Shown piece after piece: positions 1-64,000 of a DNA stretch of 64,000 nt; position 1 is the first letter of the stretch; the number at the start of each line of letters is the position of its first letter. The translations under genes and the position numbers were made by a program. Origin of the DNA: Bacilli bacterium (GTDB taxonomy: Bacteria > Bacillota_I > Bacilli_A > RF39 > UBA660); assembly GCA_017409025.1 (NCBI GenBank), contig JAFQTN010000004.1, forward strand, positions 1 to 64,000. Direction: 5' to 3'. Under the pieces are notes generated by a model. The model worked only from the letters and a program-made list of their open reading frames with translations, was not told where the DNA came from and ran no database searches.

Positions 1-54
1 AGCAGAGGACTGAAAATCCTCGTGTCGCTGGTTCAATTCCCGCTGGAGCCACCA
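1..54 (+). tRNA. tRNA-Phe (GAA), 5' end outside window
   Basis: This is the 3' two-thirds of a tRNA. The anticodon stem GAGGA/TCCTC encloses the 7-nt loop CTGAAAA, giving anticodon GAA (Phe). The TTCAATT T-loop, the 3' acceptor strand TGGAGCC and an encoded ACCA end (51-54) follow. The D-arm and 5' acceptor strand lie before the window. One T-stem pair looks mismatched (T opposite C). Confidence 0.9.
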
Positions 55-65
55 TTTGAGTTTTT

Positions 66-86
66 AAACCCGATATTCGGGTTTTT
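66..86 (+). terminator. Rho-independent terminator after tRNA-Phe
   Basis: Inverted repeat AAACCCGA/TCGGGTTT with a 3-nt loop, followed by T residues, 11 nt after the tRNA CCA end. Confidence 0.8.
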
Positions 87-153
87 ATTATGTGTAAATT
101 ATGGTATAATAACGATTGAAATTTAATTAACTTTATAAATTTGAGGTGTAGTT

Positions 154-1257
154 ATGTTAGTAGAAAAATATAATAATTTAAATAAGCAAAATTCTAATTC
201 TATATTAGATAAATATTTTGAAACTAAAACGTTACAAAGATTAAAGGGGAAAGGGTTATTCTGTGGGATGGATTATGTGGGTATTGATAGTTTAAAACCT
301 AGAGAATATTATTCTAGATATGATCATTCTAAGAATGTAGCATATACTGCTTGGAAATTATCTGAAGATTTAAAAGTTGCTTTAGCTGGTGCATTTCATG
401 ATGTTGGTTCTTTATCATTCGCACATGTTAATTCTTTTAAAAAAGGAGACTCTTTAAAACAAGAAAGTGATGAACTTAGTGTTAAGGAAGTATTGTTAAG
501 AGATAAAGAATTATTAGAATATCTTTATCAAGATGGAATAAGCTTAGATGATGTAATAGATGGTGCAAGATATCCTTTAATTGATAAAAAGATACCGGCA
601 CTTTGTTTAGATAGGGTTGATGGGATACTAGCGACTTGTTTATTTTGGGCTAAAACACATTCATTTGAACAGATAGAGGGTTTCTACAATATGCTTACTT
701 ATTTTGAAACTCTTAATGGGATGACATTTGATATGACAAATGAACGTTTATTAAATTTTAATGGAGAAATAGTAATAAGCGAATATGATGATGTTTGGTA
801 TGAAGATTTTTTTGATGCTATAGGCGTTTATAGTAAATTATTACTTACTAAAGAAGATCGTTATTTAATGGAAATATTAGGTCTTACCTTAAAATATTAT
901 GAAGATATTGGTATTATCTCTGAGAGAGATTTGTTTGAAATGAGCGAACAGGAGATAATTTCTAAGATTTTAGATAGTAAATACGGTGATATACTTAAAG
1001 ATGTATTATCTTTGGATAAAGTGGAATATGCTAAAGATAATGATAGTGGTTTGATATTGATTTCTAAACCTAAAATAAGACAAGCTAACCCTTTATGTTG
1101 GGGTCATATGCGTGTTTGTGATATATATGAAATAACAGGAGAATTTTTTCGCGAACTCGTTGATTTGTCAGAAGATATTAAGTTAACTGATAGACCTATC
1201 GTTGGAAATTTGTCAAAAGAAACTATGAAGGTATTATCTAGATATCGTAGAAAATGA
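154..1257 (+). CDS. HD-domain phosphohydrolase, dGTPase/SAMHD1-like
   Basis: A 367-residue soluble protein with an HD-superfamily metal site: RYDHSKNVA supplies the first His, AFHDVGSLSFAHV the His-Asp pair in a form like the HDIGHxPFSH signature of dGTPase/SAMHD1 enzymes, and LDRVDG a likely distal Asp. The family hydrolyses nucleotide or other phosphate esters; the substrate here is not deducible. The C-terminal half matches nothing I recognise. GAGGTG lies 6 nt before the ATG, and an extended -10 (TGGTATAAT, 102-110) lies upstream. It is followed after 13 nt by an SGNH hydrolase gene, probably co-transcribed. Confidence 0.75.
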   Translation: MLVEKYNNLNKQNSNSILDKYFETKTLQRLKGKGLFCGMDYVGIDSLKPREYYSRYDHSKNVAYTAWKLSEDLKVALAGAFHDVGSLSFAHVNSFKKGDSLKQESDELSVKEVLLRDKELLEYLYQDGISLDDVIDGARYPLIDKKIPALCLDRVDGILATCLFWAKTHSFEQIEGFYNMLTYFETLNGMTFDMTNERLLNFNGEIVISEYDDVWYEDFFDAIGVYSKLLLTKEDRYLMEILGLTLKYYEDIGIISERDLFEMSEQEIISKILDSKYGDILKDVLSLDKVEYAKDNDSGLILISKPKIRQANPLCWGHMRVCDIYEITGEFFRELVDLSEDIKLTDRPIVGNLSKETMKVLSRYRRK

Positions 1258-1270
1258 AGGATTGATATAA

Positions 1271-1855
1271 ATGCAAAAAATAATGTTAATGGGTGATTCT
1301 ATAACAGAGTATATGCCTTATATTTTTAAAGGAAGTATTGGGAATAGCGTTGATGAAGTAAAATATGTTGGAATAGAAAATATCGGAGTAGGATACTATG
1401 TTAATTATGTATGGCCTAGAATAAAAAATGAAGCTATAGATACATATGTATTATTGATTGGTATAAATAATATTTTGAGACCTGATTGTGATGATGATGG
1501 GAAAGAAAGTTTAGATGATCTTATAGATAAATTAAAGGGACTTATTATTCAAATTGTTAACAATGGTTCTTCTAGATTAATAGTTCAAAGTATTTATCCA
1601 ACTAAATATTTTGAAGCCAATGAAAAAATTGTGTATGTAAACAAAAATATTAAAATTTTTTGTGATAAAATGGGCATTGAATATTTAGATTTATATAGTT
1701 TGTTAAGAGATGAAGATGGATTATTTAATAAAAGATATTCTGATGATGGAATTCATCCTAATGATAATGGTTATAGTATAGTTGCACAAGAGATAAATAA
1801 ACAATTAAAAATAACTTTTAGTAAAAAGTTAAGTTTGGAAAAAAATGTTTTTTAA
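1271..1855 (+). CDS. SGNH/GDSL-family hydrolase
   Basis: A 194-residue protein with the SGNH esterase blocks: GDSIT at residues 8-12 (nucleophile Ser), a GINN block III near residue 64, and DGIHPND near residue 160 supplying the catalytic Asp and His. The first Gly block is weak. No signal peptide is visible, so it is probably a cytoplasmic esterase or acylhydrolase acting on an unknown ester. It starts 13 nt after the HD-protein gene, probably in the same mRNA, and a terminator hairpin follows at 1911-1937. Confidence 0.8.
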   Translation: MQKIMLMGDSITEYMPYIFKGSIGNSVDEVKYVGIENIGVGYYVNYVWPRIKNEAIDTYVLLIGINNILRPDCDDDGKESLDDLIDKLKGLIIQIVNNGSSRLIVQSIYPTKYFEANEKIVYVNKNIKIFCDKMGIEYLDLYSLLRDEDGLFNKRYSDDGIHPNDNGYSIVAQEINKQLKITFSKKLSLEKNVF

Positions 1856-1910
1856 TATCTATATGTAGGGTATATTTTTTTGCTATTTAAGTTGTTATTT
1901 TAATAACTGA

Positions 1911-1937
1911 CTCAAACTTTTTATGGTTTGAGTTTTT
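1911..1937 (+). terminator. Rho-independent terminator
   Basis: CTCAAAC/GTTTGAG hairpin with an 8-nt loop and a T5 tract, after the SGNH hydrolase gene. Confidence 0.8.
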
Positions 1938-1982
1938 ATGTGTATATTTATGGTAAAAAAATATAAATATGATATTAAACAA

Positions 1983-2011
1983 TTGACAAAAAAATAAAGA
2001 ATCTATATAAT
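1983..2011 (+). promoter_or_regulatory. Consensus sigma-A promoter for the coiled-coil operon
   Basis: TTGACA (1983-1988), a 17-bp spacer and TATAAT (2006-2011): a perfect match on both hexamers, about 20 nt upstream of the Shine-Dalgarno of the next gene. Confidence 0.85.
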
Positions 2012-2032
2012 TAAAATAAGAGGTGGTTGGCT

Positions 2033-3634
2033 ATGATAAGTTATAACAACAGTAATGTGGTACAGTGTTTAAGACAATATGATATGTTTGCTAATAGTTT
2101 AAATTTAGTAAAGACTAGAGAAGAAAAAAATATGATTATTAAACAACTTACTAAGTTGGAAAAGAAAATCATTGAATTAACTAATGAAGTTTATGAGGAA
2201 GAATATTATAGTTTAGCAAATAAAGAATGCGGTTTAATAGAAGAAGAACAAGCTAGATTAAATATGTTGATAGAATTAATTAACCAACGTTTATCATATG
2301 TTGAAAAAAGATGTAATAGTCACTATCAATTAACGGGAGAGAGTATAGATGTATCTGATGTGCTTGGTGCTAGTACATTAGATAACTTAGAAGATAGAAT
2401 TAAAATTATAGCTAAATATAGTAAAAATATTAAGTTAGAGAAAGAACTTAAAGAAGAAGTTGAATCTTTAACTAATAAGATAACTTTAGCAACTGAAAAA
2501 ATAGAAATAAATAAAACTTTAAATAAAGAGTTAGAAAAGAAATTTTGTGATTTATTATCTAGTAGTTTTGAGAAGTGTGGTTTTTATGAACTATTTGATA
2601 GTAGAGATGAAATAGAGTATGCATATTATGAAACTGAAAAATCTTTAACTTTAGCTGAACTTAACTTAGAAACTGCAAAGACTTCTCCTGTGAATGTTTT
2701 AAATGAATGTCAAATGATGCTTGATGAAGTTAAGAAAGATTATATCAAATATAAAGAAAAATTAAGTATTTTAAAGCTTATGGAAATGTTTAATAGAGAA
2801 GTTAATACTTATGAAGAGTTGTTTGAAAAAAGAAGAGAAATTAATGAATTGTTTAGATATATTAAAAATGAAGAATTTCTTGATATGGTAATGGATTTGG
2901 CAACTAAACAATATAATACTATTTTAATGGAACAACAAGATGTTAATACGTATAATGATTTAATTGTTGAAAAAGAAAGAAAATTAGAAGTTTTGTCTGA
3001 AATAAATGAAGAAAATAATAGTGAAAGATTCCAAGAGGTATTAGAACAATTAATAAAGAATGAAGAAGCAAGACAAGCTAGAATATTGGAAGAACAAAGA
3101 AAAATAGAGGAAGAAGAAAAAAAGAAAAAATTAGAGATAGAAAGAAAAAAACGTGAAGAAATTTTAAAAAGACAGAAAATCATTGAAGAAGCTAGAAAAA
3201 AAGAAATGGAAAAGAGAACTAAGCTGTTATTAGAACAACAACAAAAGTCTGTTTTACAAACTAATAGAAAAGATAAAGGTGTTAGTTTTGAAACGATTAA
3301 GGATATCTCTAATAAAAGCGATGTAGAAGAGAAAAAAATAATAGATGTTATTAAAGAAAATAAAATGCATGAAGAAGTAAAAAATGAAGAAGTTATAACA
3401 TTTAAAAATAAAGTTGACATAGAAAAAGAACTATTTGAAGAGTTTAATAGTAGTAATGAAATAGGAAATAGTGTTAATGATGAAAAATCAGTTAACGGTC
3501 TTATAGAAGACAAAAAATTACCTGATGTTTCAATTGATGAATATATGAAAAATTTTAATGAAGAAGAATTTAAGGAAAATGAGATAAATTCTTTGTTTAA
3601 TGAAGATGATGTTTTTCCTAATATACCTATATAA
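2033..3634 (+). CDS. Coiled-coil protein of unknown function (paralogue 1)
   Basis: A 533-residue highly charged protein with no signal peptide or membrane helix. Residues 1 to about 300 are helical and coiled-coil-like; a Lys/Glu-rich stretch near 340-400 (runs such as EEEEKKKKLEIERKKR) looks like a long single helix; the C-terminus is acidic. A segment near residues 222-290 (LDEVKKDY, ELFEKRREINELFRYI) is clearly similar to the next gene (LDEIRIDF, LFKEKREKILDLIKYR), so the two are diverged tandem paralogues. ATG at 2033 is preferred because AGGTGG ends 6 nt before it; a TTG at 2027 abuts that site. A cytoskeletal or scaffold role is only a guess. Confidence 0.8.
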   Translation: MISYNNSNVVQCLRQYDMFANSLNLVKTREEKNMIIKQLTKLEKKIIELTNEVYEEEYYSLANKECGLIEEEQARLNMLIELINQRLSYVEKRCNSHYQLTGESIDVSDVLGASTLDNLEDRIKIIAKYSKNIKLEKELKEEVESLTNKITLATEKIEINKTLNKELEKKFCDLLSSSFEKCGFYELFDSRDEIEYAYYETEKSLTLAELNLETAKTSPVNVLNECQMMLDEVKKDYIKYKEKLSILKLMEMFNREVNTYEELFEKRREINELFRYIKNEEFLDMVMDLATKQYNTILMEQQDVNTYNDLIVEKERKLEVLSEINEENNSERFQEVLEQLIKNEEARQARILEEQRKIEEEEKKKKLEIERKKREEILKRQKIIEEARKKEMEKRTKLLLEQQQKSVLQTNRKDKGVSFETIKDISNKSDVEEKKIIDVIKENKMHEEVKNEEVITFKNKVDIEKELFEEFNSSNEIGNSVNDEKSVNGLIEDKKLPDVSIDEYMKNFNEEEFKENEINSLFNEDDVFPNIPI

Positions 3635-3663
3635 AATATTAGTATATAGAGGGTGGTGATTAT

Positions 3664-5529
3664 GTGTTAAATATAGATAATGATATGCTTAAACTTGCTA
3701 AAATGCAGGAAAGATTACTTAAGGCTACTGAATCTAATAGAGAAAATAATTTAAATAATTATAAGAAAACAGTTATGCAAGTAGATTCAGATGCTTTTGC
3801 TAGCCTTTTAGAAGAATTAAAGCATATTGAAGAACATAATCAATCTTTAGAAGAGGAATTACAATTTTTAGAAAGTATTAAAAGTGGTTATGATCAATTA
3901 AATGAATTACAATTAAGTTTTAGAAATGTATGTGAATTTTGTGGTGATTATGATTTAAAATTGTCTGATTTATCACAAATAAATATTGAATATGTTATTA
4001 ACAGGATTAATGTTATTAATGGATATTTAATAAATCTTAGAAATATTGAGATAAATAAGAATAGGTTGCAAGATTTAAATGAACAATTAGTAGTTGAAGA
4101 GAAGAAAAAGGATTATCTTGAAACTAAATTAAGACAATTAGAATTATCTTTAAGAGAAAGTTTTCTTGCTGCTGAAGGTAGAAAAATTGTAGATGGAAAA
4201 CTACAATATACTAGTGTTGTTGATGAATATAAAAAATTAGGAATTGATATTAGTGTTGTACTTGATGATACTGAATTATTGAAAAGAATGCTAGTAGATA
4301 TTGATAAGGAAAAATCTGAAGTTGGTGAGAAATTTGGAACTGCAGAGATTTGTTACAATAATTTTCCTAATGCAGAAAGTAAACAAATTTTAGATGAAAT
4401 TAGAATAGATTTTTTTAATGTAAAATATAGATTAACAATGTTAAAAATATTAGAATTGTTATCTTTTAATTATACTAACTATGATTTATTTAAAGAAAAG
4501 AGAGAAAAAATATTAGATTTAATAAAATACAGGTTATCATGTTTAGAGTCTTTGGGAGTGCATATTTCTATTGATCCTTTTAGTAGGACAAAGGCTCGTG
4601 AACAGTTAGATAGTTTAACGTCATTAACAGATAATTCTAAAATAATAAACAGAATAAGAAAAGAAATTAGTCAATTAACTGATAGAACAGAAGAAATGAT
4701 TAATCAGAATAGTAATTATTTAATATCTCTTGGTGATACTAAGGATTTATTGGTTAGTAAAATTAGTATTAGTGATATAGATGTTTCTTTAGTGGAATTA
4801 TCTATGGATAGAGAATTAGATATAACTGATGTAAATACTTCTGGAGTTATTGAGGATAATCAGGTAATAGATGTTAGGGTTCCAACTGATAGATTAAATA
4901 TGTCTATAGTCGCTCAGAAAACCAAAGGTGTTATTAAAAGAGTTAATCAAATGGTTAATAATTATTCTTTAGATGTAACCGTTAAAAGTCAAGTTGATGA
5001 AATTTCTCCAAAATTAGTTATCGTTCCTAATTCTAAGGTAGAAGAAAAGAATACTGTTTTTGATTCTACAACTGTGGAATATGATGATATATTTATGACT
5101 CAAGGAACTCTTGAAACAAAAAAAACTGTTTTGCCTGGTGATGAAGAAGAGGTAATAGAAGGCTTTGTACTTAATGTTAATGTTGACTCAGAAAGTGATA
5201 TTTTTGAGACTATGGTTCCTTTTTCAGAACCTATAAGGTTTGAAGAAAAAACCGATGGTTCTTTGGAACAAGAACAAGTATTAGAGATTGGCAAGCCTGA
5301 ATTAAGTGGAGAAACTGAGGCGACAGGAACTGTTTCAGAAACGATAGATGATAGTGTAGATCAGATGCCTGAAGCATTTTGGGTTACTGAATCTGAAGAA
5401 ATGGTAGAAGAAGTTAATGATGAAGAAGTACTTTCGTTTGATGATCAAATTAATATGTTGCTATCTGATCAAGGTAATATGAAAACTAGAAAATTAGAAG
5501 CAGATAAAAGTACAAGAAAAGCTGCATAG
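3664..5529 (+). CDS. Coiled-coil protein of unknown function (paralogue 2)
   Basis: A 621-residue protein with a GTG start and GGGTGG 7 nt upstream. Residues 1 to about 390 are mainly alpha-helical with heptad-like patterning; residues from about 400 to the end are acidic, low in predicted structure and rich in Glu, Val and Thr. It has no membrane segment. It shares the LDE..D....K..L..LK..E / LFkEKREkI..LikYr segment with the preceding gene. It lies 29 nt after that gene and is followed at once by a small DUF1292-like gene, so the three form one operon. I recognise no family. Confidence 0.8.
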   Translation: MLNIDNDMLKLAKMQERLLKATESNRENNLNNYKKTVMQVDSDAFASLLEELKHIEEHNQSLEEELQFLESIKSGYDQLNELQLSFRNVCEFCGDYDLKLSDLSQINIEYVINRINVINGYLINLRNIEINKNRLQDLNEQLVVEEKKKDYLETKLRQLELSLRESFLAAEGRKIVDGKLQYTSVVDEYKKLGIDISVVLDDTELLKRMLVDIDKEKSEVGEKFGTAEICYNNFPNAESKQILDEIRIDFFNVKYRLTMLKILELLSFNYTNYDLFKEKREKILDLIKYRLSCLESLGVHISIDPFSRTKAREQLDSLTSLTDNSKIINRIRKEISQLTDRTEEMINQNSNYLISLGDTKDLLVSKISISDIDVSLVELSMDRELDITDVNTSGVIEDNQVIDVRVPTDRLNMSIVAQKTKGVIKRVNQMVNNYSLDVTVKSQVDEISPKLVIVPNSKVEEKNTVFDSTTVEYDDIFMTQGTLETKKTVLPGDEEEVIEGFVLNVNVDSESDIFETMVPFSEPIRFEEKTDGSLEQEQVLEIGKPELSGETEATGTVSETIDDSVDQMPEAFWVTESEEMVEEVNDEEVLSFDDQINMLLSDQGNMKTRKLEADKSTRKAA

Positions 5530-5537
5530 GAGGAAAA

Positions 5538-5780
5538 ATGAAATTAGAAATTAATAAAATTGTTACACTTGGAAACAATGAAGAATACTTAATTGTTGAT
5601 AAGGTAGAAAAAGATGGTAAAGAATATTATTATGTAGCAGAAGTGAATGAGGATGAAACTGATATAAAAGACAATTATAAAATAGTATGTGCTACATATA
5701 AGGATGATGAAATATATTTAGATGAAGTTTTAGGTGAAGATAAACTAAAATCTATATTACCAATGTTTGTAAAAGAATAA
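5538..5780 (+). CDS. Small DUF1292-like acidic protein
   Basis: An 80-residue beta-rich acidic protein with the layout of DUF1292 (YrzB-type): EEYLIVDKVEKDGKEYYYVAEVN followed by a second strand pair and a short helix. A strong AGGAGG overlaps the stop codon of the coiled-coil gene, so translation is probably coupled. Homologues of this size are of unknown function. A second such gene (15969-16226) also follows a large coiled-coil gene, and a canonical DUF1292 gene lies at 40975-41253. Confidence 0.75.
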   Translation: MKLEINKIVTLGNNEEYLIVDKVEKDGKEYYYVAEVNEDETDIKDNYKIVCATYKDDEIYLDEVLGEDKLKSILPMFVKE

Positions 5781-5791
5781 TACACAAAAAT

Positions 5792-5813
5792 AATGCCATT
5801 TTGGCATTTTTTT
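5792..5813 (+). terminator. Rho-independent terminator
   Basis: AATGCC/GGCATT hairpin followed by a T7 tract, closing the coiled-coil operon. Confidence 0.85.
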
Positions 5814-5814
5814 C

Positions 5815-5843
5815 TTGACAAAATCATTATTATTTAATATAAT
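5815..5843 (+). promoter_or_regulatory. Consensus sigma-A promoter for rplM-rpsI
   Basis: TTGACA (5815-5820), 17-bp spacer, TATAAT (5838-5843). Confidence 0.9.
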
Positions 5844-5849
5844 CATAAT

Positions 5850-5930
5850 CGGTACATTTTATATTTCAAAGATTTTTGTATTGGGAACACAAATTTCAGA
5901 GAAATAAATATTATTAATATATAAGGAGAA
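5850..5930 (+). promoter_or_regulatory. Candidate ribosomal-protein leader upstream of rplM
   Basis: The roughly 90-nt 5' UTR can fold into an outer stem TATTTC (5862-5867)/GAAATA (5901-5906) around a hairpin TTTGT/ACAAA whose loop contains GGGAAC. Autoregulatory L13 leaders at this position are known in Bacillota; I see the position and a plausible fold but cannot confirm the family consensus. Confidence 0.4.
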
Positions 5931-5938
5931 ATAAAAGA

Positions 5939-6376
5939 ATGAAAACATTTATGCAAAAAAAAGAGACTGTTACTAGAGAATGGTTTGTAATTGATGCAAA
6001 AGATATTCCACTTGGTAGAGTAGCAGCAAAGGCTGCATCAATGTTAAGAGGAAAACACAAAGTTACTTATACTCCTCACATTGATTGTGGTGACAATATT
6101 ATTATTATTAATGCTAAAGAAGTATTATTAACTGGAAATAAGTTAGAAGGAAAGAAATACTATAATCATAGTAGATATGCAGGCGGACTTAGAACTAGAA
6201 CTGCTAAAGAAATGGTAGAAAATTATCCAGTTGAAATGGTAGAAAGAGCTGTTAAAGGAATGCTTCCTCATAATAGATTAGGAAGACAAATGTATAAGAA
6301 ATTATTCGTATACGAGGGAAATGAACATCCACATGCAGCACAACAACCAAAAGAAATTAAGGTAGGGAGAGAATAG
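5939..6376 (+). CDS. rplM: 50S ribosomal protein L13
   Basis: A 145-residue protein of the usual L13 length, with typical motifs: [16 protein letters not shown] at the N-terminus, GDNIIIINA, and [12 protein letters not shown] in the C-terminal half. It is an early-assembling protein of the large subunit that binds 23S rRNA. AAGGAGAA precedes the ATG. It is followed after 2 nt by rpsI, the conserved bacterial pair. Confidence 0.98.
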
Positions 6377-6378
6377 TT

Positions 6379-6804
6379 ATGGCAAAGAAAAATGAAAATA
6401 GAACATTTATAGGAACTGGTAGAAGAAAAAGTTCTGTAGCTAGAGTTATTCTTACTCCAGGAAAAGGTAAGATTACTGTTAATGGTAGAGATGTTAATGA
6501 ATATATGCCATTTGAAGTATTAGTAATGGATTTAAAACAACCATTAGAATTAACTAACAATTTAGAAACTTTTGATATTGATTGTAATGTAGATGGTGGT
6601 GGATTTTCTGGTCAAACAGGTGCTATTAGATTAGGTATTACTAGAGCATTACTTGAATATGATAAAGAAAACGAAGCTAATGAAGATAGTTATAGAAAAA
6701 TTTTAAAGAGTGCTGGAATGGTTACTAGAGATCCTAGAGCTAAAGAAAGAAAGAAACCAGGATTAAAAGCTGCAAGAAGAGCTCCACAATTTAGTAAGAG
6801 ATAA
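6379..6804 (+). CDS. rpsI: 30S ribosomal protein S9
   Basis: A 141-residue protein with [12 protein letters not shown] at the N-terminus, [15 protein letters not shown] in the middle and the invariant basic tail ending in SKR that reaches the P-site tRNA. It starts 2 nt after the rplM stop, with the ribosome site inside the end of rplM, so expression is coupled. Confidence 0.98.
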
Positions 6805-6811
6805 TATATTC

Positions 6812-6838
6812 AAAAAGTCCAAAATATTGGACTTTTTG
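6812..6838 (+). terminator. Rho-independent terminator after rpsI
   Basis: AAAAAGTCC/GGACTTTTT hairpin with an A/T loop, U tract included in the 3' arm. Confidence 0.85.
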
Positions 6839-6870
6839 TTATATGTGAAATGATTTTAAGAGGTGATGGC

Positions 6871-7800
6871 ATGCCTATTGTGGGATATAAGAAAAAATTT
6901 AAAAATATAAAATCTATATCAGATGATAACTTTATCATAAATTTTAAATTAGAGTATAATGATCGTGGTTTTCTAAATATATGTAATGTTGATGATAATT
7001 ATTTTGATGTAGGTGATTTTAGAATACTTTTAGATAAGGTATTTGATGATTTTGATGAAAATAAATTAAGAGAGTATGATAATGGTGTTTATATTTTGAG
7101 TATATGTAAATATATTGTTGATATGGTTCCTAATCTTTATTCAATTAATTATGAGTCAAAAGATATGATTGATACATATTATAAAGAAGAAATTATAAAT
7201 AGTTATAATAATATATGTAAAATGGAGTGGATGTTAATGAATAATAAATTATATAAGCAAATATTTAAATATACACCATATGATGAGAAAGAAAGTATTG
7301 ATAAAGAAGTAATGATTGAATTTATAAAAGATAATGATGATGTATTAATTAGGGATAATAAAATAGCTCATATGACAGTATCGGCATGGATTACTAATAA
7401 AGATAAAAATAAAATACTTATGATTTATCATAATATATATCATTCATGGGCTTGGATTGGCGGACATGCTGATGGTGATGATGATTTATTACATGTTGTT
7501 AAGAAAGAGATTGAAGAAGAAACAGGGCTTACTAATGTTAAATTATTATCAGATGGAATATATGGACTTAATATTGTTACAGTTGATAATCATATTAAAA
7601 GAGGTAAGTTTGTTAATTCTCATCTTCATTTTGATATAGAGTTTTTATTTGAGGCAGATGAAAATGATACTGTAAGAATAAAAGAAGATGAGAATAGTGG
7701 AGTTAAGTGGGTGGATATAGATAAGGTGTGTGAATATTCTACTGAAGAGAAGATGAAACCTATTTATAAAAGATTAATAGAAAAAATGAAGGAGTGTTAG
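6871..7800 (+). CDS. Nudix hydrolase with an extra N-terminal domain
   Basis: A 309-residue protein. Residues from about 150 form a Nudix domain with the box at about 198-220 (GHADGDDDLL...KEIEEETGL): the REUxEExGU core is intact as KEIEEETG, while the usual first Glu is Asp. Nudix enzymes hydrolyse nucleoside diphosphates linked to another moiety; the substrate is unknown. The first 140 residues are acidic, mixed alpha/beta and unfamiliar. ATG at 6871 fits AGGTGA 4 nt upstream; an in-frame ATG at 6850 lies before that site. The next gene starts 3 nt after the stop. Confidence 0.85.
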   Translation: MPIVGYKKKFKNIKSISDDNFIINFKLEYNDRGFLNICNVDDNYFDVGDFRILLDKVFDDFDENKLREYDNGVYILSICKYIVDMVPNLYSINYESKDMIDTYYKEEIINSYNNICKMEWMLMNNKLYKQIFKYTPYDEKESIDKEVMIEFIKDNDDVLIRDNKIAHMTVSAWITNKDKNKILMIYHNIYHSWAWIGGHADGDDDLLHVVKKEIEEETGLTNVKLLSDGIYGLNIVTVDNHIKRGKFVNSHLHFDIEFLFEADENDTVRIKEDENSGVKWVDIDKVCEYSTEEKMKPIYKRLIEKMKEC

Positions 7801-7803
7801 TTT

Positions 7804-8043
7804 ATGATATATGATGTAATTGGATGGTTAGGGATGATTTTAGTATTGGTTCCATATGGTTTATTATCTTTAAATAAAATAGATAATGGAAAGACATATC
7901 AAATATTAAATTTGTTGGCAGCAATCTTTATGGCAATTGGATTGTTTCCTAAAAATGCGTGGTTTTCATTTTCGTTACAAGTTGTTTGGGGATTAGTAGC
8001 AATAATTACATTAATTAAATTATCTAAAAAAGATAAGAAATAG
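7804..8043 (+). CDS. Small membrane protein, CBU_0592-like
   Basis: A 79-residue protein with two or three hydrophobic helices (near residues 4-24, 36-50 and 53-72) separated by a short polar loop, ending in a Lys-rich tail. The IGWLGMILVLVPYGLLSL start resembles the CBU_0592 small membrane family of unknown function. GGAGTG lies at the end of the Nudix gene, which is 3 nt upstream, so the two are one unit. Confidence 0.65.
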   Translation: MIYDVIGWLGMILVLVPYGLLSLNKIDNGKTYQILNLLAAIFMAIGLFPKNAWFSFSLQVVWGLVAIITLIKLSKKDKK

Positions 8044-8053
8044 TTGAAAATAC

Positions 8054-8082
8054 TTGCATATTATTAAAATATAGTGTATTAT
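8054..8082 (+). promoter_or_regulatory. Promoter for rpsO
   Basis: TTGCAT (8054-8059), 17-bp spacer, TATTAT (8077-8082), placing the transcript start just before the structured rpsO leader. Confidence 0.65.
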
Positions 8083-8091
8083 TAATATGTT

Positions 8092-8157
8092 CCTATTTCT
8101 TGGTTATACGTACTCCTTACGTTAACTATGGTTTAGGTGAAAAAATATATAAAGGAG
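8092..8157 (+). promoter_or_regulatory. rpsO leader with candidate SD-pairing pseudoknot
   Basis: An outer stem CCTA (8092-8095)/TAGG (8134-8137) encloses a hairpin TGGTTA-T-ACGT (8101-8111)/ACGT-TAACTA (8119-8128). The 7-nt loop ACTCCTT contains CTCCTT (8113-8118), exactly complementary to AAGGAG (8152-8157) in the rpsO Shine-Dalgarno. S15 is known to autoregulate through unrelated leader folds in different phyla, including a pseudoknot in E. coli. The pairing is visible; the regulation is inferred. Confidence 0.6.
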
Positions 8158-8166
8158 GAAATTAGA

Positions 8167-8436
8167 ATGGCTTTAACTAAAGAAGTAAAAAGTAAATTAA
8201 TCAAGAAGTATGCTAGAGATGAAAAAGATACAGGATCTCCTGAAGTTCAAATAGCAATACTTACTGAAGAAATCAAAGCTTTAACAGAACATTTAAAAAA
8301 TAATAAACAAGATAAACATTCTAAACGTGGACTTTTAATTAAAGTTGGTAAGAGAAGAAGTTTATTAAATTACTTATTAGAAAACGATGTTAAGAGATAT
8401 CGTGAAATTGTTAAAAGTTTAGATTTAAGAAAATAA
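8167..8436 (+). CDS. rpsO: 30S ribosomal protein S15
   Basis: An 89-residue protein, the normal S15 length, beginning [28 protein letters not shown] and containing [22 protein letters not shown], the 16S-rRNA-binding face. The ATG at 8167 is set by AAAGGAGG 6-7 nt upstream; an in-frame ATG at 8137 lies upstream inside the leader. pnp follows, the usual neighbour of rpsO. Confidence 0.97.
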
Positions 8437-8453
8437 TTAATATTGTAAAAGTA

Positions 8454-8476
8454 GGCACTCTTTTTTGAGTGTCTTT
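8454..8476 (+). terminator. Weak terminator or attenuator between rpsO and pnp
   Basis: GGCACTC/GAGTGTC hairpin with a T6 loop, followed by TTTAATTTT. The downstream U run is short, so partial read-through into pnp is likely. Confidence 0.55.
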
Positions 8477-8497
8477 AATTTTAGGAAAAGAGGTTTT

Positions 8498-10684
8498 ATG
8501 GAAAAGAAAGTGTTTAAATTAAATTTTAGGGGAAGGGAATTAGTTGTAGAACATGGTGAGGTTGCTAAACAAGCTCATGGTGCTGTATTAGTTAGATATG
8601 GTGATACTGTTATTTTATCTACTGCTGTAGTATCTGCAAATGCTAATTTATTATCAGACTTTTTCCCACTTATGGTTTTATATAATGAAAAGTTATATTC
8701 TGTAGGAAAAATACCTGGTGGATTTATTAAAAGAGAAGGCAGACCTACTGATGCAGCTACATTAGCAGCAAGAATGATCGATAGACCGCTTCGTCCTTTG
8801 TTTCCAGAGGATTTTAGAAATGAAGTACAAGTTGTTAATACAGTATTATCAGTAGATAAAGATAATTCACCAGAACTTACTGCGTTATTTGGATCATCAC
8901 TTAGTGTATCTATTAGTAAGATTCCATTTAATGGTCCAGTTGCAGCCGTTAAAGTTGGTAGAGTTAATGGTGAATTCGTAATTAATCCTACTGTAGAACA
9001 AATGGAAATGTCAGATATTGATTTAACTGTTGCTGGAACAAAGAAAGCTATCAATATGGTTGAAGCAGGAGCTAGAGAAGTATCTGAAGAAGATATGTTA
9101 GAAGCTTTAATGTTTGGTCATGAAGCTATTAAAGAACTTATTGCTTTTGAAGAAGAAATTATTGAAGCAATTGGTGAAGAAAAGATGGAATATGCTAAAT
9201 TAGAAATTTCATCTGAACTAAGAAGTGAAGTAGATAGCTTTTGTAGAGATAGAATAGATGCTGCATTAAGAATTAAAGATAAGTTAGAGAAGTATGCTGC
9301 TATTGATAAGGTGAAAGAAGATTTAGTAGAAAAATATAAATCTTTATATGAGGATACTATGAAAGTAGATGAATATAAAGAATTAATTACTAAAGTATTA
9401 CTAGTATTTAGTGATGTTGAATATGAAATATTTAGAAATATTACAGTACTAGAAAAAACTAGAGCTGATGGAAGAAGAATGGATGAAATTAGACAATTGT
9501 CTACTGCAATTGATTTACTTCCAAGATGTCATGGTAGTGCATTATTTACAAGAGGTCAAACTCAAAGTTTAGCAACAGTTACATTAGGTGCTTTAGGAGA
9601 ACATCAAGTATTAGATGGTCTTAGTATTGAAGATGAAAAAAGATTTATGTTACATTATAATTTCCCGGCATTTTCTGTAGGAGAAACTGGTAGATATGGA
9701 AGTCCTGGTAGAAGAGAAATTGGTCATGGTGCTTTAGGAGAAAGAGCATTATCTTATGTAATTCCATCTGAAGAAGAATTCCCATATACTATAAGAGTAG
9801 TTTCTGAAATTCTTGAATCTAATGGTTCAAGTAGCCAAGCTACTATATGTGCTGGATGTATGGCTTTAATGGCTGCTGGTGTTCCTATTAAAACTCCAGT
9901 TGCAGGTATTGCTATGGGGCTTATAACAAGTGGAGAAGAATATACAGTTTTAACTGATATTCAAGGCCTTGAAGATCATCTTGGAGATATGGATTTTAAG
10001 GTAGCTGGTTCTAGAAATGGTATTACTGCACTTCAAATGGATATTAAGATTAGTGGTATAACTAGAGAAATTTTAAAAGAAGCGTTAGAACAAGCTAAAA
10101 AAGCTCGTATGCAAATTCTTGATGTAATTGAAGAAGAAATTGCAGAACCTAGAAAAGAAGTATCTAAGTATGCTCCTAAGACTGTAACATTTATGATTAA
10201 TCCAGATAAGATTAAAGATGTAATTGGTCGTGGTGGAGAAATGATTACTAGAATTATTCAAGAATGTAGTGGGGTAATTTCAGTTAATGATGATAAAGCT
10301 GTTAAAGTAGATCTTGAAGATGATGGTAGAGTAATGATTTATCATATGGATCAAGAAGTAATTGATAAAACAAGAGAAAGAATTGAAAACATCGTTCGTG
10401 AAGTTGAAATGGGTCAAGTATATAATTGTAAGGTAGTAAGTGTACAGGAATTTGGTGCTTTTGTTGAAGTGTGGCCTGGATGTGAAGGGTTAATTCATAT
10501 TTCTCAATTAGATATAAATAGAGTTAATAAAACTGAAGATGTTGTATCTGTTGGAGATGAAATATTAGCTATAGCTACTGGATATGATAAAAAAGGTAAA
10601 TTAAATTTATCTAGAAAAGAATTACTTCTAAAAAATAAACCTAAAAAAGAAGAAACTAAAGAAGAAGTTGTAGATGCTGAATAA
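8498..10684 (+). CDS. pnp: Polyribonucleotide nucleotidyltransferase (PNPase)
   Basis: A 728-residue phosphorolytic 3'-5' exoribonuclease. Two RNase PH-like domains flank an all-helical linker; the second carries the active-site region ([32 protein letters not shown]-like segment [19 protein letters not shown]). A KH domain ([17 protein letters not shown], about 560-600) and an S1 domain (about 625-695) follow, ending in an acidic tail. ATG at 8498 is preceded by GGAAAAGAGG; an in-frame start at 8465 would lie in the terminator hairpin. It acts in mRNA turnover. Confidence 0.97.
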
Positions 10685-10713
10685 TCATCAAACAACTTCT
10701 TTTTTTTATAAAA

Positions 10714-10740
10714 AAAATACTTCTTTCGAAGTATTTTGAT
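10714..10740. terminator. Bidirectional terminator between pnp and cotJC
   Basis: AAAATACTTC/GAAGTATTTT perfect hairpin with a TTTC loop between convergent genes; T-rich on the plus side and A-rich upstream, so it can serve both strands. Confidence 0.8.
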
Positions 10741-10741
10741 T

Positions 10742-11302
10742 TTATTCATATCCTTTAATTTTATATTCTTCATATAATTCTTTAAATCTATTAAAGTGAA
10801 CTACTTCTCTTTGTCTTAAGAATAATAAGACATCGATCACATCTTTATCATCACTTAGGTTTATTAAGTTTTCATATACAGCTCTTGCTTTTTGTTCTGC
10901 AGCCATATTTTCTGATAAATCTGCTAATGGATCTCCTGTAGTATTGATGTATTTTACATCAAATGTTTCTCCATCGGCATTTGTAGGGAATAATCCGTAT
11001 CCATGTTCGGAATAATGGCCTCCAAGTCCTACTTTTTCTAATTCTTCAATAGTAGCTCCTTTAGTTAATTGATGAACCATTGCACATATTATTTCTATAT
11101 GGCCTAATTCTTCTGTACCAATATCTGTAAGTAAGGCTTTACCTTTATCATCTGGCATTGAATATCTTTGATTTAAATATCTTAAAGCTGCAGCTAATTC
11201 TCCGTTAGCGCCACCGTATTGAGTAATAAGATATTTTGCCATTTTTAAATCTTTTTTCTTGATATTAACAGGGTATTGCAAAGTTTTAACATATTTCCAC
11301 AT
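10742..11302 (-). CDS. cotJC: Spore-coat protein CotJC, manganese-catalase family
   Basis: A 186-residue protein of CotJC length and type: MWKYVKTLQYPV start, ITQYGGANGELAAALRYLNQR, DIGTEELGHIEII (Glu and His ligands of the di-manganese site) and REVVHFNRFKE (second Glu/His pair). In Bacillus CotJC is a coat component deposited in the mother cell. It begins directly after the stop of the CotJA/B gene, which lies upstream on the same strand; the two share one transcript. Non-spore-forming relatives also keep CotJ-like genes, so its presence alone does not prove sporulation. Confidence 0.9.
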   Translation of the reverse strand: MWKYVKTLQYPVNIKKKDLKMAKYLITQYGGANGELAAALRYLNQRYSMPDDKGKALLTDIGTEELGHIEIICAMVHQLTKGATIEELEKVGLGGHYSEHGYGLFPTNADGETFDVKYINTTGDPLADLSENMAAEQKARAVYENLINLSDDKDVIDVLLFLRQREVVHFNRFKELYEEYKIKGYE

Positions 11303-11739
11303 TATTTAGTTCCCTCCCATGGCCATGGGGATTTTATCCAATTCCATGAATTTGTTCCTAAGTTTTCGCTATCTACGGTTAATGGACCATAAGTATTTTC
11401 GTATTGGTCACATAATTTTTTTTCTTCCATTAAATATTTTTTGTATAAATTTATCATTGAAGAGTTGTTTGGATGAGTATCTAGATATAAATTTAATTCT
11501 ATTAAAGCAAATTTATACATTAAAATATTATATAATAATTCTTCTTTTTGATTTGTTGGTTTTAAGTTTCCATATCGATAATTTTTATATGGATCATATA
11601 AATTATTAAATAGATTACCTCTTAAGAAGGCTTCTTTTGGATCTGCTAAACTAGGATCCATTTGTTTATTGGTAACATTAAAATTATTATTAAATTCTTG
11701 GTACCAATCTTCTGGTATATTATAAAAGTTATTGTTCAT
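11302..11739 (-). CDS. cotJB: CotJA-CotJB fusion spore-coat protein
   Basis: A 145-residue protein. The C-terminal 80 residues are a complete CotJB: KFALIELNLYLDTHPNN, a helical middle and the WNWIKSPWPWE tail. The N-terminal part contains DPKEAFLRGNLFNNLYDPY, which matches the CotJA pattern of a Pro/Asp-rich segment and an xxAFxxGtLFxxLxxPY core. In Bacillus cotJA and cotJB are separate genes of the cotJABC operon. Here they appear as one frame directly upstream of cotJC, with stop and start overlapping. CotJB assignment is firm; the CotJA-like part is an inference from a short motif. Confidence 0.8.
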   Translation of the reverse strand: MNNNFYNIPEDWYQEFNNNFNVTNKQMDPSLADPKEAFLRGNLFNNLYDPYKNYRYGNLKPTNQKEELLYNILMYKFALIELNLYLDTHPNNSSMINLYKKYLMEEKKLCDQYENTYGPLTVDSENLGTNSWNWIKSPWPWEGTK

Positions 11740-11793
11740 TATTTCCTCCCATATTATAGTATGTTTCTTTATCTTTTATGGTTGGGTCAATGC

Positions 11794-11997
11794 CTAGATC
11801 ATATATAGTGATGTATCTGGTTCTATATAACTATTATTAAATTTTTCTGATTCTAAACGAGATATTCTAAGTTCTAATTTTTTAATTCTATTTTCTAGTT
11901 CTTGTATTTTGAAATTTATATTGTTATTTGGTATAGGGGGATTAAAGTTAGGTGGTAATGGTCCGTTAAAATTAGGTATATTTTCAAAAAAATTCAT
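11794..11997 (-). CDS. Small Pro/Asn-rich, coiled-coil protein, likely coat-associated
   Basis: A 67-residue protein: an Asn/Pro-rich N-terminus (NIPNFNGPLPPNFNPPIPNN) is followed by one heptad-like coiled coil (IQELENRIKKLELRISRLES) and a short tail. The ATG at 11997 is 7 nt after GGAGT; a GTG at 12006 lies within that site and is less likely. It is the first gene of the minus-strand cotJ unit. Composition resembles small spore-coat proteins, but I recognise no family. Confidence 0.65.
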   Translation of the reverse strand: MNFFENIPNFNGPLPPNFNPPIPNNNINFKIQELENRIKKLELRISRLESEKFNNSYIEPDTSLYMI

Positions 11998-12043
11998 ATA
12001 TATCACTCCATAATATTATATGTGTGAAATGTATTTGTGTTAA

Positions 12044-12072
12044 TTGACTTATATATATATTTTATTTATAAT
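12044..12072 (+). promoter_or_regulatory. Promoter for trmB
   Basis: TTGACT (12044-12049), 17-bp spacer, TATAAT (12067-12072), divergent from the cotJ unit. Confidence 0.75.
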
Positions 12073-12094
12073 ACAAAGGTATGGAGGTAATGAT

Positions 12095-12739
12095 ATGAGG
12101 TTAAAGAACGTAAAGGGTGCTAATGAAATAATAATAAATGGTATTTATTATGTAGATAATCCTTGTCAATATAAAGGTAATTGGAATAAATATTTTGGTA
12201 ATGATAATCCAATATATGTAGAAATTGGTATGGGGAAGGGTGATTTTATTATAGAAAATGCTCGTAGATATAAAGACATTAATTTTATTGGAGTAGAAAA
12301 GTATGATAGTGTTATAGTTAGAGCTATACAAAAATCTAATGATTTAGAACTTGATAATTTAAAAATTATTAGGGTTGATGCGAATAAATTGGATACTATT
12401 TTTGATAAAGAAGTGGATACGATATATTTAAATTTTTCTGATCCATGGCCAAAAGATAGACATACTAAAAGAAGACTTACTAGTTATATATTTCTAGATA
12501 TATATAGTAAGATATTTAAAGGTAGAAATAGAATTGTACAGAAAACAGATAATATTAATTTGTTTAATTATTCATTAGAATCTTTAAGTAATTATGGTTA
12601 TGATATAGTATATAAAACTAATAATTTAAATTGTTTAAATAATGATAATATAATGACAGAATATGAAAAAAGATTTTATAATCTTGGAGTTAAAATAAAC
12701 AAACTGGAAGCAATTAGACAAAAACAAGATAAATGTTAG
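12095..12739 (+). CDS. trmB: tRNA (guanine-46-N7)-methyltransferase
   Basis: A 214-residue SAM-dependent enzyme that makes m7G46 in tRNA variable loops. The SAM site EIGMGKGDFI, the FIGVEKYDSVI segment, NFSDPWPKDRHTKRRLT (signature) and the C-terminal IMTEYEKRF motif are all present. The start at 12095 fits GGAGGT 6 nt upstream and the N-terminus MRLKNVKGA of Bacillus TrmB; in-frame starts at 12044 and 12081 lie in the promoter or the ribosome site. Confidence 0.96.
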   Translation: MRLKNVKGANEIIINGIYYVDNPCQYKGNWNKYFGNDNPIYVEIGMGKGDFIIENARRYKDINFIGVEKYDSVIVRAIQKSNDLELDNLKIIRVDANKLDTIFDKEVDTIYLNFSDPWPKDRHTKRRLTSYIFLDIYSKIFKGRNRIVQKTDNINLFNYSLESLSNYGYDIVYKTNNLNCLNNDNIMTEYEKRFYNLGVKINKLEAIRQKQDKC

Positions 12740-12746
12740 AAAAATG

Positions 12747-12775
12747 TTGAAATTTCCTTATAATTATGATAAAAT
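12747..12775 (+). promoter_or_regulatory. Promoter for the sepF-divIVA unit
   Basis: TTGAAA (12747-12752), 17-bp spacer, extended -10 TGATAAAAT (12767-12775). Confidence 0.8.
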
Positions 12776-12808
12776 TATGTTAATTATAGAATAGGAGGTA
12801 TTTTAAGT

Positions 12809-13186
12809 ATGGCCTTTGGTAAAAAAATAAAAGAAATAATATCAGATGATGACAGTAATGAAGATGCTTATTATACTGAAGAAGCAGTAACGGTATCTAA
12901 TGGCAGTGGAAAGATGATATTATTAGAACCTAGAGCTTTTTCTGAAAGTCAACAGATAGCAGATCATTTGAAAAAGAGAAATACTGTTGTGGTTAATATG
13001 AAAAGGGTTACTGCTGAACATGCTAAAAGAATAATTGACTTTTTATCAGGAACGGTATATGCAATAGGTGGAGATTTACAGAAAATCGGGGTTGGAATTT
13101 TCTTGTGTACACCAAAAAATGTTAATGTAGAAGGTTCTATATCTGAAGAAGATAATAATAAAAATCATGAAGATATAGATATGTAA
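12809..13186 (+). CDS. sepF: Cell-division protein SepF
   Basis: A 125-residue FtsZ-bundling septum protein. After a short amphipathic N-terminus ([10 protein letters not shown]) and an acidic linker comes the SepF core: [28 protein letters not shown], then [23 protein letters not shown] and a final FLCTP strand. AGGAGGT precedes the ATG. divIVA starts 10 nt after the stop, the usual Bacillota arrangement. Confidence 0.96.
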
Positions 13187-13196
13187 TGGTGATATT

Positions 13197-13625
13197 ATGA
13201 AAAGATTTAGTGTAGTAGAAAATGGTTATGATATTGATGAAGTTAATAGATTTATTGATATTGTAATTGGAAGACTAGAAAAACTTAATGCTGAAAATGC
13301 CGCTTATGTTGCTAAAATTGATAAACTTAATTTAAAATTACAAGAAACTAAACCAAATGATGATAAATTAGAGAAAGCAATATTAGCAGTACAAGAAACT
13401 GCTGATAGGATGAAAGAAGTATCTAGAGAAGAAGCTAGAATTATAGTGGAAGAGGCTAAAAATAATGCTAATTCGATAGTTCATGAAGCGTTAGTTAGAG
13501 CAGAGAAAATAGAACATGATAGTATGGTACTTGAAAAAAATATGAAAGTATACAAAGAAAGAATTAAAACTTTATTAGAGACACAACTTAGGATAGCTGA
13601 AGATTTGGATAAGGTTGAATTATAG
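13197..13625 (+). CDS. divIVA: DivIVA-family cell-pole/division protein
   Basis: A 142-residue coiled-coil protein with the DivIVA N-terminal motif (KRFSVVENGYDIDEVNRFID) and two heptad-rich segments (about 22-55 and 60-140). It is shorter than B. subtilis DivIVA and could also be placed in the GpsB/DivIVA group. It is expected to recognise curved membrane at poles or septa. It is followed 16 nt later by a large membrane coiled-coil gene, suggesting a partner at the same site. Confidence 0.88.
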   Translation: MKRFSVVENGYDIDEVNRFIDIVIGRLEKLNAENAAYVAKIDKLNLKLQETKPNDDKLEKAILAVQETADRMKEVSREEARIIVEEAKNNANSIVHEALVRAEKIEHDSMVLEKNMKVYKERIKTLLETQLRIAEDLDKVEL

Positions 13626-13641
13626 TTAAGGAGGAATTTTT

Positions 13642-15966
13642 ATGGCTAAAGATGAAATGATAGAAGAAATTAGCGGAAAAGACTTAAGCCCTAATGGGGA
13701 AGAAGATATGTTTTTTTACGTAAATGGAACGGAAGAATTTACGGAAGAACAAAAAAGAAGAATGGAACAAGCATTTTCTGATTCTAGAGATGTAAGAGAC
13801 AGAGCTGAACATATGGAAATGGATGAAGAAATTGTAGAAATGGGAGTTCCGACTCCTGCACCTAAGGGAGCGGATTCTGTTACAAAGGAAACAGTTGAAG
13901 AAAAAATTGCCAAATTTAAACTTCATCTTGAAAAAATTACAGCAATTATAAATCAAATAAAAAGTACGTTTATTCTTAGTAGTGATTGGAATATTGATGT
14001 TTCTGCAGAACTTAGATCATTGAGTATAGAAATTGGTGATTTGTGTAAAGAGGCTGATATTTTAATTGCTGATATTGAATCGTTAAAGATTGTTCTTGGA
14101 GGAGAAACTCTAAGTTTAGATATTAAAGAAATTAAAAAAATGATAAAAGATATAAAGAATAGACTAAAAGAGTTAAAAATTCATCATCTTCAATTATATA
14201 ATGCACGAGTGGATATGATTAATATAATGATAGATGAGATATTGCTTGATGTTAATTTGACTGCTGAAATGAGAGCAAAATTAGAAGCCTTAAGAATGCA
14301 AAGAATTGATGTTATAGTTCGTAGTTGGCAACATTATGCTTATTTAGGACAAATTGATTTTAATGTTTTTATTAGCGTTATTGCTGAAATAAAAAAAATA
14401 AAAGATATAACACCACCAAATTTAGAAACAGATATGGCTTTTATTGAAAATGAAATAACTCGTCTTGAAGAATTTCCAAAGGATAAATTAAGTGCTGAAG
14501 AAGTAATTGCTCTTAAGGATGATTGTATATCTGTTGCTAACAGAATTAATGATTTTAGAATTAAATTAGAAAATAATAGACATAACATTAGTGAAAAAGA
14601 TTATAATAATTATTTGGATAGGCTTAATGATGCTGAAGCAAATTTAGCACTTGTTAATAGCGATTTAAAGGTGAAATTAGTTCCAGGTCCTGTACCTGCT
14701 GAAGAAATAAAAATTTATAAAGAATTGTTGGAAAAATTGGAAGAATTAAAGAATGTATCAATTTATTGCCGTAATATGATAGAAGCATTATACGGTCATA
14801 TAGATGAAAAAGGAATACAAGCATTTTTAGTTCATATTGATACTTATGAGAGAAGATTGGAAGAAATAAAACAGGATATTGAGGAAAAACATAAAGCTGG
14901 AGAATTAGATGATAATCAATATAATGAATTAATGAAAAAAGTAGAAGAAATTGAAAATATTCTTAAAAATGCTCGTGAAAAAGTTAAAGAGCCTGAGATG
15001 ATCAAAGATGTTGATATATTTGTATTTTTAAACAAAAAAATTGATGGCGTTGAAAATGCGTTAGATGCTTTGGAGAAACAAGTTGATGCATTAGAAAAAC
15101 CTATTAAGGATAAAAATGTAAGAAAACAAATTGATTCTATTATTAAAAAATTAGAACAAGAAATTAAAGATATTGAGGATACTTTAGAGAAATATAAAAA
15201 TGAAAATCCGGAAAAATATAAAGAAACTAAAGAAAGATTAGATAAGGCAAAAGAAAGACTTGAAAAGGTTAGCAAAAATTATAGAAAGAAATGTCCTTTA
15301 TTGGTAAGAGCGGTAAAGAGCGCTAAAGCATTTTATAAAAAACATAAAAAAGCTTGTTTGATTGTTGCTGGTCTTGCAGCATTTGCGCTTGTTGGATATC
15401 ATGTATTGATTCCTGCTATTATGCATGGTAATATAATGATAGGAACAGCTGCTCCTGCATTGAGTGGATTTACTAATTTTGTAAATAATATTCTTGGTGG
15501 AATTGTTGGCGCTAGTAAAACAGTTAATGGTACTTGGCTTTTAGCTAATGGTGTAAGAATCAATGCAAGTCGAGCTGCTACTTCTTTACTTAAGGGATTA
15601 GCAATTTCTGGCATAGGTACTACAACATTAGTTGCTCCTATAGTTGTAGCTATTAAGAAATTAGTAGAAAAAATGAATCTTGCTGAACTTAAGGAAAAAA
15701 TTGCCAAAGATAAAGAAAAAAATAAAGAAAAAGAGAAAAAAGAAAAGAAACCAGTTGAAAAAAATAAGACTAAGAAAGCTGATAGGATGTCGTTAGACGA
15801 ATTAGCTAAGTTATTAAAAGAATATAGAAAGTCTGGCAAATCTTTGGATGAGTTTTGTGTTGAATATGAATTATCAGAAGAAGAAAAAGTAGTAATTCAA
15901 TATTTGGAATCTAAATCTCAAGAAAATAAGCAGAATTTAGAAAAATCTGGAAGGAAGGGGAGATAA
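13642..15966 (+). CDS. Large membrane-anchored coiled-coil protein, unknown function
   Basis: A 774-residue protein. The N-terminus is acidic, residues about 80-550 are almost all helical coiled coil, then come hydrophobic helices at about 571-594 and 650-672 with a Gly/Ala-rich stretch between them. The C-terminus is Lys-rich (near 690-720) and ends in a short helical module (SLDELAKLLKEYRKSGKSLD). The long N-terminal part carries no signal peptide, so it is probably cytoplasmic and tethered from its C-terminal half. A good AAGGAGG precedes the ATG. It lies 16 nt after divIVA and 2 nt before a DUF1292-like gene. No family recognised; a division-site scaffold is an inference from context. Confidence 0.8.
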   Translation: MAKDEMIEEISGKDLSPNGEEDMFFYVNGTEEFTEEQKRRMEQAFSDSRDVRDRAEHMEMDEEIVEMGVPTPAPKGADSVTKETVEEKIAKFKLHLEKITAIINQIKSTFILSSDWNIDVSAELRSLSIEIGDLCKEADILIADIESLKIVLGGETLSLDIKEIKKMIKDIKNRLKELKIHHLQLYNARVDMINIMIDEILLDVNLTAEMRAKLEALRMQRIDVIVRSWQHYAYLGQIDFNVFISVIAEIKKIKDITPPNLETDMAFIENEITRLEEFPKDKLSAEEVIALKDDCISVANRINDFRIKLENNRHNISEKDYNNYLDRLNDAEANLALVNSDLKVKLVPGPVPAEEIKIYKELLEKLEELKNVSIYCRNMIEALYGHIDEKGIQAFLVHIDTYERRLEEIKQDIEEKHKAGELDDNQYNELMKKVEEIENILKNAREKVKEPEMIKDVDIFVFLNKKIDGVENALDALEKQVDALEKPIKDKNVRKQIDSIIKKLEQEIKDIEDTLEKYKNENPEKYKETKERLDKAKERLEKVSKNYRKKCPLLVRAVKSAKAFYKKHKKACLIVAGLAAFALVGYHVLIPAIMHGNIMIGTAAPALSGFTNFVNNILGGIVGASKTVNGTWLLANGVRINASRAATSLLKGLAISGIGTTTLVAPIVVAIKKLVEKMNLAELKEKIAKDKEKNKEKEKKEKKPVEKNKTKKADRMSLDELAKLLKEYRKSGKSLDEFCVEYELSEEEKVVIQYLESKSQENKQNLEKSGRKGR

Positions 15967-15968
15967 TT

Positions 15969-16226
15969 ATGGTAGATAAAATAGTTGAGTTAGAAAACGA
16001 CAGAAATTATGTGATATTAGATGAAACACTATTAAATGGTAAAAAACATTATTTTGGTTTACGTTTAAACGAAAATGAAGAACCAACTAATAATTACTTA
16101 TTCTTTGAGGAGTCTAAGGAAGGTAATGATACTTTCTTGACTCCTGTAGAAGATGATGATATGAAAGGATTACTTCTTACAGCCTTTACAGTTAATTTCT
16201 TAGATAAGGTTTATGATGAAGTATAG
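15969..16226 (+). CDS. Small DUF1292-like acidic protein (second copy)
   Basis: An 85-residue protein (KIVELENDRNYVILDE, GKKHYFGLRLNENEE, then LTPVEDDDMKGLL) with the same strand and helix layout as the protein at 5538-5780. It starts 2 nt after the stop of the membrane coiled-coil gene, so translation is coupled. As in the first cluster, a DUF1292-like small protein directly follows a large coiled-coil protein. Confidence 0.75.
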   Translation: MVDKIVELENDRNYVILDETLLNGKKHYFGLRLNENEEPTNNYLFFEESKEGNDTFLTPVEDDDMKGLLLTAFTVNFLDKVYDEV

Positions 16227-16235
16227 GGATTAGTT

Positions 16236-17408
16236 ATGGAAAATATAAAAAATAAAAATAGTTTTTTAATAACATGTATTTCATGTATCGTATTACTTTT
16301 AGCAATGTGTTATTTCGGAATTAATACTAATATTAAAGGAACTCAAGCTACTGATGCTACATTTAAATGTGCTTCAGGAAAAACATTAGTTGATTCTGGT
16401 GGAACTGCTTATTGTTGTCCTAGTAGTTATGGTAATGTTAAGATTTCTCCTTTGGTAAATGGATCATATTATTGCGTTCATGAAGATGCAGAAGAGATAA
16501 GTTCTGGTAGTAGTAATGTTGTCTATGAATTTGCTGATGGAGATGATTATACTTATGATTTAACAACAGAAGAAGCAGCAGATTTTTCTGATTATTTATT
16601 AACAACTGGTTTTCTTCCTGATTGGTTGAAAAATCAAACTTCTATAAAGTCAAATTTAACTAGACAAATAAATAGTAAATTTTCAGGTAGTGGTTGGATA
16701 ATTCAAAGTTATGATGATTGTGTGTTGGATATTAATGACACATTAAGTTGTTCTTATTATGAATGTAATTTATCTAGTAATACTTGTTTTGTAAAGGCTG
16801 AAAAAGCTACTACTGATGAAAGTGCATGTTTTAAATATGAATCTAAAAGTCCTTATAATGGTAATACGTTTACTGTTTATCAATGGCTTAATAAGGAACA
16901 AAATCTTGGTAAATATGAATTGGTTAGTTCTGCCACTAGTTTTAATGCTTGTGATAATCTTAATTCTAAGTCTTGTTATAAAGCTGTATCAAATGGTGAG
17001 ACTATTTATAGCTGGACATTTGATTATCAGGCTACATCATTATTAGAAAAAGTTTCAGGGGTTGATAATGAAACAGATTGTAATAATTTAAAAAACTCAT
17101 CTTCAAATTCAGAACCAAGTTCAAAACCAAGTTCAGAACCAAGTTCAAAACCAAGTTCAGAACCAAGTTCAGAACCAAGTTCAAAACCAAGTTCAAAACC
17201 AAGTTCAGAACCAAGTTCAAAACCAAGTTCAGAACCAAGTTCAGAACCAAGTTCAGAACCAAGTTCAGAACCAAGTTCTACTTCTAATAATGATAATGTT
17301 GATGCAAATCCAGGTACTGGAGAAATTGCTATATTTGTAGTATGGTTAATCGGTATTGCTGCAATAACTTATAGTATTTATTATTTTTCTAAAATGAAAA
17401 GAAATTAA
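16236..17408 (+). CDS. PSS-repeat surface protein with N- and C-terminal membrane segments
   Basis: A 390-residue protein. A hydrophobic segment at about 9-28 exports it; residues 40-285 form a Cys-containing ectodomain of no recognised family. Residues 293-348 are 14 tetrapeptides of E/K-P-S-S. NPGTG at 358-362 is followed by a hydrophobic helix and the basic tail KMKRN, resembling an NPxTG cell-wall sorting signal, though no sortase gene is in view. If no sortase acts here, the C-terminus is simply a second membrane anchor. It starts 9 nt after the DUF1292-like gene and may share its transcript. Confidence 0.8.
   Translation: MENIKNKNSFLITCISCIVLLLAMCYFGINTNIKGTQATDATFKCASGKTLVDSGGTAYCCPSSYGNVKISPLVNGSYYCVHEDAEEISSGSSNVVYEFADGDDYTYDLTTEEAADFSDYLLTTGFLPDWLKNQTSIKSNLTRQINSKFSGSGWIIQSYDDCVLDINDTLSCSYYECNLSSNTCFVKAEKATTDESACFKYESKSPYNGNTFTVYQWLNKEQNLGKYELVSSATSFNACDNLNSKSCYKAVSNGETIYSWTFDYQATSLLEKVSGVDNETDCNNLKNSSSNSEPSSKPSSEPSSKPSSEPSSEPSSKPSSKPSSEPSSKPSSEPSSEPSSEPSSEPSSTSNNDNVDANPGTGEIAIFVVWLIGIAAITYSIYYFSKMKRN
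17112..17279 (+). repeat. 14 tandem 12-bp repeats encoding E/K-P-S-S
   Basis: Fourteen in-frame copies of [G/A]AACCAAGTTC plus one base; the order of Glu and Lys forms is E K E K E E K K E K E E E E. Copies are otherwise almost identical, so copy number is likely to vary by slippage or unequal exchange. Confidence 0.95.
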
Positions 17409-17433
17409 AAAAGAGCAATAAAGCTCTTTTTTT
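17409..17433 (+). terminator. Rho-independent terminator
   Basis: AAAAGAGC/GCTCTTTT hairpin with an AATAAA loop and a T7 run, after the PSS-repeat gene. Confidence 0.85.
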
Positions 17434-17447
17434 ACAAAAGGTGAATT

Positions 17448-19931
17448 ATGAGAAAAAAAATTAATTATATAATACCTATTTTGATTACTTCAATAATTTT
17501 ATTTATTTTATTTTGGATTCAAGGATTATATCCATTTGCAGACAAATCAATAATTCAGGTTGATGCTGATTATCAATTTGTTCCAGTTTTGTATAGAATA
17601 TATGATTTTTTACATGGTACAGGTAATATTATATATGATGACATTGGATTTGGTAATAATATTTATATATCTATGATTATTCAAGGAAGTATATTTAGTC
17701 CGTTGACTTTACTTTTATATTTTACTAGTAGGGAAAATATAGTAAATTATTATAATATTATAATAATTATAAAGTTATGTTTACTTAGTTTAACTACATA
17801 TATTTATATTAATAGAACTTTTAAAGTTAACCAATTTTATAAATATAGTTTTTCTGTATTATATACTTTTTCTGGTTGGATAATACTTAATTATTTTAAT
17901 ATTATGTGGTTAGATTCTGTAATCTTATTCCCTTTAATTGTATTATATTTAGATAATTTACTTAATAATGGTAAATATTTAGGATATATTATTACTTTAT
18001 CTTTATCTTTAATTATTAGTTATTATATTAGTTATTTTATATTGATTTTTATATTGTTTTATTCATTTATTTATATAATTTTGAAGTTGGATTCTAAAAA
18101 GGTAAAAAAAACTATCTTTAGATTAGGGATATCAACAATTACTTCTATTTTGGTATCATCTTTTAGTTTGTTGCCAGCCATATATCAAACTTTTATTTCT
18201 AGTAGAGTGAGTGGTTTTTACAGTAGTGGTATTTTTGATAATTTTATTAATAAATCATTGTTTTTAATGTTTTCTTCTGTGTTTTTGTTTTTGTTTTTGA
18301 AGTTAATATTTAAATATAACAGTGATAAAAAAAATATTTATATTTATATTATATTATTTTTATTATTTGGTGTTGGTTTATTTGTTGAACCTATTAATTT
18401 AGCGTTACATATGGGAAGTTATTGGAGTTTTCCATATAGATATTCTTTTATTACTTTATTTATATTAATGAATGGTAGTTTATACTATTTGCAAAAGTAT
18501 AATATTATAGGGTATGAAAAATATCAAGTGGTTAGATTTTTAATATTTATTTTATTTGGAGTGTTTTTGTATTATTTTAGCAGTAAATTCTATGATGTAA
18601 TTATTGATAGCCAAATTGTGTTAGATTTTAAAGATGTAGAAGTTTATAAAAAAATATTATTAATATTCTTTATTATTATTATTATGACTTGGTTAGTTTT
18701 TACTTTTAAAAATAGAACAATCAGGAATGTTTCTTTTGTTATAGTGTGTTTGTTGCAAATATTTATATATTCTTCTTGGACTATGTATTATAGCGATGGA
18801 TATTATTTAAGTAAGAATTCTAATAATATAAATAATAATTTAGACATAGTTAGTCATAACTTAGATAGATATAAGATGGGATATACTAATTATACGCCAG
18901 ATCATGCTTTTATTTATGATGTTAAGACTTTAGATAATTGGTTACATATATTACCAGATACTGTAATAGATGTATATGACAGATTGGGTTATCAGACTAC
19001 TAATACATGTATAAGAAGTTATGGTGGAACAATATTTACTGATTGGTTATTTAATGTAGGTTATTTGATTGATGATAAATTAAAAAAAGATGATTTATAT
19101 GAATTATTAGATAATTATAAAAGATTTTATTTATATAAATATAATTATAATAATGGTTTTGGATTAATTTATAATAAATATGTTGATTTTAATTATGATA
19201 ATCTATATGGTTTTGAATTACAAAATAAAATATATCAGGATTTATTTAATAGCAATGACAATCTTATAGGTATAAATTATTACAGGTTTGATGATATAAA
19301 TAATAAAATCATTTTAGAATATAAAATAAATGATAAAGGTTTTTTGTATTTAGATTTATTTAATAAAGTAAATTACATTAAGGTAAATGATAAATATGTA
19401 GATTATGTAGATAATAATTATATTATTGATTTGGGTATTTATGAAGAAGATGTTATTATAGAATTTGCTACTGAGGATAATAGTATAGATTTTTCTTTAG
19501 GCTTTATTAAGTATAATGATATTGTTAATTTAAATAATTCTAATAGTAATGTAGAAAAAAATAGTGATGGATATAATATTGAAGTTAATAATGAATTTGA
19601 AAATGGTTATATGTTTTTACCTATAAATAACATATCTGGTTTAAAACTTTATGTTAATGATAAAAATGTAGAAATAGAAAATTATTTGAATAATTTTGTT
19701 TCTGTAAAATTAGATAAGGGGTATAATGAAATAAAAGTAAAATATGAAATGCCTTTGTTTAAATTAGGATTAGTATTTAGTTTAATAGGAATTTTATTTT
19801 TAGTTTTAATTAATAAACTATCAATCAATAAATTATTATTAAATATAACATATTATGTATATATTATTTTAGTAATTTTTATGTATCTTTATTATTATTT
19901 ATTTCCTTTGTTTAGATATTATAAAAAATAG
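17448..19931 (+). CDS. yfhO: YfhO-family polytopic membrane protein
   Basis: An 827-residue protein with about a dozen hydrophobic helices in the first 470 residues, a large extracytoplasmic region (about 480-770) and two C-terminal helices. The N-terminus (IQGLYPFADKSIIQVDADYQF, then DIGFGNNIY) matches the YfhO/GT-C-like family. YfhO of B. subtilis is linked to glycosylation of lipoteichoic acid and similar proteins are thought to transfer sugars from lipid carriers on the outer face; the acceptor here is unknown. Asn and Ile use is extreme, as expected for this genome. It is a single-gene unit between two terminators. Confidence 0.85.
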   Translation: MRKKINYIIPILITSIILFILFWIQGLYPFADKSIIQVDADYQFVPVLYRIYDFLHGTGNIIYDDIGFGNNIYISMIIQGSIFSPLTLLLYFTSRENIVNYYNIIIIIKLCLLSLTTYIYINRTFKVNQFYKYSFSVLYTFSGWIILNYFNIMWLDSVILFPLIVLYLDNLLNNGKYLGYIITLSLSLIISYYISYFILIFILFYSFIYIILKLDSKKVKKTIFRLGISTITSILVSSFSLLPAIYQTFISSRVSGFYSSGIFDNFINKSLFLMFSSVFLFLFLKLIFKYNSDKKNIYIYIILFLLFGVGLFVEPINLALHMGSYWSFPYRYSFITLFILMNGSLYYLQKYNIIGYEKYQVVRFLIFILFGVFLYYFSSKFYDVIIDSQIVLDFKDVEVYKKILLIFFIIIIMTWLVFTFKNRTIRNVSFVIVCLLQIFIYSSWTMYYSDGYYLSKNSNNINNNLDIVSHNLDRYKMGYTNYTPDHAFIYDVKTLDNWLHILPDTVIDVYDRLGYQTTNTCIRSYGGTIFTDWLFNVGYLIDDKLKKDDLYELLDNYKRFYLYKYNYNNGFGLIYNKYVDFNYDNLYGFELQNKIYQDLFNSNDNLIGINYYRFDDINNKIILEYKINDKGFLYLDLFNKVNYIKVNDKYVDYVDNNYIIDLGIYEEDVIIEFATEDNSIDFSLGFIKYNDIVNLNNSNSNVEKNSDGYNIEVNNEFENGYMFLPINNISGLKLYVNDKNVEIENYLNNFVSVKLDKGYNEIKVKYEMPLFKLGLVFSLIGILFLVLINKLSINKLLLNITYYVYIILVIFMYLYYYLFPLFRYYKK

Positions 19932-19956
19932 ATATGTTAAATAGGTTAATATCGTA

Positions 19957-19989
19957 AAATCAGAGTTATATGAAAACTCTGGTTTTTCT
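19957..19989 (+). terminator. Rho-independent terminator
   Basis: CAGAGTT/AACTCTG core with flanking A/T pairs and a T-rich tail, after the YfhO-like gene. Confidence 0.8.
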
Positions 19990-20024
19990 TTTTAATGTAT
20001 TGTATAATAATGTTGGTGATGTTT

Positions 20025-20765
20025 GTGAAGTATTTTATGACTTATTCTTATGATGGAACTAATTTTAGTGGTTATCAAAAGCAACCTAGAAAAAGAACTA
20101 TTCAGAAAGAAATTGAAGATGTTTTAAAACAAATTAATGGTGGTAAAAAAGTTACTATATATTCTTCTGGGAGAACTGACGCTGGTGTTCATGCATTAAA
20201 TCAGAAAGCTCATTTCGAAATGAATGTTAAAATTAGTGCTGATAGGTTGTTGAGAGGTATGAATTCTTTGTTACCTAGCGATATATATGTTAAAAATATA
20301 GAAATAGTAGAAGATGATTTTCATGCAAGATTTAATGCAATTGGAAAGGAATATATTTATATAATTAATATGGGTGAATATAATCCAATAGAGAGAAATT
20401 ATGTATATCAATATTGTAAAAAATTAGATGTTGTTTCAATAGAAAGAGGACTTAAATATTTAGAAGGAACACATAATTATAAATCTTTTGTTAAATGTGA
20501 TGAAGAAATAACGGATTATGAAAGGACAATATCTCAAGCTACTGTTATAAGAGATAGTAAAGATTTAAATAAAATTATTATTACTTTTGTTGGTACTGGT
20601 TTTCTTAGATATATGGTTAGAAATATGGTAGGATTACTTATTGAGATAGGTGAAGGAAAAAGAAAGCCAGAAAATATTATAGAAATATTAAAATCTGAAA
20701 ACAGGAGATTGGCTGGAAAAACAGCACCTTCATGTGGACTATATCTTAGAAATGTATTCTATTAA
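20025..20765 (+). CDS. truA: tRNA pseudouridine(38-40) synthase
   Basis: About 246 residues, the normal TruA length. SYDGTNFSGYQKQP opens the fold, GRTDAGVHALNQ contains the catalytic Asp, and FLRYMVRNMVG is the conserved C-terminal motif. It isomerises uridines 38-40 in the anticodon arm. The start is uncertain: in-frame starts lie at 19995, 20019 (ATG) and 20025 (GTG). GTG at 20025 gives a TruA-like N-terminus and fits TGGTG 6 nt upstream. Confidence 0.95.
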   Translation: MKYFMTYSYDGTNFSGYQKQPRKRTIQKEIEDVLKQINGGKKVTIYSSGRTDAGVHALNQKAHFEMNVKISADRLLRGMNSLLPSDIYVKNIEIVEDDFHARFNAIGKEYIYIINMGEYNPIERNYVYQYCKKLDVVSIERGLKYLEGTHNYKSFVKCDEEITDYERTISQATVIRDSKDLNKIIITFVGTGFLRYMVRNMVGLLIEIGEGKRKPENIIEILKSENRRLAGKTAPSCGLYLRNVFY

Positions 20766-20812
20766 CTTGATTTTATTATCAAAAAAGTGTAGAATTGTTA
20801 TAGGAGGTAATT

Positions 20813-21289
20813 ATGAAAAAGAGTGATTTTATATTAATTGGTGTAGTTTTATTAATCATAGTAGTTGCTGTTTTTTCATCTAAAGGAAATATTAAATTAG
20901 AAGATGTTGATTATCCACTTACATTGGTGGGTGAAGCAGGATTACACCAAATTACATATAATGAATATAATACAATGGTAGATAATGGCGATGCATTTAT
21001 TGTTATTATTGAAAGAACAGGATGTAGTTATTGTACAATGTATATGCCTATTGTAAAAGAGGTTGCTACTGAAAAGAAAATTCCACTATATTATATTGAT
21101 ACTGATACTTTAACTAGTGAAGAAATGACAGAGTTGGAAACTACTAATAGTTATTTAAAGAAAAATCAATGGGGAACACCTACTACATTATTTATGTTAG
21201 GTGATAGAGTATTAGATACTATTGGTGGATATGTTGAAAAAGAATCTGTTTTAGCATTTTTAAAAGATAAAGTTGTGATGGGAGAATAA
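20813..21289 (+). CDS. Membrane-anchored thioredoxin-like protein
   Basis: A 158-residue protein with an N-terminal membrane helix (about 5-23) and a thioredoxin-fold domain. The motif TGCSYC supplies a CxxC redox pair, and WGTPTTLFMLGDRV contains the cis-Pro region. AGGAGG precedes the ATG. The anchor and absence of a cleavage site suggest a thiol-disulfide exchange role on the outer face of the membrane, although thioredoxin-like proteins of this type can also face the cytoplasm. A PH-domain gene starts 2 nt downstream. Confidence 0.8.
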   Translation: MKKSDFILIGVVLLIIVVAVFSSKGNIKLEDVDYPLTLVGEAGLHQITYNEYNTMVDNGDAFIVIIERTGCSYCTMYMPIVKEVATEKKIPLYYIDTDTLTSEEMTELETTNSYLKKNQWGTPTTLFMLGDRVLDTIGGYVEKESVLAFLKDKVVMGE

Positions 21290-21291
21290 AA

Positions 21292-21747
21292 ATGGGAAAA
21301 GTATATACCTTTTTAAAACAATATATGAAAAAATTTCCAATGACAATTGCATGGAGGATTAAGAGCCATTCGAGAGTTGTTGATAAACACTTAAATGATG
21401 GCGAAGAAGTATTATATGTTTTTGCCGGTCAAAAGAATGATAGTTGGGTTAATATATTTAATACTTATGTAATAGTTTTTACAAATAAGAGAATAATTGT
21501 AGCAACAAAGAGAGTATTATTTGGATATTTTTTCAAATCTATAACACCAGATATGTATAATGATTTAACAATACATAGAGGTCTTATATGGGGTAGTATA
21601 ATATTAGATACTGTCAAAGAAGTTATTACAATTACTAATATCGATATTAATGCTCTTGATGATATTGAGACAAATATTACTGAGATTATGTTAAAACATA
21701 AAAAAGAATTTGGAATATTAATGAATAGTAAAAGTACTAAAAAATAG
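21292..21747 (+). CDS. Bacterial PH-domain protein
   Basis: A 151-residue soluble protein. Residues about 30-140 resemble the YokE-type bacterial PH domain: LNDGEEVLYVFAGQ, FNTYVIVFTNKRIIVATKR, LIWGSIILDT and a final amphipathic helix with DIETNITEIM. The function is unknown in most bacteria. It starts 2 nt after the thioredoxin-like gene and its stop codon lies in the 3' arm of a terminator hairpin. Confidence 0.75.
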   Translation: MGKVYTFLKQYMKKFPMTIAWRIKSHSRVVDKHLNDGEEVLYVFAGQKNDSWVNIFNTYVIVFTNKRIIVATKRVLFGYFFKSITPDMYNDLTIHRGLIWGSIILDTVKEVITITNIDINALDDIETNITEIMLKHKKEFGILMNSKSTKK

Positions 21748-21757
21748 TACTTTTTTT
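21730..21757 (+). terminator. Rho-independent terminator overlapping a stop codon
   Basis: AAAAGTACTA/TAGTACTTTT hairpin and T tract; the TAG of the PH-domain gene is the first base triplet of the 3' arm. Confidence 0.85.
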
Positions 21758-21813
21758 CTTTTGTGTTAGGTCATTTTATTAAATTTTGAATATCTTATTA
21801 TGGGAGTGATAAA

Positions 21814-22260
21814 ATGTATGATACTTATGTAATAGAGAAAAATGATACGATTGATACTATATCTTCTAAGTTTAATACTTCACCTGAAGTGATATACCAA
21901 CTTAATGGTTATGTATTAGATTTAAAACCTGGTAATACTTTAGTGGTTCCTAGAATGAAGAGTGATTATTTTGATTATTATATTGTTAATAAAGGAGATA
22001 GTTTATATAAGATAGCTCAAAATAATAATATAGATGCGGATTTATTGGCACAACTTAATGGAATTAATAAATCAGATTATATTTATCCTAACCAGACGTT
22101 ATTAATACCTAGAGCTGGTTCTATATTATATATTACGGCTGTTGGTGATACGTTATCGGAAATAGCTAAAGGATTTAATGTAAGTGTAGATAAATTAATT
22201 AGTCAAAATGATAATATTTATTTACAACCAGAACAACTTATAGTATATAAATATAAATAA
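21814..22260 (+). CDS. Triple LysM protein without signal peptide
   Basis: A 148-residue protein made of three LysM units (about 1-48, 52-99 and 101-148), each with a YxVxxGDTLxxIAxxF-like start and a Pro at the end of the second strand. LysM binds N-acetylglucosamine polymers. There is no signal peptide, no membrane segment and no catalytic domain. In spore-formers such proteins (SafA- or YkuD-like LysM coat proteins) are made in the mother cell and coat the cortex; whether that applies here is unknown. GGGAGTGAT precedes the ATG. Confidence 0.85.
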   Translation: MYDTYVIEKNDTIDTISSKFNTSPEVIYQLNGYVLDLKPGNTLVVPRMKSDYFDYYIVNKGDSLYKIAQNNNIDADLLAQLNGINKSDYIYPNQTLLIPRAGSILYITAVGDTLSEIAKGFNVSVDKLISQNDNIYLQPEQLIVYKYK

Positions 22261-22306
22261 TTAAAAAAATATAAAATTTGTGTTATACTTATTATAGGTG
22301 ATAGAA

Positions 22307-23374
22307 ATGGTATTTAGAAAACCTTATGGATTTTTAATAAAACATTTTAGGTTAATACATTTAATTATAACTTGTATTTTAGTATATTTAGTTACTTATA
22401 GTAATAAGATATATACATTTATTAATAATGTAATAGCTGATCCCGTTAATAGGTATAATGCACTTCAATATATAGATTATAGAATTTATATTTTTATAGT
22501 TATTGCTTTGATTTTGTTCTTTATAATATATTGGTTATTTAAATACAAGGATAAACCTAGGAATATATATATATTATCTATTTTTGGTTATATATTAGTG
22601 GCTATATATATGTTTGTATTATTTAGTTATTTTAGTGGTTTACCTAATGAAATTGTAGATCAGAAGACTATTAGAGCATATAGAGATATAATGTTGATGA
22701 TTTTAGGTTTTCAATATTTAATTACAATTATTATGTTTCTTAGAGGTTTAGGATTTGATGTAAAGAAGTTTAATTTTACTAAAGATATTCAAGAACTTGA
22801 TTTGAATTATGAAGATGCTGAAGAAGTAGAAGTTGATTTATCTTTGGATGCTACGAATGTAATGAGAGGTGTAAGAAAACAAAAAAGAGAACTTGGTTAT
22901 TTCTTTCAAGAATATAAAATATTTATATTAGGTATAATATTTACATTACTTATAGTTATTGGATGTTTAAGTTATAATTATTTTAGTAAAAAATTTAAGG
23001 TTTATAATGAAGGAGATTTTGTTGGTTATAATTATAATATATCAGTTAAAGATAGTTATTATAATATAGATAGTGATACAAATTATATAATTATTAATTT
23101 TGATGTTTCTAAATATGGTATAAAAGAAAGATTAGATGTTAATAAATTTATATTAAGTATAGATAAAGAAGAATATATACCTAATAAAAATATATGTTAT
23201 AATTTTGATGATTTAGGAAATTGTTATAAAAAGCAATATATAACTGAGAATGTTAGTAATTATATTTTAGTGTATGAAGTAGACGTTTTAAATAAAGAAA
23301 GTTCTTATTTAATATATAAAGAATCTTACGAAGATTCATTTAAAATTAAGTTAGATTTAGAAAATTATGATTAA
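22307..23374 (+). CDS. Polytopic membrane protein with extracytoplasmic C-terminal domain, unknown
   Basis: A 355-residue protein with hydrophobic helices at about 16-34, 58-78, 87-107, 125-145 and 205-226; an acidic loop (DLNYEDAEEVEVDL) lies between helices 4 and 5. The last 130 residues, rich in Tyr and Asn, form a soluble domain with strand-like repeats. ATG at 22307 is preferred (AGGTGAT 5 nt upstream) over an in-frame GTG at 22298 inside that site. No recognised family. Confidence 0.75.
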   Translation: MVFRKPYGFLIKHFRLIHLIITCILVYLVTYSNKIYTFINNVIADPVNRYNALQYIDYRIYIFIVIALILFFIIYWLFKYKDKPRNIYILSIFGYILVAIYMFVLFSYFSGLPNEIVDQKTIRAYRDIMLMILGFQYLITIIMFLRGLGFDVKKFNFTKDIQELDLNYEDAEEVEVDLSLDATNVMRGVRKQKRELGYFFQEYKIFILGIIFTLLIVIGCLSYNYFSKKFKVYNEGDFVGYNYNISVKDSYYNIDSDTNYIIINFDVSKYGIKERLDVNKFILSIDKEEYIPNKNICYNFDDLGNCYKKQYITENVSNYILVYEVDVLNKESSYLIYKESYEDSFKIKLDLENYD

Positions 23375-23411
23375 ATATTGTTCATAATTTTCTTTTTTTT
23401 CATATAATATA

Positions 23412-23440
23412 TTGAAAAATCTTATTTTTTTTGTTATAAT
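23412..23440 (+). promoter_or_regulatory. Promoter for tRNA-Cys
   Basis: TTGAAA (23412-23417), 17-bp spacer, TATAAT (23435-23440), 12 nt before the tRNA. Confidence 0.85.
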
Positions 23441-23452
23441 CTTAATTGCGAT

Positions 23453-23526
23453 GGACCTATAGCCAAGTGGTAAGGCGTGGGACTGCAACTCCCTGATCGT
23501 TGGTTCAAATCCGACTGGGTCCTCCA
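23453..23526 (+). tRNA. tRNA-Cys (GCA)
   Basis: 74 nt with acceptor GGACCTA/TGGGTCC (one G-T pair), anticodon stem GGGA/TCCC around loop CTGCAAC giving anticodon GCA, TTCAAAT T-loop and an encoded CCA end. Confidence 0.96.
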
Positions 23527-23536
23527 ATAGAATTTT

Positions 23537-23562
23537 AAGACTTCAAATTGAGGTCTTTTTTC
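23537..23562 (+). terminator. Rho-independent terminator after tRNA-Cys
   Basis: AAGACTTC/GAGGTCTT hairpin (one G-T pair) with a 5-nt loop and a T6 tract. Confidence 0.85.
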
Positions 23563-23563
23563 G

Positions 23564-23592
23564 TTGTAAAATAAATTTCTTGATGCTATAAT
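23564..23592 (+). promoter_or_regulatory. Promoter for the SDR gene
   Basis: TTGTAA (23564-23569), 17-bp spacer, extended -10 TGCTATAAT (23584-23592). Confidence 0.7.
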
Positions 23593-23618
23593 AAATATAG
23601 GAATATGGAGGTAGAATT

Positions 23619-24422
23619 ATGAAGACAGTAGTTATTACTGGTAGTGCAAGAGGGCTTGGTCTTGAAATGGCTAAATGTTTTAGAAGTAAAAACTTTAATG
23701 TTATAATTAGTGATTTATTTAAGAAAGATTTAGAGAATGCTAGAAAAGTATTATTGAAAGTAAAAGGACAAGGAGATATAGATTATTTTGCATGTGATAT
23801 TACAAAAGAGAATGATATTGTTAATTTAATTAATAAGGTTAAGAATAAATATGGAGTTATTGATTTTTGGATTAATAATGCAGGAATTAATCAACCAGAT
23901 AAGATGATATGGGATTTGAGTAGTGAAGAGATAGATAGGATGTTAGATATAGATTTAAAGGGAACAATAGTTGCTTCAAAATTAATTTCTAAAGTAATGA
24001 TAGAGCAAAATAAGGGATCTATTTATAACGTTGAAGGACATGGAAGTAATGATGCAATTATTCCTGGACTTTCTATTTATGGAACAGCAAAAAGAGGAGT
24101 TACATATTTTACAATGGCTTTGGCTAAAGAAATGGAGAATATGAAGGTTGATGTAATAGTTGGAAGATTATCTCCTGGAATAATGATAACTGATTTTATA
24201 GTTAATGCTTTTAGAAATAAAAAAATAGAACTTAGTAATAAGAATAAAAAAGTGTATAATATTTTAGGTGATTATCCTGATATTGTCGCAAAATATTTAG
24301 TTAATAAAATGATAATTAATACTAATAATAATGTTAAGATTAATTGGCTTACTAATAGAAAAGCAGCATTTAGGTTTATGACGTCTATGTTTAATAAAAG
24401 AGATTTTTTTAAAGATAAATAA
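23619..24422 (+). CDS. Short-chain dehydrogenase/reductase
   Basis: A 267-residue classical-type SDR with a Rossmann fold: TGSARGLG at 7-14 (NAD(P) binding), a CDIT segment near residue 67, INNAG near 86-90, and the catalytic tetrad region with Ser in GHGSND and YGTAK near residue 154-158. Substrate cannot be read from sequence. GGAGGT precedes the ATG. It is a one-gene unit convergent with clpB. Confidence 0.88.
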   Translation: MKTVVITGSARGLGLEMAKCFRSKNFNVIISDLFKKDLENARKVLLKVKGQGDIDYFACDITKENDIVNLINKVKNKYGVIDFWINNAGINQPDKMIWDLSSEEIDRMLDIDLKGTIVASKLISKVMIEQNKGSIYNVEGHGSNDAIIPGLSIYGTAKRGVTYFTMALAKEMENMKVDVIVGRLSPGIMITDFIVNAFRNKKIELSNKNKKVYNILGDYPDIVAKYLVNKMIINTNNNVKINWLTNRKAAFRFMTSMFNKRDFFKDK

Positions 24423-24453
24423 AAAAGGTGTTTTGAGTTAATACCTTTTTTAT
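24421..24453. terminator. Bidirectional terminator between SDR gene and clpB
   Basis: AAAAAAGGTGTT/AATACCTTTTTT hairpin between convergent genes; the 3' arm touches the clpB stop codon. Confidence 0.8.
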
Positions 24454-26558
24454 TTTATTATGAAATTATCATTATCTATATCAATAGTAATAGTAGAATT
24501 AAATTTAATTTTATCTTCTAAGATGTTATTTGCGATAAGAGATTCAATATTTTTTGATACATATCTTTTTATAGGTCTTGCGCCAAATGATTCATCGTAT
24601 GAATTATTAACTATATATTCTTTAGCAGTAACAGTTAAATTTATTTTTAATTGTTTATCATTAAGTCTTAGTTCGATATCTTTGATTATGGTATCTAGTA
24701 TTTCATAAATAGTATCTTTAGTTAATGAATTAAAAGTAATAATTTCGTCTATTCTATTTAGAAATTCTGGTTTAAATGTATGTTTTAACTCATTATTTAT
24801 TAATGTATCTAGATTAATTTCTTTATTTAGGATATATTCACTACCTAGATTAGATGTCATTATAATGATTGTATTTTTAAAATCAACTGTTCTTCCTTGG
24901 GAATCAGTTATTCTTCCATCATCTAATATTTGAAGTAAGATATTAAAGATATCTTTATGGGCTTTTTCTATTTCATCAAATAATACGATTGAATAAGGGT
25001 TTCTTCTTACTGCTTCGGTTAATTGTCCACCTTCATCGTAACCAACGTATCCTGGAGGAGCTCCGATTAATCTTGCTACAGAATGACTTTCCATATATTC
25101 TGACATATCAATTCTAACTATGTGTTTAATATCGTCAAATAATTCATATGCTAGAGTTTTAGCAACTTCAGTTTTACCGACACCAGTAGGTCCTAGGAAT
25201 ATAAATGAACCGATAGGTCTATTTGGATCCTTGATACCAGCTCTGGCTCTTTTAATGGCTTCAGCCACTAGATGGATTGCTTCATCTTGTCCTTTAACTC
25301 TTTTTTTCATATTATTTTCTAAATTTAATAATTTATCTTTTTCAGAACCTACTAATTTAGTTACAGGAATATTAGTCCATTTAGAAATAATATTAGCAAT
25401 AGATTCTTCATCTACGGTATTACTTAGTAGAGAATTATCATTATTAAATTTTAAGGTAGCTAATTCTTCTTGTAATTTAGGAATAGTACCATGTTTTAAA
25501 ACGGCTGCTTTTTCATAATCATAGTTAGATTCAGCTAGTTCTAAGTTATAGTTAGCTTTTTCCAATTCTTCTTTCTTAGTTTTAATTTTATTTGATAATT
25601 CTTTTTCTTGGTTCCATTTATCTCTTAGTTCTTTTTCTTCAGTTTCTAATCCTGTTAATTTATTTTTTATTTCATCTAATCTTTTTAGAGATAATTCATC
25701 TTTTTCTTTTTTTAATGATTCTCTTTCTATTTGAAGTTTCATTATTTCTCTAGTTAGATAATCTAATTTTACAGGAACTGATTCCATTTGTACTTTGATA
25801 GTAGCACATGCTTCATCTACTAAATCGATTGCTTTATCTGGTAGATACCTATCTGTAATATATCTATCTGCTAGAGTAGCAGCACTTATTAAGGATGAAT
25901 CTTTGATAGTTACTCCGTGGAATACTTCGAATCTAGATTTTAGCCCTCTCAATATGGCAATAGTATCACTTACTGTTGGTTCAGCTACTAATACTTTTTG
26001 GAATCTTCTTTCTAGAGCACCATCTTTTTCAATATATTTTCGATATTCATTTAGGGTAGTAGCTCCGATACATAAGATTTCTCCACGTGCTAACATAGGC
26101 TTTAATAAGTTACCGGCATCCATTGCTCCTTCGGTGGCTCCAGAACCTACGAGTAAGTGAATTTCATCTATAAAAAGAATAATTTTTCCATCAGAATCTT
26201 TTATTTCTTTTAAGATTGCTTTTAATCTTTCTTCAAATTCACCACGATATTTAGCTCCGGCAATAAGAGACCCCATATCCAAAGACCAAATAGTTTTATC
26301 TTTTAGATTGTTAGGGACATCGCCTTTAACTATTCGAGTAGCTAGTCCTTCAATAATTGCGGTTTTACCAACACCAGGAACGCCTACTAAAACAGGATTA
26401 TTTTTAGTTTTTCTTGATAATATTCTAGTGATATTACGTATTTCTTCATCTCTTCCGATAACGGGATCTATTTTTCCGTTTTTAGCATCTTCAACGATAT
26501 CACGACCATATTTATTCAAGACATCTTTTAAATTTTCTTCATAAGGATTTTGATTCAT
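24450..26558 (-). CDS. clpB: ClpB-type AAA+ disaggregase lacking the N-domain
   Basis: A 702-residue protein. First AAA+ module: Walker A GVPGVGKT at 59-66 and Walker B ILFIDEIH near 127-134. A ClpB-length coiled-coil M-domain spans about 265-370. Second module: GPTGVGKT at 456-463, with a sensor-2 region GARPIKRYV near the C-terminus. The roughly 145-residue substrate-binding Clp_N domain is absent and translation starts at [14 protein letters not shown], as in the short ClpB isoform. Start at 26558 fits AAAGGAAGTG; an in-frame ATG lies upstream of that. ClpB reactivates aggregated proteins with DnaK. A CIRCE-like operator overlaps its promoter. Confidence 0.93.
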
Positions 26559-26580
26559 AATAACACTTCCTTTCATAATC

Positions 26581-26608
26581 AGTATATCACTATTTTAGCA
26601 ATTGTCAA
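26581..26608 (-). promoter_or_regulatory. Promoter for clpB
   Basis: On the minus strand TTGACA (26608-26603), a 16-bp spacer and extended -10 TGATATACT (TATACT at 26586-26581). Confidence 0.75.
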
Positions 26609-26621
26609 GATAGATTGCTAA
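26595..26621. promoter_or_regulatory. CIRCE-like operator (HrcA site)
   Basis: TTAGCAATT-N9-GATTGCTAA (arms 26595-26603 and 26613-26621), eight of nine arm positions symmetric. The CIRCE consensus is TTAGCACTC-N9-GAGTGCTAA, so outer arms and spacing match exactly while the inner two positions differ. It covers the -35 box of clpB, the position expected for HrcA repression. Confidence 0.7.
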
Positions 26622-26644
26622 AATAAATTGGATGTAAACTAGAT

Positions 26645-26673
26645 TGTTTTTCTTGATTTTATATATTTATAAT
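26645..26673 (+). promoter_or_regulatory. Promoter for the gene at 26706
   Basis: TTGTTT (26645-26650), 17-bp spacer, TATAAT (26668-26673). Confidence 0.65.
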
Positions 26674-26705
26674 GATAAACTTGTAATAGTAGAGGAGTTT
26701 AAGAT

Positions 26706-27254
26706 ATGACTAAGAATAATAATTTTAAATGGTTAACAAGTGATATTGATAAGACTTTGATTTTAAAAGTGGTTTATAAAAATGGTGATCTACAGGAAGA
26801 ATATGGAGTTTTTAATATTAGTGATGTATTAGAAACAACAGGTGATGAATTAGAAGTTGAAACTGCTAACATTGATGATTTAACTAAATTTTTAACTTTA
26901 GGAATTGTTAGATTTACTAATGTAAGTGATGATAGCGATATCTTAGATATTCCTTTTAGAAATTTGTATCAATTGTATAAAAATGCCAATATGTTGGGAG
27001 AAGAATCAGAACAAAAATTAATTCCTTTTAGTGATTTGGATACTTTTTCAGTAATAGATGGAACTGTTAGGAATGATTTATTGGTGTTTTCTGCTACGAT
27101 TAGTGAAGTCTCTGAAGATTTAGAACAAGTTATGAAGATAGCTTATGAATATAATAATTATGGTATGCAGGATAAATTTGATGCACTTAGCAAGATAACA
27201 TTAATTAATCATCGTAGATTAATAAGTGATGAGAAGGAAAGAATTTTAAAATAA
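26706..27254 (+). CDS. Conserved-looking soluble protein of unknown function
   Basis: A 182-residue acidic protein with no signal peptide, membrane helix or known motif. It alternates short strands and helices (KTLILKVVYKNGDLQEEYGVF at the start; a helical C-terminus). AGAGGAG precedes the ATG. It has its own promoter and terminator, so it is monocistronic between clpB (divergent) and priA. Confidence 0.7.
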   Translation: MTKNNNFKWLTSDIDKTLILKVVYKNGDLQEEYGVFNISDVLETTGDELEVETANIDDLTKFLTLGIVRFTNVSDDSDILDIPFRNLYQLYKNANMLGEESEQKLIPFSDLDTFSVIDGTVRNDLLVFSATISEVSEDLEQVMKIAYEYNNYGMQDKFDALSKITLINHRRLISDEKERILK

Positions 27255-27263
27255 AAATATGAT

Positions 27264-27293
27264 AAGTATTTAGCTTGTTCTAAATGCTTTTTA
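27264..27293 (+). terminator. Rho-independent terminator
   Basis: AAGTATTTAG/CTAAATGCTT hairpin (one G-T pair), 6-nt loop, T-rich tail. Confidence 0.8.
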
Positions 27294-27328
27294 ATTTTAC
27301 TTTTTTTACAAACAAATGTTTCTTTATA

Positions 27329-27357
27329 TTGACTTTGAAATTTATGGTTGATATAAT
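27329..27357 (+). promoter_or_regulatory. Promoter for priA-rlmD
   Basis: TTGACT (27329-27334), 17-bp spacer, TATAAT (27352-27357). Confidence 0.75.
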
Positions 27358-27387
27358 TATTTTAGATGTTTTTAAGGATGTGGTATT

Positions 27388-29562
27388 ATGTATGCTAATG
27401 TTATAATACAATATGGAAATAAGGCTGTAGATAGAGAATTTACATATATAATACCTATTTCTTTTAGAGATAAAATTAAGGTTGGTCATAGAGTTAGAGT
27501 ATTATTTAATAATAGAGAGATTGAAGGTTTTGTATTAGAAATTTTTGATAGGTATGATGGTAAATATGAACTTAATGAAATAATATCTTTAGTAGATTCA
27601 GAACCAATACTTAATGATGAGATGTTATATTTGGGACGTGAGATATGTAATAAGACTTTATGTAGTAAGATATCTGCTTATCAGGTAATGTTACCTAAAG
27701 CTTTGAAAGCATCTGAATCTACTAATATAGGGGTTAAAAAGAATAGATATATTGTTTTAAATGTTAGTTTAGAGAAGTTAGATGATTATATTAGTAAATG
27801 TAGATATCCTAAGCAAATAGATTTATTAAATCAGTTAAAAGATAAGGAAAGGATATTATTTAGTAGTAAATTTAGTGGTGTAGATACTTTATTTAAAAAT
27901 GGTATTATTAGGTATGAATATGAAGAGTCTTATAGATATAATGTTAATGCTAGCGGAAGATATAAGGTAGTTAATTTAAATGAAGATCAACTTAATGTTG
28001 TTAATAGTGTAGATTTATTTAAACATGATACTTATTTACTTTATGGTGTTACTGGTTCTGGAAAGACAGAAGTTTATATGGAATTAATTGATAAAGTTTT
28101 AAAAAATGGGAAGGATGCTATTATGTTAGTTCCTGAAATTAGTTTGACGCCTCAAATAGTAGATAGGTTTGTAACTAGATTTGGTGATAATGTTGCTATA
28201 CTTCATAGTGGTTTATCGGATACTGAAAGATATGATGAATATAGGAAAATAATGGATGGTAGAGTAAAAATAGTAGTAGGTGCTAGGAGTGCTATTTTTG
28301 CACCATTTAAAAATTTGGGGATAGTTATTATCGATGAAGAACATACTTCTACATATAAGCAAGAAAATCATCCTAGATATAATGCTAAAGATGTAGCAAT
28401 GATGCGAGGAAAATATAATAACATACCTGTTTTATTAGGAAGTGCTACGCCTTCTTTGGAAAGTTTTGCAAGGGCTAGTAAGGATGTTTATAAGTTACTT
28501 TTATTAACTAAAAGGGCAGGTAATGGGAAGTTACCAAAAGTTCATGTGGTTGATATGAAAAATGAGATTAAAAAAGGAAATTTTATATTATCTAAGGTAC
28601 TTATAGATAATATAAATGATAGATTAGTAAAAGGTGAACAAGTAATACTTCTTTTAAATAGAAGAGGTTATTCATCAATGCTTACTTGTAGGGATTGTGG
28701 TAGTGTATTAAAATGTCCTAATTGTGATATATCTTTAACTTATCATAAGACTAGTAATAGCAATAGATGTCATTATTGTAATTATAGTATTAAGAATATA
28801 AGAGAATGTCTTCAATGTGGTAGTTCTAATATGAAAGATTATGGTCTTGGTACTGAAAAATTAGAAGAAGAACTTAATAAATTATTTGATGCTAGAATTG
28901 TTAGAATGGATATGGATACTACGAGTAAAAAAGGAATGCATGAGAAGATAGTTAATGATTTTGGGGAACACAAGTATGATATTTTAGTTGGTACTCAAAT
29001 GATTGCTAAGGGACTTGATTATCCACTTGTTACTTTAGTAGGTGTTATTAATGCTGATAGTTCTTTGAATGTACCTGATTTTAGAAGTTCAGAGAATACT
29101 TTTCAATTATTAAGTCAGGTATCTGGTAGAGCTGGTAGAAGTGAAATAACAGGTGAAGTTGTAATTCAGACTTATAATCCAGAACATTATAGTATTAGAT
29201 ATGCTAAAGAACATGATTATTTAGGTTTTTATAAGGAAGAAATGAGTATAAGGCGTGAACTTTGTTATTCACCATACTTTTATATTACATTAGTAAATAT
29301 ATCTAGTAGAGATTATGATATTGGATTTAGAGAAGCTAATAAGATAGGAGATTATCTTAGAAAAAATTTAAGTAATGATACGAAGGTTTTAGGACCATCG
29401 ATGGCTAATATATTTAGAATTAATAACGTATATTATTATCAGTGTATTATTAAGTATAAAAAGGACGATAAATTAAATAAAGTGCTTAGGGAAATTGATG
29501 ATATATATAAAATAAATACATTAGTAGATGTATGTGTGGATGTAGATCCGGTAAGGATATGA
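27388..29562 (+). CDS. priA: Primosomal replication-restart helicase PriA
   Basis: A 724-residue 3'-5' superfamily-2 helicase that reloads the replisome at stalled forks. An N-terminal DNA-binding domain (about 1-110) is followed by the helicase: Walker A GVTGSGKTE (about 220), DEEH box, GSATPS motif, then a zinc-binding insertion of paired Cys (CRDC, CPNC, CHYC, CLQC) and motifs V/VI (GTQMIAKGLD, SQVSGRAGR). It is shorter than Bacillus PriA (about 800) mainly in linkers. rlmD follows 4 nt later. Confidence 0.96.
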   Translation: MYANVIIQYGNKAVDREFTYIIPISFRDKIKVGHRVRVLFNNREIEGFVLEIFDRYDGKYELNEIISLVDSEPILNDEMLYLGREICNKTLCSKISAYQVMLPKALKASESTNIGVKKNRYIVLNVSLEKLDDYISKCRYPKQIDLLNQLKDKERILFSSKFSGVDTLFKNGIIRYEYEESYRYNVNASGRYKVVNLNEDQLNVVNSVDLFKHDTYLLYGVTGSGKTEVYMELIDKVLKNGKDAIMLVPEISLTPQIVDRFVTRFGDNVAILHSGLSDTERYDEYRKIMDGRVKIVVGARSAIFAPFKNLGIVIIDEEHTSTYKQENHPRYNAKDVAMMRGKYNNIPVLLGSATPSLESFARASKDVYKLLLLTKRAGNGKLPKVHVVDMKNEIKKGNFILSKVLIDNINDRLVKGEQVILLLNRRGYSSMLTCRDCGSVLKCPNCDISLTYHKTSNSNRCHYCNYSIKNIRECLQCGSSNMKDYGLGTEKLEEELNKLFDARIVRMDMDTTSKKGMHEKIVNDFGEHKYDILVGTQMIAKGLDYPLVTLVGVINADSSLNVPDFRSSENTFQLLSQVSGRAGRSEITGEVVIQTYNPEHYSIRYAKEHDYLGFYKEEMSIRRELCYSPYFYITLVNISSRDYDIGFREANKIGDYLRKNLSNDTKVLGPSMANIFRINNVYYYQCIIKYKKDDKLNKVLREIDDIYKINTLVDVCVDVDPVRI

Positions 29563-29566
29563 TAAG

Positions 29567-30748
29567 ATGAGAGTAGAAATAACAGAAATGGATCATAAGG
29601 GTAATGGAATGGTTAGGATAGATAATAAAATAGTATTTATTCCTAAATGTATTCCTGGTGATTTGGTAGATATTGAGATAGTTAAGTCACATAAAAAATA
29701 TGATGAAGGAAGAATAGTTAATATAATTAATTCTAGTAGTGATAGAATAGATGCAATATGTCCTTATTATGATGTTTGTGGTGGTTGTAATATTAGTAAT
29801 TTAAATTATAGTAAGCAACTAGAATATAAGAGGGATAAAGTTAGAAATATTTTTAAGAAGTATTTAAAGATAAAAATTAATCCAGAAATTATTGGTAGTG
29901 ATAATAGATATGAATATCGTAATAAGATAACTTTTCATTGTGTTGATGGTGTTATTGGTTTATTTGATATTAATAATAAATTAATAGAGATTAGTGAGTG
30001 TTTACTTGTTAGTGATAGAGTTAATAAATTGTATAAGAAAATATCTTTATTAGATTTATCTAAAGTTAAAAAAGTTACTATTAAAGAATGCGATAATGGT
30101 TTAATTTTAAGTATAGATGGAAATATGATTGTTGATAATTTAGAAGAAGACTGTATATCTATATATATAAATAATAAATGTGTATATAAAAAAGAAGATG
30201 GATATATATTTATTGGAGATATTAAATATAGAGTAGATGAGAAATCTTTCTTTCAAGTTAATACAACTAATATAAGTAAATTATATAATGTAGTATTAAA
30301 ATATGGTAATTTTAAGGATACTGATATGGTTGTTGATTTATATTGTGGTGTTGGAAGTATTAGTTTATATGTAGCTAAATATGTTAAGAATGTTTTAGGT
30401 ATAGAAATAATAGATAAGGCAATTGATGATGCGAGAGAAAATGCTAAACTTAATAATATTAATAATGTAGAATTTATTTGTGGAGATGTATCTAAATTAG
30501 TAGATGATAATATTTTTTGTGATACTTTGATAGTAGATCCTCCTAGGGTTGGGCTTGATAAACATACTAATGAAGTAATAAATAATTCAGGAATAGATAG
30601 AGTTATTTATGTGTCTTGTGATCCTATGACTTTGGTAAGGGATTTATTAATGCTTGATAATTATAAAGTAGAAGATATTACTTTAGTAGATATGTTTTCA
30701 AATACACATCACATAGAGTGTGTGATTTTACTACAAAGGAAAGATTAG
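29567..30748 (+). CDS. rlmD: 23S rRNA (uracil-5-)-methyltransferase, RlmD/RlmCD type
   Basis: A 393-residue SAM-dependent RNA m5U methyltransferase. A TRAM domain (about 1-55) precedes a [4Fe-4S] site with Cys65, Cys71 and Cys74 (CPYYDVCGGC) and a fourth Cys in ISECLLV; the catalytic region has DLYCGVGS, DPPR and the nucleophile motif SCDP. In Bacillus RlmCD makes both m5U747 and m5U1939. It ends THHIECVILLQRKD, and the last 23 nt of this coding end recur at 33964-33986. Co-transcribed with priA. Confidence 0.93.
   Translation: MRVEITEMDHKGNGMVRIDNKIVFIPKCIPGDLVDIEIVKSHKKYDEGRIVNIINSSSDRIDAICPYYDVCGGCNISNLNYSKQLEYKRDKVRNIFKKYLKIKINPEIIGSDNRYEYRNKITFHCVDGVIGLFDINNKLIEISECLLVSDRVNKLYKKISLLDLSKVKKVTIKECDNGLILSIDGNMIVDNLEEDCISIYINNKCVYKKEDGYIFIGDIKYRVDEKSFFQVNTTNISKLYNVVLKYGNFKDTDMVVDLYCGVGSISLYVAKYVKNVLGIEIIDKAIDDARENAKLNNINNVEFICGDVSKLVDDNIFCDTLIVDPPRVGLDKHTNEVINNSGIDRVIYVSCDPMTLVRDLLMLDNYKVEDITLVDMFSNTHHIECVILLQRKD
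30720..30742 (+). repeat. Direct repeat copy 1 (3' end of rlmD)
   Basis: 23 nt identical to 33964-33986, encoding the VILLQRK end of RlmD. The two copies bound 3.2 kb of accessory sequence. Confidence 0.85.
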
Positions 30749-31062
30749 TAGAAATGCTTAATTTTCAAGTGTTTGAGGACTATTATAGATTTCCTAAGAA
30801 TGATGAAAATGGTTGTTTAAAGGTACATGAAAATAAAATTTTAGTGAGCATTGTTACAACACTAGTATAAGGAAACACATAACTAAATCACTAAAAATAT
30901 GGAAAAAAGAATTTTAATAATGTGTTTTATAAGACATAATCATTTATGTCTTTTTCTAAAAAATATAAATTTACTTTAAAATGAGAAAAAATTATGAATT
31001 ATATGATAGAATATAATTAATTTAATTCAATTCATTATATTGATTCGTTTGGAGGTTAAGAT
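30749..31062 (+). other. Intergenic stretch with terminator, no convincing gene
   Basis: Contains a 38-codon open frame at 30754-30870 with no good ribosome site and no recognisable product, then a terminator-like hairpin (30931-30955), and a TATAAT (31012-31017) before the HAD gene. Otherwise A/T-rich sequence without visible features. Confidence 0.5.
30931..30955 (+). terminator. Rho-independent terminator downstream of rlmD
   Basis: AAGACATAA/TTATGTCTT hairpin with a TCAT loop and T5 tract. Confidence 0.75.
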
Positions 31063-31701
31063 ATGCTAAAAAACTTTATTTTTGATGTTGATAGAACGCT
31101 GATAGATAGTTATCAGCCAGAACTTGAAACCTTAAAAGAAGCATTGTTTATTGTGACTAGAACAAATTATAGTAATGATGTAATGGAAAAATTAACAACA
31201 TTGACTACGGATGAATTTTTTAAGAATTTAGGTATAGAAAAAAATTCTGATACAATGAAAAAGATAAATTATTATTGGGGGACCCTTCTGAAAAAAAGAA
31301 GATTACATTTTTTTGATGGTGTCAAAGAGTTGTTAATTGATTTAAAAGGAAATGGATATTTTTTGGGAATTGTAACTTCAAGAGATAAAGATGAACTAAA
31401 TGAATTATCTGAATTATTAGAATATATTAATTTATTTGATGTTGTAATAACTTCTGATATGGTAAATTTGCCTAAACCGAGTCCAGAGTCTATTAATGTA
31501 ATTATCGAAAAATTTAGTTTAAAAAGAGAGGAAACAATTTATATTGGTGATAGTCAAAGTGATTCCGTTGCTGCAAGGAGTGCATTGATTTCTTTTGGCT
31601 TTGCTAATTGGGAAAATAAAAATCTGATTTCTCAATATGATTATTTATTTGAAACACCACAAGATATTAATAAATTGTATAAATCTAGGAAAAAAAATTA
31701 A
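31063..31701 (+). CDS. HAD-family phosphatase (subfamily IA)
   Basis: A 212-residue HAD hydrolase: motif I FDVDRTLID (Asp8 nucleophile, Asp10), motif II VTSRD, motif III Lys in PKPSPES and motif IV IYIGDSQSD. A helical cap sits between motifs I and II (about 18-85), as in phosphoglycolate phosphatase-like enzymes. Substrate unknown, probably a sugar or nucleotide monophosphate. GGAGG precedes the ATG. First gene of the island downstream of rlmD; a decayed Nudix gene follows. Confidence 0.88.
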   Translation: MLKNFIFDVDRTLIDSYQPELETLKEALFIVTRTNYSNDVMEKLTTLTTDEFFKNLGIEKNSDTMKKINYYWGTLLKKRRLHFFDGVKELLIDLKGNGYFLGIVTSRDKDELNELSELLEYINLFDVVITSDMVNLPKPSPESINVIIEKFSLKREETIYIGDSQSDSVAARSALISFGFANWENKNLISQYDYLFETPQDINKLYKSRKKN

Positions 31702-31716
31702 AAAGTTGGTAATAGA

Positions 31717-31905
31717 ATGAATTATGTTAAGTTTTTAAGACGATATGTAGGGCATGAGTCGTGTGTAGGTTTATTTTTATTTAATGAAAAAAATGATGTA
31801 TTAATGTAGCTTAGAACTGATTATAATACTTGGAGATTTATTTATGGTTCTGCAGTTATGGGGTTATTTGATATTTTAGAAGAAATTTCAGTTATGTATT
31901 TTTAA
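31717..31905 (+). pseudogene. Decayed Nudix hydrolase gene
   Basis: The frame from ATG 31717 reads MNYVKFLRRYVGHE, VGLFLFNEKNDVLM, a TAG (31807-31809) where family members have Gln, then LRTDYNTWRF...MGLFDILEE. This follows the Nudix N-terminus (LLQLRTDNNTWG...GGAMELGE) but has lost the GGxxExGE box and everything after it. A stop codon plus internal degradation make it a pseudogene. Sequence to 32034 is further decayed. Confidence 0.65.
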
Positions 31906-32043
31906 AACGAGACAAGTGAGAAATCGATAAATATATAGAAAATGATAACTTTTGTATAATGAGTGTTTAAATATAGAACACGATGATAGTCATATAGAGA
32001 AACATATACTAACTAAAAATTAATATGAAAGGATATGGGATTT

Positions 32044-33051
32044 ATGAATGAAAGTAATATTTTGTTGTATGAAACAGATGAAGGAAAAATAAATGTAGAT
32101 GTAATATTAAAAGATGAAACTATTTGGCTAACTCAAAAGAGCATGTCAGAATTGTTTGAATGTAGTACTGACAATGTAGGATTACATTTAAAAAATATTT
32201 ACAATGACAAAGAATTGGATTTAGATTCAACTACCGAGAAATTCTCGGTAGTTCGAAAAGAAGGTAATCGTAACGTAAAAAGAGAACTTGAATTTTATAA
32301 TTTAGATGCAATAATTGCAGTTGGTTATAGAGTAAATTCAAAAAAAGCAACTAAATTTAGAATATGGGCGACAAAAATATTAAAAGAATATATGATTAAA
32401 GGTTTTGCAATTGATGTAGATAAAATGAAAAATGGTCCTAAATTTGGAAAAGATTATTACGATGAATTATTACAAACTATTAAAGAAATAAGATTAAGTG
32501 AAAGAAGACAATATCAAAAAATTACTGATGTATTTGAAACAACAAGTATTGATTATAATAAAGATTCTGAAGAAGCATATACGTTTTTTAAAATAGTTCA
32601 AAATAAGTTACATTATGCTATTACTGGTAAAACTGCTGCGGAGCTTATATATGAAAGAGTTGATAGCGAAAAAATACATATGGGACTTACTAATTGGAAA
32701 AATAGTCCTGATGGTAAAATAATGAGGTATGATATTGGTATTGCTAAAAATTACTTAGAAAAAGAAGAATTGGATAAATTAAATGACTTAACAAATTTAT
32801 TTTTAGATATTGCTGAAACAGAAGCAAAAGAACAAAAAACAATGATGATGAGTGATTGGATTGAAGTTGCAGATGATTTGTTGAAATATAGAAAGAAGAA
32901 AATATTAGAAGGTTCAGGCATTATTTCACATAAAAAAGCTATTGAAAAAGCAGAAAATGAATATGAAAAGTTTAGAATAAAACAAGATAGAGAATATATT
33001 TCGAGTATGGATGAAATGTATAAAAAATATTTAGATGAGAGTAAAAAATAG
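32044..33051 (+). CDS. RhuM-family protein
   Basis: A 335-residue protein matching the RhuM family: the N-terminal domain (LYETDEGKINVDVILKDETIWLTQKSMSELF, NLDAIIAVGYRVNS, FRIWATKILKEY) resembles a Bro-N/KilA-like DNA-binding fold, and a helical C-terminal domain carries FFKIVQNKLHYAITGKTAAEL. RhuM was named for a gene on a Salmonella pathogenicity island; homologues are common on mobile islands and near restriction-modification genes, and their function is not established. ATG 32044 is preferred to an in-frame ATG at 32035 that abuts AAAGGA. The next gene starts 12 nt downstream. Confidence 0.85.
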   Translation: MNESNILLYETDEGKINVDVILKDETIWLTQKSMSELFECSTDNVGLHLKNIYNDKELDLDSTTEKFSVVRKEGNRNVKRELEFYNLDAIIAVGYRVNSKKATKFRIWATKILKEYMIKGFAIDVDKMKNGPKFGKDYYDELLQTIKEIRLSERRQYQKITDVFETTSIDYNKDSEEAYTFFKIVQNKLHYAITGKTAAELIYERVDSEKIHMGLTNWKNSPDGKIMRYDIGIAKNYLEKEELDKLNDLTNLFLDIAETEAKEQKTMMMSDWIEVADDLLKYRKKKILEGSGIISHKKAIEKAENEYEKFRIKQDREYISSMDEMYKKYLDESKK

Positions 33052-33063
33052 TAATCTGAAAGT

Positions 33064-33822
33064 GTGGTGAAATTTTTGAATATAGATTATAGCAGATGTA
33101 AACAAGTAGTGACAAAACTTAATAATCATTTTGAAAATAAAGTTGAACTTGCAAGTGTAGAATTTCCAAAAAAAATAAATTATGGTACCAATGAATATTA
33201 TATATATATGTTTTATTCTTGTTTATTGGATTATGGTATGCGCTCTAAAATTTATCACAAAAATTTAATTGATGCATATGAAAAACATTCTAAAATATTT
33301 TGTCCAAGTTATGTTGGTAAAATGTCAGAGGATGAATTGCATAATATCATAGTAAATAATATTCATCCTAGATACCCTAATGTAGCCACACGAAAGTGGA
33401 TAAATTTATCTAATGAGCTATTAAAATATGATAGTATTTTATATTATTTAAAAAGTATTAGTAATTTTGAAGAACTAAATAAATTTATTAAAAATCTTAA
33501 ATGTTACGGACAAAAAACAGGTGGATTATTAATGAGAATAATATGTGATTCAAAAGTATGTGATTTTCAAGAAAATATAAAATCTATACCAATAGATAGA
33601 CATGACATAGAAATAAGTCGTTTAACTAGTATAATTAATACAATTAATATTTCAAAGAATGAAATTATTGAATTATCTGATGCTTATGTTAATGTTGGCA
33701 AAGAGTTAAATATTAATCCTAGTAATATAGATAAATATTTATGGGAGATAGGGAACTCGTATTGTAATAAGAAATATTGTGAAGATTGTCCATTAAATAA
33801 TATGTGTATGAAACTAAAGTAG
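33064..33822 (+). CDS. HhH-GPD DNA glycosylase with [4Fe-4S] cluster
   Basis: About 252 residues. A helix-hairpin-helix with Lys151 (CYGQKTGGLLMRI) and an Asp at 178 (IPIDRHDIE) correspond to the catalytic Lys and Asp of endonuclease III-type glycosylase/AP lyases. Cys234, 239, 242 and 248 (C-x4-C-x2-C-x5-C) form a C-terminal iron-sulfur loop like that of endonuclease III, with a shorter first gap. Base specificity is unknown. The start is uncertain: GTG 33064, GTG 33067 or TTG 33076. It follows the RhuM gene by 12 nt, in one unit. Confidence 0.8.
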   Translation: MVKFLNIDYSRCKQVVTKLNNHFENKVELASVEFPKKINYGTNEYYIYMFYSCLLDYGMRSKIYHKNLIDAYEKHSKIFCPSYVGKMSEDELHNIIVNNIHPRYPNVATRKWINLSNELLKYDSILYYLKSISNFEELNKFIKNLKCYGQKTGGLLMRIICDSKVCDFQENIKSIPIDRHDIEISRLTSIINTINISKNEIIELSDAYVNVGKELNINPSNIDKYLWEIGNSYCNKKYCEDCPLNNMCMKLK

Positions 33823-33950
33823 TTAACAAATTACAATTCGTTGATTTGGTAATTATTCATAATACTAAGAATACCTAGAGATACTATGGTATATGTAATA
33901 GATATGACCAACATACACTATAAAGTTCTACTAGTCATAATCTTTATACA

Positions 33951-34007
33951 ATACATGTGGAGAGTGTGATTTTACTACAAAGGAAAAAAATAATTAGAAA
34001 CATTTAA
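33951..34007 (+). pseudogene. Remnant of a second rlmD-like 3' end
   Basis: The frame reads IHVESVILLQRKK followed by a stop at 34005-34007, closely parallel to the intact HHIECVILLQRKD end of rlmD. Upstream codons (VIDM near 33890) weakly recall the VDM motif of the same family but are out of order. Too short to have function. Confidence 0.55.
33964..33986 (+). repeat. Direct repeat copy 2
   Basis: 23 nt identical to 30720-30742 in the 3' end of rlmD; the flanking similarity extends weakly on both sides. Confidence 0.85.
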
Positions 34008-34148
34008 TTAACTTGTTGGTGATTTTATACGTTTTAAGAAGATAATTATAAAAAAATAGGTATTATATTACTAAGGCTATTATTACATTCAATAATAGAC
34101 AAATTGAATAAAGGATATTATAATATTTGGTAGATGGAGGTATTTGAT

Positions 34149-34673
34149 ATGAAGAAAATTTATGTTATACAGATGCATACAAAAACAATACCTTCTAGGT
34201 TTGTTAGTTTTTTTACAATGTATAAATATAGTCATGTTGCACTTTCGTTTACAAAAGATTGTGAAGTTACTTATAGTTTTGGAAGAAAGAATTTATATTC
34301 ATTTTTAAATGGTGGATTTGTTATTCAATATAAAGATGGGGAGTTTTTTAACAAGTTTTGTGATACTAAGTGTAGGGTTTATGAAGTGGAAATTACAGAT
34401 GAACAGTATGTTTCTTTATATAACATGATAGAAGATATGAAAAGTAGGCAAGATGAATATAAATATGATTTTGTAGGAATAATACTTAGATATTTAAAAT
34501 TACCAGTAACATTTGAAAATAGATATGTATGTAGTTATTTTGTTGCTGAGATGTTAGAAAAATCTAATATATGTGAATTCGATAAGAAAACTTGTTTTGT
34601 CAAACCTAAAGATTTTGAAAAAATGGTAGGTTTTAATGAAATATATACTGGTAAGTATACTTTATATAGATAA
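34149..34673 (+). CDS. Permuted papain-like (NlpC/P60-fold) protein
   Basis: A 174-residue protein with the circularly permuted NlpC/P60 order: His first in YSHVALSF (near residue 30) and Cys later in VCSYFVAEML (near 130). The fold hydrolyses or transfers acyl or peptide groups; the substrate is unknown. There is no signal peptide. The ATG at 34149 has TGGAGGT 8 nt upstream; the upstream in-frame ATG at 34134 overlaps that site. Confidence 0.7.
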   Translation: MKKIYVIQMHTKTIPSRFVSFFTMYKYSHVALSFTKDCEVTYSFGRKNLYSFLNGGFVIQYKDGEFFNKFCDTKCRVYEVEITDEQYVSLYNMIEDMKSRQDEYKYDFVGIILRYLKLPVTFENRYVCSYFVAEMLEKSNICEFDKKTCFVKPKDFEKMVGFNEIYTGKYTLYR

Positions 34674-34691
34674 TAAATTATTAATTTAATC

Positions 34692-34720
34692 TTGTTTTAA
34701 TTAGATTTATGTGTTAATAT
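34692..34720 (+). promoter_or_regulatory. Promoter of the leuS leader
   Basis: TTGTTT (34692-34697), 17-bp spacer, TAATAT (34715-34720). Confidence 0.65.
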
Positions 34721-34734
34721 ATATTTAGTTTTTG

Positions 34735-34950
34735 AAAAGCGATAGGTAGAAGTAGTAATAAAATAAGAATTTTTAGAGAGAATATGGTTGGTGAAAATAT
34801 TCAAGGAAGATTTTATGAACTTGTTTACTTAGCTGATATTATCCGCAGAAATGCGTTAAAATTAGAGTGTATAACAATAGTTATAAAGTAAGGTGGTACC
34901 GCGATAATTCGTCCTTATATTTATGACTATTTTTAATTTATGGGAGGAAT
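34735..34950 (+). promoter_or_regulatory. T-box leader of leuS
   Basis: The conserved T-box AAGGTGGTACCGCG ends at 34903 and lies in an antiterminator-type fold (GTAAGG pairing with CCTTAT). Stem I contains GGTTGGTGAAAA and a specifier loop with GAACTTG; CTT (34820-34822) fits leucine. T-boxes sense uncharged tRNA and raise expression of the downstream synthetase gene. No terminator hairpin with U tract follows the T-box. Instead ATTCGTCC (34907-34914), usually the 5' arm of the terminator, can pair at seven of eight positions with GGAGGAAT (34943-34950), the leuS Shine-Dalgarno. Confidence 0.85.
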
Positions 34951-34953
34951 AAT

Positions 34954-37347
34954 ATGTATAATTTTACAAAGATTGAAAAGAAATGGCAAAAATATTGGGA
35001 AGAAAATAATACTTTTAAAACTGATGTTTGGGATTTTTCTAAGCCTAAATATTATGTTTTGGATATGTTTCCATATCCTTCTGGTGTAGGACTTCATGCT
35101 GGACATCCTGAAGGATATACTGCTACTGATATAGTATCTAGAATGAAGAGAATGCAGGGATATAATGTATTACATCCAATGGGGTATGATTCGTTTGGTT
35201 TGCCTGCAGAACAATATGCTGTTCAAACTGGAAATCATCCGGATGGTTTTACTAGTGAGAATATTAAGACTTTTGAGAAACAATTAAAGAGTTTAGGATT
35301 TGACTATGATTGGGATAAAGAAATTAGAACAAGTGATCCAAGTTTTTATAAATGGACTCAATGGATATTTAGAGAACTTTATTTAGATGGATATGCTAAA
35401 TATGTTGATATGCCTGTTAATTGGTGTGAAGAATTAGGTACAGTTTTATCAAATGATGAAGTAATTGATGGTAAGAGTGAACGTGGAGGCTATCCAGTAG
35501 TTCGTAAGAATATGAAACAATGGGTTATTGATCAACCAGCTTTTGCTGAAAAACTATTAGAGGGATTAGAAGAAATTGATTTTCCTGAATCTACTAAAGA
35601 AATGCAAAGAAATTGGATTGGTAAATCAGTTGGGGCTCATGTAGTATTTAAAGTTGCTAATACAAAACATGAATTTACAGTATTTACTACTAGATGTGAT
35701 ACTTTATTTGGTGCTACTTATTGTGTTATGAGTCCAGAACATGAACTTGTAGATTTAATTACTACTTCTGATAAGATGGAAGAAGTTAAGAAATATAAAT
35801 CAGTTTGTGCTACTAAGAGTGATTTAGAAAGAACAGAACTTAATAAAGAAAAGACAGGTGTATTTATTGGTGCTTATGCAATTAATCCCGTTAATGGAAA
35901 AGAGATTCCTATATATATATCTGATTATGTTTTAGCAAGTTACGGAACTGGTGCTATTATGGCGGTACCTGCTCATGATGATAGAGACTATGAATTTGCT
36001 AAGAAATTTGGTATTGAAATAATTCAAGTACTTGATGGCGGAGATATTAGTGAATCAGCTTATACTGGAGATGGACTTCATATTAATTCAGATTTCTTAG
36101 ATGGTCTTAATAAAGAAGATGCTATTAATAAGATGTTAGAATGGTTAGAAACCAATAAATGTGGTAATAAGCAAGTTAATTACAAGATGAGAGATTGGAT
36201 TTTTGCTAGACAAAGATATTGGGGAGAACCGGTACCTGTAGTTCATATGGAAGATGGTACTATTAGAGTACTTAGTGATGAAGAGTTACCTTTAGTTTTA
36301 CCAGAACTTACTGATTATCAAGGTCATAATGGTAAAGCACCTTTAGAGAATGCAAATGATTGGAAAAATGTAAGTTATGACGGTATAAGGGGAGTAAGGG
36401 AAACTTCTACAATGCCTGGTTCAGCAGGATCTAGTTGGTATTTCTTAAGATATATTGATCCACATAATGATAAAGAGTTTGCTAATTATGAACTTTTAAA
36501 ACATTGGATGCCAGTAGATTTATATGTTGGTGGACCAGAACATGCAGTAGGGCACTTGATGTATTCAAGAATTTGGAATAGATATTTATATGATAAAGGA
36601 TTATCTCCAGTTAAAGAACCTTATAAGAAATTAGTTCATCAGGGAATGATACTTGGTTCTAATGGAATTAAAATGGGTAAGAGATATCCTGAATATGTTG
36701 TAAATCCTTCTGATATAGTTCGTGATTTTGGTGCTGATACTTTAAGATTATATGAGATGTTTATGGGGCCTCTTGAAGCTAGTAAACCATGGAATCAACA
36801 AGGTGTTATTGGTGCATCAAAATTCTTGGATAGAGTATATAGATTAATTAGTGATAAAGAAAATATTGCAGATATTAATGATGGAAGTTTGGATAAAGTG
36901 TATCATCAAACAGTTAAGAAAGTTACTGAAGATTATGAAAATTTAGGATTTAATACTGCGATTAGTCAGATGATGATATTTATTAATGAATGTTATAAAG
37001 TAGGAAAAGTATATAAAGAATATGCGGAAGGTTTTGTTAAACTTATTAGTCCAATAGTACCTCATTTAGGGGAAGAACTTTGGGAAATGCTAGGACACAG
37101 TAATACTATTGCATATGAGAGTTGGCCTACATATGATGAAGGTAAAATAGTTGAAGATACAAAAGAAATAGCAGTTCAAGTAAATGGTAAAGTTAGAGCT
37201 ACAATAAATATAACTATTGGTGAATCAGAAGAATCTATTAAAGAAAAAGCACTTAATTGTGATAATGTTAAAAGACATCTAGAAGGACTTAGTGTAGTTA
37301 AAATATTAGTAATAAAAGACAGAATAGTTACTATAGTTGCTAAATAA
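34954..37347 (+). CDS. leuS: Leucyl-tRNA synthetase
   Basis: A 797-residue class Ia synthetase. The HIGH-type motif is in [15 protein letters not shown] (about 45-60), the CP1 editing domain includes [13 protein letters not shown] and AVPAHDDRD, and the KMSKS loop reads KMGKR at 573-577. The C-terminus carries the anticodon-binding helical bundle and the small LeuRS C-domain. KMGKR is a natural variant of the loop. GGGAGG precedes the ATG; the gene is controlled by the T-box leader. Confidence 0.97.
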
Positions 37348-37353
37348 TATATG

Positions 37354-37381
37354 AGAATGATTATAAAAATCATTCTTTTTC
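37354..37381 (+). terminator. Rho-independent terminator after leuS
   Basis: AGAATGATT/AATCATTCT hairpin with a 5-nt loop and T5 tract. Confidence 0.85.
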
Positions 37382-37449
37382 TTGATTTCTACAAAAAACT
37401 ATTTAATTTTTTTTAAATCTTTGTTATAATGTAGAAGAGTAGGTGGAGT

Positions 37450-38094
37450 ATGTATAGAAAAAAGATTGTATTTCTTCTTGTCATAGCTCTAATTTTGACA
37501 GGTTGTACTAGGATAGATAGTAATATTGATAATATAATTAGTGCTACGATGAATAAGGAAATAAAAGATGTTAATACTGTTTCCACTGGTTATGAATTAT
37601 ATATACCTATTGGAGTAATGCAATTAGTGGATAATGAATATAATCAAAAATTTGAAATTAGAGATACACATGTTTATTTATATGTAGATACTATTAGTTA
37701 TTATTATAAGAATAGTTTAAATTATAAAAATATTGATAGTTATAATTATTATTATAAGGAAATTAGTTTAAATAATAAGACAGGCTATGTTGGTGTTAGT
37801 AAACTAGATGATGGTAGTTTTTTTGTTAATATAGTTTATAATTATTCTAAAATAGAATTTTATACTAATGAAGAAAATTTACCATTTATTATATCTAATA
37901 GTTTAATAATAATTAATAGTATTAAGTTTAATGATAATTTAATTAAGATAGAATTAGAAAAAATTACTAGTGATAATAGGGAAGTAAAATATGAATTGGA
38001 TAAGCCGGATGATTCTAAAAGTACATTTAATCAATATTTACAAGAATTTGTAGATGAAGAAGAATCAGAGGTATTATTACCTGATATTGAATAG
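37450..38094 (+). CDS. Lipoprotein of unknown function
   Basis: A 214-residue protein with a lipoprotein signal: Arg/Lys N-terminus, a hydrophobic stretch and lipobox LTGC, placing Cys near residue 19. The mature part is Tyr/Asn-rich and beta-predicted with an acidic C-terminus (DEEESEVLLPDIE). No family recognised. A TATAAT (37425-37430) precedes it. It opens a four-gene unit with a charged cytoplasmic protein, a small membrane protein and a YtxH-like protein. Confidence 0.75.
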   Translation: MYRKKIVFLLVIALILTGCTRIDSNIDNIISATMNKEIKDVNTVSTGYELYIPIGVMQLVDNEYNQKFEIRDTHVYLYVDTISYYYKNSLNYKNIDSYNYYYKEISLNNKTGYVGVSKLDDGSFFVNIVYNYSKIEFYTNEENLPFIISNSLIIINSIKFNDNLIKIELEKITSDNREVKYELDKPDDSKSTFNQYLQEFVDEEESEVLLPDIE

Positions 38095-38111
38095 TTTGAA
38101 AGAGGTGCAAT

Positions 38112-39089
38112 ATGAAATTGTTGGATAAGATAAAAGATTTATTTATGGATGAAATTAGTGAAGAAGATGATTTAGAACTAGAGGAAGAAAATGTAAAAGT
38201 TTATGAGGAACCTAAAGATGTACTTCCAAAAGTTATGAGAGATAATATTAAAAAAGAAGAAGAAAATATTAAATTTGAAGAGTTAAAACCTAGAAATGAA
38301 GAAGTAAAGAAAAAAGAAGAAATTGTAGTTCCAGAAAAGAAATTTACTTTTCCAATAGAATTTGAAGAAGATATTATGCCTACTAGAAGTGCTAATAAGA
38401 ATGTATTAAAAGTAACTCAAGAAACTTCTAAAAAAGTGACTGAACTTTATCCTAAAAAAGAAGAAGTTAAAGAAAAACCAAGATTTAAACCAACCCCTGT
38501 TATTTCTCCTGTATATGGTATTTTAGATAAAAATTATACAAAAGAAGAAGTAAGAGAAAAGTCTGAAGATAATATGGATATGAAAAGGCCTTCTAAGAAA
38601 GTTGATTTTGAAACTGTTAGAAAGAAAGCTTTTGGTAATTTAACTGATGAAATAAAAGATAATTTGATGTGTGAAAATTGTGAACTTTATAAAGAAGTAA
38701 AAAGAATTAGTGCAGTATCTAGTGATGATTTACTTTATGATATGTTAGTTTCTGAAGATAAAAAAGAAGAGCCTATAACTATAGAAAAGGCTTATGATAA
38801 TTATGAAGATTTTGGGGTTTTATATGAACCTAAAAAAGAAGAAATTAAGAATGAAGGAAATACTACTATTATAAATAATAATGTTGAGGTAAATATTGCA
38901 GAGAAAATAGAGATTGAAGAAAAGACAGAAGAAGATAATAGAGTAATAGAAGTTAAAAAAATTGAAGAAGAAAAAGAACCTATAGTAGAAAAATTACCTT
39001 CTAGACAAGAGAAGAATAAAGAAAATAAAGTAGATGAAGATTTTTTTGATTTAATTGATTCAATGTATAAAGAAAGGATAGATGAATAG
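38112..39089 (+). CDS. Highly charged Glu/Lys-rich protein, unknown
   Basis: A 325-residue soluble protein dominated by Glu and Lys, mostly low-complexity and probably disordered. One segment with MCENCELYKE (about residue 185) and ISAVSSDDLLYDML looks more ordered. There is no signal peptide or membrane helix. AGAGGTG precedes the ATG; it lies 17 nt after the lipoprotein gene and overlaps the ribosome site of the next. Function unknown. Confidence 0.7.
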   Translation: MKLLDKIKDLFMDEISEEDDLELEEENVKVYEEPKDVLPKVMRDNIKKEEENIKFEELKPRNEEVKKKEEIVVPEKKFTFPIEFEEDIMPTRSANKNVLKVTQETSKKVTELYPKKEEVKEKPRFKPTPVISPVYGILDKNYTKEEVREKSEDNMDMKRPSKKVDFETVRKKAFGNLTDEIKDNLMCENCELYKEVKRISAVSSDDLLYDMLVSEDKKEEPITIEKAYDNYEDFGVLYEPKKEEIKNEGNTTIINNNVEVNIAEKIEIEEKTEEDNRVIEVKKIEEEKEPIVEKLPSRQEKNKENKVDEDFFDLIDSMYKERIDE

Positions 39090-39090
39090 T

Positions 39091-39372
39091 ATGAATGTAG
39101 CAGAAGTTTTACCAATTATTTTATATATTCTTGGTTCTATTTTACTAGTTGTTTTAATAGTATTAGGTGTAAAATTAATTATTACGATGAATAAAATTGA
39201 AGATGTTGTTGATGATATTAATACTAAAGTTAAAACTTTGGATGGATTTTTTTCAGTAATAGATTTTACTACTGATAAATTAGCAATGCTTAGTGATAAA
39301 GTGGTTGAAACTGTAGCATCATTTATAAAGAGATTATTTAAAAGAAAGGAAAGTGAAAAAGAAGATGAGTAA
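39091..39372 (+). CDS. Small DUF948-like membrane protein
   Basis: A 93-residue protein with one N-terminal hydrophobic helix (about 5-27) and a helical cytoplasmic part with a hydrophobic face (IEDVVDDINTKVKTLDGFF), ending in a Lys/Glu tail; this is the DUF948/YtxG layout. In Bacillus ytxG and ytxH are adjacent, as here. ATG 39091 is preferred to an in-frame ATG 39082 that nearly touches AAAGGAT. Confidence 0.7.
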   Translation: MNVAEVLPIILYILGSILLVVLIVLGVKLIITMNKIEDVVDDINTKVKTLDGFFSVIDFTTDKLAMLSDKVVETVASFIKRLFKRKESEKEDE

Positions 39373-39778
39373 GAAAAAAGGTGGACTTTTAAAATTTGCT
39401 GCTGGATTAGGACTTGGGGTAGGTCTTGGAATGTTATTTGCTCCTAAGAAGGGTGAAGAATTAAGAAAGGATCTTAAAGTTAAATTTGATGAACTTCTTA
39501 ATAAAGTTAAAGAAATAGATGTTAAAGAAGTTGCTAAAGAATTTATGGATAAGATTAATAATTTAAAAGATGAGATTGAAGATTTAGATAAAGAAAAAGT
39601 TTTAGAAATTGCTAAGAAAAAGGGAGAGCAACTTAAAGAGAAAGCTGCTGAATTAGTAGAACTTGCTAAAGAAAAAGGAACTCCAGTATTGGAAAAAACT
39701 GCAGAAGAAGTAAGAGAAAAAGCTATACTTGTTACAAAAGAAGTACTTAAGAAATTAGAAAAGAAAGAAGCTAAATAA
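39365..39778 (+). CDS. YtxH-domain protein
   Basis: A 137-residue protein starting MSKKKGGLLKFAAGLGLGVGLGMLFAPKKGEELR, the glycine-rich hydrophobic segment and APKKGEELR motif of YtxH (sometimes annotated as gas-vesicle-like). The rest is amphipathic helix, LEA-like. In Bacillus YtxH is a general-stress protein. It overlaps the upstream gene by 8 nt, indicating coupling. Confidence 0.85.
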   Translation: MSKKKGGLLKFAAGLGLGVGLGMLFAPKKGEELRKDLKVKFDELLNKVKEIDVKEVAKEFMDKINNLKDEIEDLDKEKVLEIAKKKGEQLKEKAAELVELAKEKGTPVLEKTAEEVREKAILVTKEVLKKLEKKEAK

Positions 39779-39851
39779 AATAAATAGTTTCTTTTTTCTT
39801 GTTTGTAAATTTAATTTGTTATATAATTAAGATAGTTAAGGATGTGAATAT

Positions 39852-40253
39852 ATGAATAATAAAGGATTTACATTGATTGAACTTGTAGCTACGATTGCAT
39901 TACTTGCGGTTGTATCAATTATTTCTTTTGTTTCTATTAATGCTGTAATAGAAGAGAGTAAAGTAAGTGATTGTAAAAATTTAGTTTTGAGTATTAAAAG
40001 TGCTACAAAAGAATATGTTAGTGATAATAGATATAATGATATTTTTAATAGTGTTTATGATAAAGTTAGTATCGATGCAAGTCATTTAATTAATGGAAAG
40101 TATTTATCTAGTCCAATAGTTAATCCTTTTGATAATGGTAGTAATATTGCTCCTAGTGATATAAAAATAGAAATACAATTAAATAATGATTATTCAGTAA
40201 AAGAAGTTACAATAGGGGCTCCTGATATTCTTAAAGAATGTAAAGGTGAATAA
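39852..40253 (+). CDS. Type IV pilin-like protein
   Basis: A 133-residue protein with a class III prepilin leader: MNNKGFTLIELVATIALLAV, with Gly at the cleavage site, Glu at +5 and a following hydrophobic helix. Two Cys near residues 44 and 131 could form a disulfide as in many pseudopilins. No prepilin peptidase, ATPase or platform gene is in the window, so the machinery must be elsewhere. Confidence 0.85.
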   Translation: MNNKGFTLIELVATIALLAVVSIISFVSINAVIEESKVSDCKNLVLSIKSATKEYVSDNRYNDIFNSVYDKVSIDASHLINGKYLSSPIVNPFDNGSNIAPSDIKIEIQLNNDYSVKEVTIGAPDILKECKGE

Positions 40254-40275
40254 AATATTTATTAGATATATTAAA

Positions 40276-40299
40276 AAACAAGGATAATTCCTTGTTTAT
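40276..40299 (+). terminator. Terminator-like hairpin
   Basis: AAACAAGGA/TCCTTGTTT hairpin between the pilin-like gene and yrzL; the U tract is weak. Confidence 0.55.
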
Positions 40300-40343
40300 A
40301 AAAGTATAATATGTTAAAATTATGATAAGTGGGTGATTAATTA

Positions 40344-40550
40344 ATGGAAGAGAGTGAAATTAAGAGGATAATTAAAGAAGTAAGTAGAAGTATGGAAAAG
40401 AAAGGATATAGTCCAGTTACTCAAATAGTTGGTTATTTAATTAGTAATGATATTGGATATATACCTGATTTTGATGATAATAGAAATAAGATGGCTACTT
40501 TAGATAGAACAATAATATTAGAAAAAATGATAAGTGAGTATTTAAAATGA
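40344..40550 (+). CDS. yrzL: IreB-family regulatory protein
   Basis: A 68-residue protein of the IreB (DUF965) family: YSPVTQIVGYLISNDIGYIP, then NNRxKMATLDRTIILEKMI-like end. In Enterococcus IreB is a substrate of the IreK Ser/Thr kinase and affects cephalosporin resistance. It opens the block yrzL-ruvX-yrzB-mltG-trmR-U32-U32 seen in Bacillus. Its stop overlaps the ruvX start (ATGA). Confidence 0.93.
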   Translation: MEESEIKRIIKEVSRSMEKKGYSPVTQIVGYLISNDIGYIPDFDDNRNKMATLDRTIILEKMISEYLK

Positions 40551-40969
40551 GATGTTTAGGATTAGATCTTGGTAGTAAGACATTGGGGATAGCTATTAGT
40601 GATAGAACTAATTGTATTGCTTCAGTTTATACAACAATATTTTTTAAAGATGAAGATTATAGTAGTTTGATAAAGCCTTTAAAAGAAATAATTGAAAAAG
40701 AAGATATAGATACTTTAGTATTGGGGTTACCTAAAAATATGGATAATTCTTTAGGTACTAGAGCGATGATAACTTTAGAATTTAAAGAATTATTAGAGAA
40801 TAGTTTTTCATTACCGGTTATTATGGAAGATGAAAGACTTACATCAGTAATTTCTAATAATATTTTGATTAGTGCTAATGTATCTAGAAATAAAAGAAAA
40901 AAGAAAGTGGATGGAATGGCAGCAGAGATAATACTTCAAGGGTATTTAGATAAGTTAAAGAGAGGGTAA
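40547..40969 (+). CDS. ruvX: RuvX/YqgF RNase H-fold nuclease
   Basis: A 140-residue protein of the YqgF family: LGLDLGSKTLGIAISD (first acidic site), VLGLPKNMDNS, and EDERLTS with a later Asp (KKVDGMAA). The family is linked to 16S rRNA maturation and to Holliday-junction resolvase-like activity. It overlaps yrzL by 4 nt and precedes a DUF1292 gene by 5 nt. Confidence 0.95.
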   Translation: MRCLGLDLGSKTLGIAISDRTNCIASVYTTIFFKDEDYSSLIKPLKEIIEKEDIDTLVLGLPKNMDNSLGTRAMITLEFKELLENSFSLPVIMEDERLTSVISNNILISANVSRNKRKKKVDGMAAEIILQGYLDKLKRG

Positions 40970-40974
40970 TTATT

Positions 40975-41253
40975 ATGGATGAGAAGAAAAAATTTACAGT
41001 ATTAGATGAAAATGGTAATCAAGTTGTATGTGAACCTTTATTTACTTTTGAATCAGAAGAAACTAAAAAACAATATGTAGTTTATACGGATAATTCTAAG
41101 GATGAAGAAGGAAATGTTAGGGTTTTTGCTTCAATATATAAAATGAATGATAAGGGAGGAGAATTACTTCCTATTAAGACTGATAAAGAATGGAAAGTAA
41201 TTGAAACTATATTAGAGTCTATTCAAGAAGAAAGTAAAAAAGACGGAGAATAA
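40975..41253 (+). CDS. yrzB: DUF1292 protein (YrzB)
   Basis: A 92-residue canonical DUF1292 protein: FTVLDENGNQVVCEPLFTFE, KKQYVVYTDNS, NVRVFASIYK, then a final helix (EWKVIETILESI). Function unknown; its position between ruvX and mltG is conserved in Bacillota. It is the reference for the two diverged small proteins at 5538 and 15969. Confidence 0.92.
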   Translation: MDEKKKFTVLDENGNQVVCEPLFTFESEETKKQYVVYTDNSKDEEGNVRVFASIYKMNDKGGELLPIKTDKEWKVIETILESIQEESKKDGE

Positions 41254-41260
41254 TTAGGCT

Positions 41261-42331
41261 ATGAAGAAGTATAAGTGGATAGTAATTATTCTTAGTGTTT
41301 TGCTTGCTTTAATATTTTTAGTAGGATTTTATTATAATTATCAAATATCTTCAGTATCTAGAGATAGTGAGAAGGTAGTAGTAGAAATTAAAGAAGGATC
41401 AATATACTCAATCGGGGATACTTTATATGAGAACAAATTAATTAGAAATAAGTTTATATTTAAATTATATGTTAAGTTAAATGGAGTTAATTCTTTAAAA
41501 GCTTCTACATATGAACTTGATAGAAATATGAAGTTAAGTGAAATAATAGATGTTTTAGAAGAAGGTAATTCTTATAATCCAGATGAAATTAGAATTACTT
41601 TTAAAGAAGGACTTAATGTTAGAAAGATTGCTAAGATTGTTGAAGAAGAAACTAATAATAAATATGATGATTTTATTAAAATAATTACTGATAATGAATA
41701 TATAGATAGTTTGATTAGTAAATATTGGTTTTTAACTGATGAGATTAAAAATACTAAGATATACTATCCATTAGAAGGTTATTTATTTCCTAATACTTAT
41801 GCATTTTTAAATAAAGATGTAGCTGTTAAGGAAATAATTGAGACTATGTTAGATGAAACTGATAAGCAATTAACTAAATATAAAGATAGTATTGATGAGA
41901 TGAAGTATTCAGTTCATAAAATGTTAACTTTAGCTTCAATAGTAGAATTAGAAGGAGCTAGTGCAGATGATAGGGCAGCAGTAGCTGGTGTATTTCATAA
42001 TAGAATAAATGATGGTTGGGTACTTGGTAGTGATGTAACAACTTATTATGCTTTAAAGATAGATGATTTTAAAGTATCATTGACTACTCAAAATGGGTTA
42101 TATAAATGTGATAATGCTTATAATACAAGATGTACTTCATATGTTGGTTTACCAGTAGGTCCAATATCTAATCCAGGTGTAGAATCTATCGAGGGCACTA
42201 TTAATTATAAAGAACATAATTATTATTATTTTGTTGCTGATTGTTATGGAAAGACATATTTAAATAAAGATATTACAGGTCATTATAATATAATTAATAA
42301 GTTAAAAAATGAAAATAATTGGTGTGTATAG
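41261..42331 (+). CDS. mltG: Endolytic murein transglycosylase MltG
   Basis: A 356-residue YceG-family protein with an N-terminal anchor (about 6-25), a LysM-like N-domain and the catalytic domain: MLTLASIVELEGASADDRAAVA contains the catalytic Glu, followed by HNRIN and SDVTTYYAL, and ending in the NPGVESIEGTINYKEHNYYYF motif. It cleaves nascent glycan strands and is thought to set their length. Seven nt after yrzB. Confidence 0.95.
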   Translation: MKKYKWIVIILSVLLALIFLVGFYYNYQISSVSRDSEKVVVEIKEGSIYSIGDTLYENKLIRNKFIFKLYVKLNGVNSLKASTYELDRNMKLSEIIDVLEEGNSYNPDEIRITFKEGLNVRKIAKIVEEETNNKYDDFIKIITDNEYIDSLISKYWFLTDEIKNTKIYYPLEGYLFPNTYAFLNKDVAVKEIIETMLDETDKQLTKYKDSIDEMKYSVHKMLTLASIVELEGASADDRAAVAGVFHNRINDGWVLGSDVTTYYALKIDDFKVSLTTQNGLYKCDNAYNTRCTSYVGLPVGPISNPGVESIEGTINYKEHNYYYFVADCYGKTYLNKDITGHYNIINKLKNENNWCV

Positions 42332-42353
42332 AGGTTAGTGTTAACCTCTTTTT
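42331..42353 (+). terminator. Rho-independent terminator after mltG
   Basis: GAGGTTA/TAACCTC hairpin with a 4-nt loop and T5 tract; an extended -10 TGATATAAT (42369-42377) then restarts transcription for trmR. Confidence 0.8.
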
Positions 42354-42403
42354 CTTTTGTTAATGTTATGATATAATTGATTTGAATATTTTGAGGTGAT
42401 TTT

Positions 42404-42979
42404 ATGTTAGAAGAAATAGAATTGTATGCTAAAGAAAATAGAGTTCCTATTATGATGAAAGATGGGATAGAATATTTATGTAATTTTATAAAGATGAATA
42501 ATATTAGAAATATTTTAGAGATAGGTTCTGCAATAGGATATTCTTCGATTAAGATGGCTTTAGTTAGTGATGATATAAATATTACTACGATTGAGAAAGA
42601 TGAAAATAGATATAATATAGCAGTATCTAATATAGATAAATTTAATTTAAGAAATAGAATTAATATAATATTAGGTGATGCATTAGAAACAGAAATAGAG
42701 GGTGAATTTGATTTGATATTTATTGATGCATCTAAAGGAAATAATATTAACTTTTTTAATAATTATAGTAAGAATTTAAGTTCTTATGGTATAATAATCA
42801 CCGATAATTTGTTATTTCATGGACTTGTTAGAGATGAGAGTTTAATAGAGACTAGAAATCAAAGAGGAATTGTTAGAAAAATTAAACAGTTTGTAGAATT
42901 TTTAGATAATAATAATGAATTTGAAACTGAATATTTAGATATAGGAGATGGAATAGCAATATCTAGGAGGATTAAATGA
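42404..42979 (+). CDS. trmR: tRNA 5-hydroxyuridine methyltransferase TrmR (YrrM)
   Basis: A 191-residue class I O-methyltransferase: ILEIGSAIGYSSIKMA (SAM site), TTIEKDENRYNIA, DLIFIDASKG and TDNLLFHG metal-site motifs. In B. subtilis YrrM/TrmR methylates ho5U34 of tRNA to mo5U34. The two U32 genes directly downstream are homologues of the enzymes that make ho5U34, so substrate supply and use are clustered. The stop overlaps the next start (ATGA). Confidence 0.88.
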   Translation: MLEEIELYAKENRVPIMMKDGIEYLCNFIKMNNIRNILEIGSAIGYSSIKMALVSDDINITTIEKDENRYNIAVSNIDKFNLRNRINIILGDALETEIEGEFDLIFIDASKGNNINFFNNYSKNLSSYGIIITDNLLFHGLVRDESLIETRNQRGIVRKIKQFVEFLDNNNEFETEYLDIGDGIAISRRIK

Positions 42980-43794
42980 GTAAGTTAATAGTTACGGCAA
43001 ATTCTTATGAACATATGGATTTATTATTAGATAAAGATATATATGGAATTATGTTATATATAGATAGGTTATCTGTTAATTCTTCTTTTTATGTTAATAT
43101 AGAAGATATTGAAAAGATAGATTTTAAAGGTAAAAAAATATTTGTCGTTATGAATAAGATTATGCATAATAATGATTTAGATATGGTTAGAGAAGTATTA
43201 TCTAAATTAAAAGACAAAGAATATAAGATATTATTTTATGATATGGGAGTATATAATATAGCTAAAGAATTAAATATAGTAAATAAATTAGTAATATATC
43301 AGGATCATTTAAATGCGTCGATTGCTTCTAATAAATTTTATTATGATTTAGGCATTAAAGGAAGTTATATTACTTCAGATATTACTGGAGAGGAATTACT
43401 TGAAATTAATAAGTCTCTAGATATGGATATATATTTTTTAGGTTATGGATTTGCTCCAATATTTTATTCTAGAAGATATTTAGTAAAGAATTATTTAAAG
43501 TTTATTAATAAAGAAGAATTAGATGGTAGTTATACAATTACTAGTGATACAGGTGTAGTTTATCCGATAGATGAAGAAAAATATGGTACTGCAATATATA
43601 GTCCTAGACCTATTAATTTAATTAATTATTTAGATTATCTTGATAGTATTTCTTATATTGTTATGAATAGTAATTTAATAGATGATGATGAATTTAATTT
43701 AATGGTAGATAAATTTATTAATAGAGATAAGATAGATAGCACTTATTTAGGATTCTTTAATGTTAAGACAATATATAAAGTAAAGAATAATTAG
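42976..43794 (+). CDS. yrrN: U32-family protein, small partner (YrrN/TrhP1-like)
   Basis: A 272-residue protein with the U32 TIM-barrel layout but shorter, lacking the Cys-rich signature of its partner; it contains DITGEELLEINKS and a C-terminal YLDSISYIVMNS segment. In Bacillus the yrrN-yrrO pair is needed for ho5U34 formation. It overlaps trmR by 4 nt and precedes the larger U32 gene by 18 nt. Confidence 0.82.
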   Translation: MSKLIVTANSYEHMDLLLDKDIYGIMLYIDRLSVNSSFYVNIEDIEKIDFKGKKIFVVMNKIMHNNDLDMVREVLSKLKDKEYKILFYDMGVYNIAKELNIVNKLVIYQDHLNASIASNKFYYDLGIKGSYITSDITGEELLEINKSLDMDIYFLGYGFAPIFYSRRYLVKNYLKFINKEELDGSYTITSDTGVVYPIDEEKYGTAIYSPRPINLINYLDYLDSISYIVMNSNLIDDDEFNLMVDKFINRDKIDSTYLGFFNVKTIYKVKNN

Positions 43795-43812
43795 TAGAAT
43801 GGTAGTGGTATT

Positions 43813-45006
43813 ATGAATAAAATAGAATTGTTAGCTCCTGCTGGTAGGATGGAAAATTTAAAGATAGCTTTATTATATGGTGCTGATGCTGTATATTTTG
43901 GTGGGAGAAATTATAGTTTAAGAGCAAATGCTAAAAATTTTAGTATAGATGATATAAGAGAAGCTTGTGAATATGCTCATAGTCTTAATAAAAAGGTATA
44001 TGTTACAGTTAACATTGTATTTCATAATGAAGATGTTATCGGACTAGTAGATTATCTTAAGGAATTAGAAGAATGTGGAGTAGATGCGATTATTGTATCT
44101 GATCCTTTAGTAATAAATATAGTACACGAGAATAAGATTAATATACCAATTCATATATCTACTCAGTATTCTACAGTTAATTATGAAGCAGTTAAATTTT
44201 GGAAGAATTTAGGTGTAGAGAGAGTTGTTTTAGGAAGAGAGACTTCTCGTGAGGAGATAAAAGAAATAATTGATAAGACAGGAGTAGAAATAGAGACTTT
44301 TGTTCACGGGGCTATGTGTGCTTCATATTCTGGTAGATGTGTACTTTCTAATTATTTTACTAATAGAGATGCTAATCGCGGTGGATGTGCTCAAATATGT
44401 AGATGGAATTTTGGAATGTCTCATGATAGTGAAAAGTTAGAGGCTGATACAGATTTTACTATGTGTTCTAAAGATTTGTGTATGTTAGAAAATATTCCGG
44501 ATATGATAAATATAGGTATTAGTAGTTTAAAAGTAGAAGGTAGAATGAGAAGTATTTATTATGTTGCTACGGTTATTAATACTTATAGAAGAGCGATTGA
44601 TGAATGTTATAATGGTACTTTAACTAAGGAAAAGATAGACTATTATTTAAAAGTTTTAGGTAGAGTTGCTAATAGAGATAGTTGTCCACAATTTTATAAT
44701 AGATTTCCAGAAGTATTTGAACAATATTTCTTAGGAAGAGAAGAGATTTCTAATCAAGATTATTTAGGAATTGTTAACAGTTATGATGGAGAATATGTAA
44801 CATTAACTCAGAAAAATTATTTTAAATCTGGGGATATAGTTGAGTTTATTTCTCCAGATAGAGCGATAATAGAATACGTAATACCTGATGTATATGATAT
44901 AGATGGAAACAAGTTAGAATGTGCTAGACATCCAGAACAAGTAGTACGTTTTAAATTACCATTTAAAGTATATGAATATGATATGATGAGAATTAAAGTA
45001 AAATAG
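43813..45006 (+). CDS. yrrO: U32-family tRNA hydroxylation protein (YrrO/TrhP2-like)
   Basis: A 397-residue U32 protein: LLAPAGRMENLKIALLYGADAVYFGG opens the barrel, and ETFVHGAMCASYSGRCVLSN...GGCAQICRW is the U32 signature with Cys residues that ligate an iron-sulfur cluster in TrhP. It is predicted to make ho5U34 of tRNA with prephenate-derived chemistry, as in Bacillus and E. coli. Older annotation calls it collagenase-like peptidase. Confidence 0.9.
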   Translation: MNKIELLAPAGRMENLKIALLYGADAVYFGGRNYSLRANAKNFSIDDIREACEYAHSLNKKVYVTVNIVFHNEDVIGLVDYLKELEECGVDAIIVSDPLVINIVHENKINIPIHISTQYSTVNYEAVKFWKNLGVERVVLGRETSREEIKEIIDKTGVEIETFVHGAMCASYSGRCVLSNYFTNRDANRGGCAQICRWNFGMSHDSEKLEADTDFTMCSKDLCMLENIPDMINIGISSLKVEGRMRSIYYVATVINTYRRAIDECYNGTLTKEKIDYYLKVLGRVANRDSCPQFYNRFPEVFEQYFLGREEISNQDYLGIVNSYDGEYVTLTQKNYFKSGDIVEFISPDRAIIEYVIPDVYDIDGNKLECARHPEQVVRFKLPFKVYEYDMMRIKVK

Positions 45007-45017
45007 TTAGAAATTGC

Positions 45018-45046
45018 TTGACAAAAATATAAATAACTAGTAAAAT
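45018..45046 (+). promoter_or_regulatory. Promoter for greA-tig
   Basis: TTGACA (45018-45023), 17-bp spacer, TAAAAT (45041-45046). Confidence 0.85.
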
Positions 45047-45072
45047 GTTGAAATGTTAAAAGAGGTGAAAGA

Positions 45073-45543
45073 ATGAGCAATAAAGTATATTTAACAAACG
45101 AGGGTTTTTTGGAAATTGAGGAAGAATTAAACCACTTAAAAGAAGTTAAAAGACCTGAAGTTATCAAAGCTTTGAAGGATGCTAGAGCACTTGGAGATTT
45201 ATCAGAAAATGCAGATTATGATGCTGCTAGAAATGAACAAGCACAAATTGAAGGTAGAATATTAGAATTAGAAAAAATACTAGAAACTGCTGAAATTATT
45301 GAGAAAAGAGATACTGATAAAGTAGGACTTGGTGCTACTGTTAAGATAAGATATTTAGATGAAGATGATGATGAAATTGAAGAATACAGAATTGTAGGTT
45401 CTAAAGAAGCAGATCCATCTAATAATAAAATATCTAATGAATCACCTTTGGCTACTGCTATTATGGGTGCTAAAGCAGGCGATGAAAGAACAGTTGAAAG
45501 TCCTCGTGGATCATATAGAGTAGAAGTAGTAGAAATAATGTAA
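45073..45543 (+). CDS. greA: Transcription elongation factor GreA
   Basis: A 156-residue protein with the two-helix coiled-coil finger carrying the acidic tip (GDLSENADYDAAR) and a C-terminal FKBP-like domain with SPLATAIMGAKAGD. It stimulates cleavage of backtracked RNA by RNA polymerase. GAGGTG precedes the ATG. tig follows 9 nt later, an unusual but plausible co-transcription. Confidence 0.97.
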   Translation: MSNKVYLTNEGFLEIEEELNHLKEVKRPEVIKALKDARALGDLSENADYDAARNEQAQIEGRILELEKILETAEIIEKRDTDKVGLGATVKIRYLDEDDDEIEEYRIVGSKEADPSNNKISNESPLATAIMGAKAGDERTVESPRGSYRVEVVEIM

Positions 45544-45552
45544 GGAGTTAAT

Positions 45553-46800
45553 ATGAAACAAGAATTAGAATTTAAAATTGAAGGAATTGAATGGGGTAAA
45601 TTACAAGATGAAGCATTTAATAAATTAAATAAAGATGCTAAGATTGATGGTTTTAGAGCAGGAAAAGCACCTAGAAGTATGTTTGAAAAGAAGTATGGAA
45701 AACAAGAAATAGTTATGGAAGCTGCAGATATGGCTATCAAGAAAGAATATGAAAGAATTCTTACTGAAGGAAAAATTTTACCAGTAATTGAACCTAAAAT
45801 TGATTTAGTATCATGTGATGAAGAAAAATTAGAAGTTAAATTTGTTTTTGTTACAGAACCAAAAGTAGAATTAGGAAAATATACTAATTTAGGTGTTAAG
45901 AAGGATAAAGTAAAAGTTACTAAGGAAGAAGTTAAGAATAGAATTGATTCTTTATTAAATGAATATGCTGAATTAGTAGAAAAAGATGGTAAGGTAGCAG
46001 ATGGAGATATCGCAGTTATTAATTTTGCAGGTTATAAAGATGGTGTAGCATTTGATGGCGGTACAGCTGAAAATTATTCATTAACTATTGGAAGTAAAAC
46101 TTTTATTCCTGGATTTGAAGAAGCTATAATTGGTATGGCTAAAGATGAAGAGAAAGATATTAATTTAACTTTCCCAGAAGATTATATGGCGGAAGAACTT
46201 AAAGGACAAAAAGTAGTATTTAAAGTAAAAGTTAATGAAATTAAGACTAGAGTAGTTCCTAAGTTAGATAAAGATTTCTTTGAAGATTTAGCTATGGAAG
46301 GTGTTACTAATAAAGAAGAATTAGAACATGAAATTACTCATGAATTAGAACATCAAAAAGAACATGAATTAGAACACGAGTATGAAGAAAAATGTTTAGA
46401 AAAAGCTGCTAGTAACATGAAAATTGAAATGACAGAAGAATTAGTAGAAGATGAAATCGAGCATATGTATAGAGAATTTATGCAAAGAATGCAAATGCAA
46501 GGTATTTCTGAAGAAATGTATTATGAATATACTAAGAGTAAGAAAGAAGATATTACTTCTCAAATGAAAGTTGATGCTGAAAAGAGAATTAAATATCGTT
46601 ATCTATTAAAAGAAATTATTAAAGTAGAAAAGATTAAAGTAACTGATAAAGCTGCTAAGGATAGAGTTAAAGAAATGGCTTCTATGTATCAAGTTGATGA
46701 AGAAACTATTATGAAAGAAGTATCGTTAGAAAATATTAAATTTGATTTAATGTATCAAAAAGCTTTAGATTTAGTTACTACTAATAAAGAAGAAAAATAA
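45553..46800 (+). CDS. tig: Trigger factor
   Basis: A 415-residue ribosome-associated chaperone and prolyl isomerase. GFRAGKAPRSMFEKKYG is the ribosome-docking signature (near residue 35), an FKBP-type PPIase domain lies at about 148-235 (GDIAVINFAGY, FIPGFEEAIIGM), and the helical chaperone C-domain follows. The N-terminus is slightly shorter than in Bacillus, beginning at the KQELEFKI strand. AAGGAG precedes the ATG. Confidence 0.95.
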   Translation: MKQELEFKIEGIEWGKLQDEAFNKLNKDAKIDGFRAGKAPRSMFEKKYGKQEIVMEAADMAIKKEYERILTEGKILPVIEPKIDLVSCDEEKLEVKFVFVTEPKVELGKYTNLGVKKDKVKVTKEEVKNRIDSLLNEYAELVEKDGKVADGDIAVINFAGYKDGVAFDGGTAENYSLTIGSKTFIPGFEEAIIGMAKDEEKDINLTFPEDYMAEELKGQKVVFKVKVNEIKTRVVPKLDKDFFEDLAMEGVTNKEELEHEITHELEHQKEHELEHEYEEKCLEKAASNMKIEMTEELVEDEIEHMYREFMQRMQMQGISEEMYYEYTKSKKEDITSQMKVDAEKRIKYRYLLKEIIKVEKIKVTDKAAKDRVKEMASMYQVDEETIMKEVSLENIKFDLMYQKALDLVTTNKEEK

Positions 46801-46814
46801 TTATATTGATAATC

Positions 46815-46839
46815 AAAACTACCGGATGGTAGTTTTTTT
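46815..46839 (+). terminator. Rho-independent terminator after tig
   Basis: AAAACTACC/GGTAGTTTT hairpin with a GGAT loop and T7 tract. Confidence 0.9.
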
Positions 46840-46925
46840 GTAAAAAGAATGTATATAAAATAAATTATAATTTAAATAAATATGTTCATATGATATAATT
46901 GTATATAGTTGTTAGGAGTGATAAA

Positions 46926-47441
46926 ATGGCAGAACAATTAGCAGAATTTATGGTAGGATTATTCGGAGGACTTAGTAGTTTTAAATTTGGAAAAGAATTA
47001 ATAGTATTTATCATATCTTTGATGCCAATATTAGAACTTAGAGGAGGATTAATAGCAGCTGCTTTATTAGGACTTAAAGGATTGCCTAGTTTTATAATAT
47101 GTTTTATTGGTAATATAATTCCGATACCATTTATATTATGGTTTATAACACCTATATTTGATAGAATGAAAAAAACGAAAAAATTAAAGAAATTAGTTGA
47201 TAAATTAGAAAAGAAAGCAATGTCTAAGAAAGAACAAATAGAGAAGTTACAATATTGGGGACTTATGTTATTTGTTGGTATTCCTTTACCAGGAACAGGT
47301 GCTTGGACAGGTGCTTTGATTGCTTCACTTCTTGATATGAATAAGAAAAAAGCATTGTTATTTAGTATATTAGGGGTTATAATGGCTGGTATAATTATGA
47401 TGATTTTCTCATATGGATTACTAGATAATATAATTCATTAA
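46926..47441 (+). CDS. Small multidrug export-like membrane protein
   Basis: A 171-residue protein matching the Sm_multidrug_ex family: LISLMPILELRGGLIAA-like first motif, IIPIPFILWF, a charged cytoplasmic loop rich in Lys, and GIPLPGTGAWTGALIASLL. The name comes from weak early data; function is not established. ATG 46926 follows GGAGTGAT; an in-frame start at 46899 lies in the -10 region. Confidence 0.85.
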   Translation: MAEQLAEFMVGLFGGLSSFKFGKELIVFIISLMPILELRGGLIAAALLGLKGLPSFIICFIGNIIPIPFILWFITPIFDRMKKTKKLKKLVDKLEKKAMSKKEQIEKLQYWGLMLFVGIPLPGTGAWTGALIASLLDMNKKKALLFSILGVIMAGIIMMIFSYGLLDNIIH

Positions 47442-47457
47442 AAATAATAAAAAATAC

Positions 47458-47486
47458 TTGAAAAATGATAATATTAATGATATAAT
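47458..47486 (+). promoter_or_regulatory. Promoter for tRNA-Lys
   Basis: TTGAAA (47458-47463), 17-bp spacer, TATAAT (47481-47486). Confidence 0.85.
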
Positions 47487-47518
47487 CTTAATTGTCTTTG
47501 AGAAAGAGGCAATTAAAT

Positions 47519-47594
47519 GGGCTGTTAGCTCAGTTGGTAGAGCAACTGACTCTTAATCAGTGGGTCTAGGGTTCGAATCCCTAACAGCCCACCA
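47519..47594 (+). tRNA. tRNA-Lys (CTT)
   Basis: 76 nt, acceptor GGGCTGT/ACAGCCC, anticodon stem ACTGA/TCAGT with loop CTCTTAA giving anticodon CTT (reads AAG), GTTCGAATC T-loop, encoded CCA. Confidence 0.96.
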
Positions 47595-47624
47595 TTTAAT
47601 TGTTGAAAAAATGTAAAAAAATAC

Positions 47625-47653
47625 TTGATATTGTAAAAAAAGTATGCTATAAT
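47625..47653 (+). promoter_or_regulatory. Promoter for tRNA-Ile and tRNA-Glu
   Basis: TTGATA (47625-47630), 17-bp spacer, TATAAT (47648-47653) with an upstream TGC extended element. Confidence 0.85.
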
Positions 47654-47673
47654 TTATTAGCAGGTCACAAAAT

Positions 47674-47750
<77 letters not shown>

Positions 47751-47763
47751 TTTTGTATATCAT

Positions 47764-47840
47764 GGCCCGTTGGTGAAGTGGTTCAACACACATGCCTTTC
47801 ACGCATGCATTCATGGGTTCAAATCCCGTACGGGTCACCA
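47764..47840 (+). tRNA. tRNA-Glu (TTC)
   Basis: 77 nt, acceptor GGCCCGT/ACGGGTC (one G-T pair), anticodon stem CATGC/GCATG with loop CTTTCAC giving anticodon TTC, TTCAAAT T-loop, encoded CCA. Confidence 0.95.
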
Positions 47841-47851
47841 ATGTAATAATT

Positions 47852-47878
47852 AACTCAGACTTCGGTTTGAGTTTTTTT
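47852..47878 (+). terminator. Rho-independent terminator of the tRNA cluster
   Basis: AACTCAGAC/GTTTGAGTT hairpin (one G-T pair) with a TTCG loop and T7 tract. Confidence 0.9.
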
Positions 47879-47947
47879 GTTTACTTTCTTTTAGCGTTAT
47901 GTTATTATATATTTACTTTGTAAATTTTAGAGGAAGGTGTAATTATA

Positions 47948-48931
47948 ATGTCATATAATAAAAGTAGTTGTGGAATTGTCTTTGATGAGAATATGAAAGA
48001 TGCAAAAGAAATTATTAGAGAGTGGTTTAAACGTGGAAAAATTAAGACTAAGAGATTAGATTTAATATTATCAAAATTGGATTTTAATCATTCTGTGGAA
48101 CTTTTTATATATAATAATGAACATTGTGTTGATAGTTTTTATTATTCTGTAGATGGTAAAAAAAATAGTGTTTATAATGATATATTACTTGTATTTCCTA
48201 GAAAAATTTGTGTTAGAACATTTGGTCAAGAAACTTTGTATGAATATGTAGAAGATTCTTTAGCAGAAGATGGTTTTAGAATGGTAAAAATAAAAACTAG
48301 AAGACATTCATATTCCAATGGAATTTATCGTACTTCAGAATTTTTGTCTGAATCTCATTTAGATTCTAATTCTCTTTTGATTTATAATAAAGAATTTTCA
48401 ATTCGTCTAAATATGTCATATAGTAGAGAAAGTAAATTATCTAGGATAGAAGCAACAGAATTAAATAATTATGTAGAGTTAGAAAAATATTTGACTGGTT
48501 TAACTTTACCTTGTTCTATATTAGAGGTATATAAAAAAATATGTGAAATTTCTTTAGGTGATGTTAGTGAATATCATTCGCTTTCTTTATCATTTTCTAG
48601 AAATGTTGCTAATGGTGAAAAAAGAGAAACCGATAGAATAGATTTAGGACATGGAAAATTATGTGAATTAAAAATAACTACATTAGATGGAAAGGTTATT
48701 AATATGAATCAAACTGGTAATTTTTCATATAATTTAACTGATGATTCTGTAACATTTTCTATGAAAGAATTAAATGATGATCAAATTAGTTATTCAGTAA
48801 GTTCTAATACTGATAACAAAGTAGATGATTATGTGAATGGATTAATGTCATATGATATAAACAACGCTAGGCGTGAAATTAGTTCTACTAAAAAGAGAGT
48901 AAGAGATATATTTTCAAATTCAAAAAGATAG
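47948..48931 (+). CDS. Soluble protein of unknown function
   Basis: A 327-residue protein with no signal peptide, membrane helix or recognised motif. It is rich in Ser, Asn and Lys and looks mixed alpha/beta, ending in a basic helix (NARREISSTKKRVRDIF). GGAAGGTG precedes the ATG. It is alone between the tRNA terminator and its own terminator, where the stop codon lies in the hairpin. Confidence 0.7.
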   Translation: MSYNKSSCGIVFDENMKDAKEIIREWFKRGKIKTKRLDLILSKLDFNHSVELFIYNNEHCVDSFYYSVDGKKNSVYNDILLVFPRKICVRTFGQETLYEYVEDSLAEDGFRMVKIKTRRHSYSNGIYRTSEFLSESHLDSNSLLIYNKEFSIRLNMSYSRESKLSRIEATELNNYVELEKYLTGLTLPCSILEVYKKICEISLGDVSEYHSLSLSFSRNVANGEKRETDRIDLGHGKLCELKITTLDGKVINMNQTGNFSYNLTDDSVTFSMKELNDDQISYSVSSNTDNKVDDYVNGLMSYDINNARREISSTKKRVRDIFSNSKR

Positions 48932-48947
48932 TGTTTGCTATCTTTTT
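48922..48947 (+). terminator. Rho-independent terminator overlapping a stop codon
   Basis: AAAAAGATAG/CTATCTTTTT hairpin with a TGTTTG loop; the TAG of the upstream gene is in the 5' arm. Confidence 0.85.
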
Positions 48948-49026
48948 TCTATTATAATTTTTAATTTGTTTTGGTTTAAATTATATTTTAAACATTATTT
49001 CAAAAAAATGATTGAGGAATTTATTG

Positions 49027-49055
49027 TTGTTATAAATATATTTTTATGGTAGAAT
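49027..49055 (+). promoter_or_regulatory. Promoter upstream of 49073
   Basis: TTGTTA (49027-49032), 17-bp spacer, extended -10 TGGTAGAAT (49047-49055). Confidence 0.6.
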
Positions 49056-49072
49056 TTAGTTAGGTGGGGAAT

Positions 49073-49423
49073 ATGGAAAAAGGAAAGATAAGCAATGAGC
49101 ATAAATTAACTCAATTAGAACTTATGCAATTAAAAGAACAGAGAGAAAAAATAATAACAAATGCGGCAGTAGCTTCTGTAGGTATTTTGGATTTGGCACT
49201 TTTAAAATTATTATCTAAAACATTTGGTACAGAAGATATGACTATTAGAGATTTTGGATTATTGTTTTTAGGAGGCGGATATAGTTTTTTAGGATTGACA
49301 TTGATGGGAGTAAATGCTATTGATTATATGGATATGAAAAATGATTTTTGTAAAAAAGCTGATTCTAAAAAAAGGATAAGGAAAAAACAAGATAATTTTG
49401 TGAAAAAAAATAATGAAAATTAA
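49073..49423 (+). CDS. Small membrane protein with two helices, unknown
   Basis: A 116-residue protein: a charged helical N-terminus (KLTQLELMQLKEQREKI), hydrophobic helices at about 27-46 and 55-80, and a strongly basic tail (DSKKRIRKKQ). ATG 49073 is preferred (AGGTGGG 5-6 nt upstream) to an in-frame GTG at 49064 inside that site. It is 23 nt before the larger membrane protein gene and probably co-expressed. Confidence 0.65.
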   Translation: MEKGKISNEHKLTQLELMQLKEQREKIITNAAVASVGILDLALLKLLSKTFGTEDMTIRDFGLLFLGGGYSFLGLTLMGVNAIDYMDMKNDFCKKADSKKRIRKKQDNFVKKNNEN

Positions 49424-49446
49424 TATTATATTTATGGAGGTTTATT

Positions 49447-51048
49447 GTGAAAAAAAGTTTATTTAATGTATTAATAACATTTGGTATTGGTTTAGTAATA
49501 TATTTCTTTTATTTACCACCAATAAATGTTACTAGTATGCAGTTTTGGACATTTATAATGACACTAGTATTTATATTTGTGTTTTTAAGTATGTTTAAAA
49601 AGATAGATATAATATCGTTAAGAAGTAGAAGATTAGAAATATTTAAAACAAAGAAATTATTGTTATTAATATTTGCTATTCCTTTAATGATTATGGTAGT
49701 TAATTTTATATTATCACCAATATTTAATTCTAAGGCATTTTCTGAGAGAATAAGTATTGTTAGTGATACTGAAGATAGTAATTTTATTAGTGAAGTAAAG
49801 GAAGTAGATTTTAATTCTTTACCACTTTTGGATAAAGATTCTTCAAGTAGACTTGGGGATAGAGTTATGGGGCAAATGCCTGAATTAGTTTCTCAGTTTT
49901 ATGTATCATCATTATATACGCAAATTAATTATAATAATGATATAGTTAGAGTAACACCCCTTGAATATAATGGAATATTTAAATATATTGCTAATCATAA
50001 AGAGGGAGTTAAAGGTTATATTACAGTTAATTCTGTAGATGGAGAGGCTAATTTAGTTAAATTAGATAATGGTATGAAGTATATGCCTTCAGCTTATTTG
50101 TTTAAAGATTTATTACGTCATTTAAGATTGAGTTATCCAACAAAGATTTTTGGTCAAAGTAATTTTGAAATCGATAATGATGGTAGACCTTATTGGATAA
50201 CGCCAACATTAAAATATACTGGTATTGAACTTAGAGAAGATGTGTCTGGTGTTATTATTACAGATGCAATTACTGGTAAGAGTGAATACTATAAGGTTGG
50301 AGAAGTACCTGCTTGGGTAGATCATGTTTATAATGCTAGTTTAATTATCTCAATGGTTAATGACTGGGGGCAATATAGAGAAGGATTTTTAAATTCAATA
50401 TTTGGTCAAAAAAATGTAGTAGCTACTACTGAAGGATATAATTATATGGTTATGGAAGATGATGTATATTTATATACTGGTATTACTTCAGTATCTTCAG
50501 ATGAAGCTAATTTAGGATTTATACTAACTAATTTAAGAACTAAAGCTACTAGATTTTATTCAGTGCCTGGAGCTGAGGAATATTCCGCTATGTCATCTGC
50601 TACTGGTCAGGTTCAACAAATGAGATATACTTCAACATTTCCACTATTAATAAATTTGAATAATAGACCAACTTACTTGGTAAGTTTAAAAGATAATGCA
50701 GGACTTGTTAAGATGTATGGTTTTGTGGATGTAGTAGATTATCAAAAAGTAGTTGTAACTGATGCATCTAAAGGAATTGAAGTTGCTGCGAATAATTATT
50801 TAAAAGATGTTAATTTTGAAATAGATTTTTCAAAATTAATAGATAAAGAAATTAAGATTAAGTCAATTAGTACTGCTAATATAGATGGAAATACATACTA
50901 TTACTTTGTATCTAATGATGATAGTAAGTATTATGTATCTATAAATGTTGATAGTAAAACGTTACCTTTTGTTAAAGAAGGAGATATATTAAAGATAAAG
51001 ATACATAGAGAAAGTGAAGTTAGTGAAATAATAGAAATAGAGGGATAA
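49447..51048 (+). CDS. Membrane-anchored protein with large extracytoplasmic domain, unknown
   Basis: A 533-residue protein with three hydrophobic helices (about 5-23, 34-51 and 72-93), an Arg-rich loop between the second and third, then about 440 residues predicted outside the cell with regular beta structure (repeated GYITVNS, GVIITDAITGKSEYYKVGE segments). No catalytic motif or known family seen. GGAGG precedes the GTG start. Confidence 0.75.
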   Translation: MKKSLFNVLITFGIGLVIYFFYLPPINVTSMQFWTFIMTLVFIFVFLSMFKKIDIISLRSRRLEIFKTKKLLLLIFAIPLMIMVVNFILSPIFNSKAFSERISIVSDTEDSNFISEVKEVDFNSLPLLDKDSSSRLGDRVMGQMPELVSQFYVSSLYTQINYNNDIVRVTPLEYNGIFKYIANHKEGVKGYITVNSVDGEANLVKLDNGMKYMPSAYLFKDLLRHLRLSYPTKIFGQSNFEIDNDGRPYWITPTLKYTGIELREDVSGVIITDAITGKSEYYKVGEVPAWVDHVYNASLIISMVNDWGQYREGFLNSIFGQKNVVATTEGYNYMVMEDDVYLYTGITSVSSDEANLGFILTNLRTKATRFYSVPGAEEYSAMSSATGQVQQMRYTSTFPLLINLNNRPTYLVSLKDNAGLVKMYGFVDVVDYQKVVVTDASKGIEVAANNYLKDVNFEIDFSKLIDKEIKIKSISTANIDGNTYYYFVSNDDSKYYVSINVDSKTLPFVKEGDILKIKIHRESEVSEIIEIEG

Positions 51049-51072
51049 TGATTTATCCTTCTTTTACTTTGT

Positions 51073-51101
51073 TTGACAAATACAAACAAATGTGCTATTA
51101 T
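51073..51101 (+). promoter_or_regulatory. Promoter for the transglutaminase-like pair
   Basis: TTGACA (51073-51078), 17-bp spacer, extended -10 TGCTATTAT (51093-51101). Confidence 0.85.
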
Positions 51102-51126
51102 ATACAGCCAATTAAGGGGTGTGTTT

Positions 51127-51840
51127 ATGGCTACACAAATAGAGATGAAGAAATGGGAATTACATCAGAAGAAACTTAATAAATTAACATTATGGGGATT
51201 AAAAATGGGGTATATAGCTCTATATGATGATGAATTAATCCAAAAACTTAGAAATATTTATTCTGGTGGTATTCCTGCATCAATAATATTACTTTCTAAT
51301 GGAATGACCAATGGACATTGTTATGATAGAGCTACACTTATGTCACAAGCATTTTTAGATACAGATGATGATGTTAATTTGATTTATGCGGGGATAGATA
51401 GTTTAAGATTAAATCCAAAATATTTAAAAGGAAAAGAAGAAAATCCTTTATTTGATAATCATTGTATCGTAGAAAGAATTACTAAGGATGGTCGTCACTT
51501 AATATACGATACTTCTTCAGGACTAATATATGATAAGAAATTATATTGGTTGATAGAACATCCTAAGGTAAGAAAGATAAATAATAAAGAATCAATAAAA
51601 GAGTTTGTTAAAAGAGAAGAATTTTTTTATCCAGAAGATCCAGAGGCTGGTAAATATGCATCAACAATGATTTTACCAATGATAGAAATGACTTTTGGGA
51701 GACCAACGGAGATGTATTCTCAATTAGGAATAGAATTATTACAAAGAGAAATTGAAGAATATAAAAAAAGAACAAATTATGATGATGTAGTTAAGGAAGT
51801 AGAAGAAGATATGGCTAATATGTTTGGACGAAGAAAGTAG
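51127..51840 (+). CDS. Transglutaminase-like cysteine hydrolase candidate (1)
   Basis: A 237-residue soluble protein. A likely triad is Cys65 in GHCYDRATL, His112 in DNHCIVERI and Asp128 in LIYDTSSG, the Cys-His-Asp order of the transglutaminase fold. The Cys-x-Asp-Arg motif recurs in the next gene. No signal peptide, so it is probably cytoplasmic. ATG 51127 is used because the promoter's -10 lies within a longer in-frame extension. Substrate unknown. Confidence 0.65.
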   Translation: MATQIEMKKWELHQKKLNKLTLWGLKMGYIALYDDELIQKLRNIYSGGIPASIILLSNGMTNGHCYDRATLMSQAFLDTDDDVNLIYAGIDSLRLNPKYLKGKEENPLFDNHCIVERITKDGRHLIYDTSSGLIYDKKLYWLIEHPKVRKINNKESIKEFVKREEFFYPEDPEAGKYASTMILPMIEMTFGRPTEMYSQLGIELLQREIEEYKKRTNYDDVVKEVEEDMANMFGRRK

Positions 51841-51849
51841 GGGGTATAT

Positions 51850-52524
51850 GTGTTTGATACAATAAAAAAGAATTTATATTTTATAAGATTAAGTATGTTA
51901 GAAAATGAAGGAATTAAAAAAGGAGAAATATTACCTTTTGAAGATAGTTTATATGAAAGACTTAATAAAGTTTATTTTAATGGATATCCAATGTCGCTTC
52001 AGATTAAATATTTAAAACCTACGGTTGGTCCTGGTCAATGTGAAGATAGAAGTTTATTTATAGTTATGGGGTTGGATGATGCTAAATGGGTATGTGGTGA
52101 TGAAAAAGACTTAGAGTTGAGATTTGGAAAAGAAAACGCATGGCATTATTGGGTAGAATATGATGGATGGGTATATGATCCGACAATGTTATGTAAGTTT
52201 AAAAAAGAATTATACTATAAATTGTTTTTACCGACAAACATTAAGAGTAGTAATAAAGAATTTTATAGTCAAATTTCATGGTATCAAGATATTGTTAATA
52301 CTAAGATAGAAGATTTAATGCCAGGTGGTAAAAGTAGAACTTGGTTAAGTGTATCGATACCTTTAATTAAAGGGATAGCTGAAAACGAAGCACAATTATC
52401 TGGCGATGATACATTTTTAAGGGAATTAAATAAACATTTAGATGAAATACAATATGATCCTGAACAAATTACTGATGAATTAAATTCTAAAATAAGTGAA
52501 TATTCAAGAAAGAGAACTAATTAG
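51850..52524 (+). CDS. Transglutaminase-like cysteine hydrolase candidate (2)
   Basis: A 224-residue protein with GTG start and a G-rich ribosome site. Cys64 in GQCEDRSLF, His99 in AWHYWVEYDGWVYDPT and Asp110 fit the transglutaminase core closely (the HxWxE...DPT block is typical). It is a diverged paralogue of the gene 9 nt upstream, with matching triad spacing. Predicted cytoplasmic; protease, amidase or inactive binding roles are all possible. Confidence 0.7.
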   Translation: MFDTIKKNLYFIRLSMLENEGIKKGEILPFEDSLYERLNKVYFNGYPMSLQIKYLKPTVGPGQCEDRSLFIVMGLDDAKWVCGDEKDLELRFGKENAWHYWVEYDGWVYDPTMLCKFKKELYYKLFLPTNIKSSNKEFYSQISWYQDIVNTKIEDLMPGGKSRTWLSVSIPLIKGIAENEAQLSGDDTFLRELNKHLDEIQYDPEQITDELNSKISEYSRKRTN

Positions 52525-52570
52525 GTTCTTTTTCTATAATATGTTATAATTATGTAAAGAGGTGATAGGT

Positions 52571-53809
52571 ATGGCTAGAATAATTATACTTGGTGGTGGT
52601 GCTTCTGGAATGGTTGCTGCAATTAAGGCAAGAACAGAAGATAATGAAGTAATAATAATTGATAAGAATAATAATTTGGGTAAGAAGATTTTAATGACTG
52701 GAAATGGTAAATGTAATTATTGGAATAGAGATATAAATGTAAGTCATTATAATAGTGATAATTTAGATATATTAGAAAAGATAATAACTGAAAAAAATAA
52801 GTTAAAGATAGAAGAATTCTTTGATAGATTAGGAATAACTCCTAGAATTAAAGATAATTATTATTATCCATCATCTAATCAAGCTACGAGTATACAGACT
52901 GCTTTAATTTTAGAGTGTGAGTTACGTGGTGTAAAAATATTTAATAATGAAGAGGTAATAAATGTTAAGAAAAAAAATAATATTTTTGAGGTTATTACTA
53001 ATAAGAGAAATATTGAATGTGATAAAGTTGTTTTGGCTATGGGATCTAAGGCATGTTCTAAGACTGGATCTGATGGTTTAGGATATAAAATAGCTAATTC
53101 TTTTGGTCATACTTTAATAGAACCGTTACCTGCTTTGGTACAATTAAAATTAAAAGCATCTTTCTTAAAAGAATGGCAAGGTATTAGATGTGATGCTAAA
53201 GTTTCGTTATATGAAAATAATAAATTAGTAAAAGAAGATATTGGTGAAGTACAACTTACTGATTATGGTATTAGTGGTATTTGTGTATATCAACTTAGTG
53301 GAAGAGTATCACGAGGAATATACAAAAATAAAAAAGAAGATATAGAAATTAATTTTTTAAATAGTTTAGAAATAAGTGATGAAGAAGAATTTGTTAAGTT
53401 GATGGATGAAAGAAATAAAATAGTAGTAGGTAGAAATGTTTCTCAGTTACTAGATGGTATATTAAATTATAAATTAATTAATTTAATATTAAAGAATACT
53501 TGGATTAGTAGAGATGATAGTTGGGATAATATATCTATGGTTAAGAAATTAGAATTAGGAAGAAATTTAACTAAACTTAGATTAAATATTATTGGTACTA
53601 ATTCATATGATATGGCACAAGTGTGTTCTGGTGGAGTTAAACTAGATGAGATAAATCCATTAACGATGGAGTCTTTGAAAACATCTGGTTTATACATTGT
53701 TGGAGAACTATTGGATGTAGATGGTGAATGTGGTGGATTTAATTTAGGTTTTGCTTGGATAAGTGGATATTTAGCTGGTAAGAGTATATCTGGTGATAAT
53801 AATGATTAG
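52571..53809 (+). CDS. BaiN/YhiN-like flavoprotein
   Basis: A 412-residue NAD(P)/FAD-dependent oxidoreductase of the HI0933 family: GGGASGMVAAIKA dinucleotide-binding motif at the N-terminus, KKILMTGNGKCNYWN, and a C-terminal FAD motif GELLDVDGECGGFNLGFAWISG. The physiological substrate is unknown; BaiN names bile-acid-related members but most are not involved there. ATG 52571 follows GAGGTGAT by 4-5 nt. The next gene overlaps its end. Confidence 0.9.
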   Translation: MARIIILGGGASGMVAAIKARTEDNEVIIIDKNNNLGKKILMTGNGKCNYWNRDINVSHYNSDNLDILEKIITEKNKLKIEEFFDRLGITPRIKDNYYYPSSNQATSIQTALILECELRGVKIFNNEEVINVKKKNNIFEVITNKRNIECDKVVLAMGSKACSKTGSDGLGYKIANSFGHTLIEPLPALVQLKLKASFLKEWQGIRCDAKVSLYENNKLVKEDIGEVQLTDYGISGICVYQLSGRVSRGIYKNKKEDIEINFLNSLEISDEEEFVKLMDERNKIVVGRNVSQLLDGILNYKLINLILKNTWISRDDSWDNISMVKKLELGRNLTKLRLNIIGTNSYDMAQVCSGGVKLDEINPLTMESLKTSGLYIVGELLDVDGECGGFNLGFAWISGYLAGKSISGDNND

Positions 53810-55397
53810 AATAAGACAAGTAAAATTAAATATAGAAAAAGATGATAAGTATTCTTTGATTAAAGCTATTAGTAAAAAAATAAAAATAAATGAAAGTGAA
53901 ATAAAAGATATATCTATTGTTAAGAAAAGTTTAGATGCAAGACATAAACCAGATTTATATTATGTTTATGAAGTTGATGCCATTGTTAATAATGAGGATA
54001 AAATAATTAGTAAAAATAAGAGTATAGATGTAATTGTTGCTCCAAATGAAGAATATGTAATGCCTTTAAAAGGAAATATATTACTTAATAAAAGACCTAT
54101 TATCGTAGGAAGTGGACCTGCAGGATTATTTTGTTCTTATCTGCTGGCTAAGATGGGGTATAAACCAATAATAATAGAACGTGGAGAAAAAGTAGAAGAT
54201 AGAATTAAAACAGTAGAGAAATTTTTTAATGATGGAATATTAAATAAAGAAAGTAATGTTCAATTTGGTGAAGGTGGAGCAGGTACTTTTTCTGATGGAA
54301 AATTGAATACTTTAACTAAAGATAAATTTAATAGATGTAAGTTTGTATTTGAAATATTCGTAGAGTGTGGTGCTAATCCAGAAATAATTTATGATAATAT
54401 GCCTCATATAGGGACTGATGTCTTAAGAGTAGTAGTTAAAAATATGAGAGAAAAAATAATATCTATGGGTGGTGAATTTAGATATAATAGTTGTTTAACT
54501 GATATTAATCTAAGTGATGGAAAAGTTAATTCGATAGTTATTAATAATAATCAGGTAATTGATACGGATATATTAGTATTAGCGATTGGACATAGTGCTA
54601 GGGATACTTTTCAAATGTTATATGATAATGGAATTGAAATGAATGCTAAACCTTTTGCTGTAGGTATTAGAATAGAGCATCCACAAAAGATTATAAATAA
54701 TAGTCAGTATGGAGAAAATTATAATAAAAATTTAAAACCTGCTAGTTATAAATTAACTTATAAATCTAGTTTAGGTAGAGGTGTATATTCTTTTTGTATG
54801 TGTCCTGGTGGTTATGTAGTTAACGCTTCTTCAGAAGAGGGAATGTTAGCAATAAATGGGATGAGTTATTATAAAAGAGATAGTAAGAATGCTAATAGCG
54901 CTATAGTGGTTACAGTAACTCCAGATGATTTTGGTAATCATCCATTAGATGGAATTAAATATCAAAGAGAATTAGAAAAAAAAGCTTATGAGTTAGGAAA
55001 TGGATTTATTCCAATACAAAAACTAGGTGATTATTATAATGATAAAGTTAGTACTTGTATTGGTAGTGTAGAACCAATATTTAAGGGAAAGTATAATTTT
55101 GCTAATTTAAATAAGTTGTATCCTGAATATATAAATAAATCATTAAAAGAGGCTATTGACAATTTTGGTAATAAGATAAAAGGATTTAACGATAATGATA
55201 GTATTATAGCAGGTGTAGAATCTAGAACGTCTTCTCCAGTTAGAATTACAAGAGACGAAGAATATGTTTCTAATATATTAGGTATATATCCATGTGGTGA
55301 GGGTGCAGGTTATGCTGGTGGTATTACTACTTCAGCGATAGATGGAGTTAAGGTAGCGGAAGCTATTATTAGTAAATATAATAATGAAAAAAATTAA
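53802..55397 (+). CDS. FAD-dependent oxidoreductase
   Basis: A 531-residue protein: an N-terminal alpha/beta domain of about 85 residues (IRQVKLNIEKDD..., DARHKPDLYYVYEVD) precedes a FAD-binding core with GSGPAGLFCSYLLAKMG, a long middle with FGEGGAGTFSDGKL, and a C-terminal CGEGAGYAGGITTSAIDG motif. This layout matches the widely conserved flavoprotein family of unknown substrate. It overlaps the upstream flavoprotein gene by 8 nt; ATG 53802 is chosen because GGTGAT lies just before it. Confidence 0.88.
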   Translation: MIRIRQVKLNIEKDDKYSLIKAISKKIKINESEIKDISIVKKSLDARHKPDLYYVYEVDAIVNNEDKIISKNKSIDVIVAPNEEYVMPLKGNILLNKRPIIVGSGPAGLFCSYLLAKMGYKPIIIERGEKVEDRIKTVEKFFNDGILNKESNVQFGEGGAGTFSDGKLNTLTKDKFNRCKFVFEIFVECGANPEIIYDNMPHIGTDVLRVVVKNMREKIISMGGEFRYNSCLTDINLSDGKVNSIVINNNQVIDTDILVLAIGHSARDTFQMLYDNGIEMNAKPFAVGIRIEHPQKIINNSQYGENYNKNLKPASYKLTYKSSLGRGVYSFCMCPGGYVVNASSEEGMLAINGMSYYKRDSKNANSAIVVTVTPDDFGNHPLDGIKYQRELEKKAYELGNGFIPIQKLGDYYNDKVSTCIGSVEPIFKGKYNFANLNKLYPEYINKSLKEAIDNFGNKIKGFNDNDSIIAGVESRTSSPVRITRDEEYVSNILGIYPCGEGAGYAGGITTSAIDGVKVAEAIISKYNNEKN

Positions 55398-55425
55398 ATT
55401 TACACAATGTATGTCAAAAGATTAC

Positions 55426-55450
55426 AAAAAGAAGTGCACTTCTTTTTTTT
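55426..55450 (+). terminator. Rho-independent terminator
   Basis: AAAGAAGTGCACTTCTTT perfect palindrome extended by A/T, followed by a T8 run. Confidence 0.85.
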
Positions 55451-55496
55451 TGAAATTATATATGATATTATTTAAATAGAAAGAGGTGTTTTAATA

Positions 55497-56156
55497 ATGA
55501 ATAGTAAAAATAATGTTTTACTTACAGTAGTACTTTGCATTTTGGTTTTAATAATAGGATTTATGGTTGGTAATTTTAGTTCTAAATATTTTAATGTTGA
55601 TAAGGATAATGATTTAAATTCAGTAAATAAAAAAGATAATTTAGTAGATATTGATAATGCTAATATTGTAGTTGATAATACTAAGCAGATGCAACTTGCA
55701 CTAGGAAGATATCTATATTTTTTAGCAGATGCTTTTTATAAAAATTGTGATTCTTCTTATTTTGATTTAGTGATTGAGAATTCTGAAGAAAAAAGTGAAA
55801 TTTATGTTAATAATTATGGAGAAATCTTAAACAGTTTTACTGAAGAATTTAAAAAACAAGATGGTATTCGTTTTAATAGTTCTTGTAGTCAAAAAATAAA
55901 TGATAATAAATATGATGTTTCTAATTGTTGGTGTGGTTCTGGAGATCCAATGGCAATAGAACTGATCTTTCAAGGAATTGAAGTATTAGATTCAGAAGAA
56001 GATAAAATAAAATATTCTGTAACTATCTGGCAAAGAGTAAAAGAAGGTTACGAAGAACAAGATGTTAAATATAAGGATACTTTTACCATTAAATATATTG
56101 ATAATACGTGGAAAATAGATGAATATACAATGAGACGTATTACTATTGCAAACTAA
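55497..56156 (+). CDS. Membrane-anchored extracellular protein, unknown
   Basis: A 219-residue protein with one N-terminal membrane helix (about 7-27), an acidic linker, then a folded domain containing several Cys (NSSCSQKI, NCWCGSG) and a C-terminal strand-rich part (TFTIKYIDNTWKIDEY) that resembles immunity- or DUF4878-type domains in outline only. AGAGGTG precedes the ATG. Alone between terminators. Confidence 0.7.
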   Translation: MNSKNNVLLTVVLCILVLIIGFMVGNFSSKYFNVDKDNDLNSVNKKDNLVDIDNANIVVDNTKQMQLALGRYLYFLADAFYKNCDSSYFDLVIENSEEKSEIYVNNYGEILNSFTEEFKKQDGIRFNSSCSQKINDNKYDVSNCWCGSGDPMAIELIFQGIEVLDSEEDKIKYSVTIWQRVKEGYEEQDVKYKDTFTIKYIDNTWKIDEYTMRRITIAN

Positions 56157-56172
56157 AAACAACAATTTATTA

Positions 56173-56208
56173 AAAATAGACTATAAAATAAAATTTATAG
56201 TCTATTTT
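56173..56208. terminator. Bidirectional terminator between 55497 gene and uvsE
   Basis: Perfect 15-bp A/T-rich inverted repeat (arms 56173-56187 and 56194-56208) between convergent genes; it includes the uvsE stop codon. Confidence 0.8.
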
Positions 56209-57137
56209 AAGTTGATGGTGGTTTCATCTATAAAGTTATAATCATAGTATTTTAACTGTCTTACTAATTTAAAAAGTGCTTCATCTTTAGCTTTACATTC
56301 TAACATAATATCTAAATTGGTATTTAGATGTTTTATTTTTTCTAAGAAAGATATAAAATCTAGCGGATTTATATAATCATGATGTGTTCTAAAATCTTTT
56401 TTAGTATTATTTTTAGGAGAAGAAAAATGTAATTTAGGGGTTATTTTCCATGTGTTAAATATTCTTTCTAAATAATCATCAATATTTAGATTATCGTTAT
56501 TACATATATGATGATGATAATCTAAAACCATCGGAATATTTAATTTTTCACATAGATATAATGTATCTTTTATGTTATATATTTTATCATCGTTTTCTAA
56601 AGCAATACAATCTTGTAAGTATTTTGGTAATTTATTAAAATTATTAATAAATCTGTTAATAGATTTATCTTTTCCAAATACAGATGAACCAATATGTAAG
56701 ATAATTATTTTATTTTTAATACCTAGAGCATCTAAGATGTTATAGTGGTATTTTAATATTTCTATCGAGGATTCTACGATTTCTTTTTTGGTACTATTTA
56801 ATACACAAAACTCTCCTGGATGAGTATCTATACGTAAGTTGTATTTTTTTATTTTGTTTCCAATTCTTTGATAATATTCTTTGAAATTATCAATATAATC
56901 AAAATCTAATTCTTTTAGGGATGCGAGTGGTATTAACTTTGATGTTAATCTATAGAAATGAATATTATTTTTAATATTATAGTCAATTATTTTTTCTAAG
57001 TTAGTTAAGTTTTCTATGATTATATTATTTAGTTTATTAATATCTTTGTGTTTTTGATATTCAGTATAAGTAATAGTTTTGGATGCTGTAATATCTAATG
57101 TTTTTGATATAGAAACGTAACCTAGTCGGATATTCAT
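56202..57137 (-). CDS. uvsE: UV damage endonuclease UvsE
   Basis: A 311-residue TIM-barrel endonuclease that nicks DNA 5' of UV photoproducts. Metal and active-site motifs are present: MNIRLGYVS start, FYRLTSKLIPLAS, THPGEFCVLNS, LHIGSS, LENDD, DYHHH and MLECKAKDEA near the C-terminus. AGGTGAT lies 5 nt before the ATG. It is common in spore-formers. The candidate type I toxin-antitoxin locus lies immediately upstream. Confidence 0.93.
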   Translation of the reverse strand: MNIRLGYVSISKTLDITASKTITYTEYQKHKDINKLNNIIIENLTNLEKIIDYNIKNNIHFYRLTSKLIPLASLKELDFDYIDNFKEYYQRIGNKIKKYNLRIDTHPGEFCVLNSTKKEIVESSIEILKYHYNILDALGIKNKIIILHIGSSVFGKDKSINRFINNFNKLPKYLQDCIALENDDKIYNIKDTLYLCEKLNIPMVLDYHHHICNNDNLNIDDYLERIFNTWKITPKLHFSSPKNNTKKDFRTHHDYINPLDFISFLEKIKHLNTNLDIMLECKAKDEALFKLVRQLKYYDYNFIDETTINLK

Positions 57138-57187
57138 TTTATCACCTAATTATATTATGGTTATTTGTAAAAAAGATAATCTTGTTT

Positions 57188-57216
57188 TTGACAAATAAGT
57201 GAATTTATGATATTAT
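57188..57216 (+). promoter_or_regulatory. Promoter of the candidate antitoxin RNA
   Basis: TTGACA (57188-57193), 17-bp spacer, TATTAT (57211-57216): strong match, transcript start expected near 57223. Confidence 0.8.
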
Positions 57217-57244
57217 GAATATGTCAAGGAAACTTGCATAAAAT

Positions 57245-57281
57245 AAAAAAGGGAAACATTCAGTTTTGCTATGTTGAATGT
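57245..57281 (-). terminator. Terminator of the candidate toxin mRNA
   Basis: On the minus strand ACATTCA/TGAATGT hairpin (57281-57256) with a 12-nt loop, followed by TTCCC and T6. Weaker than the antitoxin terminator. Confidence 0.5.
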
Positions 57282-57302
57282 CTACCTAATTGAATTAGAT
57301 GC

Positions 57303-57337
57303 GACACTTATTCAATGCGAATGAGTGTCATTTTTTT
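57303..57337 (+). terminator. Terminator of the candidate antitoxin RNA
   Basis: 11-bp stem GACACTTATTC/GAATGAGTGTC (one G-T pair), AATGC loop and T7 tract. Confidence 0.85.
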
Positions 57338-57420
57338 ATTGCTATTACCAATGAGGTAAGGAGTAATAAAATGATAGCAATGTATCTAAGAACTTTTATG
57401 ATAAAAATTCTTTTCTTCAA
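57328..57420 (-). CDS. Candidate type I toxin peptide (30 residues)
   Basis: A 30-residue peptide: basic N-terminus (MKKRIFIIKVLR), a hydrophobic helix (YIAIILLLLTSLVIAI) and a KK tail, typical of membrane-acting type I toxins of Bacillota, though not a family I recognise. The start is TTG at 57420, 10 nt after AAAGGAGG (57438-57431). That ribosome site is fully paired in a 9-bp hairpin CCTC-A-CTTTC/GAAAGGAGG (57454-57431) with a TATAA loop, so translation should be blocked until the fold opens. No other start fits the frame. The opposite-strand 24-codon frame at 57371-57445 is its shadow. Confidence 0.6.
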   Translation of the reverse strand: MKKRIFIIKVLRYIAIILLLLTSLVIAIKK

Positions 57421-57486
57421 AGTTACCAGACCTCCTTTCTTATAGAAAGTGAGGTAGACACCCAACAACTGAAGTTTCCTTTATTA

Positions 57487-57495
57487 ATTATAGCA
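57487..57495 (-). promoter_or_regulatory. Extended -10 promoter of the candidate toxin mRNA
   Basis: TGCTATAAT on the minus strand (57495-57487); the -35 region (57515-57510, TCGATG) is poor, so this promoter should be weaker than that of the antitoxin RNA. Transcript start near 57480. Confidence 0.55.
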
Positions 57496-57598
57496 AACAA
57501 TTGTTTAATCATCGACGATTAATTGTAAAAATAGTTTTATTTTATATAGATTTTTAATATTTATTTTGATATTATATATGTAGATAGGGAGGATAGTT

Positions 57599-58804
57599 AT
57601 GAGTGAAAAATATTTAGTTATTAATGGTGGTAGTTCTTCTTTAAAATTTTCTTTATATGAGATGCCAGGTGAGAAGTTACTTATTAATGGATATTTTGAA
57701 AAGATTGGTTTTGAAGATTCTTTTTGGACTTTAAAAATTAATAGTGAAAAGGTTAGATATGAAGGTTATTTAGCTAATCATAGTGATGCTGTTAATAAAA
57801 TGATTGAGGGATTAAAAGAACATAAAATAATAGATTCTTTAGATGAAATATGTGGTGTAGGTCACAGAGTTTTACATGGTGGTGAAATATATTCTGATTC
57901 TGTAGAAATTACTGATAAAGTATTAGATGATATTATTAGTTTAACTAAATTAGGACCTTTACATCATCCGGGGGAGATTGCTGGTATTAAAGCAATGAAA
58001 GAAGTATTACCTAATGTTAAACAAGTAGCTGTTTTTGATACTGCATTTCATCAAACTATGCCAAAAGAAAATTATATGTATGCAGTACCTTATGAATGGT
58101 ATCAAAAATATAAAGTTAGAAAGTATGGTTTTCATGGTACTAGTCATAAATATATTACTGAGTATATGAAAGATAGATTAAATAAGGAAGATGTAAATTT
58201 AATTATTTGTCATGTTGGAAGTGGGGCTTCAATTAGTTGTATAAAGAATGGTAAGTGTTATAATACTACGATGGGATTAACTCCCTTAGATGGACTTATT
58301 ATGGGAACGCGTAGTGGTAATATAGATGCATCTTTAATTAAGTTTATTATGGATGAGACTGGTATGAGTGTAGATGAGATTACTAATGAACTTAATAAAA
58401 ATAGTGGTCTTAAAGGAATTTGTGGTAAAAATGATTTTAGAGATTTGTTAGCATTAAAGAATAGTGGTAATGAATTGGGAATACTTGCTTATAATATGTT
58501 TAGAGATTCAATAATTAAATATATTGCGGAATATTGTTTTCAATTAGAAGGAAGAGTTGATGCGATAGTATTTACAGCTGGAGTACTCGAAAATAATGCA
58601 GTGCTTCGTGAAGATATTGTTAATAAAATTTCTCCAGTTTTAGGAATTAATATAAATAAAGATGTAAATGATAATATCGGATATGGTCATGAATTAGATG
58701 AAGGAGTAATTAATACGGATGATTCTAGTATACAAATATTAGTTGTTCCTACGAATGAAGAAGTAATGATACTTAGAGATTTATGTGAAATAGTAAAGGC
58801 TTAA
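57599..58804 (+). CDS. ackA: Acetate kinase
   Basis: A 401-residue ASKHA-fold kinase converting acetyl phosphate and ADP to acetate and ATP, the energy-yielding end of fermentation. Motifs: VINGGSSSLKFSLY, GHRVLHGGE, VFDTAFHQTMP, YGFHGTSHKYI, HVGSGASIS and FTAGVLENN. GGGAGG precedes the ATG. pta is not in the window. Confidence 0.97.
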   Translation: MSEKYLVINGGSSSLKFSLYEMPGEKLLINGYFEKIGFEDSFWTLKINSEKVRYEGYLANHSDAVNKMIEGLKEHKIIDSLDEICGVGHRVLHGGEIYSDSVEITDKVLDDIISLTKLGPLHHPGEIAGIKAMKEVLPNVKQVAVFDTAFHQTMPKENYMYAVPYEWYQKYKVRKYGFHGTSHKYITEYMKDRLNKEDVNLIICHVGSGASISCIKNGKCYNTTMGLTPLDGLIMGTRSGNIDASLIKFIMDETGMSVDEITNELNKNSGLKGICGKNDFRDLLALKNSGNELGILAYNMFRDSIIKYIAEYCFQLEGRVDAIVFTAGVLENNAVLREDIVNKISPVLGININKDVNDNIGYGHELDEGVINTDDSSIQILVVPTNEEVMILRDLCEIVKA

Positions 58805-58820
58805 TGATAAGTCTTTTTCT
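58795..58820 (+). terminator. Rho-independent terminator after ackA
   Basis: AAAGGCTTA/TAAGTCTTT hairpin (one G-T pair) overlapping the ackA stop, with T tract. Confidence 0.75.
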
Positions 58821-58859
58821 TTTTGTATCTTTATGATAAAATATAATTAGGAGATATAT

Positions 58860-59489
58860 ATGAAAAAAATAGTGATTGTAGTTTTAATATTATTTTTATT
58901 TGTATTTCTATTTTATAAAGGTACTCATTCATTAGATGAAGAAGATATTTTTAAGATGGAAATAAAGATAAATGATAATATTGATATATTAAAAAATGAT
59001 ATGTTAAAATTTATTGATTTAGTTGATAATAGTATAATAAAAAATTCTTCATTTAATTTATCTAGTAAATTAAATAAAAATTATGATTTTTTGACTAGAT
59101 TTGCAATTTCTTTTATATTGGAGAATAAAGATGAATTTGATATTATATATGGAGATAGTTATACTTATGTAGATCAGTATGGAGTAGAGTATATTAGTGA
59201 TAAGTATGTTTCTGTAGATACAGTATATGAAGTTACCAATAAAATACTTGGAGTAGAATATTATTTGATAATGGATGATAATCTAATAGTAGATAATAAA
59301 ATAGTGTTGATTGATTTTTCTTATCCAGAATTTAATATGGAAATAGATAAAATTAGTAATATACATAATGGTAATGGATACTATGATGTTTATGTTAAAT
59401 ATAAGGGTAATGAAACAGATTATATATATAGATTTGAAATAGTAGATAATAATAGATTAATAATTAGTAATTTAAGTATAGTGGAGTAG
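58860..59489 (+). CDS. Membrane-anchored protein of unknown function
   Basis: A 209-residue protein with an N-terminal hydrophobic helix (about 3-20), a helical region (DNIDILKNDMLKFIDLVDNS) and a C-terminal domain of repeated strands. No recognised family. It is first in a three-gene unit with a C39-type peptidase 3 nt downstream and a small membrane coiled-coil gene after it. Confidence 0.7.
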   Translation: MKKIVIVVLILFLFVFLFYKGTHSLDEEDIFKMEIKINDNIDILKNDMLKFIDLVDNSIIKNSSFNLSSKLNKNYDFLTRFAISFILENKDEFDIIYGDSYTYVDQYGVEYISDKYVSVDTVYEVTNKILGVEYYLIMDDNLIVDNKIVLIDFSYPEFNMEIDKISNIHNGNGYYDVYVKYKGNETDYIYRFEIVDNNRLIISNLSIVE

Positions 59490-59492
59490 AAT

Positions 59493-60452
59493 ATGAAGAA
59501 AGGATTAGTTATATTATTTATAGTTATTGATGTTGTTATATTAATACTTTATATTAATATACATAAAAATTATAGTGTTTTAGAAGAGAAACTTTTACTA
59601 AAATTAAATGGTGTTGGTTATAATGAATTTATTCTTGATATAGAAAAAGAGAGAGAAAAAATTATTAATAATATAGAAAATACTACTAAATATGAAATCG
59701 ATACTGTTGATGATTTTAAATATATAAAAAAAGAATTAATTAGTCATTATGATAAACTATTGTTAGAAAATAAAGAGTTAGTCAATAAAAATGAAAATTT
59801 AAAGAAGCAAAAAACTAATTTAAAACAAATATATAATAATATTCTTGAAGAAGAGATGAAAAAGAGTACATATAAGATAGATGGGATTCCTTTAATTAAT
59901 CAATATTCTATGGGGTATCCTACTGGATGTGAGAGTGCTGCAATTACTAGTTTACTTAAATATTGGAGAATATCTGTTAGTATGCGTGATATTGTAAATG
60001 TTTTACCTAAAGGTAATTTACCATACTATGAAAATGGAATTAAGTATGGTGGAAATCCTTATATAGAATTTGTTGGTACTCCTACTAACAAAAATTCTTA
60101 TGGTACTTATGAGAAAGCTATAATAACTGTTGCTAATAAATATAAAAGTGGTATTATAGATGGAACTGGAATGAGTCTTAATAGTGTGCTTGATATAGTA
60201 AGAGAAGGTAGGCCGGTAGTAGTTTGGGTAAGTATGAATATGGCAGTTCCTTATATTAGTGATTCTTGGATATATAAACCTACAGGTGATAAAATTAATT
60301 GGCAAGCTAATGAACATGCATTAGTTTTGATTGGATATAATGATAGTCAAATAATAGTAGCTGATAGTTTAAATGGACAAGTTAGATATTATGATAGGTC
60401 TGTATTTGAAAGTAGATATAATTATTTTGGAAAAAGGGCTTTATATTATTAG
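59493..60452 (+). CDS. Membrane-anchored C39-type cysteine peptidase
   Basis: A 319-residue protein: membrane helix (about 4-22), a coiled-coil stalk (about 25-122) and a C39-like domain with catalytic Cys146 (GYPTGCESAAITSLLKYW), His275 (NEHALVLIGYN) and Asp291 (VADSLNG). The domain is expected outside the cell. C39 relatives cleave leader peptides or cell-wall peptides; the substrate here is unknown. Translationally close to both neighbours. Confidence 0.83.
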   Translation: MKKGLVILFIVIDVVILILYINIHKNYSVLEEKLLLKLNGVGYNEFILDIEKEREKIINNIENTTKYEIDTVDDFKYIKKELISHYDKLLLENKELVNKNENLKKQKTNLKQIYNNILEEEMKKSTYKIDGIPLINQYSMGYPTGCESAAITSLLKYWRISVSMRDIVNVLPKGNLPYYENGIKYGGNPYIEFVGTPTNKNSYGTYEKAIITVANKYKSGIIDGTGMSLNSVLDIVREGRPVVVWVSMNMAVPYISDSWIYKPTGDKINWQANEHALVLIGYNDSQIIVADSLNGQVRYYDRSVFESRYNYFGKRALYY

Positions 60453-60462
60453 GTGAATAGTG

Positions 60463-60771
60463 ATGGATAAAAAAAATAGTTTTGATAAATTAAATGTATT
60501 CATTATTGCTTTAGTAATTATTACGATAGTGTTATTGGTAATGTTGTTGACTTTAAATAAGAATATAAAAGATAGTAATAATAAAATTGTTAATATAGAA
60601 AATATTAGTAATGATATTTTAATGCTTAAGGAAAATTATAATTATTTGAGTGAACTTGATGGAAAAATAAATGAAGTTAATAATGAAAATAAAAAAATTA
60701 GTAATGAAATAGATTATTTGACTAATGATATTAAAGACCTTAATAAGAAAATTTCAAAATATAGTAAATAA
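60463..60771 (+). CDS. Small membrane protein with coiled-coil stalk
   Basis: A 102-residue protein with one N-terminal membrane helix (about 12-32) and a heptad-patterned Asn/Lys/Ile-rich stalk to the end. AGGTGA lies 6 nt before ATG 60463; a GTG at 60460 is adjacent. Its stalk resembles the one in the C39 peptidase, 10 nt upstream, so the two may interact. Confidence 0.65.
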   Translation: MDKKNSFDKLNVFIIALVIITIVLLVMLLTLNKNIKDSNNKIVNIENISNDILMLKENYNYLSELDGKINEVNNENKKISNEIDYLTNDIKDLNKKISKYSK

Positions 60772-60800
60772 AAAAGATAAAAAAATTTTATCTTTTTTTA
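60771..60800. terminator. Bidirectional terminator
   Basis: AAAAAGATAAAA/TTTTATCTTTTT hairpin with an AAA loop between convergent genes. Confidence 0.8.
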
Positions 60801-62674
60801 TTTTCGTTAGTTTCTGTTAAATAATTATCTCTAGTTTCATTGGGGTCATATGAATAAGGGAATGCTTTTTCTTCGATTTTTTCATTAATAGATTTTATTT
60901 TATCTTTTAATTCTTTTAATTCTTCTTCATTATGTTTATTGATTTCTCTTTTAGTATTAATAGCTGCTTCTAGTGTAGTAGATTTATCTATTTTTTGATT
61001 AGATAATGGAAGTATATATGAAGCATATTCGGTTAGAAAGTTACATAGTATATCCTCTAATTCTTTTAGAGTAATATCTGATTTATCAAATTTTTCTTCG
61101 TACTTTTGGTATAGTTCTAGATATTTATTATAATCTAATTCATAAAGAATTTTCATGATTTGATCGTAGGTATCATTATATGCACCAATTATTTTATCTT
61201 TTTCTTTGATTTTAAATGATTTTTTTATTAATCTATTTAGATGAAAATTTAATTTTTTGATGAATTCTTCAATATTATGAAAATCTAATAGTAGATCTTC
61301 AGTTGTTAGTGTTTCTAATCTAAATGCTTCTTTTTTTCTGTCAAAGGACATTGCAGAATTATTATATAAATCATTATCCATATCATTATCCCATGTTGGG
61401 TCTGCTACAAAAATACCATGAATATTATATTTATCATCATCAATTTTAACAATATTTCTAGCGTGGGATTCTATTTCTGTTGGTTTATCTTCTTTGCTAA
61501 AACCATCATCATATGATATATCTACACCTACTGAAATTTTTCTGCACGGGATACCTACTTTTGCTAATAAAATATTTAGTAATTTAGCATAGCCTACACA
61601 TACCATATATTCATTATTTAGAATATATCTTATATTTCTAGATTGTTCTTTATCTTCTTTATTTTCTTTATAAGGTTTAAATTGTTTAACAATATTATAT
61701 ACAGCTATATATTTTTCGTATGGAGATAGGTTTGATTCTTTAATTGGTTTTATTAATGCTTCTAATTTTTCATCTTCTTTTAAATATTCATCTTTTGAAT
61801 AATCATAAAAATCATTTTCAATAAACAGATTTATATTATTAGTATAATTTAATAAATTACTTTGTTTTAATAATTCACGATTTTCAACTTCTATTTTAAT
61901 GTTATAAGGTCTATTGTGAGTTTCTAATGTTTGAAATATTTTTACTAATTTTTGAAAATATATTTTTTCATTTTTTAAGGAAAATGGTTTATGAATAATT
62001 ATTTTAGCATCTTTATTAATATAGATAAAATTATTTAATTCTTCTTCAGTTATATTAGGACTAATAGTTATTAAATTTGTTGTTTCTAGACTACTGAATG
62101 TGTAGGTTCCTATAGCGTATTTGCTACTTATTTTATTTCCTTCATAACGTATTTCTAAGTGAGAATCTTTTAGTCTTTTTATTTGTTCTTCAGTTAAATT
62201 AATGCCAGTAATTTTAGTTAAGTTAAAATCTATATTTCTAAGTTCTTTAGAATTTATTAAATAATCTATAAAGTCATCATCCATTATATAGTCGGGTATG
62301 TTAATCCATAGATAGTTATTTTTTAGTGCTTCTTCTATTTTTTGTTTTGTTCTTTTTTTTGCTTCTTCTTTAAACTTTTCTATATTTTGATTAAAAAATT
62401 CAGGATTTATTAAAATGATATTTCCAAATTGATTTAAAATAGCAATTGGATGTTCTTTATCGGTGTAGGTTATAGAAATATTGTTTTTATCTGCTACTGG
62501 ATCAAGGATACATTTTTGTTTTTGGTTAGGATATTGTTTGTCATGGATTGTGAAAATAAATTCTTTATTCTTTTCTTCAATAAAGGCTAAAAATTCTTCA
62601 AAAGTAGTTAGGAAAGTACAATTATTTTTTATACCTGAAGACCATAAGTTTATATTTTTAATATTATCGTTCAT
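60788..62674 (-). CDS. Large protein with transglutaminase-like domain
   Basis: A 628-residue soluble protein. Residues 1-310 are mixed alpha/beta without known motifs; 310-430 form a transglutaminase-like core (SPYEKYIAVYNIVKQF, Cys359 in YMVCVGYAKLLN, His404 in ESHARNIVKI, Asp425 in VADPTWDND); the rest is helical. No signal peptide. Promoter on the minus strand: TTACAT (62725-62720), 17 bp, TATAAT (62702-62697). Probably a cytoplasmic peptidase or transferase; substrate unknown. Confidence 0.75.
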   Translation of the reverse strand: MNDNIKNINLWSSGIKNNCTFLTTFEEFLAFIEEKNKEFIFTIHDKQYPNQKQKCILDPVADKNNISITYTDKEHPIAILNQFGNIILINPEFFNQNIEKFKEEAKKRTKQKIEEALKNNYLWINIPDYIMDDDFIDYLINSKELRNIDFNLTKITGINLTEEQIKRLKDSHLEIRYEGNKISSKYAIGTYTFSSLETTNLITISPNITEEELNNFIYINKDAKIIIHKPFSLKNEKIYFQKLVKIFQTLETHNRPYNIKIEVENRELLKQSNLLNYTNNINLFIENDFYDYSKDEYLKEDEKLEALIKPIKESNLSPYEKYIAVYNIVKQFKPYKENKEDKEQSRNIRYILNNEYMVCVGYAKLLNILLAKVGIPCRKISVGVDISYDDGFSKEDKPTEIESHARNIVKIDDDKYNIHGIFVADPTWDNDMDNDLYNNSAMSFDRKKEAFRLETLTTEDLLLDFHNIEEFIKKLNFHLNRLIKKSFKIKEKDKIIGAYNDTYDQIMKILYELDYNKYLELYQKYEEKFDKSDITLKELEDILCNFLTEYASYILPLSNQKIDKSTTLEAAINTKREINKHNEEELKELKDKIKSINEKIEEKAFPYSYDPNETRDNYLTETNENKKR

Positions 62675-62764
62675 ACTATCACCATATTATAGATTAATTA
62701 TATCACGTATAATGTAGATATGTAAATAAATGAACTTGCAAATCATTAATTTACATTTATAATA

Positions 62765-62796
62765 GTTTTAATCATTTTTATAAAAATGATTAAAAC
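62765..62796. repeat. Perfect 32-bp palindrome
   Basis: Two 16-nt arms, GTTTTAATCATTTTTA and its complement, without a loop. It may act as a terminator or mark the left end of the insertion element. Confidence 0.9.
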
Positions 62797-62798
62797 AG

Positions 62799-62960
62799 CG
62801 ATTGAGTTTAGGCGAATTATATCAGGGGTCTAAAGTATCCACATTTATGACGGCCTAGCTCTTTTCTTTTTATTATCCTAGTTTTAGAATGTGAGGGTTA
62901 ATTTGATTAACCTTATATAACAAGCGTGATGAGGAGTATGAGGTACAAAGAGTTCAATCG
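62799..62960 (+). ncRNA. Candidate IS110 bridge RNA
   Basis: A stem CGATTGA (62799-62805)/TCAATCG (62954-62960) encloses about 160 nt, with an inner stem-loop CACATT (62840-62845)/AATGTG (62888-62893) around a 42-nt loop and a hairpin AGGGTTAAT/ATTAACCTT (62894-62914). Position (noncoding left part of an IS110 element) and length match known bridge RNAs, which guide target and donor recognition through two internal loops. Loop assignments cannot be made without element ends. Confidence 0.5.
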
Positions 62961-62982
62961 TAGATAAGAAAGGAAGATGATT

Positions 62983-64000
62983 ATGTGCAATTGTTTGGCT
63001 ATTGACGTGGCTAAATCTAAAAGTATGGTTACTTTAATTAGTTCTTGTGGTGAAGTTCTAATTGATCCATATGAAATTAATCATTCTATTAAAGATTTTT
63101 CTAATTTACTTAATAGAATTAATAAACTTAAATTAGAAAACATTTCTGTAATAATGGAATCTACTGGAGTCTATCATAGACCAATTGAAAGATTTTTTTA
63201 GAACAAAATTTCAAAGTATTTGTTATTAATCCAATTTATGGAAAGATGCATAAAAGAAATATTAGAAAAACTAAAACCGATAAAGAAGATTGTTTTAATT
63301 TAGCTAATTTATTTTTTACAAATACATTTAAGGAATATATTAAACCTGAACAATTATATTTAGATTTAAACGCTTTATCTAGACAGTATTTTGCTTTAGA
63401 TGAGTTATGTGTAAACCTTAAAAACAGATATAGAAATTTGGTTTATTTATGTTTTCCAGAATATGAATTAATATTTAAAAATAATACTATTTATTCAAGC
63501 ATCGCTTTAGATTTTATAGAAAAATATCCACATGCAAATATTATTTCAAATACAAGAATAGATTGTTTACAAAACTTCTTTAAGAAACACAATTTTAAAT
63601 ATTGGAAATCTAAACCAATAATAATAAAGGAATATGCAATTAATTCCTATCCATCAGTTGATATGAATGATGAGTTAGTATCTAATTTATCTCAAATTGC
63701 TAGACTGGTTAACGAATATCAAAAGGCTATAGATATAATAAAATATAAAATTACTTTTTTAGCAAAGAAAACAAAATATTTTGAATCCATTAATTCTATT
63801 TATGGAATTGGAGAATTTACTGCATCAATTATTATAGCTGAACTTGGCGATATTAATAGATTTAATAATATTAAAGAATTAACTGCTTATTGTGGATTAG
63901 ATCCATCTATAAAACAATCAGGTAAATCAGTTGATATACATGGACCTATTTCTAAAGCAGGTAACAAATATATGAGAAAAATACTTTATATTGCCTGTTC
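62983..64000 (+). mobile_element. IS110-family transposase, frame-broken, cut by window end
   Basis: Frame 1 (62983-63201) carries the RuvC-like N-terminus: Asp in CLAIDVAKSKS and Glu in VIMESTGVYH. It hits TAG at 63199-63201 after AGA TTT TTT. Reading on from 63198 in the -1 frame (TTA GAA CAA) restores the protein, which stays open to 64000: DKEDCFNLANLF supplies the remaining acidic residues, then YGIGEFTASIIIAELGD and HGPISKAGNKYMRKILYIAC contain the Tnp_20 domain and its Ser nucleophile. Either a one-base loss in the T7 run inactivated it or slippage restores it. ATG 62983 fits AAAGGAAG. Confidence 0.88.

What the first reader, a model, noticed from the sequence alone, without database searches (positions are those of the whole stretch)
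62799..62960. Structured leader of the IS110 element resembles a bridge RNA
IS110-family recombinases use an RNA from the noncoding end of the element to choose target and donor. Here about 160 nt directly upstream of the transposase is closed by a 7-bp stem and contains an inner stem with a large loop and a second hairpin. The family lies outside the characterised IS621-like examples and the genome is extremely AT-rich.
Basis: partly seen in the sequence, partly recalled or inferred. Interest (0 to 1): 0.6.

Follow-up and report, generated by a model that had tools for sequence, protein, structure and literature searches.

The report
Bridge RNA aimed at bacterial promoters
The stretch in front of this jumping gene's recombinase encodes a guide ("bridge") RNA of the known IS110 type; its guide segments match the element's own ends and the DNA on both sides of the insertion, and across related copies they steer the element into the -10 box of gene promoters.

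Summary
Confirmed and extended. Window 62799-62960 is the loop-bearing core of an IS110 bridge RNA. About 40 related copies in the same bacterial family (AT-rich Bacilli/Mycoplasmatota MAGs) place the element at 62704 to about 64303 (C12 numbering, 303 nt past the window end), with core dinucleotide CA. Empty orthologous sites in congeners support these ends. All four guides are found in the IS621 order and strand sense: LTG 62816-62824, RTG 62843-62849, LDG 62884-62892, RDG 62924-62928. Across copies the guides vary together with the flanks and ends: 7 nt left, 5 nt right, shuffled p<1e-4. A scan free of any assumed register picks the same two segments. Stems covary (28 two-sided pairs; shuffled mean 13.6). 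TTGACA-N17-TATAAT or a close variant forms at the circular RE-LE junction in 20/20 copies.

The new part is the target: left guide ATTATAnCA is the reverse complement of an extended -10 box (TGnTATAAT), and 27/37 sites lie 12-60 nt before a Shine-Dalgarno plus start codon. Distant sister clades appear aimed at Shine-Dalgarno sites. The window copy's recombinase is frameshifted (T7 instead of T8), so probably inactive. No RNA or activity data exist.

The parts
62697..62705 (-). Left half of target plus core: ATTATATCA on + = TGATATAAT on -, the extended -10 box of the outward gene 60788-62674 (ATG about 22 nt downstream of the box)
   Evidence: intact at the empty orthologous site in G001 (ATTATATCA) and, as ATTATAACA, in G003 and G005
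62704..62705 (+). Core dinucleotide CA at the left end; the right-end core CA lies at C12:64302-64303, beyond the window
   Evidence: flank comparison of copies; empty sites in congeners
62708..62713 (+). LE -10 hexamer TATAAT; with RE -35 TTGACA it makes TTGACA-N17-TATAAT on the circular junction
   Evidence: 20 of 20 junctions examined have spacer 17 (17 are TTGACA/TATAAT, 3 are TTGTAA/TATACT)
62720..62756 (+). Stem-loop SL1 (probable 5' stem-loop of the RNA); its GTAAA arm read outward is TTTAC, a possible -35 spaced 17-18 nt from the captured host -10
   Evidence: 14 pairs, 7 with two-sided changes; invariant columns G19 T20 A22 A23 of A2; the -35 role is inference
62758..62763 (+). Second TATAAT inside LE: possible internal promoter of the RNA
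   Evidence: seen in most copies; not tested
62765..62796 (+). Stem-loop SL2: perfect 32-nt palindrome, different sequence but still paired in most copies
   Evidence: 9-pair inner helix 98.1% paired, 6 pairs with two-sided changes
62799..62960 (+). Bridge RNA core domain closed by the 7-bp stem
62816..62824 (+). Left target guide LTG, ATTATATCA, identical to the left flank plus core
   Evidence: window 7/7 left of CA; 30 copies: 192/210 positions match, shuffled 173.6, p<1e-4; top hit of register-free scan
62843..62849 (+). Right target guide RTG, ATTTATG, pairs with core + right flank
   Evidence: window 4/5; 18 copies: 64/90, shuffled 47.1, p<1e-4; top hit of register-free scan
62884..62892 (+). 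Left donor guide LDG, TTAGAATGT, identical to RE end TTAGAATGT-CA
   Evidence: changes together with RE in L081-L083 (AGAAAGT) and L078 (AGATTGT)
62924..62928 (+). Right donor guide RDG, GCGTG, pairs with LE start CACGT
   Evidence: GCGTG/CACGT becomes GCATG/CATGT in four copies of one clade
62977..64000 (+). IS110-family recombinase (DEDD_Tnp_IS110 + Transposase_20), frameshifted at T7 63193-63199; continues to C12:64163

Best explanation
The leader is the left-end-encoded bridge RNA of an IS110-group insertion sequence. On excision the abutted ends (RE TTGACA ... CA ... LE TATAAT) form a promoter that transcribes the RNA (inferred). [quoted passage not shown] A second loop pairs with the element's own RE-LE donor junction (LDG, RDG). 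The recombinase then joins donor and target at the CA core without a longer target duplication. In this lineage the left guide is held at ATTATAnCA, so the element inserts at extended -10 promoter boxes (TGnTATAAT) pointing away from it, while the right guide drifts with the local upstream sequence. The host gene keeps its own -10, start signal and coding sequence, and LE may supply a replacement -35, which would make the insertion mild (inferred). The window copy is probably inactive because of a one-base deletion in the recombinase. Shown by sequence: ends, core, guides and their concerted change, stems, junction promoter, targets. Inferred: transcription, loading, recombination, outward -35.
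For: Ends and core from copies and empty sites in three congeners. Target guides: permutation test and register-free scan whose top hits are LTG (identity, flank -7..-1) and RTG (complement, +1..+5). Copies with unusual guides sit in matching unusual flanks: L079 TACATAA, L083 AGTATAT, L061 TGAGAAT 7/7 on the right; later-collected L137 AGTATAC (read), L134 and L121 5/5 on the right. Donor guides change with the ends. Structure covariation. Junction promoter 20/20. Recombinase domains and IS621 similarity. Promoter target: 27/37 sites have SD + ORF start 12-60 nt downstream; the same holds for 7/21 bystander TGnTATAAT sites and 221/5000 random positions. Published IS621 geometry matches: 8-9 nt on the bottom strand, 4-7 nt on the top strand, core shared, RE-LE promoter (PMC11208160).
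Against: No RNA or recombination data. The position next to the core (n) matches in only 17 of 30 copies (shuffled 9.7), and the window's right guide matches 4 of 5. A few guides fit their present site poorly (L135, L142, L085). Shuffles do not correct for relatedness, and the left-flank scan excess (17.6) only just exceeds the largest of 30 null maxima (17.4). The RDG pairing is only 5 bp including one G-T. The window copy's recombinase is frameshifted. L054 and L077 lack the usual left end.
Confidence: 0.93

Rival explanations
1. The leader is only a structured 5' untranslated region that regulates recombinase expression; the guide matches are by-products of AT-rich composition.
For: Single-sequence fold is weak (z = -1.6); genome is AT-rich and the left guide resembles a common promoter box.
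Against: Guide-flank agreement beats shuffles that keep composition, a register-free scan selects exactly the IS621 geometry, donor guides change in step with the element ends in separate lineages.
Confidence: 0.03
2. It is a bridge RNA, but the promoter preference is not functional: ATTATAnCA is merely frequent in such genomes.
For: TGNTATAAT is common: 23 per 64 kb, chance 14; a third of bystander TGnTATAAT sites are also promoter-like; relatives target other motifs (AAATTACA, L138-L141 and L143).
Against: 27/37 insertions are promoter-like against 7/21 bystander motifs; the motif is kept in relatives only 42-50% identical in protein (L146, L147, L121), and clades of about 31% identity abut another start signal, the Shine-Dalgarno site, 8-13 nt before the outward start codon in 12 of 14.
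Confidence: 0.2
3. The perfect AT-rich palindrome SL2 is target DNA (insertion next to hairpins or terminators) and not part of the element.
For: Its sequence differs between copies, and it stood out when the first three copies were compared.
Against: About 60 nt upstream of it are conserved across copies, and the empty site joins at CA, 60 nt further out.
Confidence: 0.01

Closest known systems
IS621 bridge RNA (IS110 group; PMC11208160, PMC11208158)
   Same: RNA in the left non-coding end; 5' stem-loop, target loop then donor loop; left guide about 9 nt on bottom strand, right guide within 4-7 nt on top strand, core included; promoter rebuilt at RE-LE junction
   Different: Core CA instead of CT; extra covarying AT-rich hairpin (SL2); an outer stem closes both loops in the predicted fold; longer left end (273 nt from the core to the start codon; 191 bp LE in IS621); recombinase about 394 aa against 328 aa for the IS621 chain; target is an extended -10 promoter box
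seekRNA of ISEc11 / ISEc21 (PMC11187229)
   Same: Non-coding-region RNA with two target-matching segments, circular intermediate with promoter, natural retargeting between related elements
   Different: ISEc11 is IS1111-type; ISEc21 targets a region inside IS3-family transposase genes, not promoters
IS900 and relatives in mycobacteria (from memory, not verified here)
   Same: IS110-family element recalled as inserting between ribosome-binding site and start codon, like the sister clades L155-L166
   Different: Different host; guide RNA not examined here; target is not the -10 box

Membership tests
IS110-family insertion sequence (IS110 group) | DEDD RuvC-like plus Transposase_20 recombinase | tested here: met
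   Pfam PF01548 E 5.6e-25 and PF02371 E 1.8e-20 in relative P0001; window copy hits PF01548 in two frames
IS110-family insertion sequence (IS110 group) | Long non-coding left end upstream of the recombinase (IS1111 group has it at the right end) | tested here: met
   LE 273 nt (62704-62976) against about 140 nt RE after the stop codon
IS110-family insertion sequence (IS110 group) | Precise insertion at a core dinucleotide without a longer target duplication | tested here: met
   Empty sites in G001, G003, G005 read ATTATAnCA followed directly by the other flank; sequences diverge beyond the core, so the alignment rests on gene order and the motif
Bridge RNA | Target-binding loop with LTG and RTG pairing opposite strands of the target, overlapping at the core | tested here: met
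Bridge RNA | Donor-binding loop with LDG and RDG pairing RE and LE | tested here: met
   TTAGAATGT and GCGTG match the ends and change with them in separate lineages
Bridge RNA | Conserved secondary structure with covariation | tested here: met
Bridge RNA | Promoter formed at the circular RE-LE junction | tested here: met
   20/20 predicted junctions carry a -35/-10 pair at spacing 17; activity not tested
Bridge RNA | Transcribed RNA bound by the recombinase; reprogramming moves the target | not testable with these tools
   needs RNA-seq and a recombination assay
Bridge RNA | Match to a curated RNA family (supporting, not defining) | tested here: not met
   no Rfam 15 family hit in the region at gathering score

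The most novel reading that the evidence does not exclude
A lineage of IS110 elements keeps its bridge-RNA left guide fixed on the extended -10 promoter element, and sister lineages fix theirs on the Shine-Dalgarno region. The guides would thus be programmed to universal gene-start signals, giving many mild sites in any genome, with the captured host promoter rebuilt from the host -10 and a -35 in the element's left end. The right guide evolves with each site, which would amount to natural retargeting.
Probability: 0.5. Interest if true: 0.7.

Novelty: new member of a known kind. Interest (0 to 1): 0.58.

Why it matters
Programmable recombinases of the IS110 type have been worked out from few examples, mainly in E. 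coli relatives. This is a divergent, AT-rich lineage with all four guides mapped by natural variation, a CA core and an extra hairpin, so it offers orthologues with different sequence requirements. It also makes a question testable: how does an RNA-guided transposon choose a target motif that is plentiful and harmless? Here the answer appears to be the -10 box of promoters (and Shine-Dalgarno sites in sister clades), with natural copies showing guide and site changing together.

Tried and rejected
Single-sequence folding as evidence: rejected as weak. Palindrome SL2 as target DNA: rejected after aligning about 30 copies. Programmed -1 frameshifting of the recombinase at the T7 run: disfavoured, because relatives read through this stretch in one frame with T8 or an interrupted T run; an assembly error is not excluded. 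A first three-way alignment was misleading because one locus was in reverse orientation. The genome-contig scan with a single protein gave only five loci. An Rfam search gave no family for this RNA. The guides of the L167-L170 clade were looked at by eye without a clear match. No covariance model was built and no structure prediction was run.

Full report
What was claimed and what is there. All of this is present. Folding this one sequence is not persuasive (z = -1.6). The case rests on related copies.

Copies. The window's genome (1.28 Mb MAG, contig C12) holds one copy. A DNA search of 386 genomes of the same family found the leader in about 30 of them, mostly in different genera. An order-wide protein search gave further close and distant relatives. 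Relatives that carry names are 'uncultured Bacilli' and Candidatus Faecisoma. The regions were taken with both flanks.

Ends and core. In the window this gives CA at 62704-62705 and CA at C12:64302-64303, an element of 1600 bp that leaves the window. Three congeners have the left and right neighbour genes side by side without the element, with ATTATATCA or ATTATAACA between them (G001, G003, G005).

Guides. The leader carries ATTATATCA (identical to left flank + core), ATTTATG (pairs core + right flank, 4 of 5 beyond the core), TTAGAATGT (identical to the RE end) and GCGTG (pairs LE start CACGT). Order and strand sense are those published for IS621 (PMC11208160). Across 30 copies the seven bases left of the core match the left guide at 192 of 210 positions (shuffled 173.6, p<1e-4). 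Across 18 copies the five bases right of the core match the right guide at 64 of 90 (shuffled 47.1, p<1e-4). A scan over all well-filled leader columns, flank offsets and both pairing senses returned these two segments as its best hits; the right one is well above the null maximum (15.8 vs 11.2), the left one marginally so (17.6 vs 17.4). Copies with unusual guides sit in equally unusual flanks: L079 TACATAA, L083 AGTATAT, L061 TGAGAAT. Copies collected later behave likewise: L137 AGTATAC by reading (the script picked a wrong segment for that copy), L134 and L121 5/5 on the right. Donor guides also change with the ends: CACGT/GCGTG to CATGT/GCATG, AGAATGT to AGAAAGT, and AGATTGT in L078.

Structure. 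Counted pairs: 93.6% paired, 28 with two-sided changes (shuffled 13.6), covariation score 0.235 against 0.04-0.09 for slid partners. The structure was derived from the same alignment, which favours it somewhat over the slid controls.

Promoter. In 20 of 20 copies with both ends, joining RE to LE gives a -35/-10 pair with spacer 17 (TTGACA/TATAAT in 17, TTGTAA/TATACT in 3), as described for IS621. A second TATAAT lies just before SL2, so the 5' end of the RNA is unknown: about 62720 or within SL2.

Target. ATTATAnCA is the reverse complement of TGnTATAAT, the extended -10 box. In the window the box belongs to the outward gene 60788-62674. At 27 of 37 clade sites a Shine-Dalgarno plus ORF start lies 12-60 nt downstream, compared with 7 of 21 other TGnTATAAT in the window and 4.4% of random positions. 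The insertion leaves the -10 with its gene; the conserved GTAAA of LE reads TTTAC outward at 17-18 nt from it, so a replacement -35 is plausible (inference; the same bases also form SL1). Relatives of about 31% protein identity (L155-L166, L153) abut AAGG/GAGG/CAGG Shine-Dalgarno sequences 8-13 nt before an outward start codon in 12 of 14, and several carry matching guide-like segments. Another clade (L138-L141, L143) carries CAAATTACA next to AAATTACA sites.

State of this copy. The recombinase reading frame is broken by T7 where the closest relatives with an uninterrupted run have T8. The element here is probably a dead or dying copy, or carries an assembly error.

Verdict. A bridge RNA, member of the IS110 group by every defining feature testable in sequence; transcription and activity untested. 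The unusual aspect is the promoter-box target and the parallel aiming of sister clades at another gene-start signal. I did not find this in the open-access literature searched, which is limited. Shuffles do not correct for relatedness between copies.

Noticed in passing
loci L152, L153, L155-L166 (left ends): IS110 relatives of about 30% identity insert directly upstream of Shine-Dalgarno sequences of outward genes; start codon 8-13 nt from the junction in 12 of 14, and several leaders contain the matching segment (TTCACCTT, ACACCTT, CTCACCTT).
   Followed up: partly
L079 (G316:C75) and L059 (G316:C88): One genome holds two elements with different guides; L079 has guide and flank TACATAACA, a natural retargeting away from the -10 box.
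   Followed up: partly
loci L138-L141, L143: Clade of about 49% identity whose leader has CAAATTACA and CAAATTG and sits at AAATTACA|ATTTG sites, in several cases just after a stop codon.
   Followed up: partly
window 63193-63199: Recombinase frameshift at a T7 run; closest relatives with an uninterrupted run have T8. L077 also has T7.
   Followed up: yes
L054 and L077, upstream of the leader: These copies keep the leader but lack the conserved CACGTATAAT left end; possibly rearranged left ends.
   Followed up: no
window 62765-62796: Perfect AT-rich palindrome (SL2) that changes sequence but stays paired in most copies; no obvious counterpart in IS621, role unknown.
   Followed up: partly
window 34733-34919: T-box leader (RF00230, 101 bits).
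   Followed up: no
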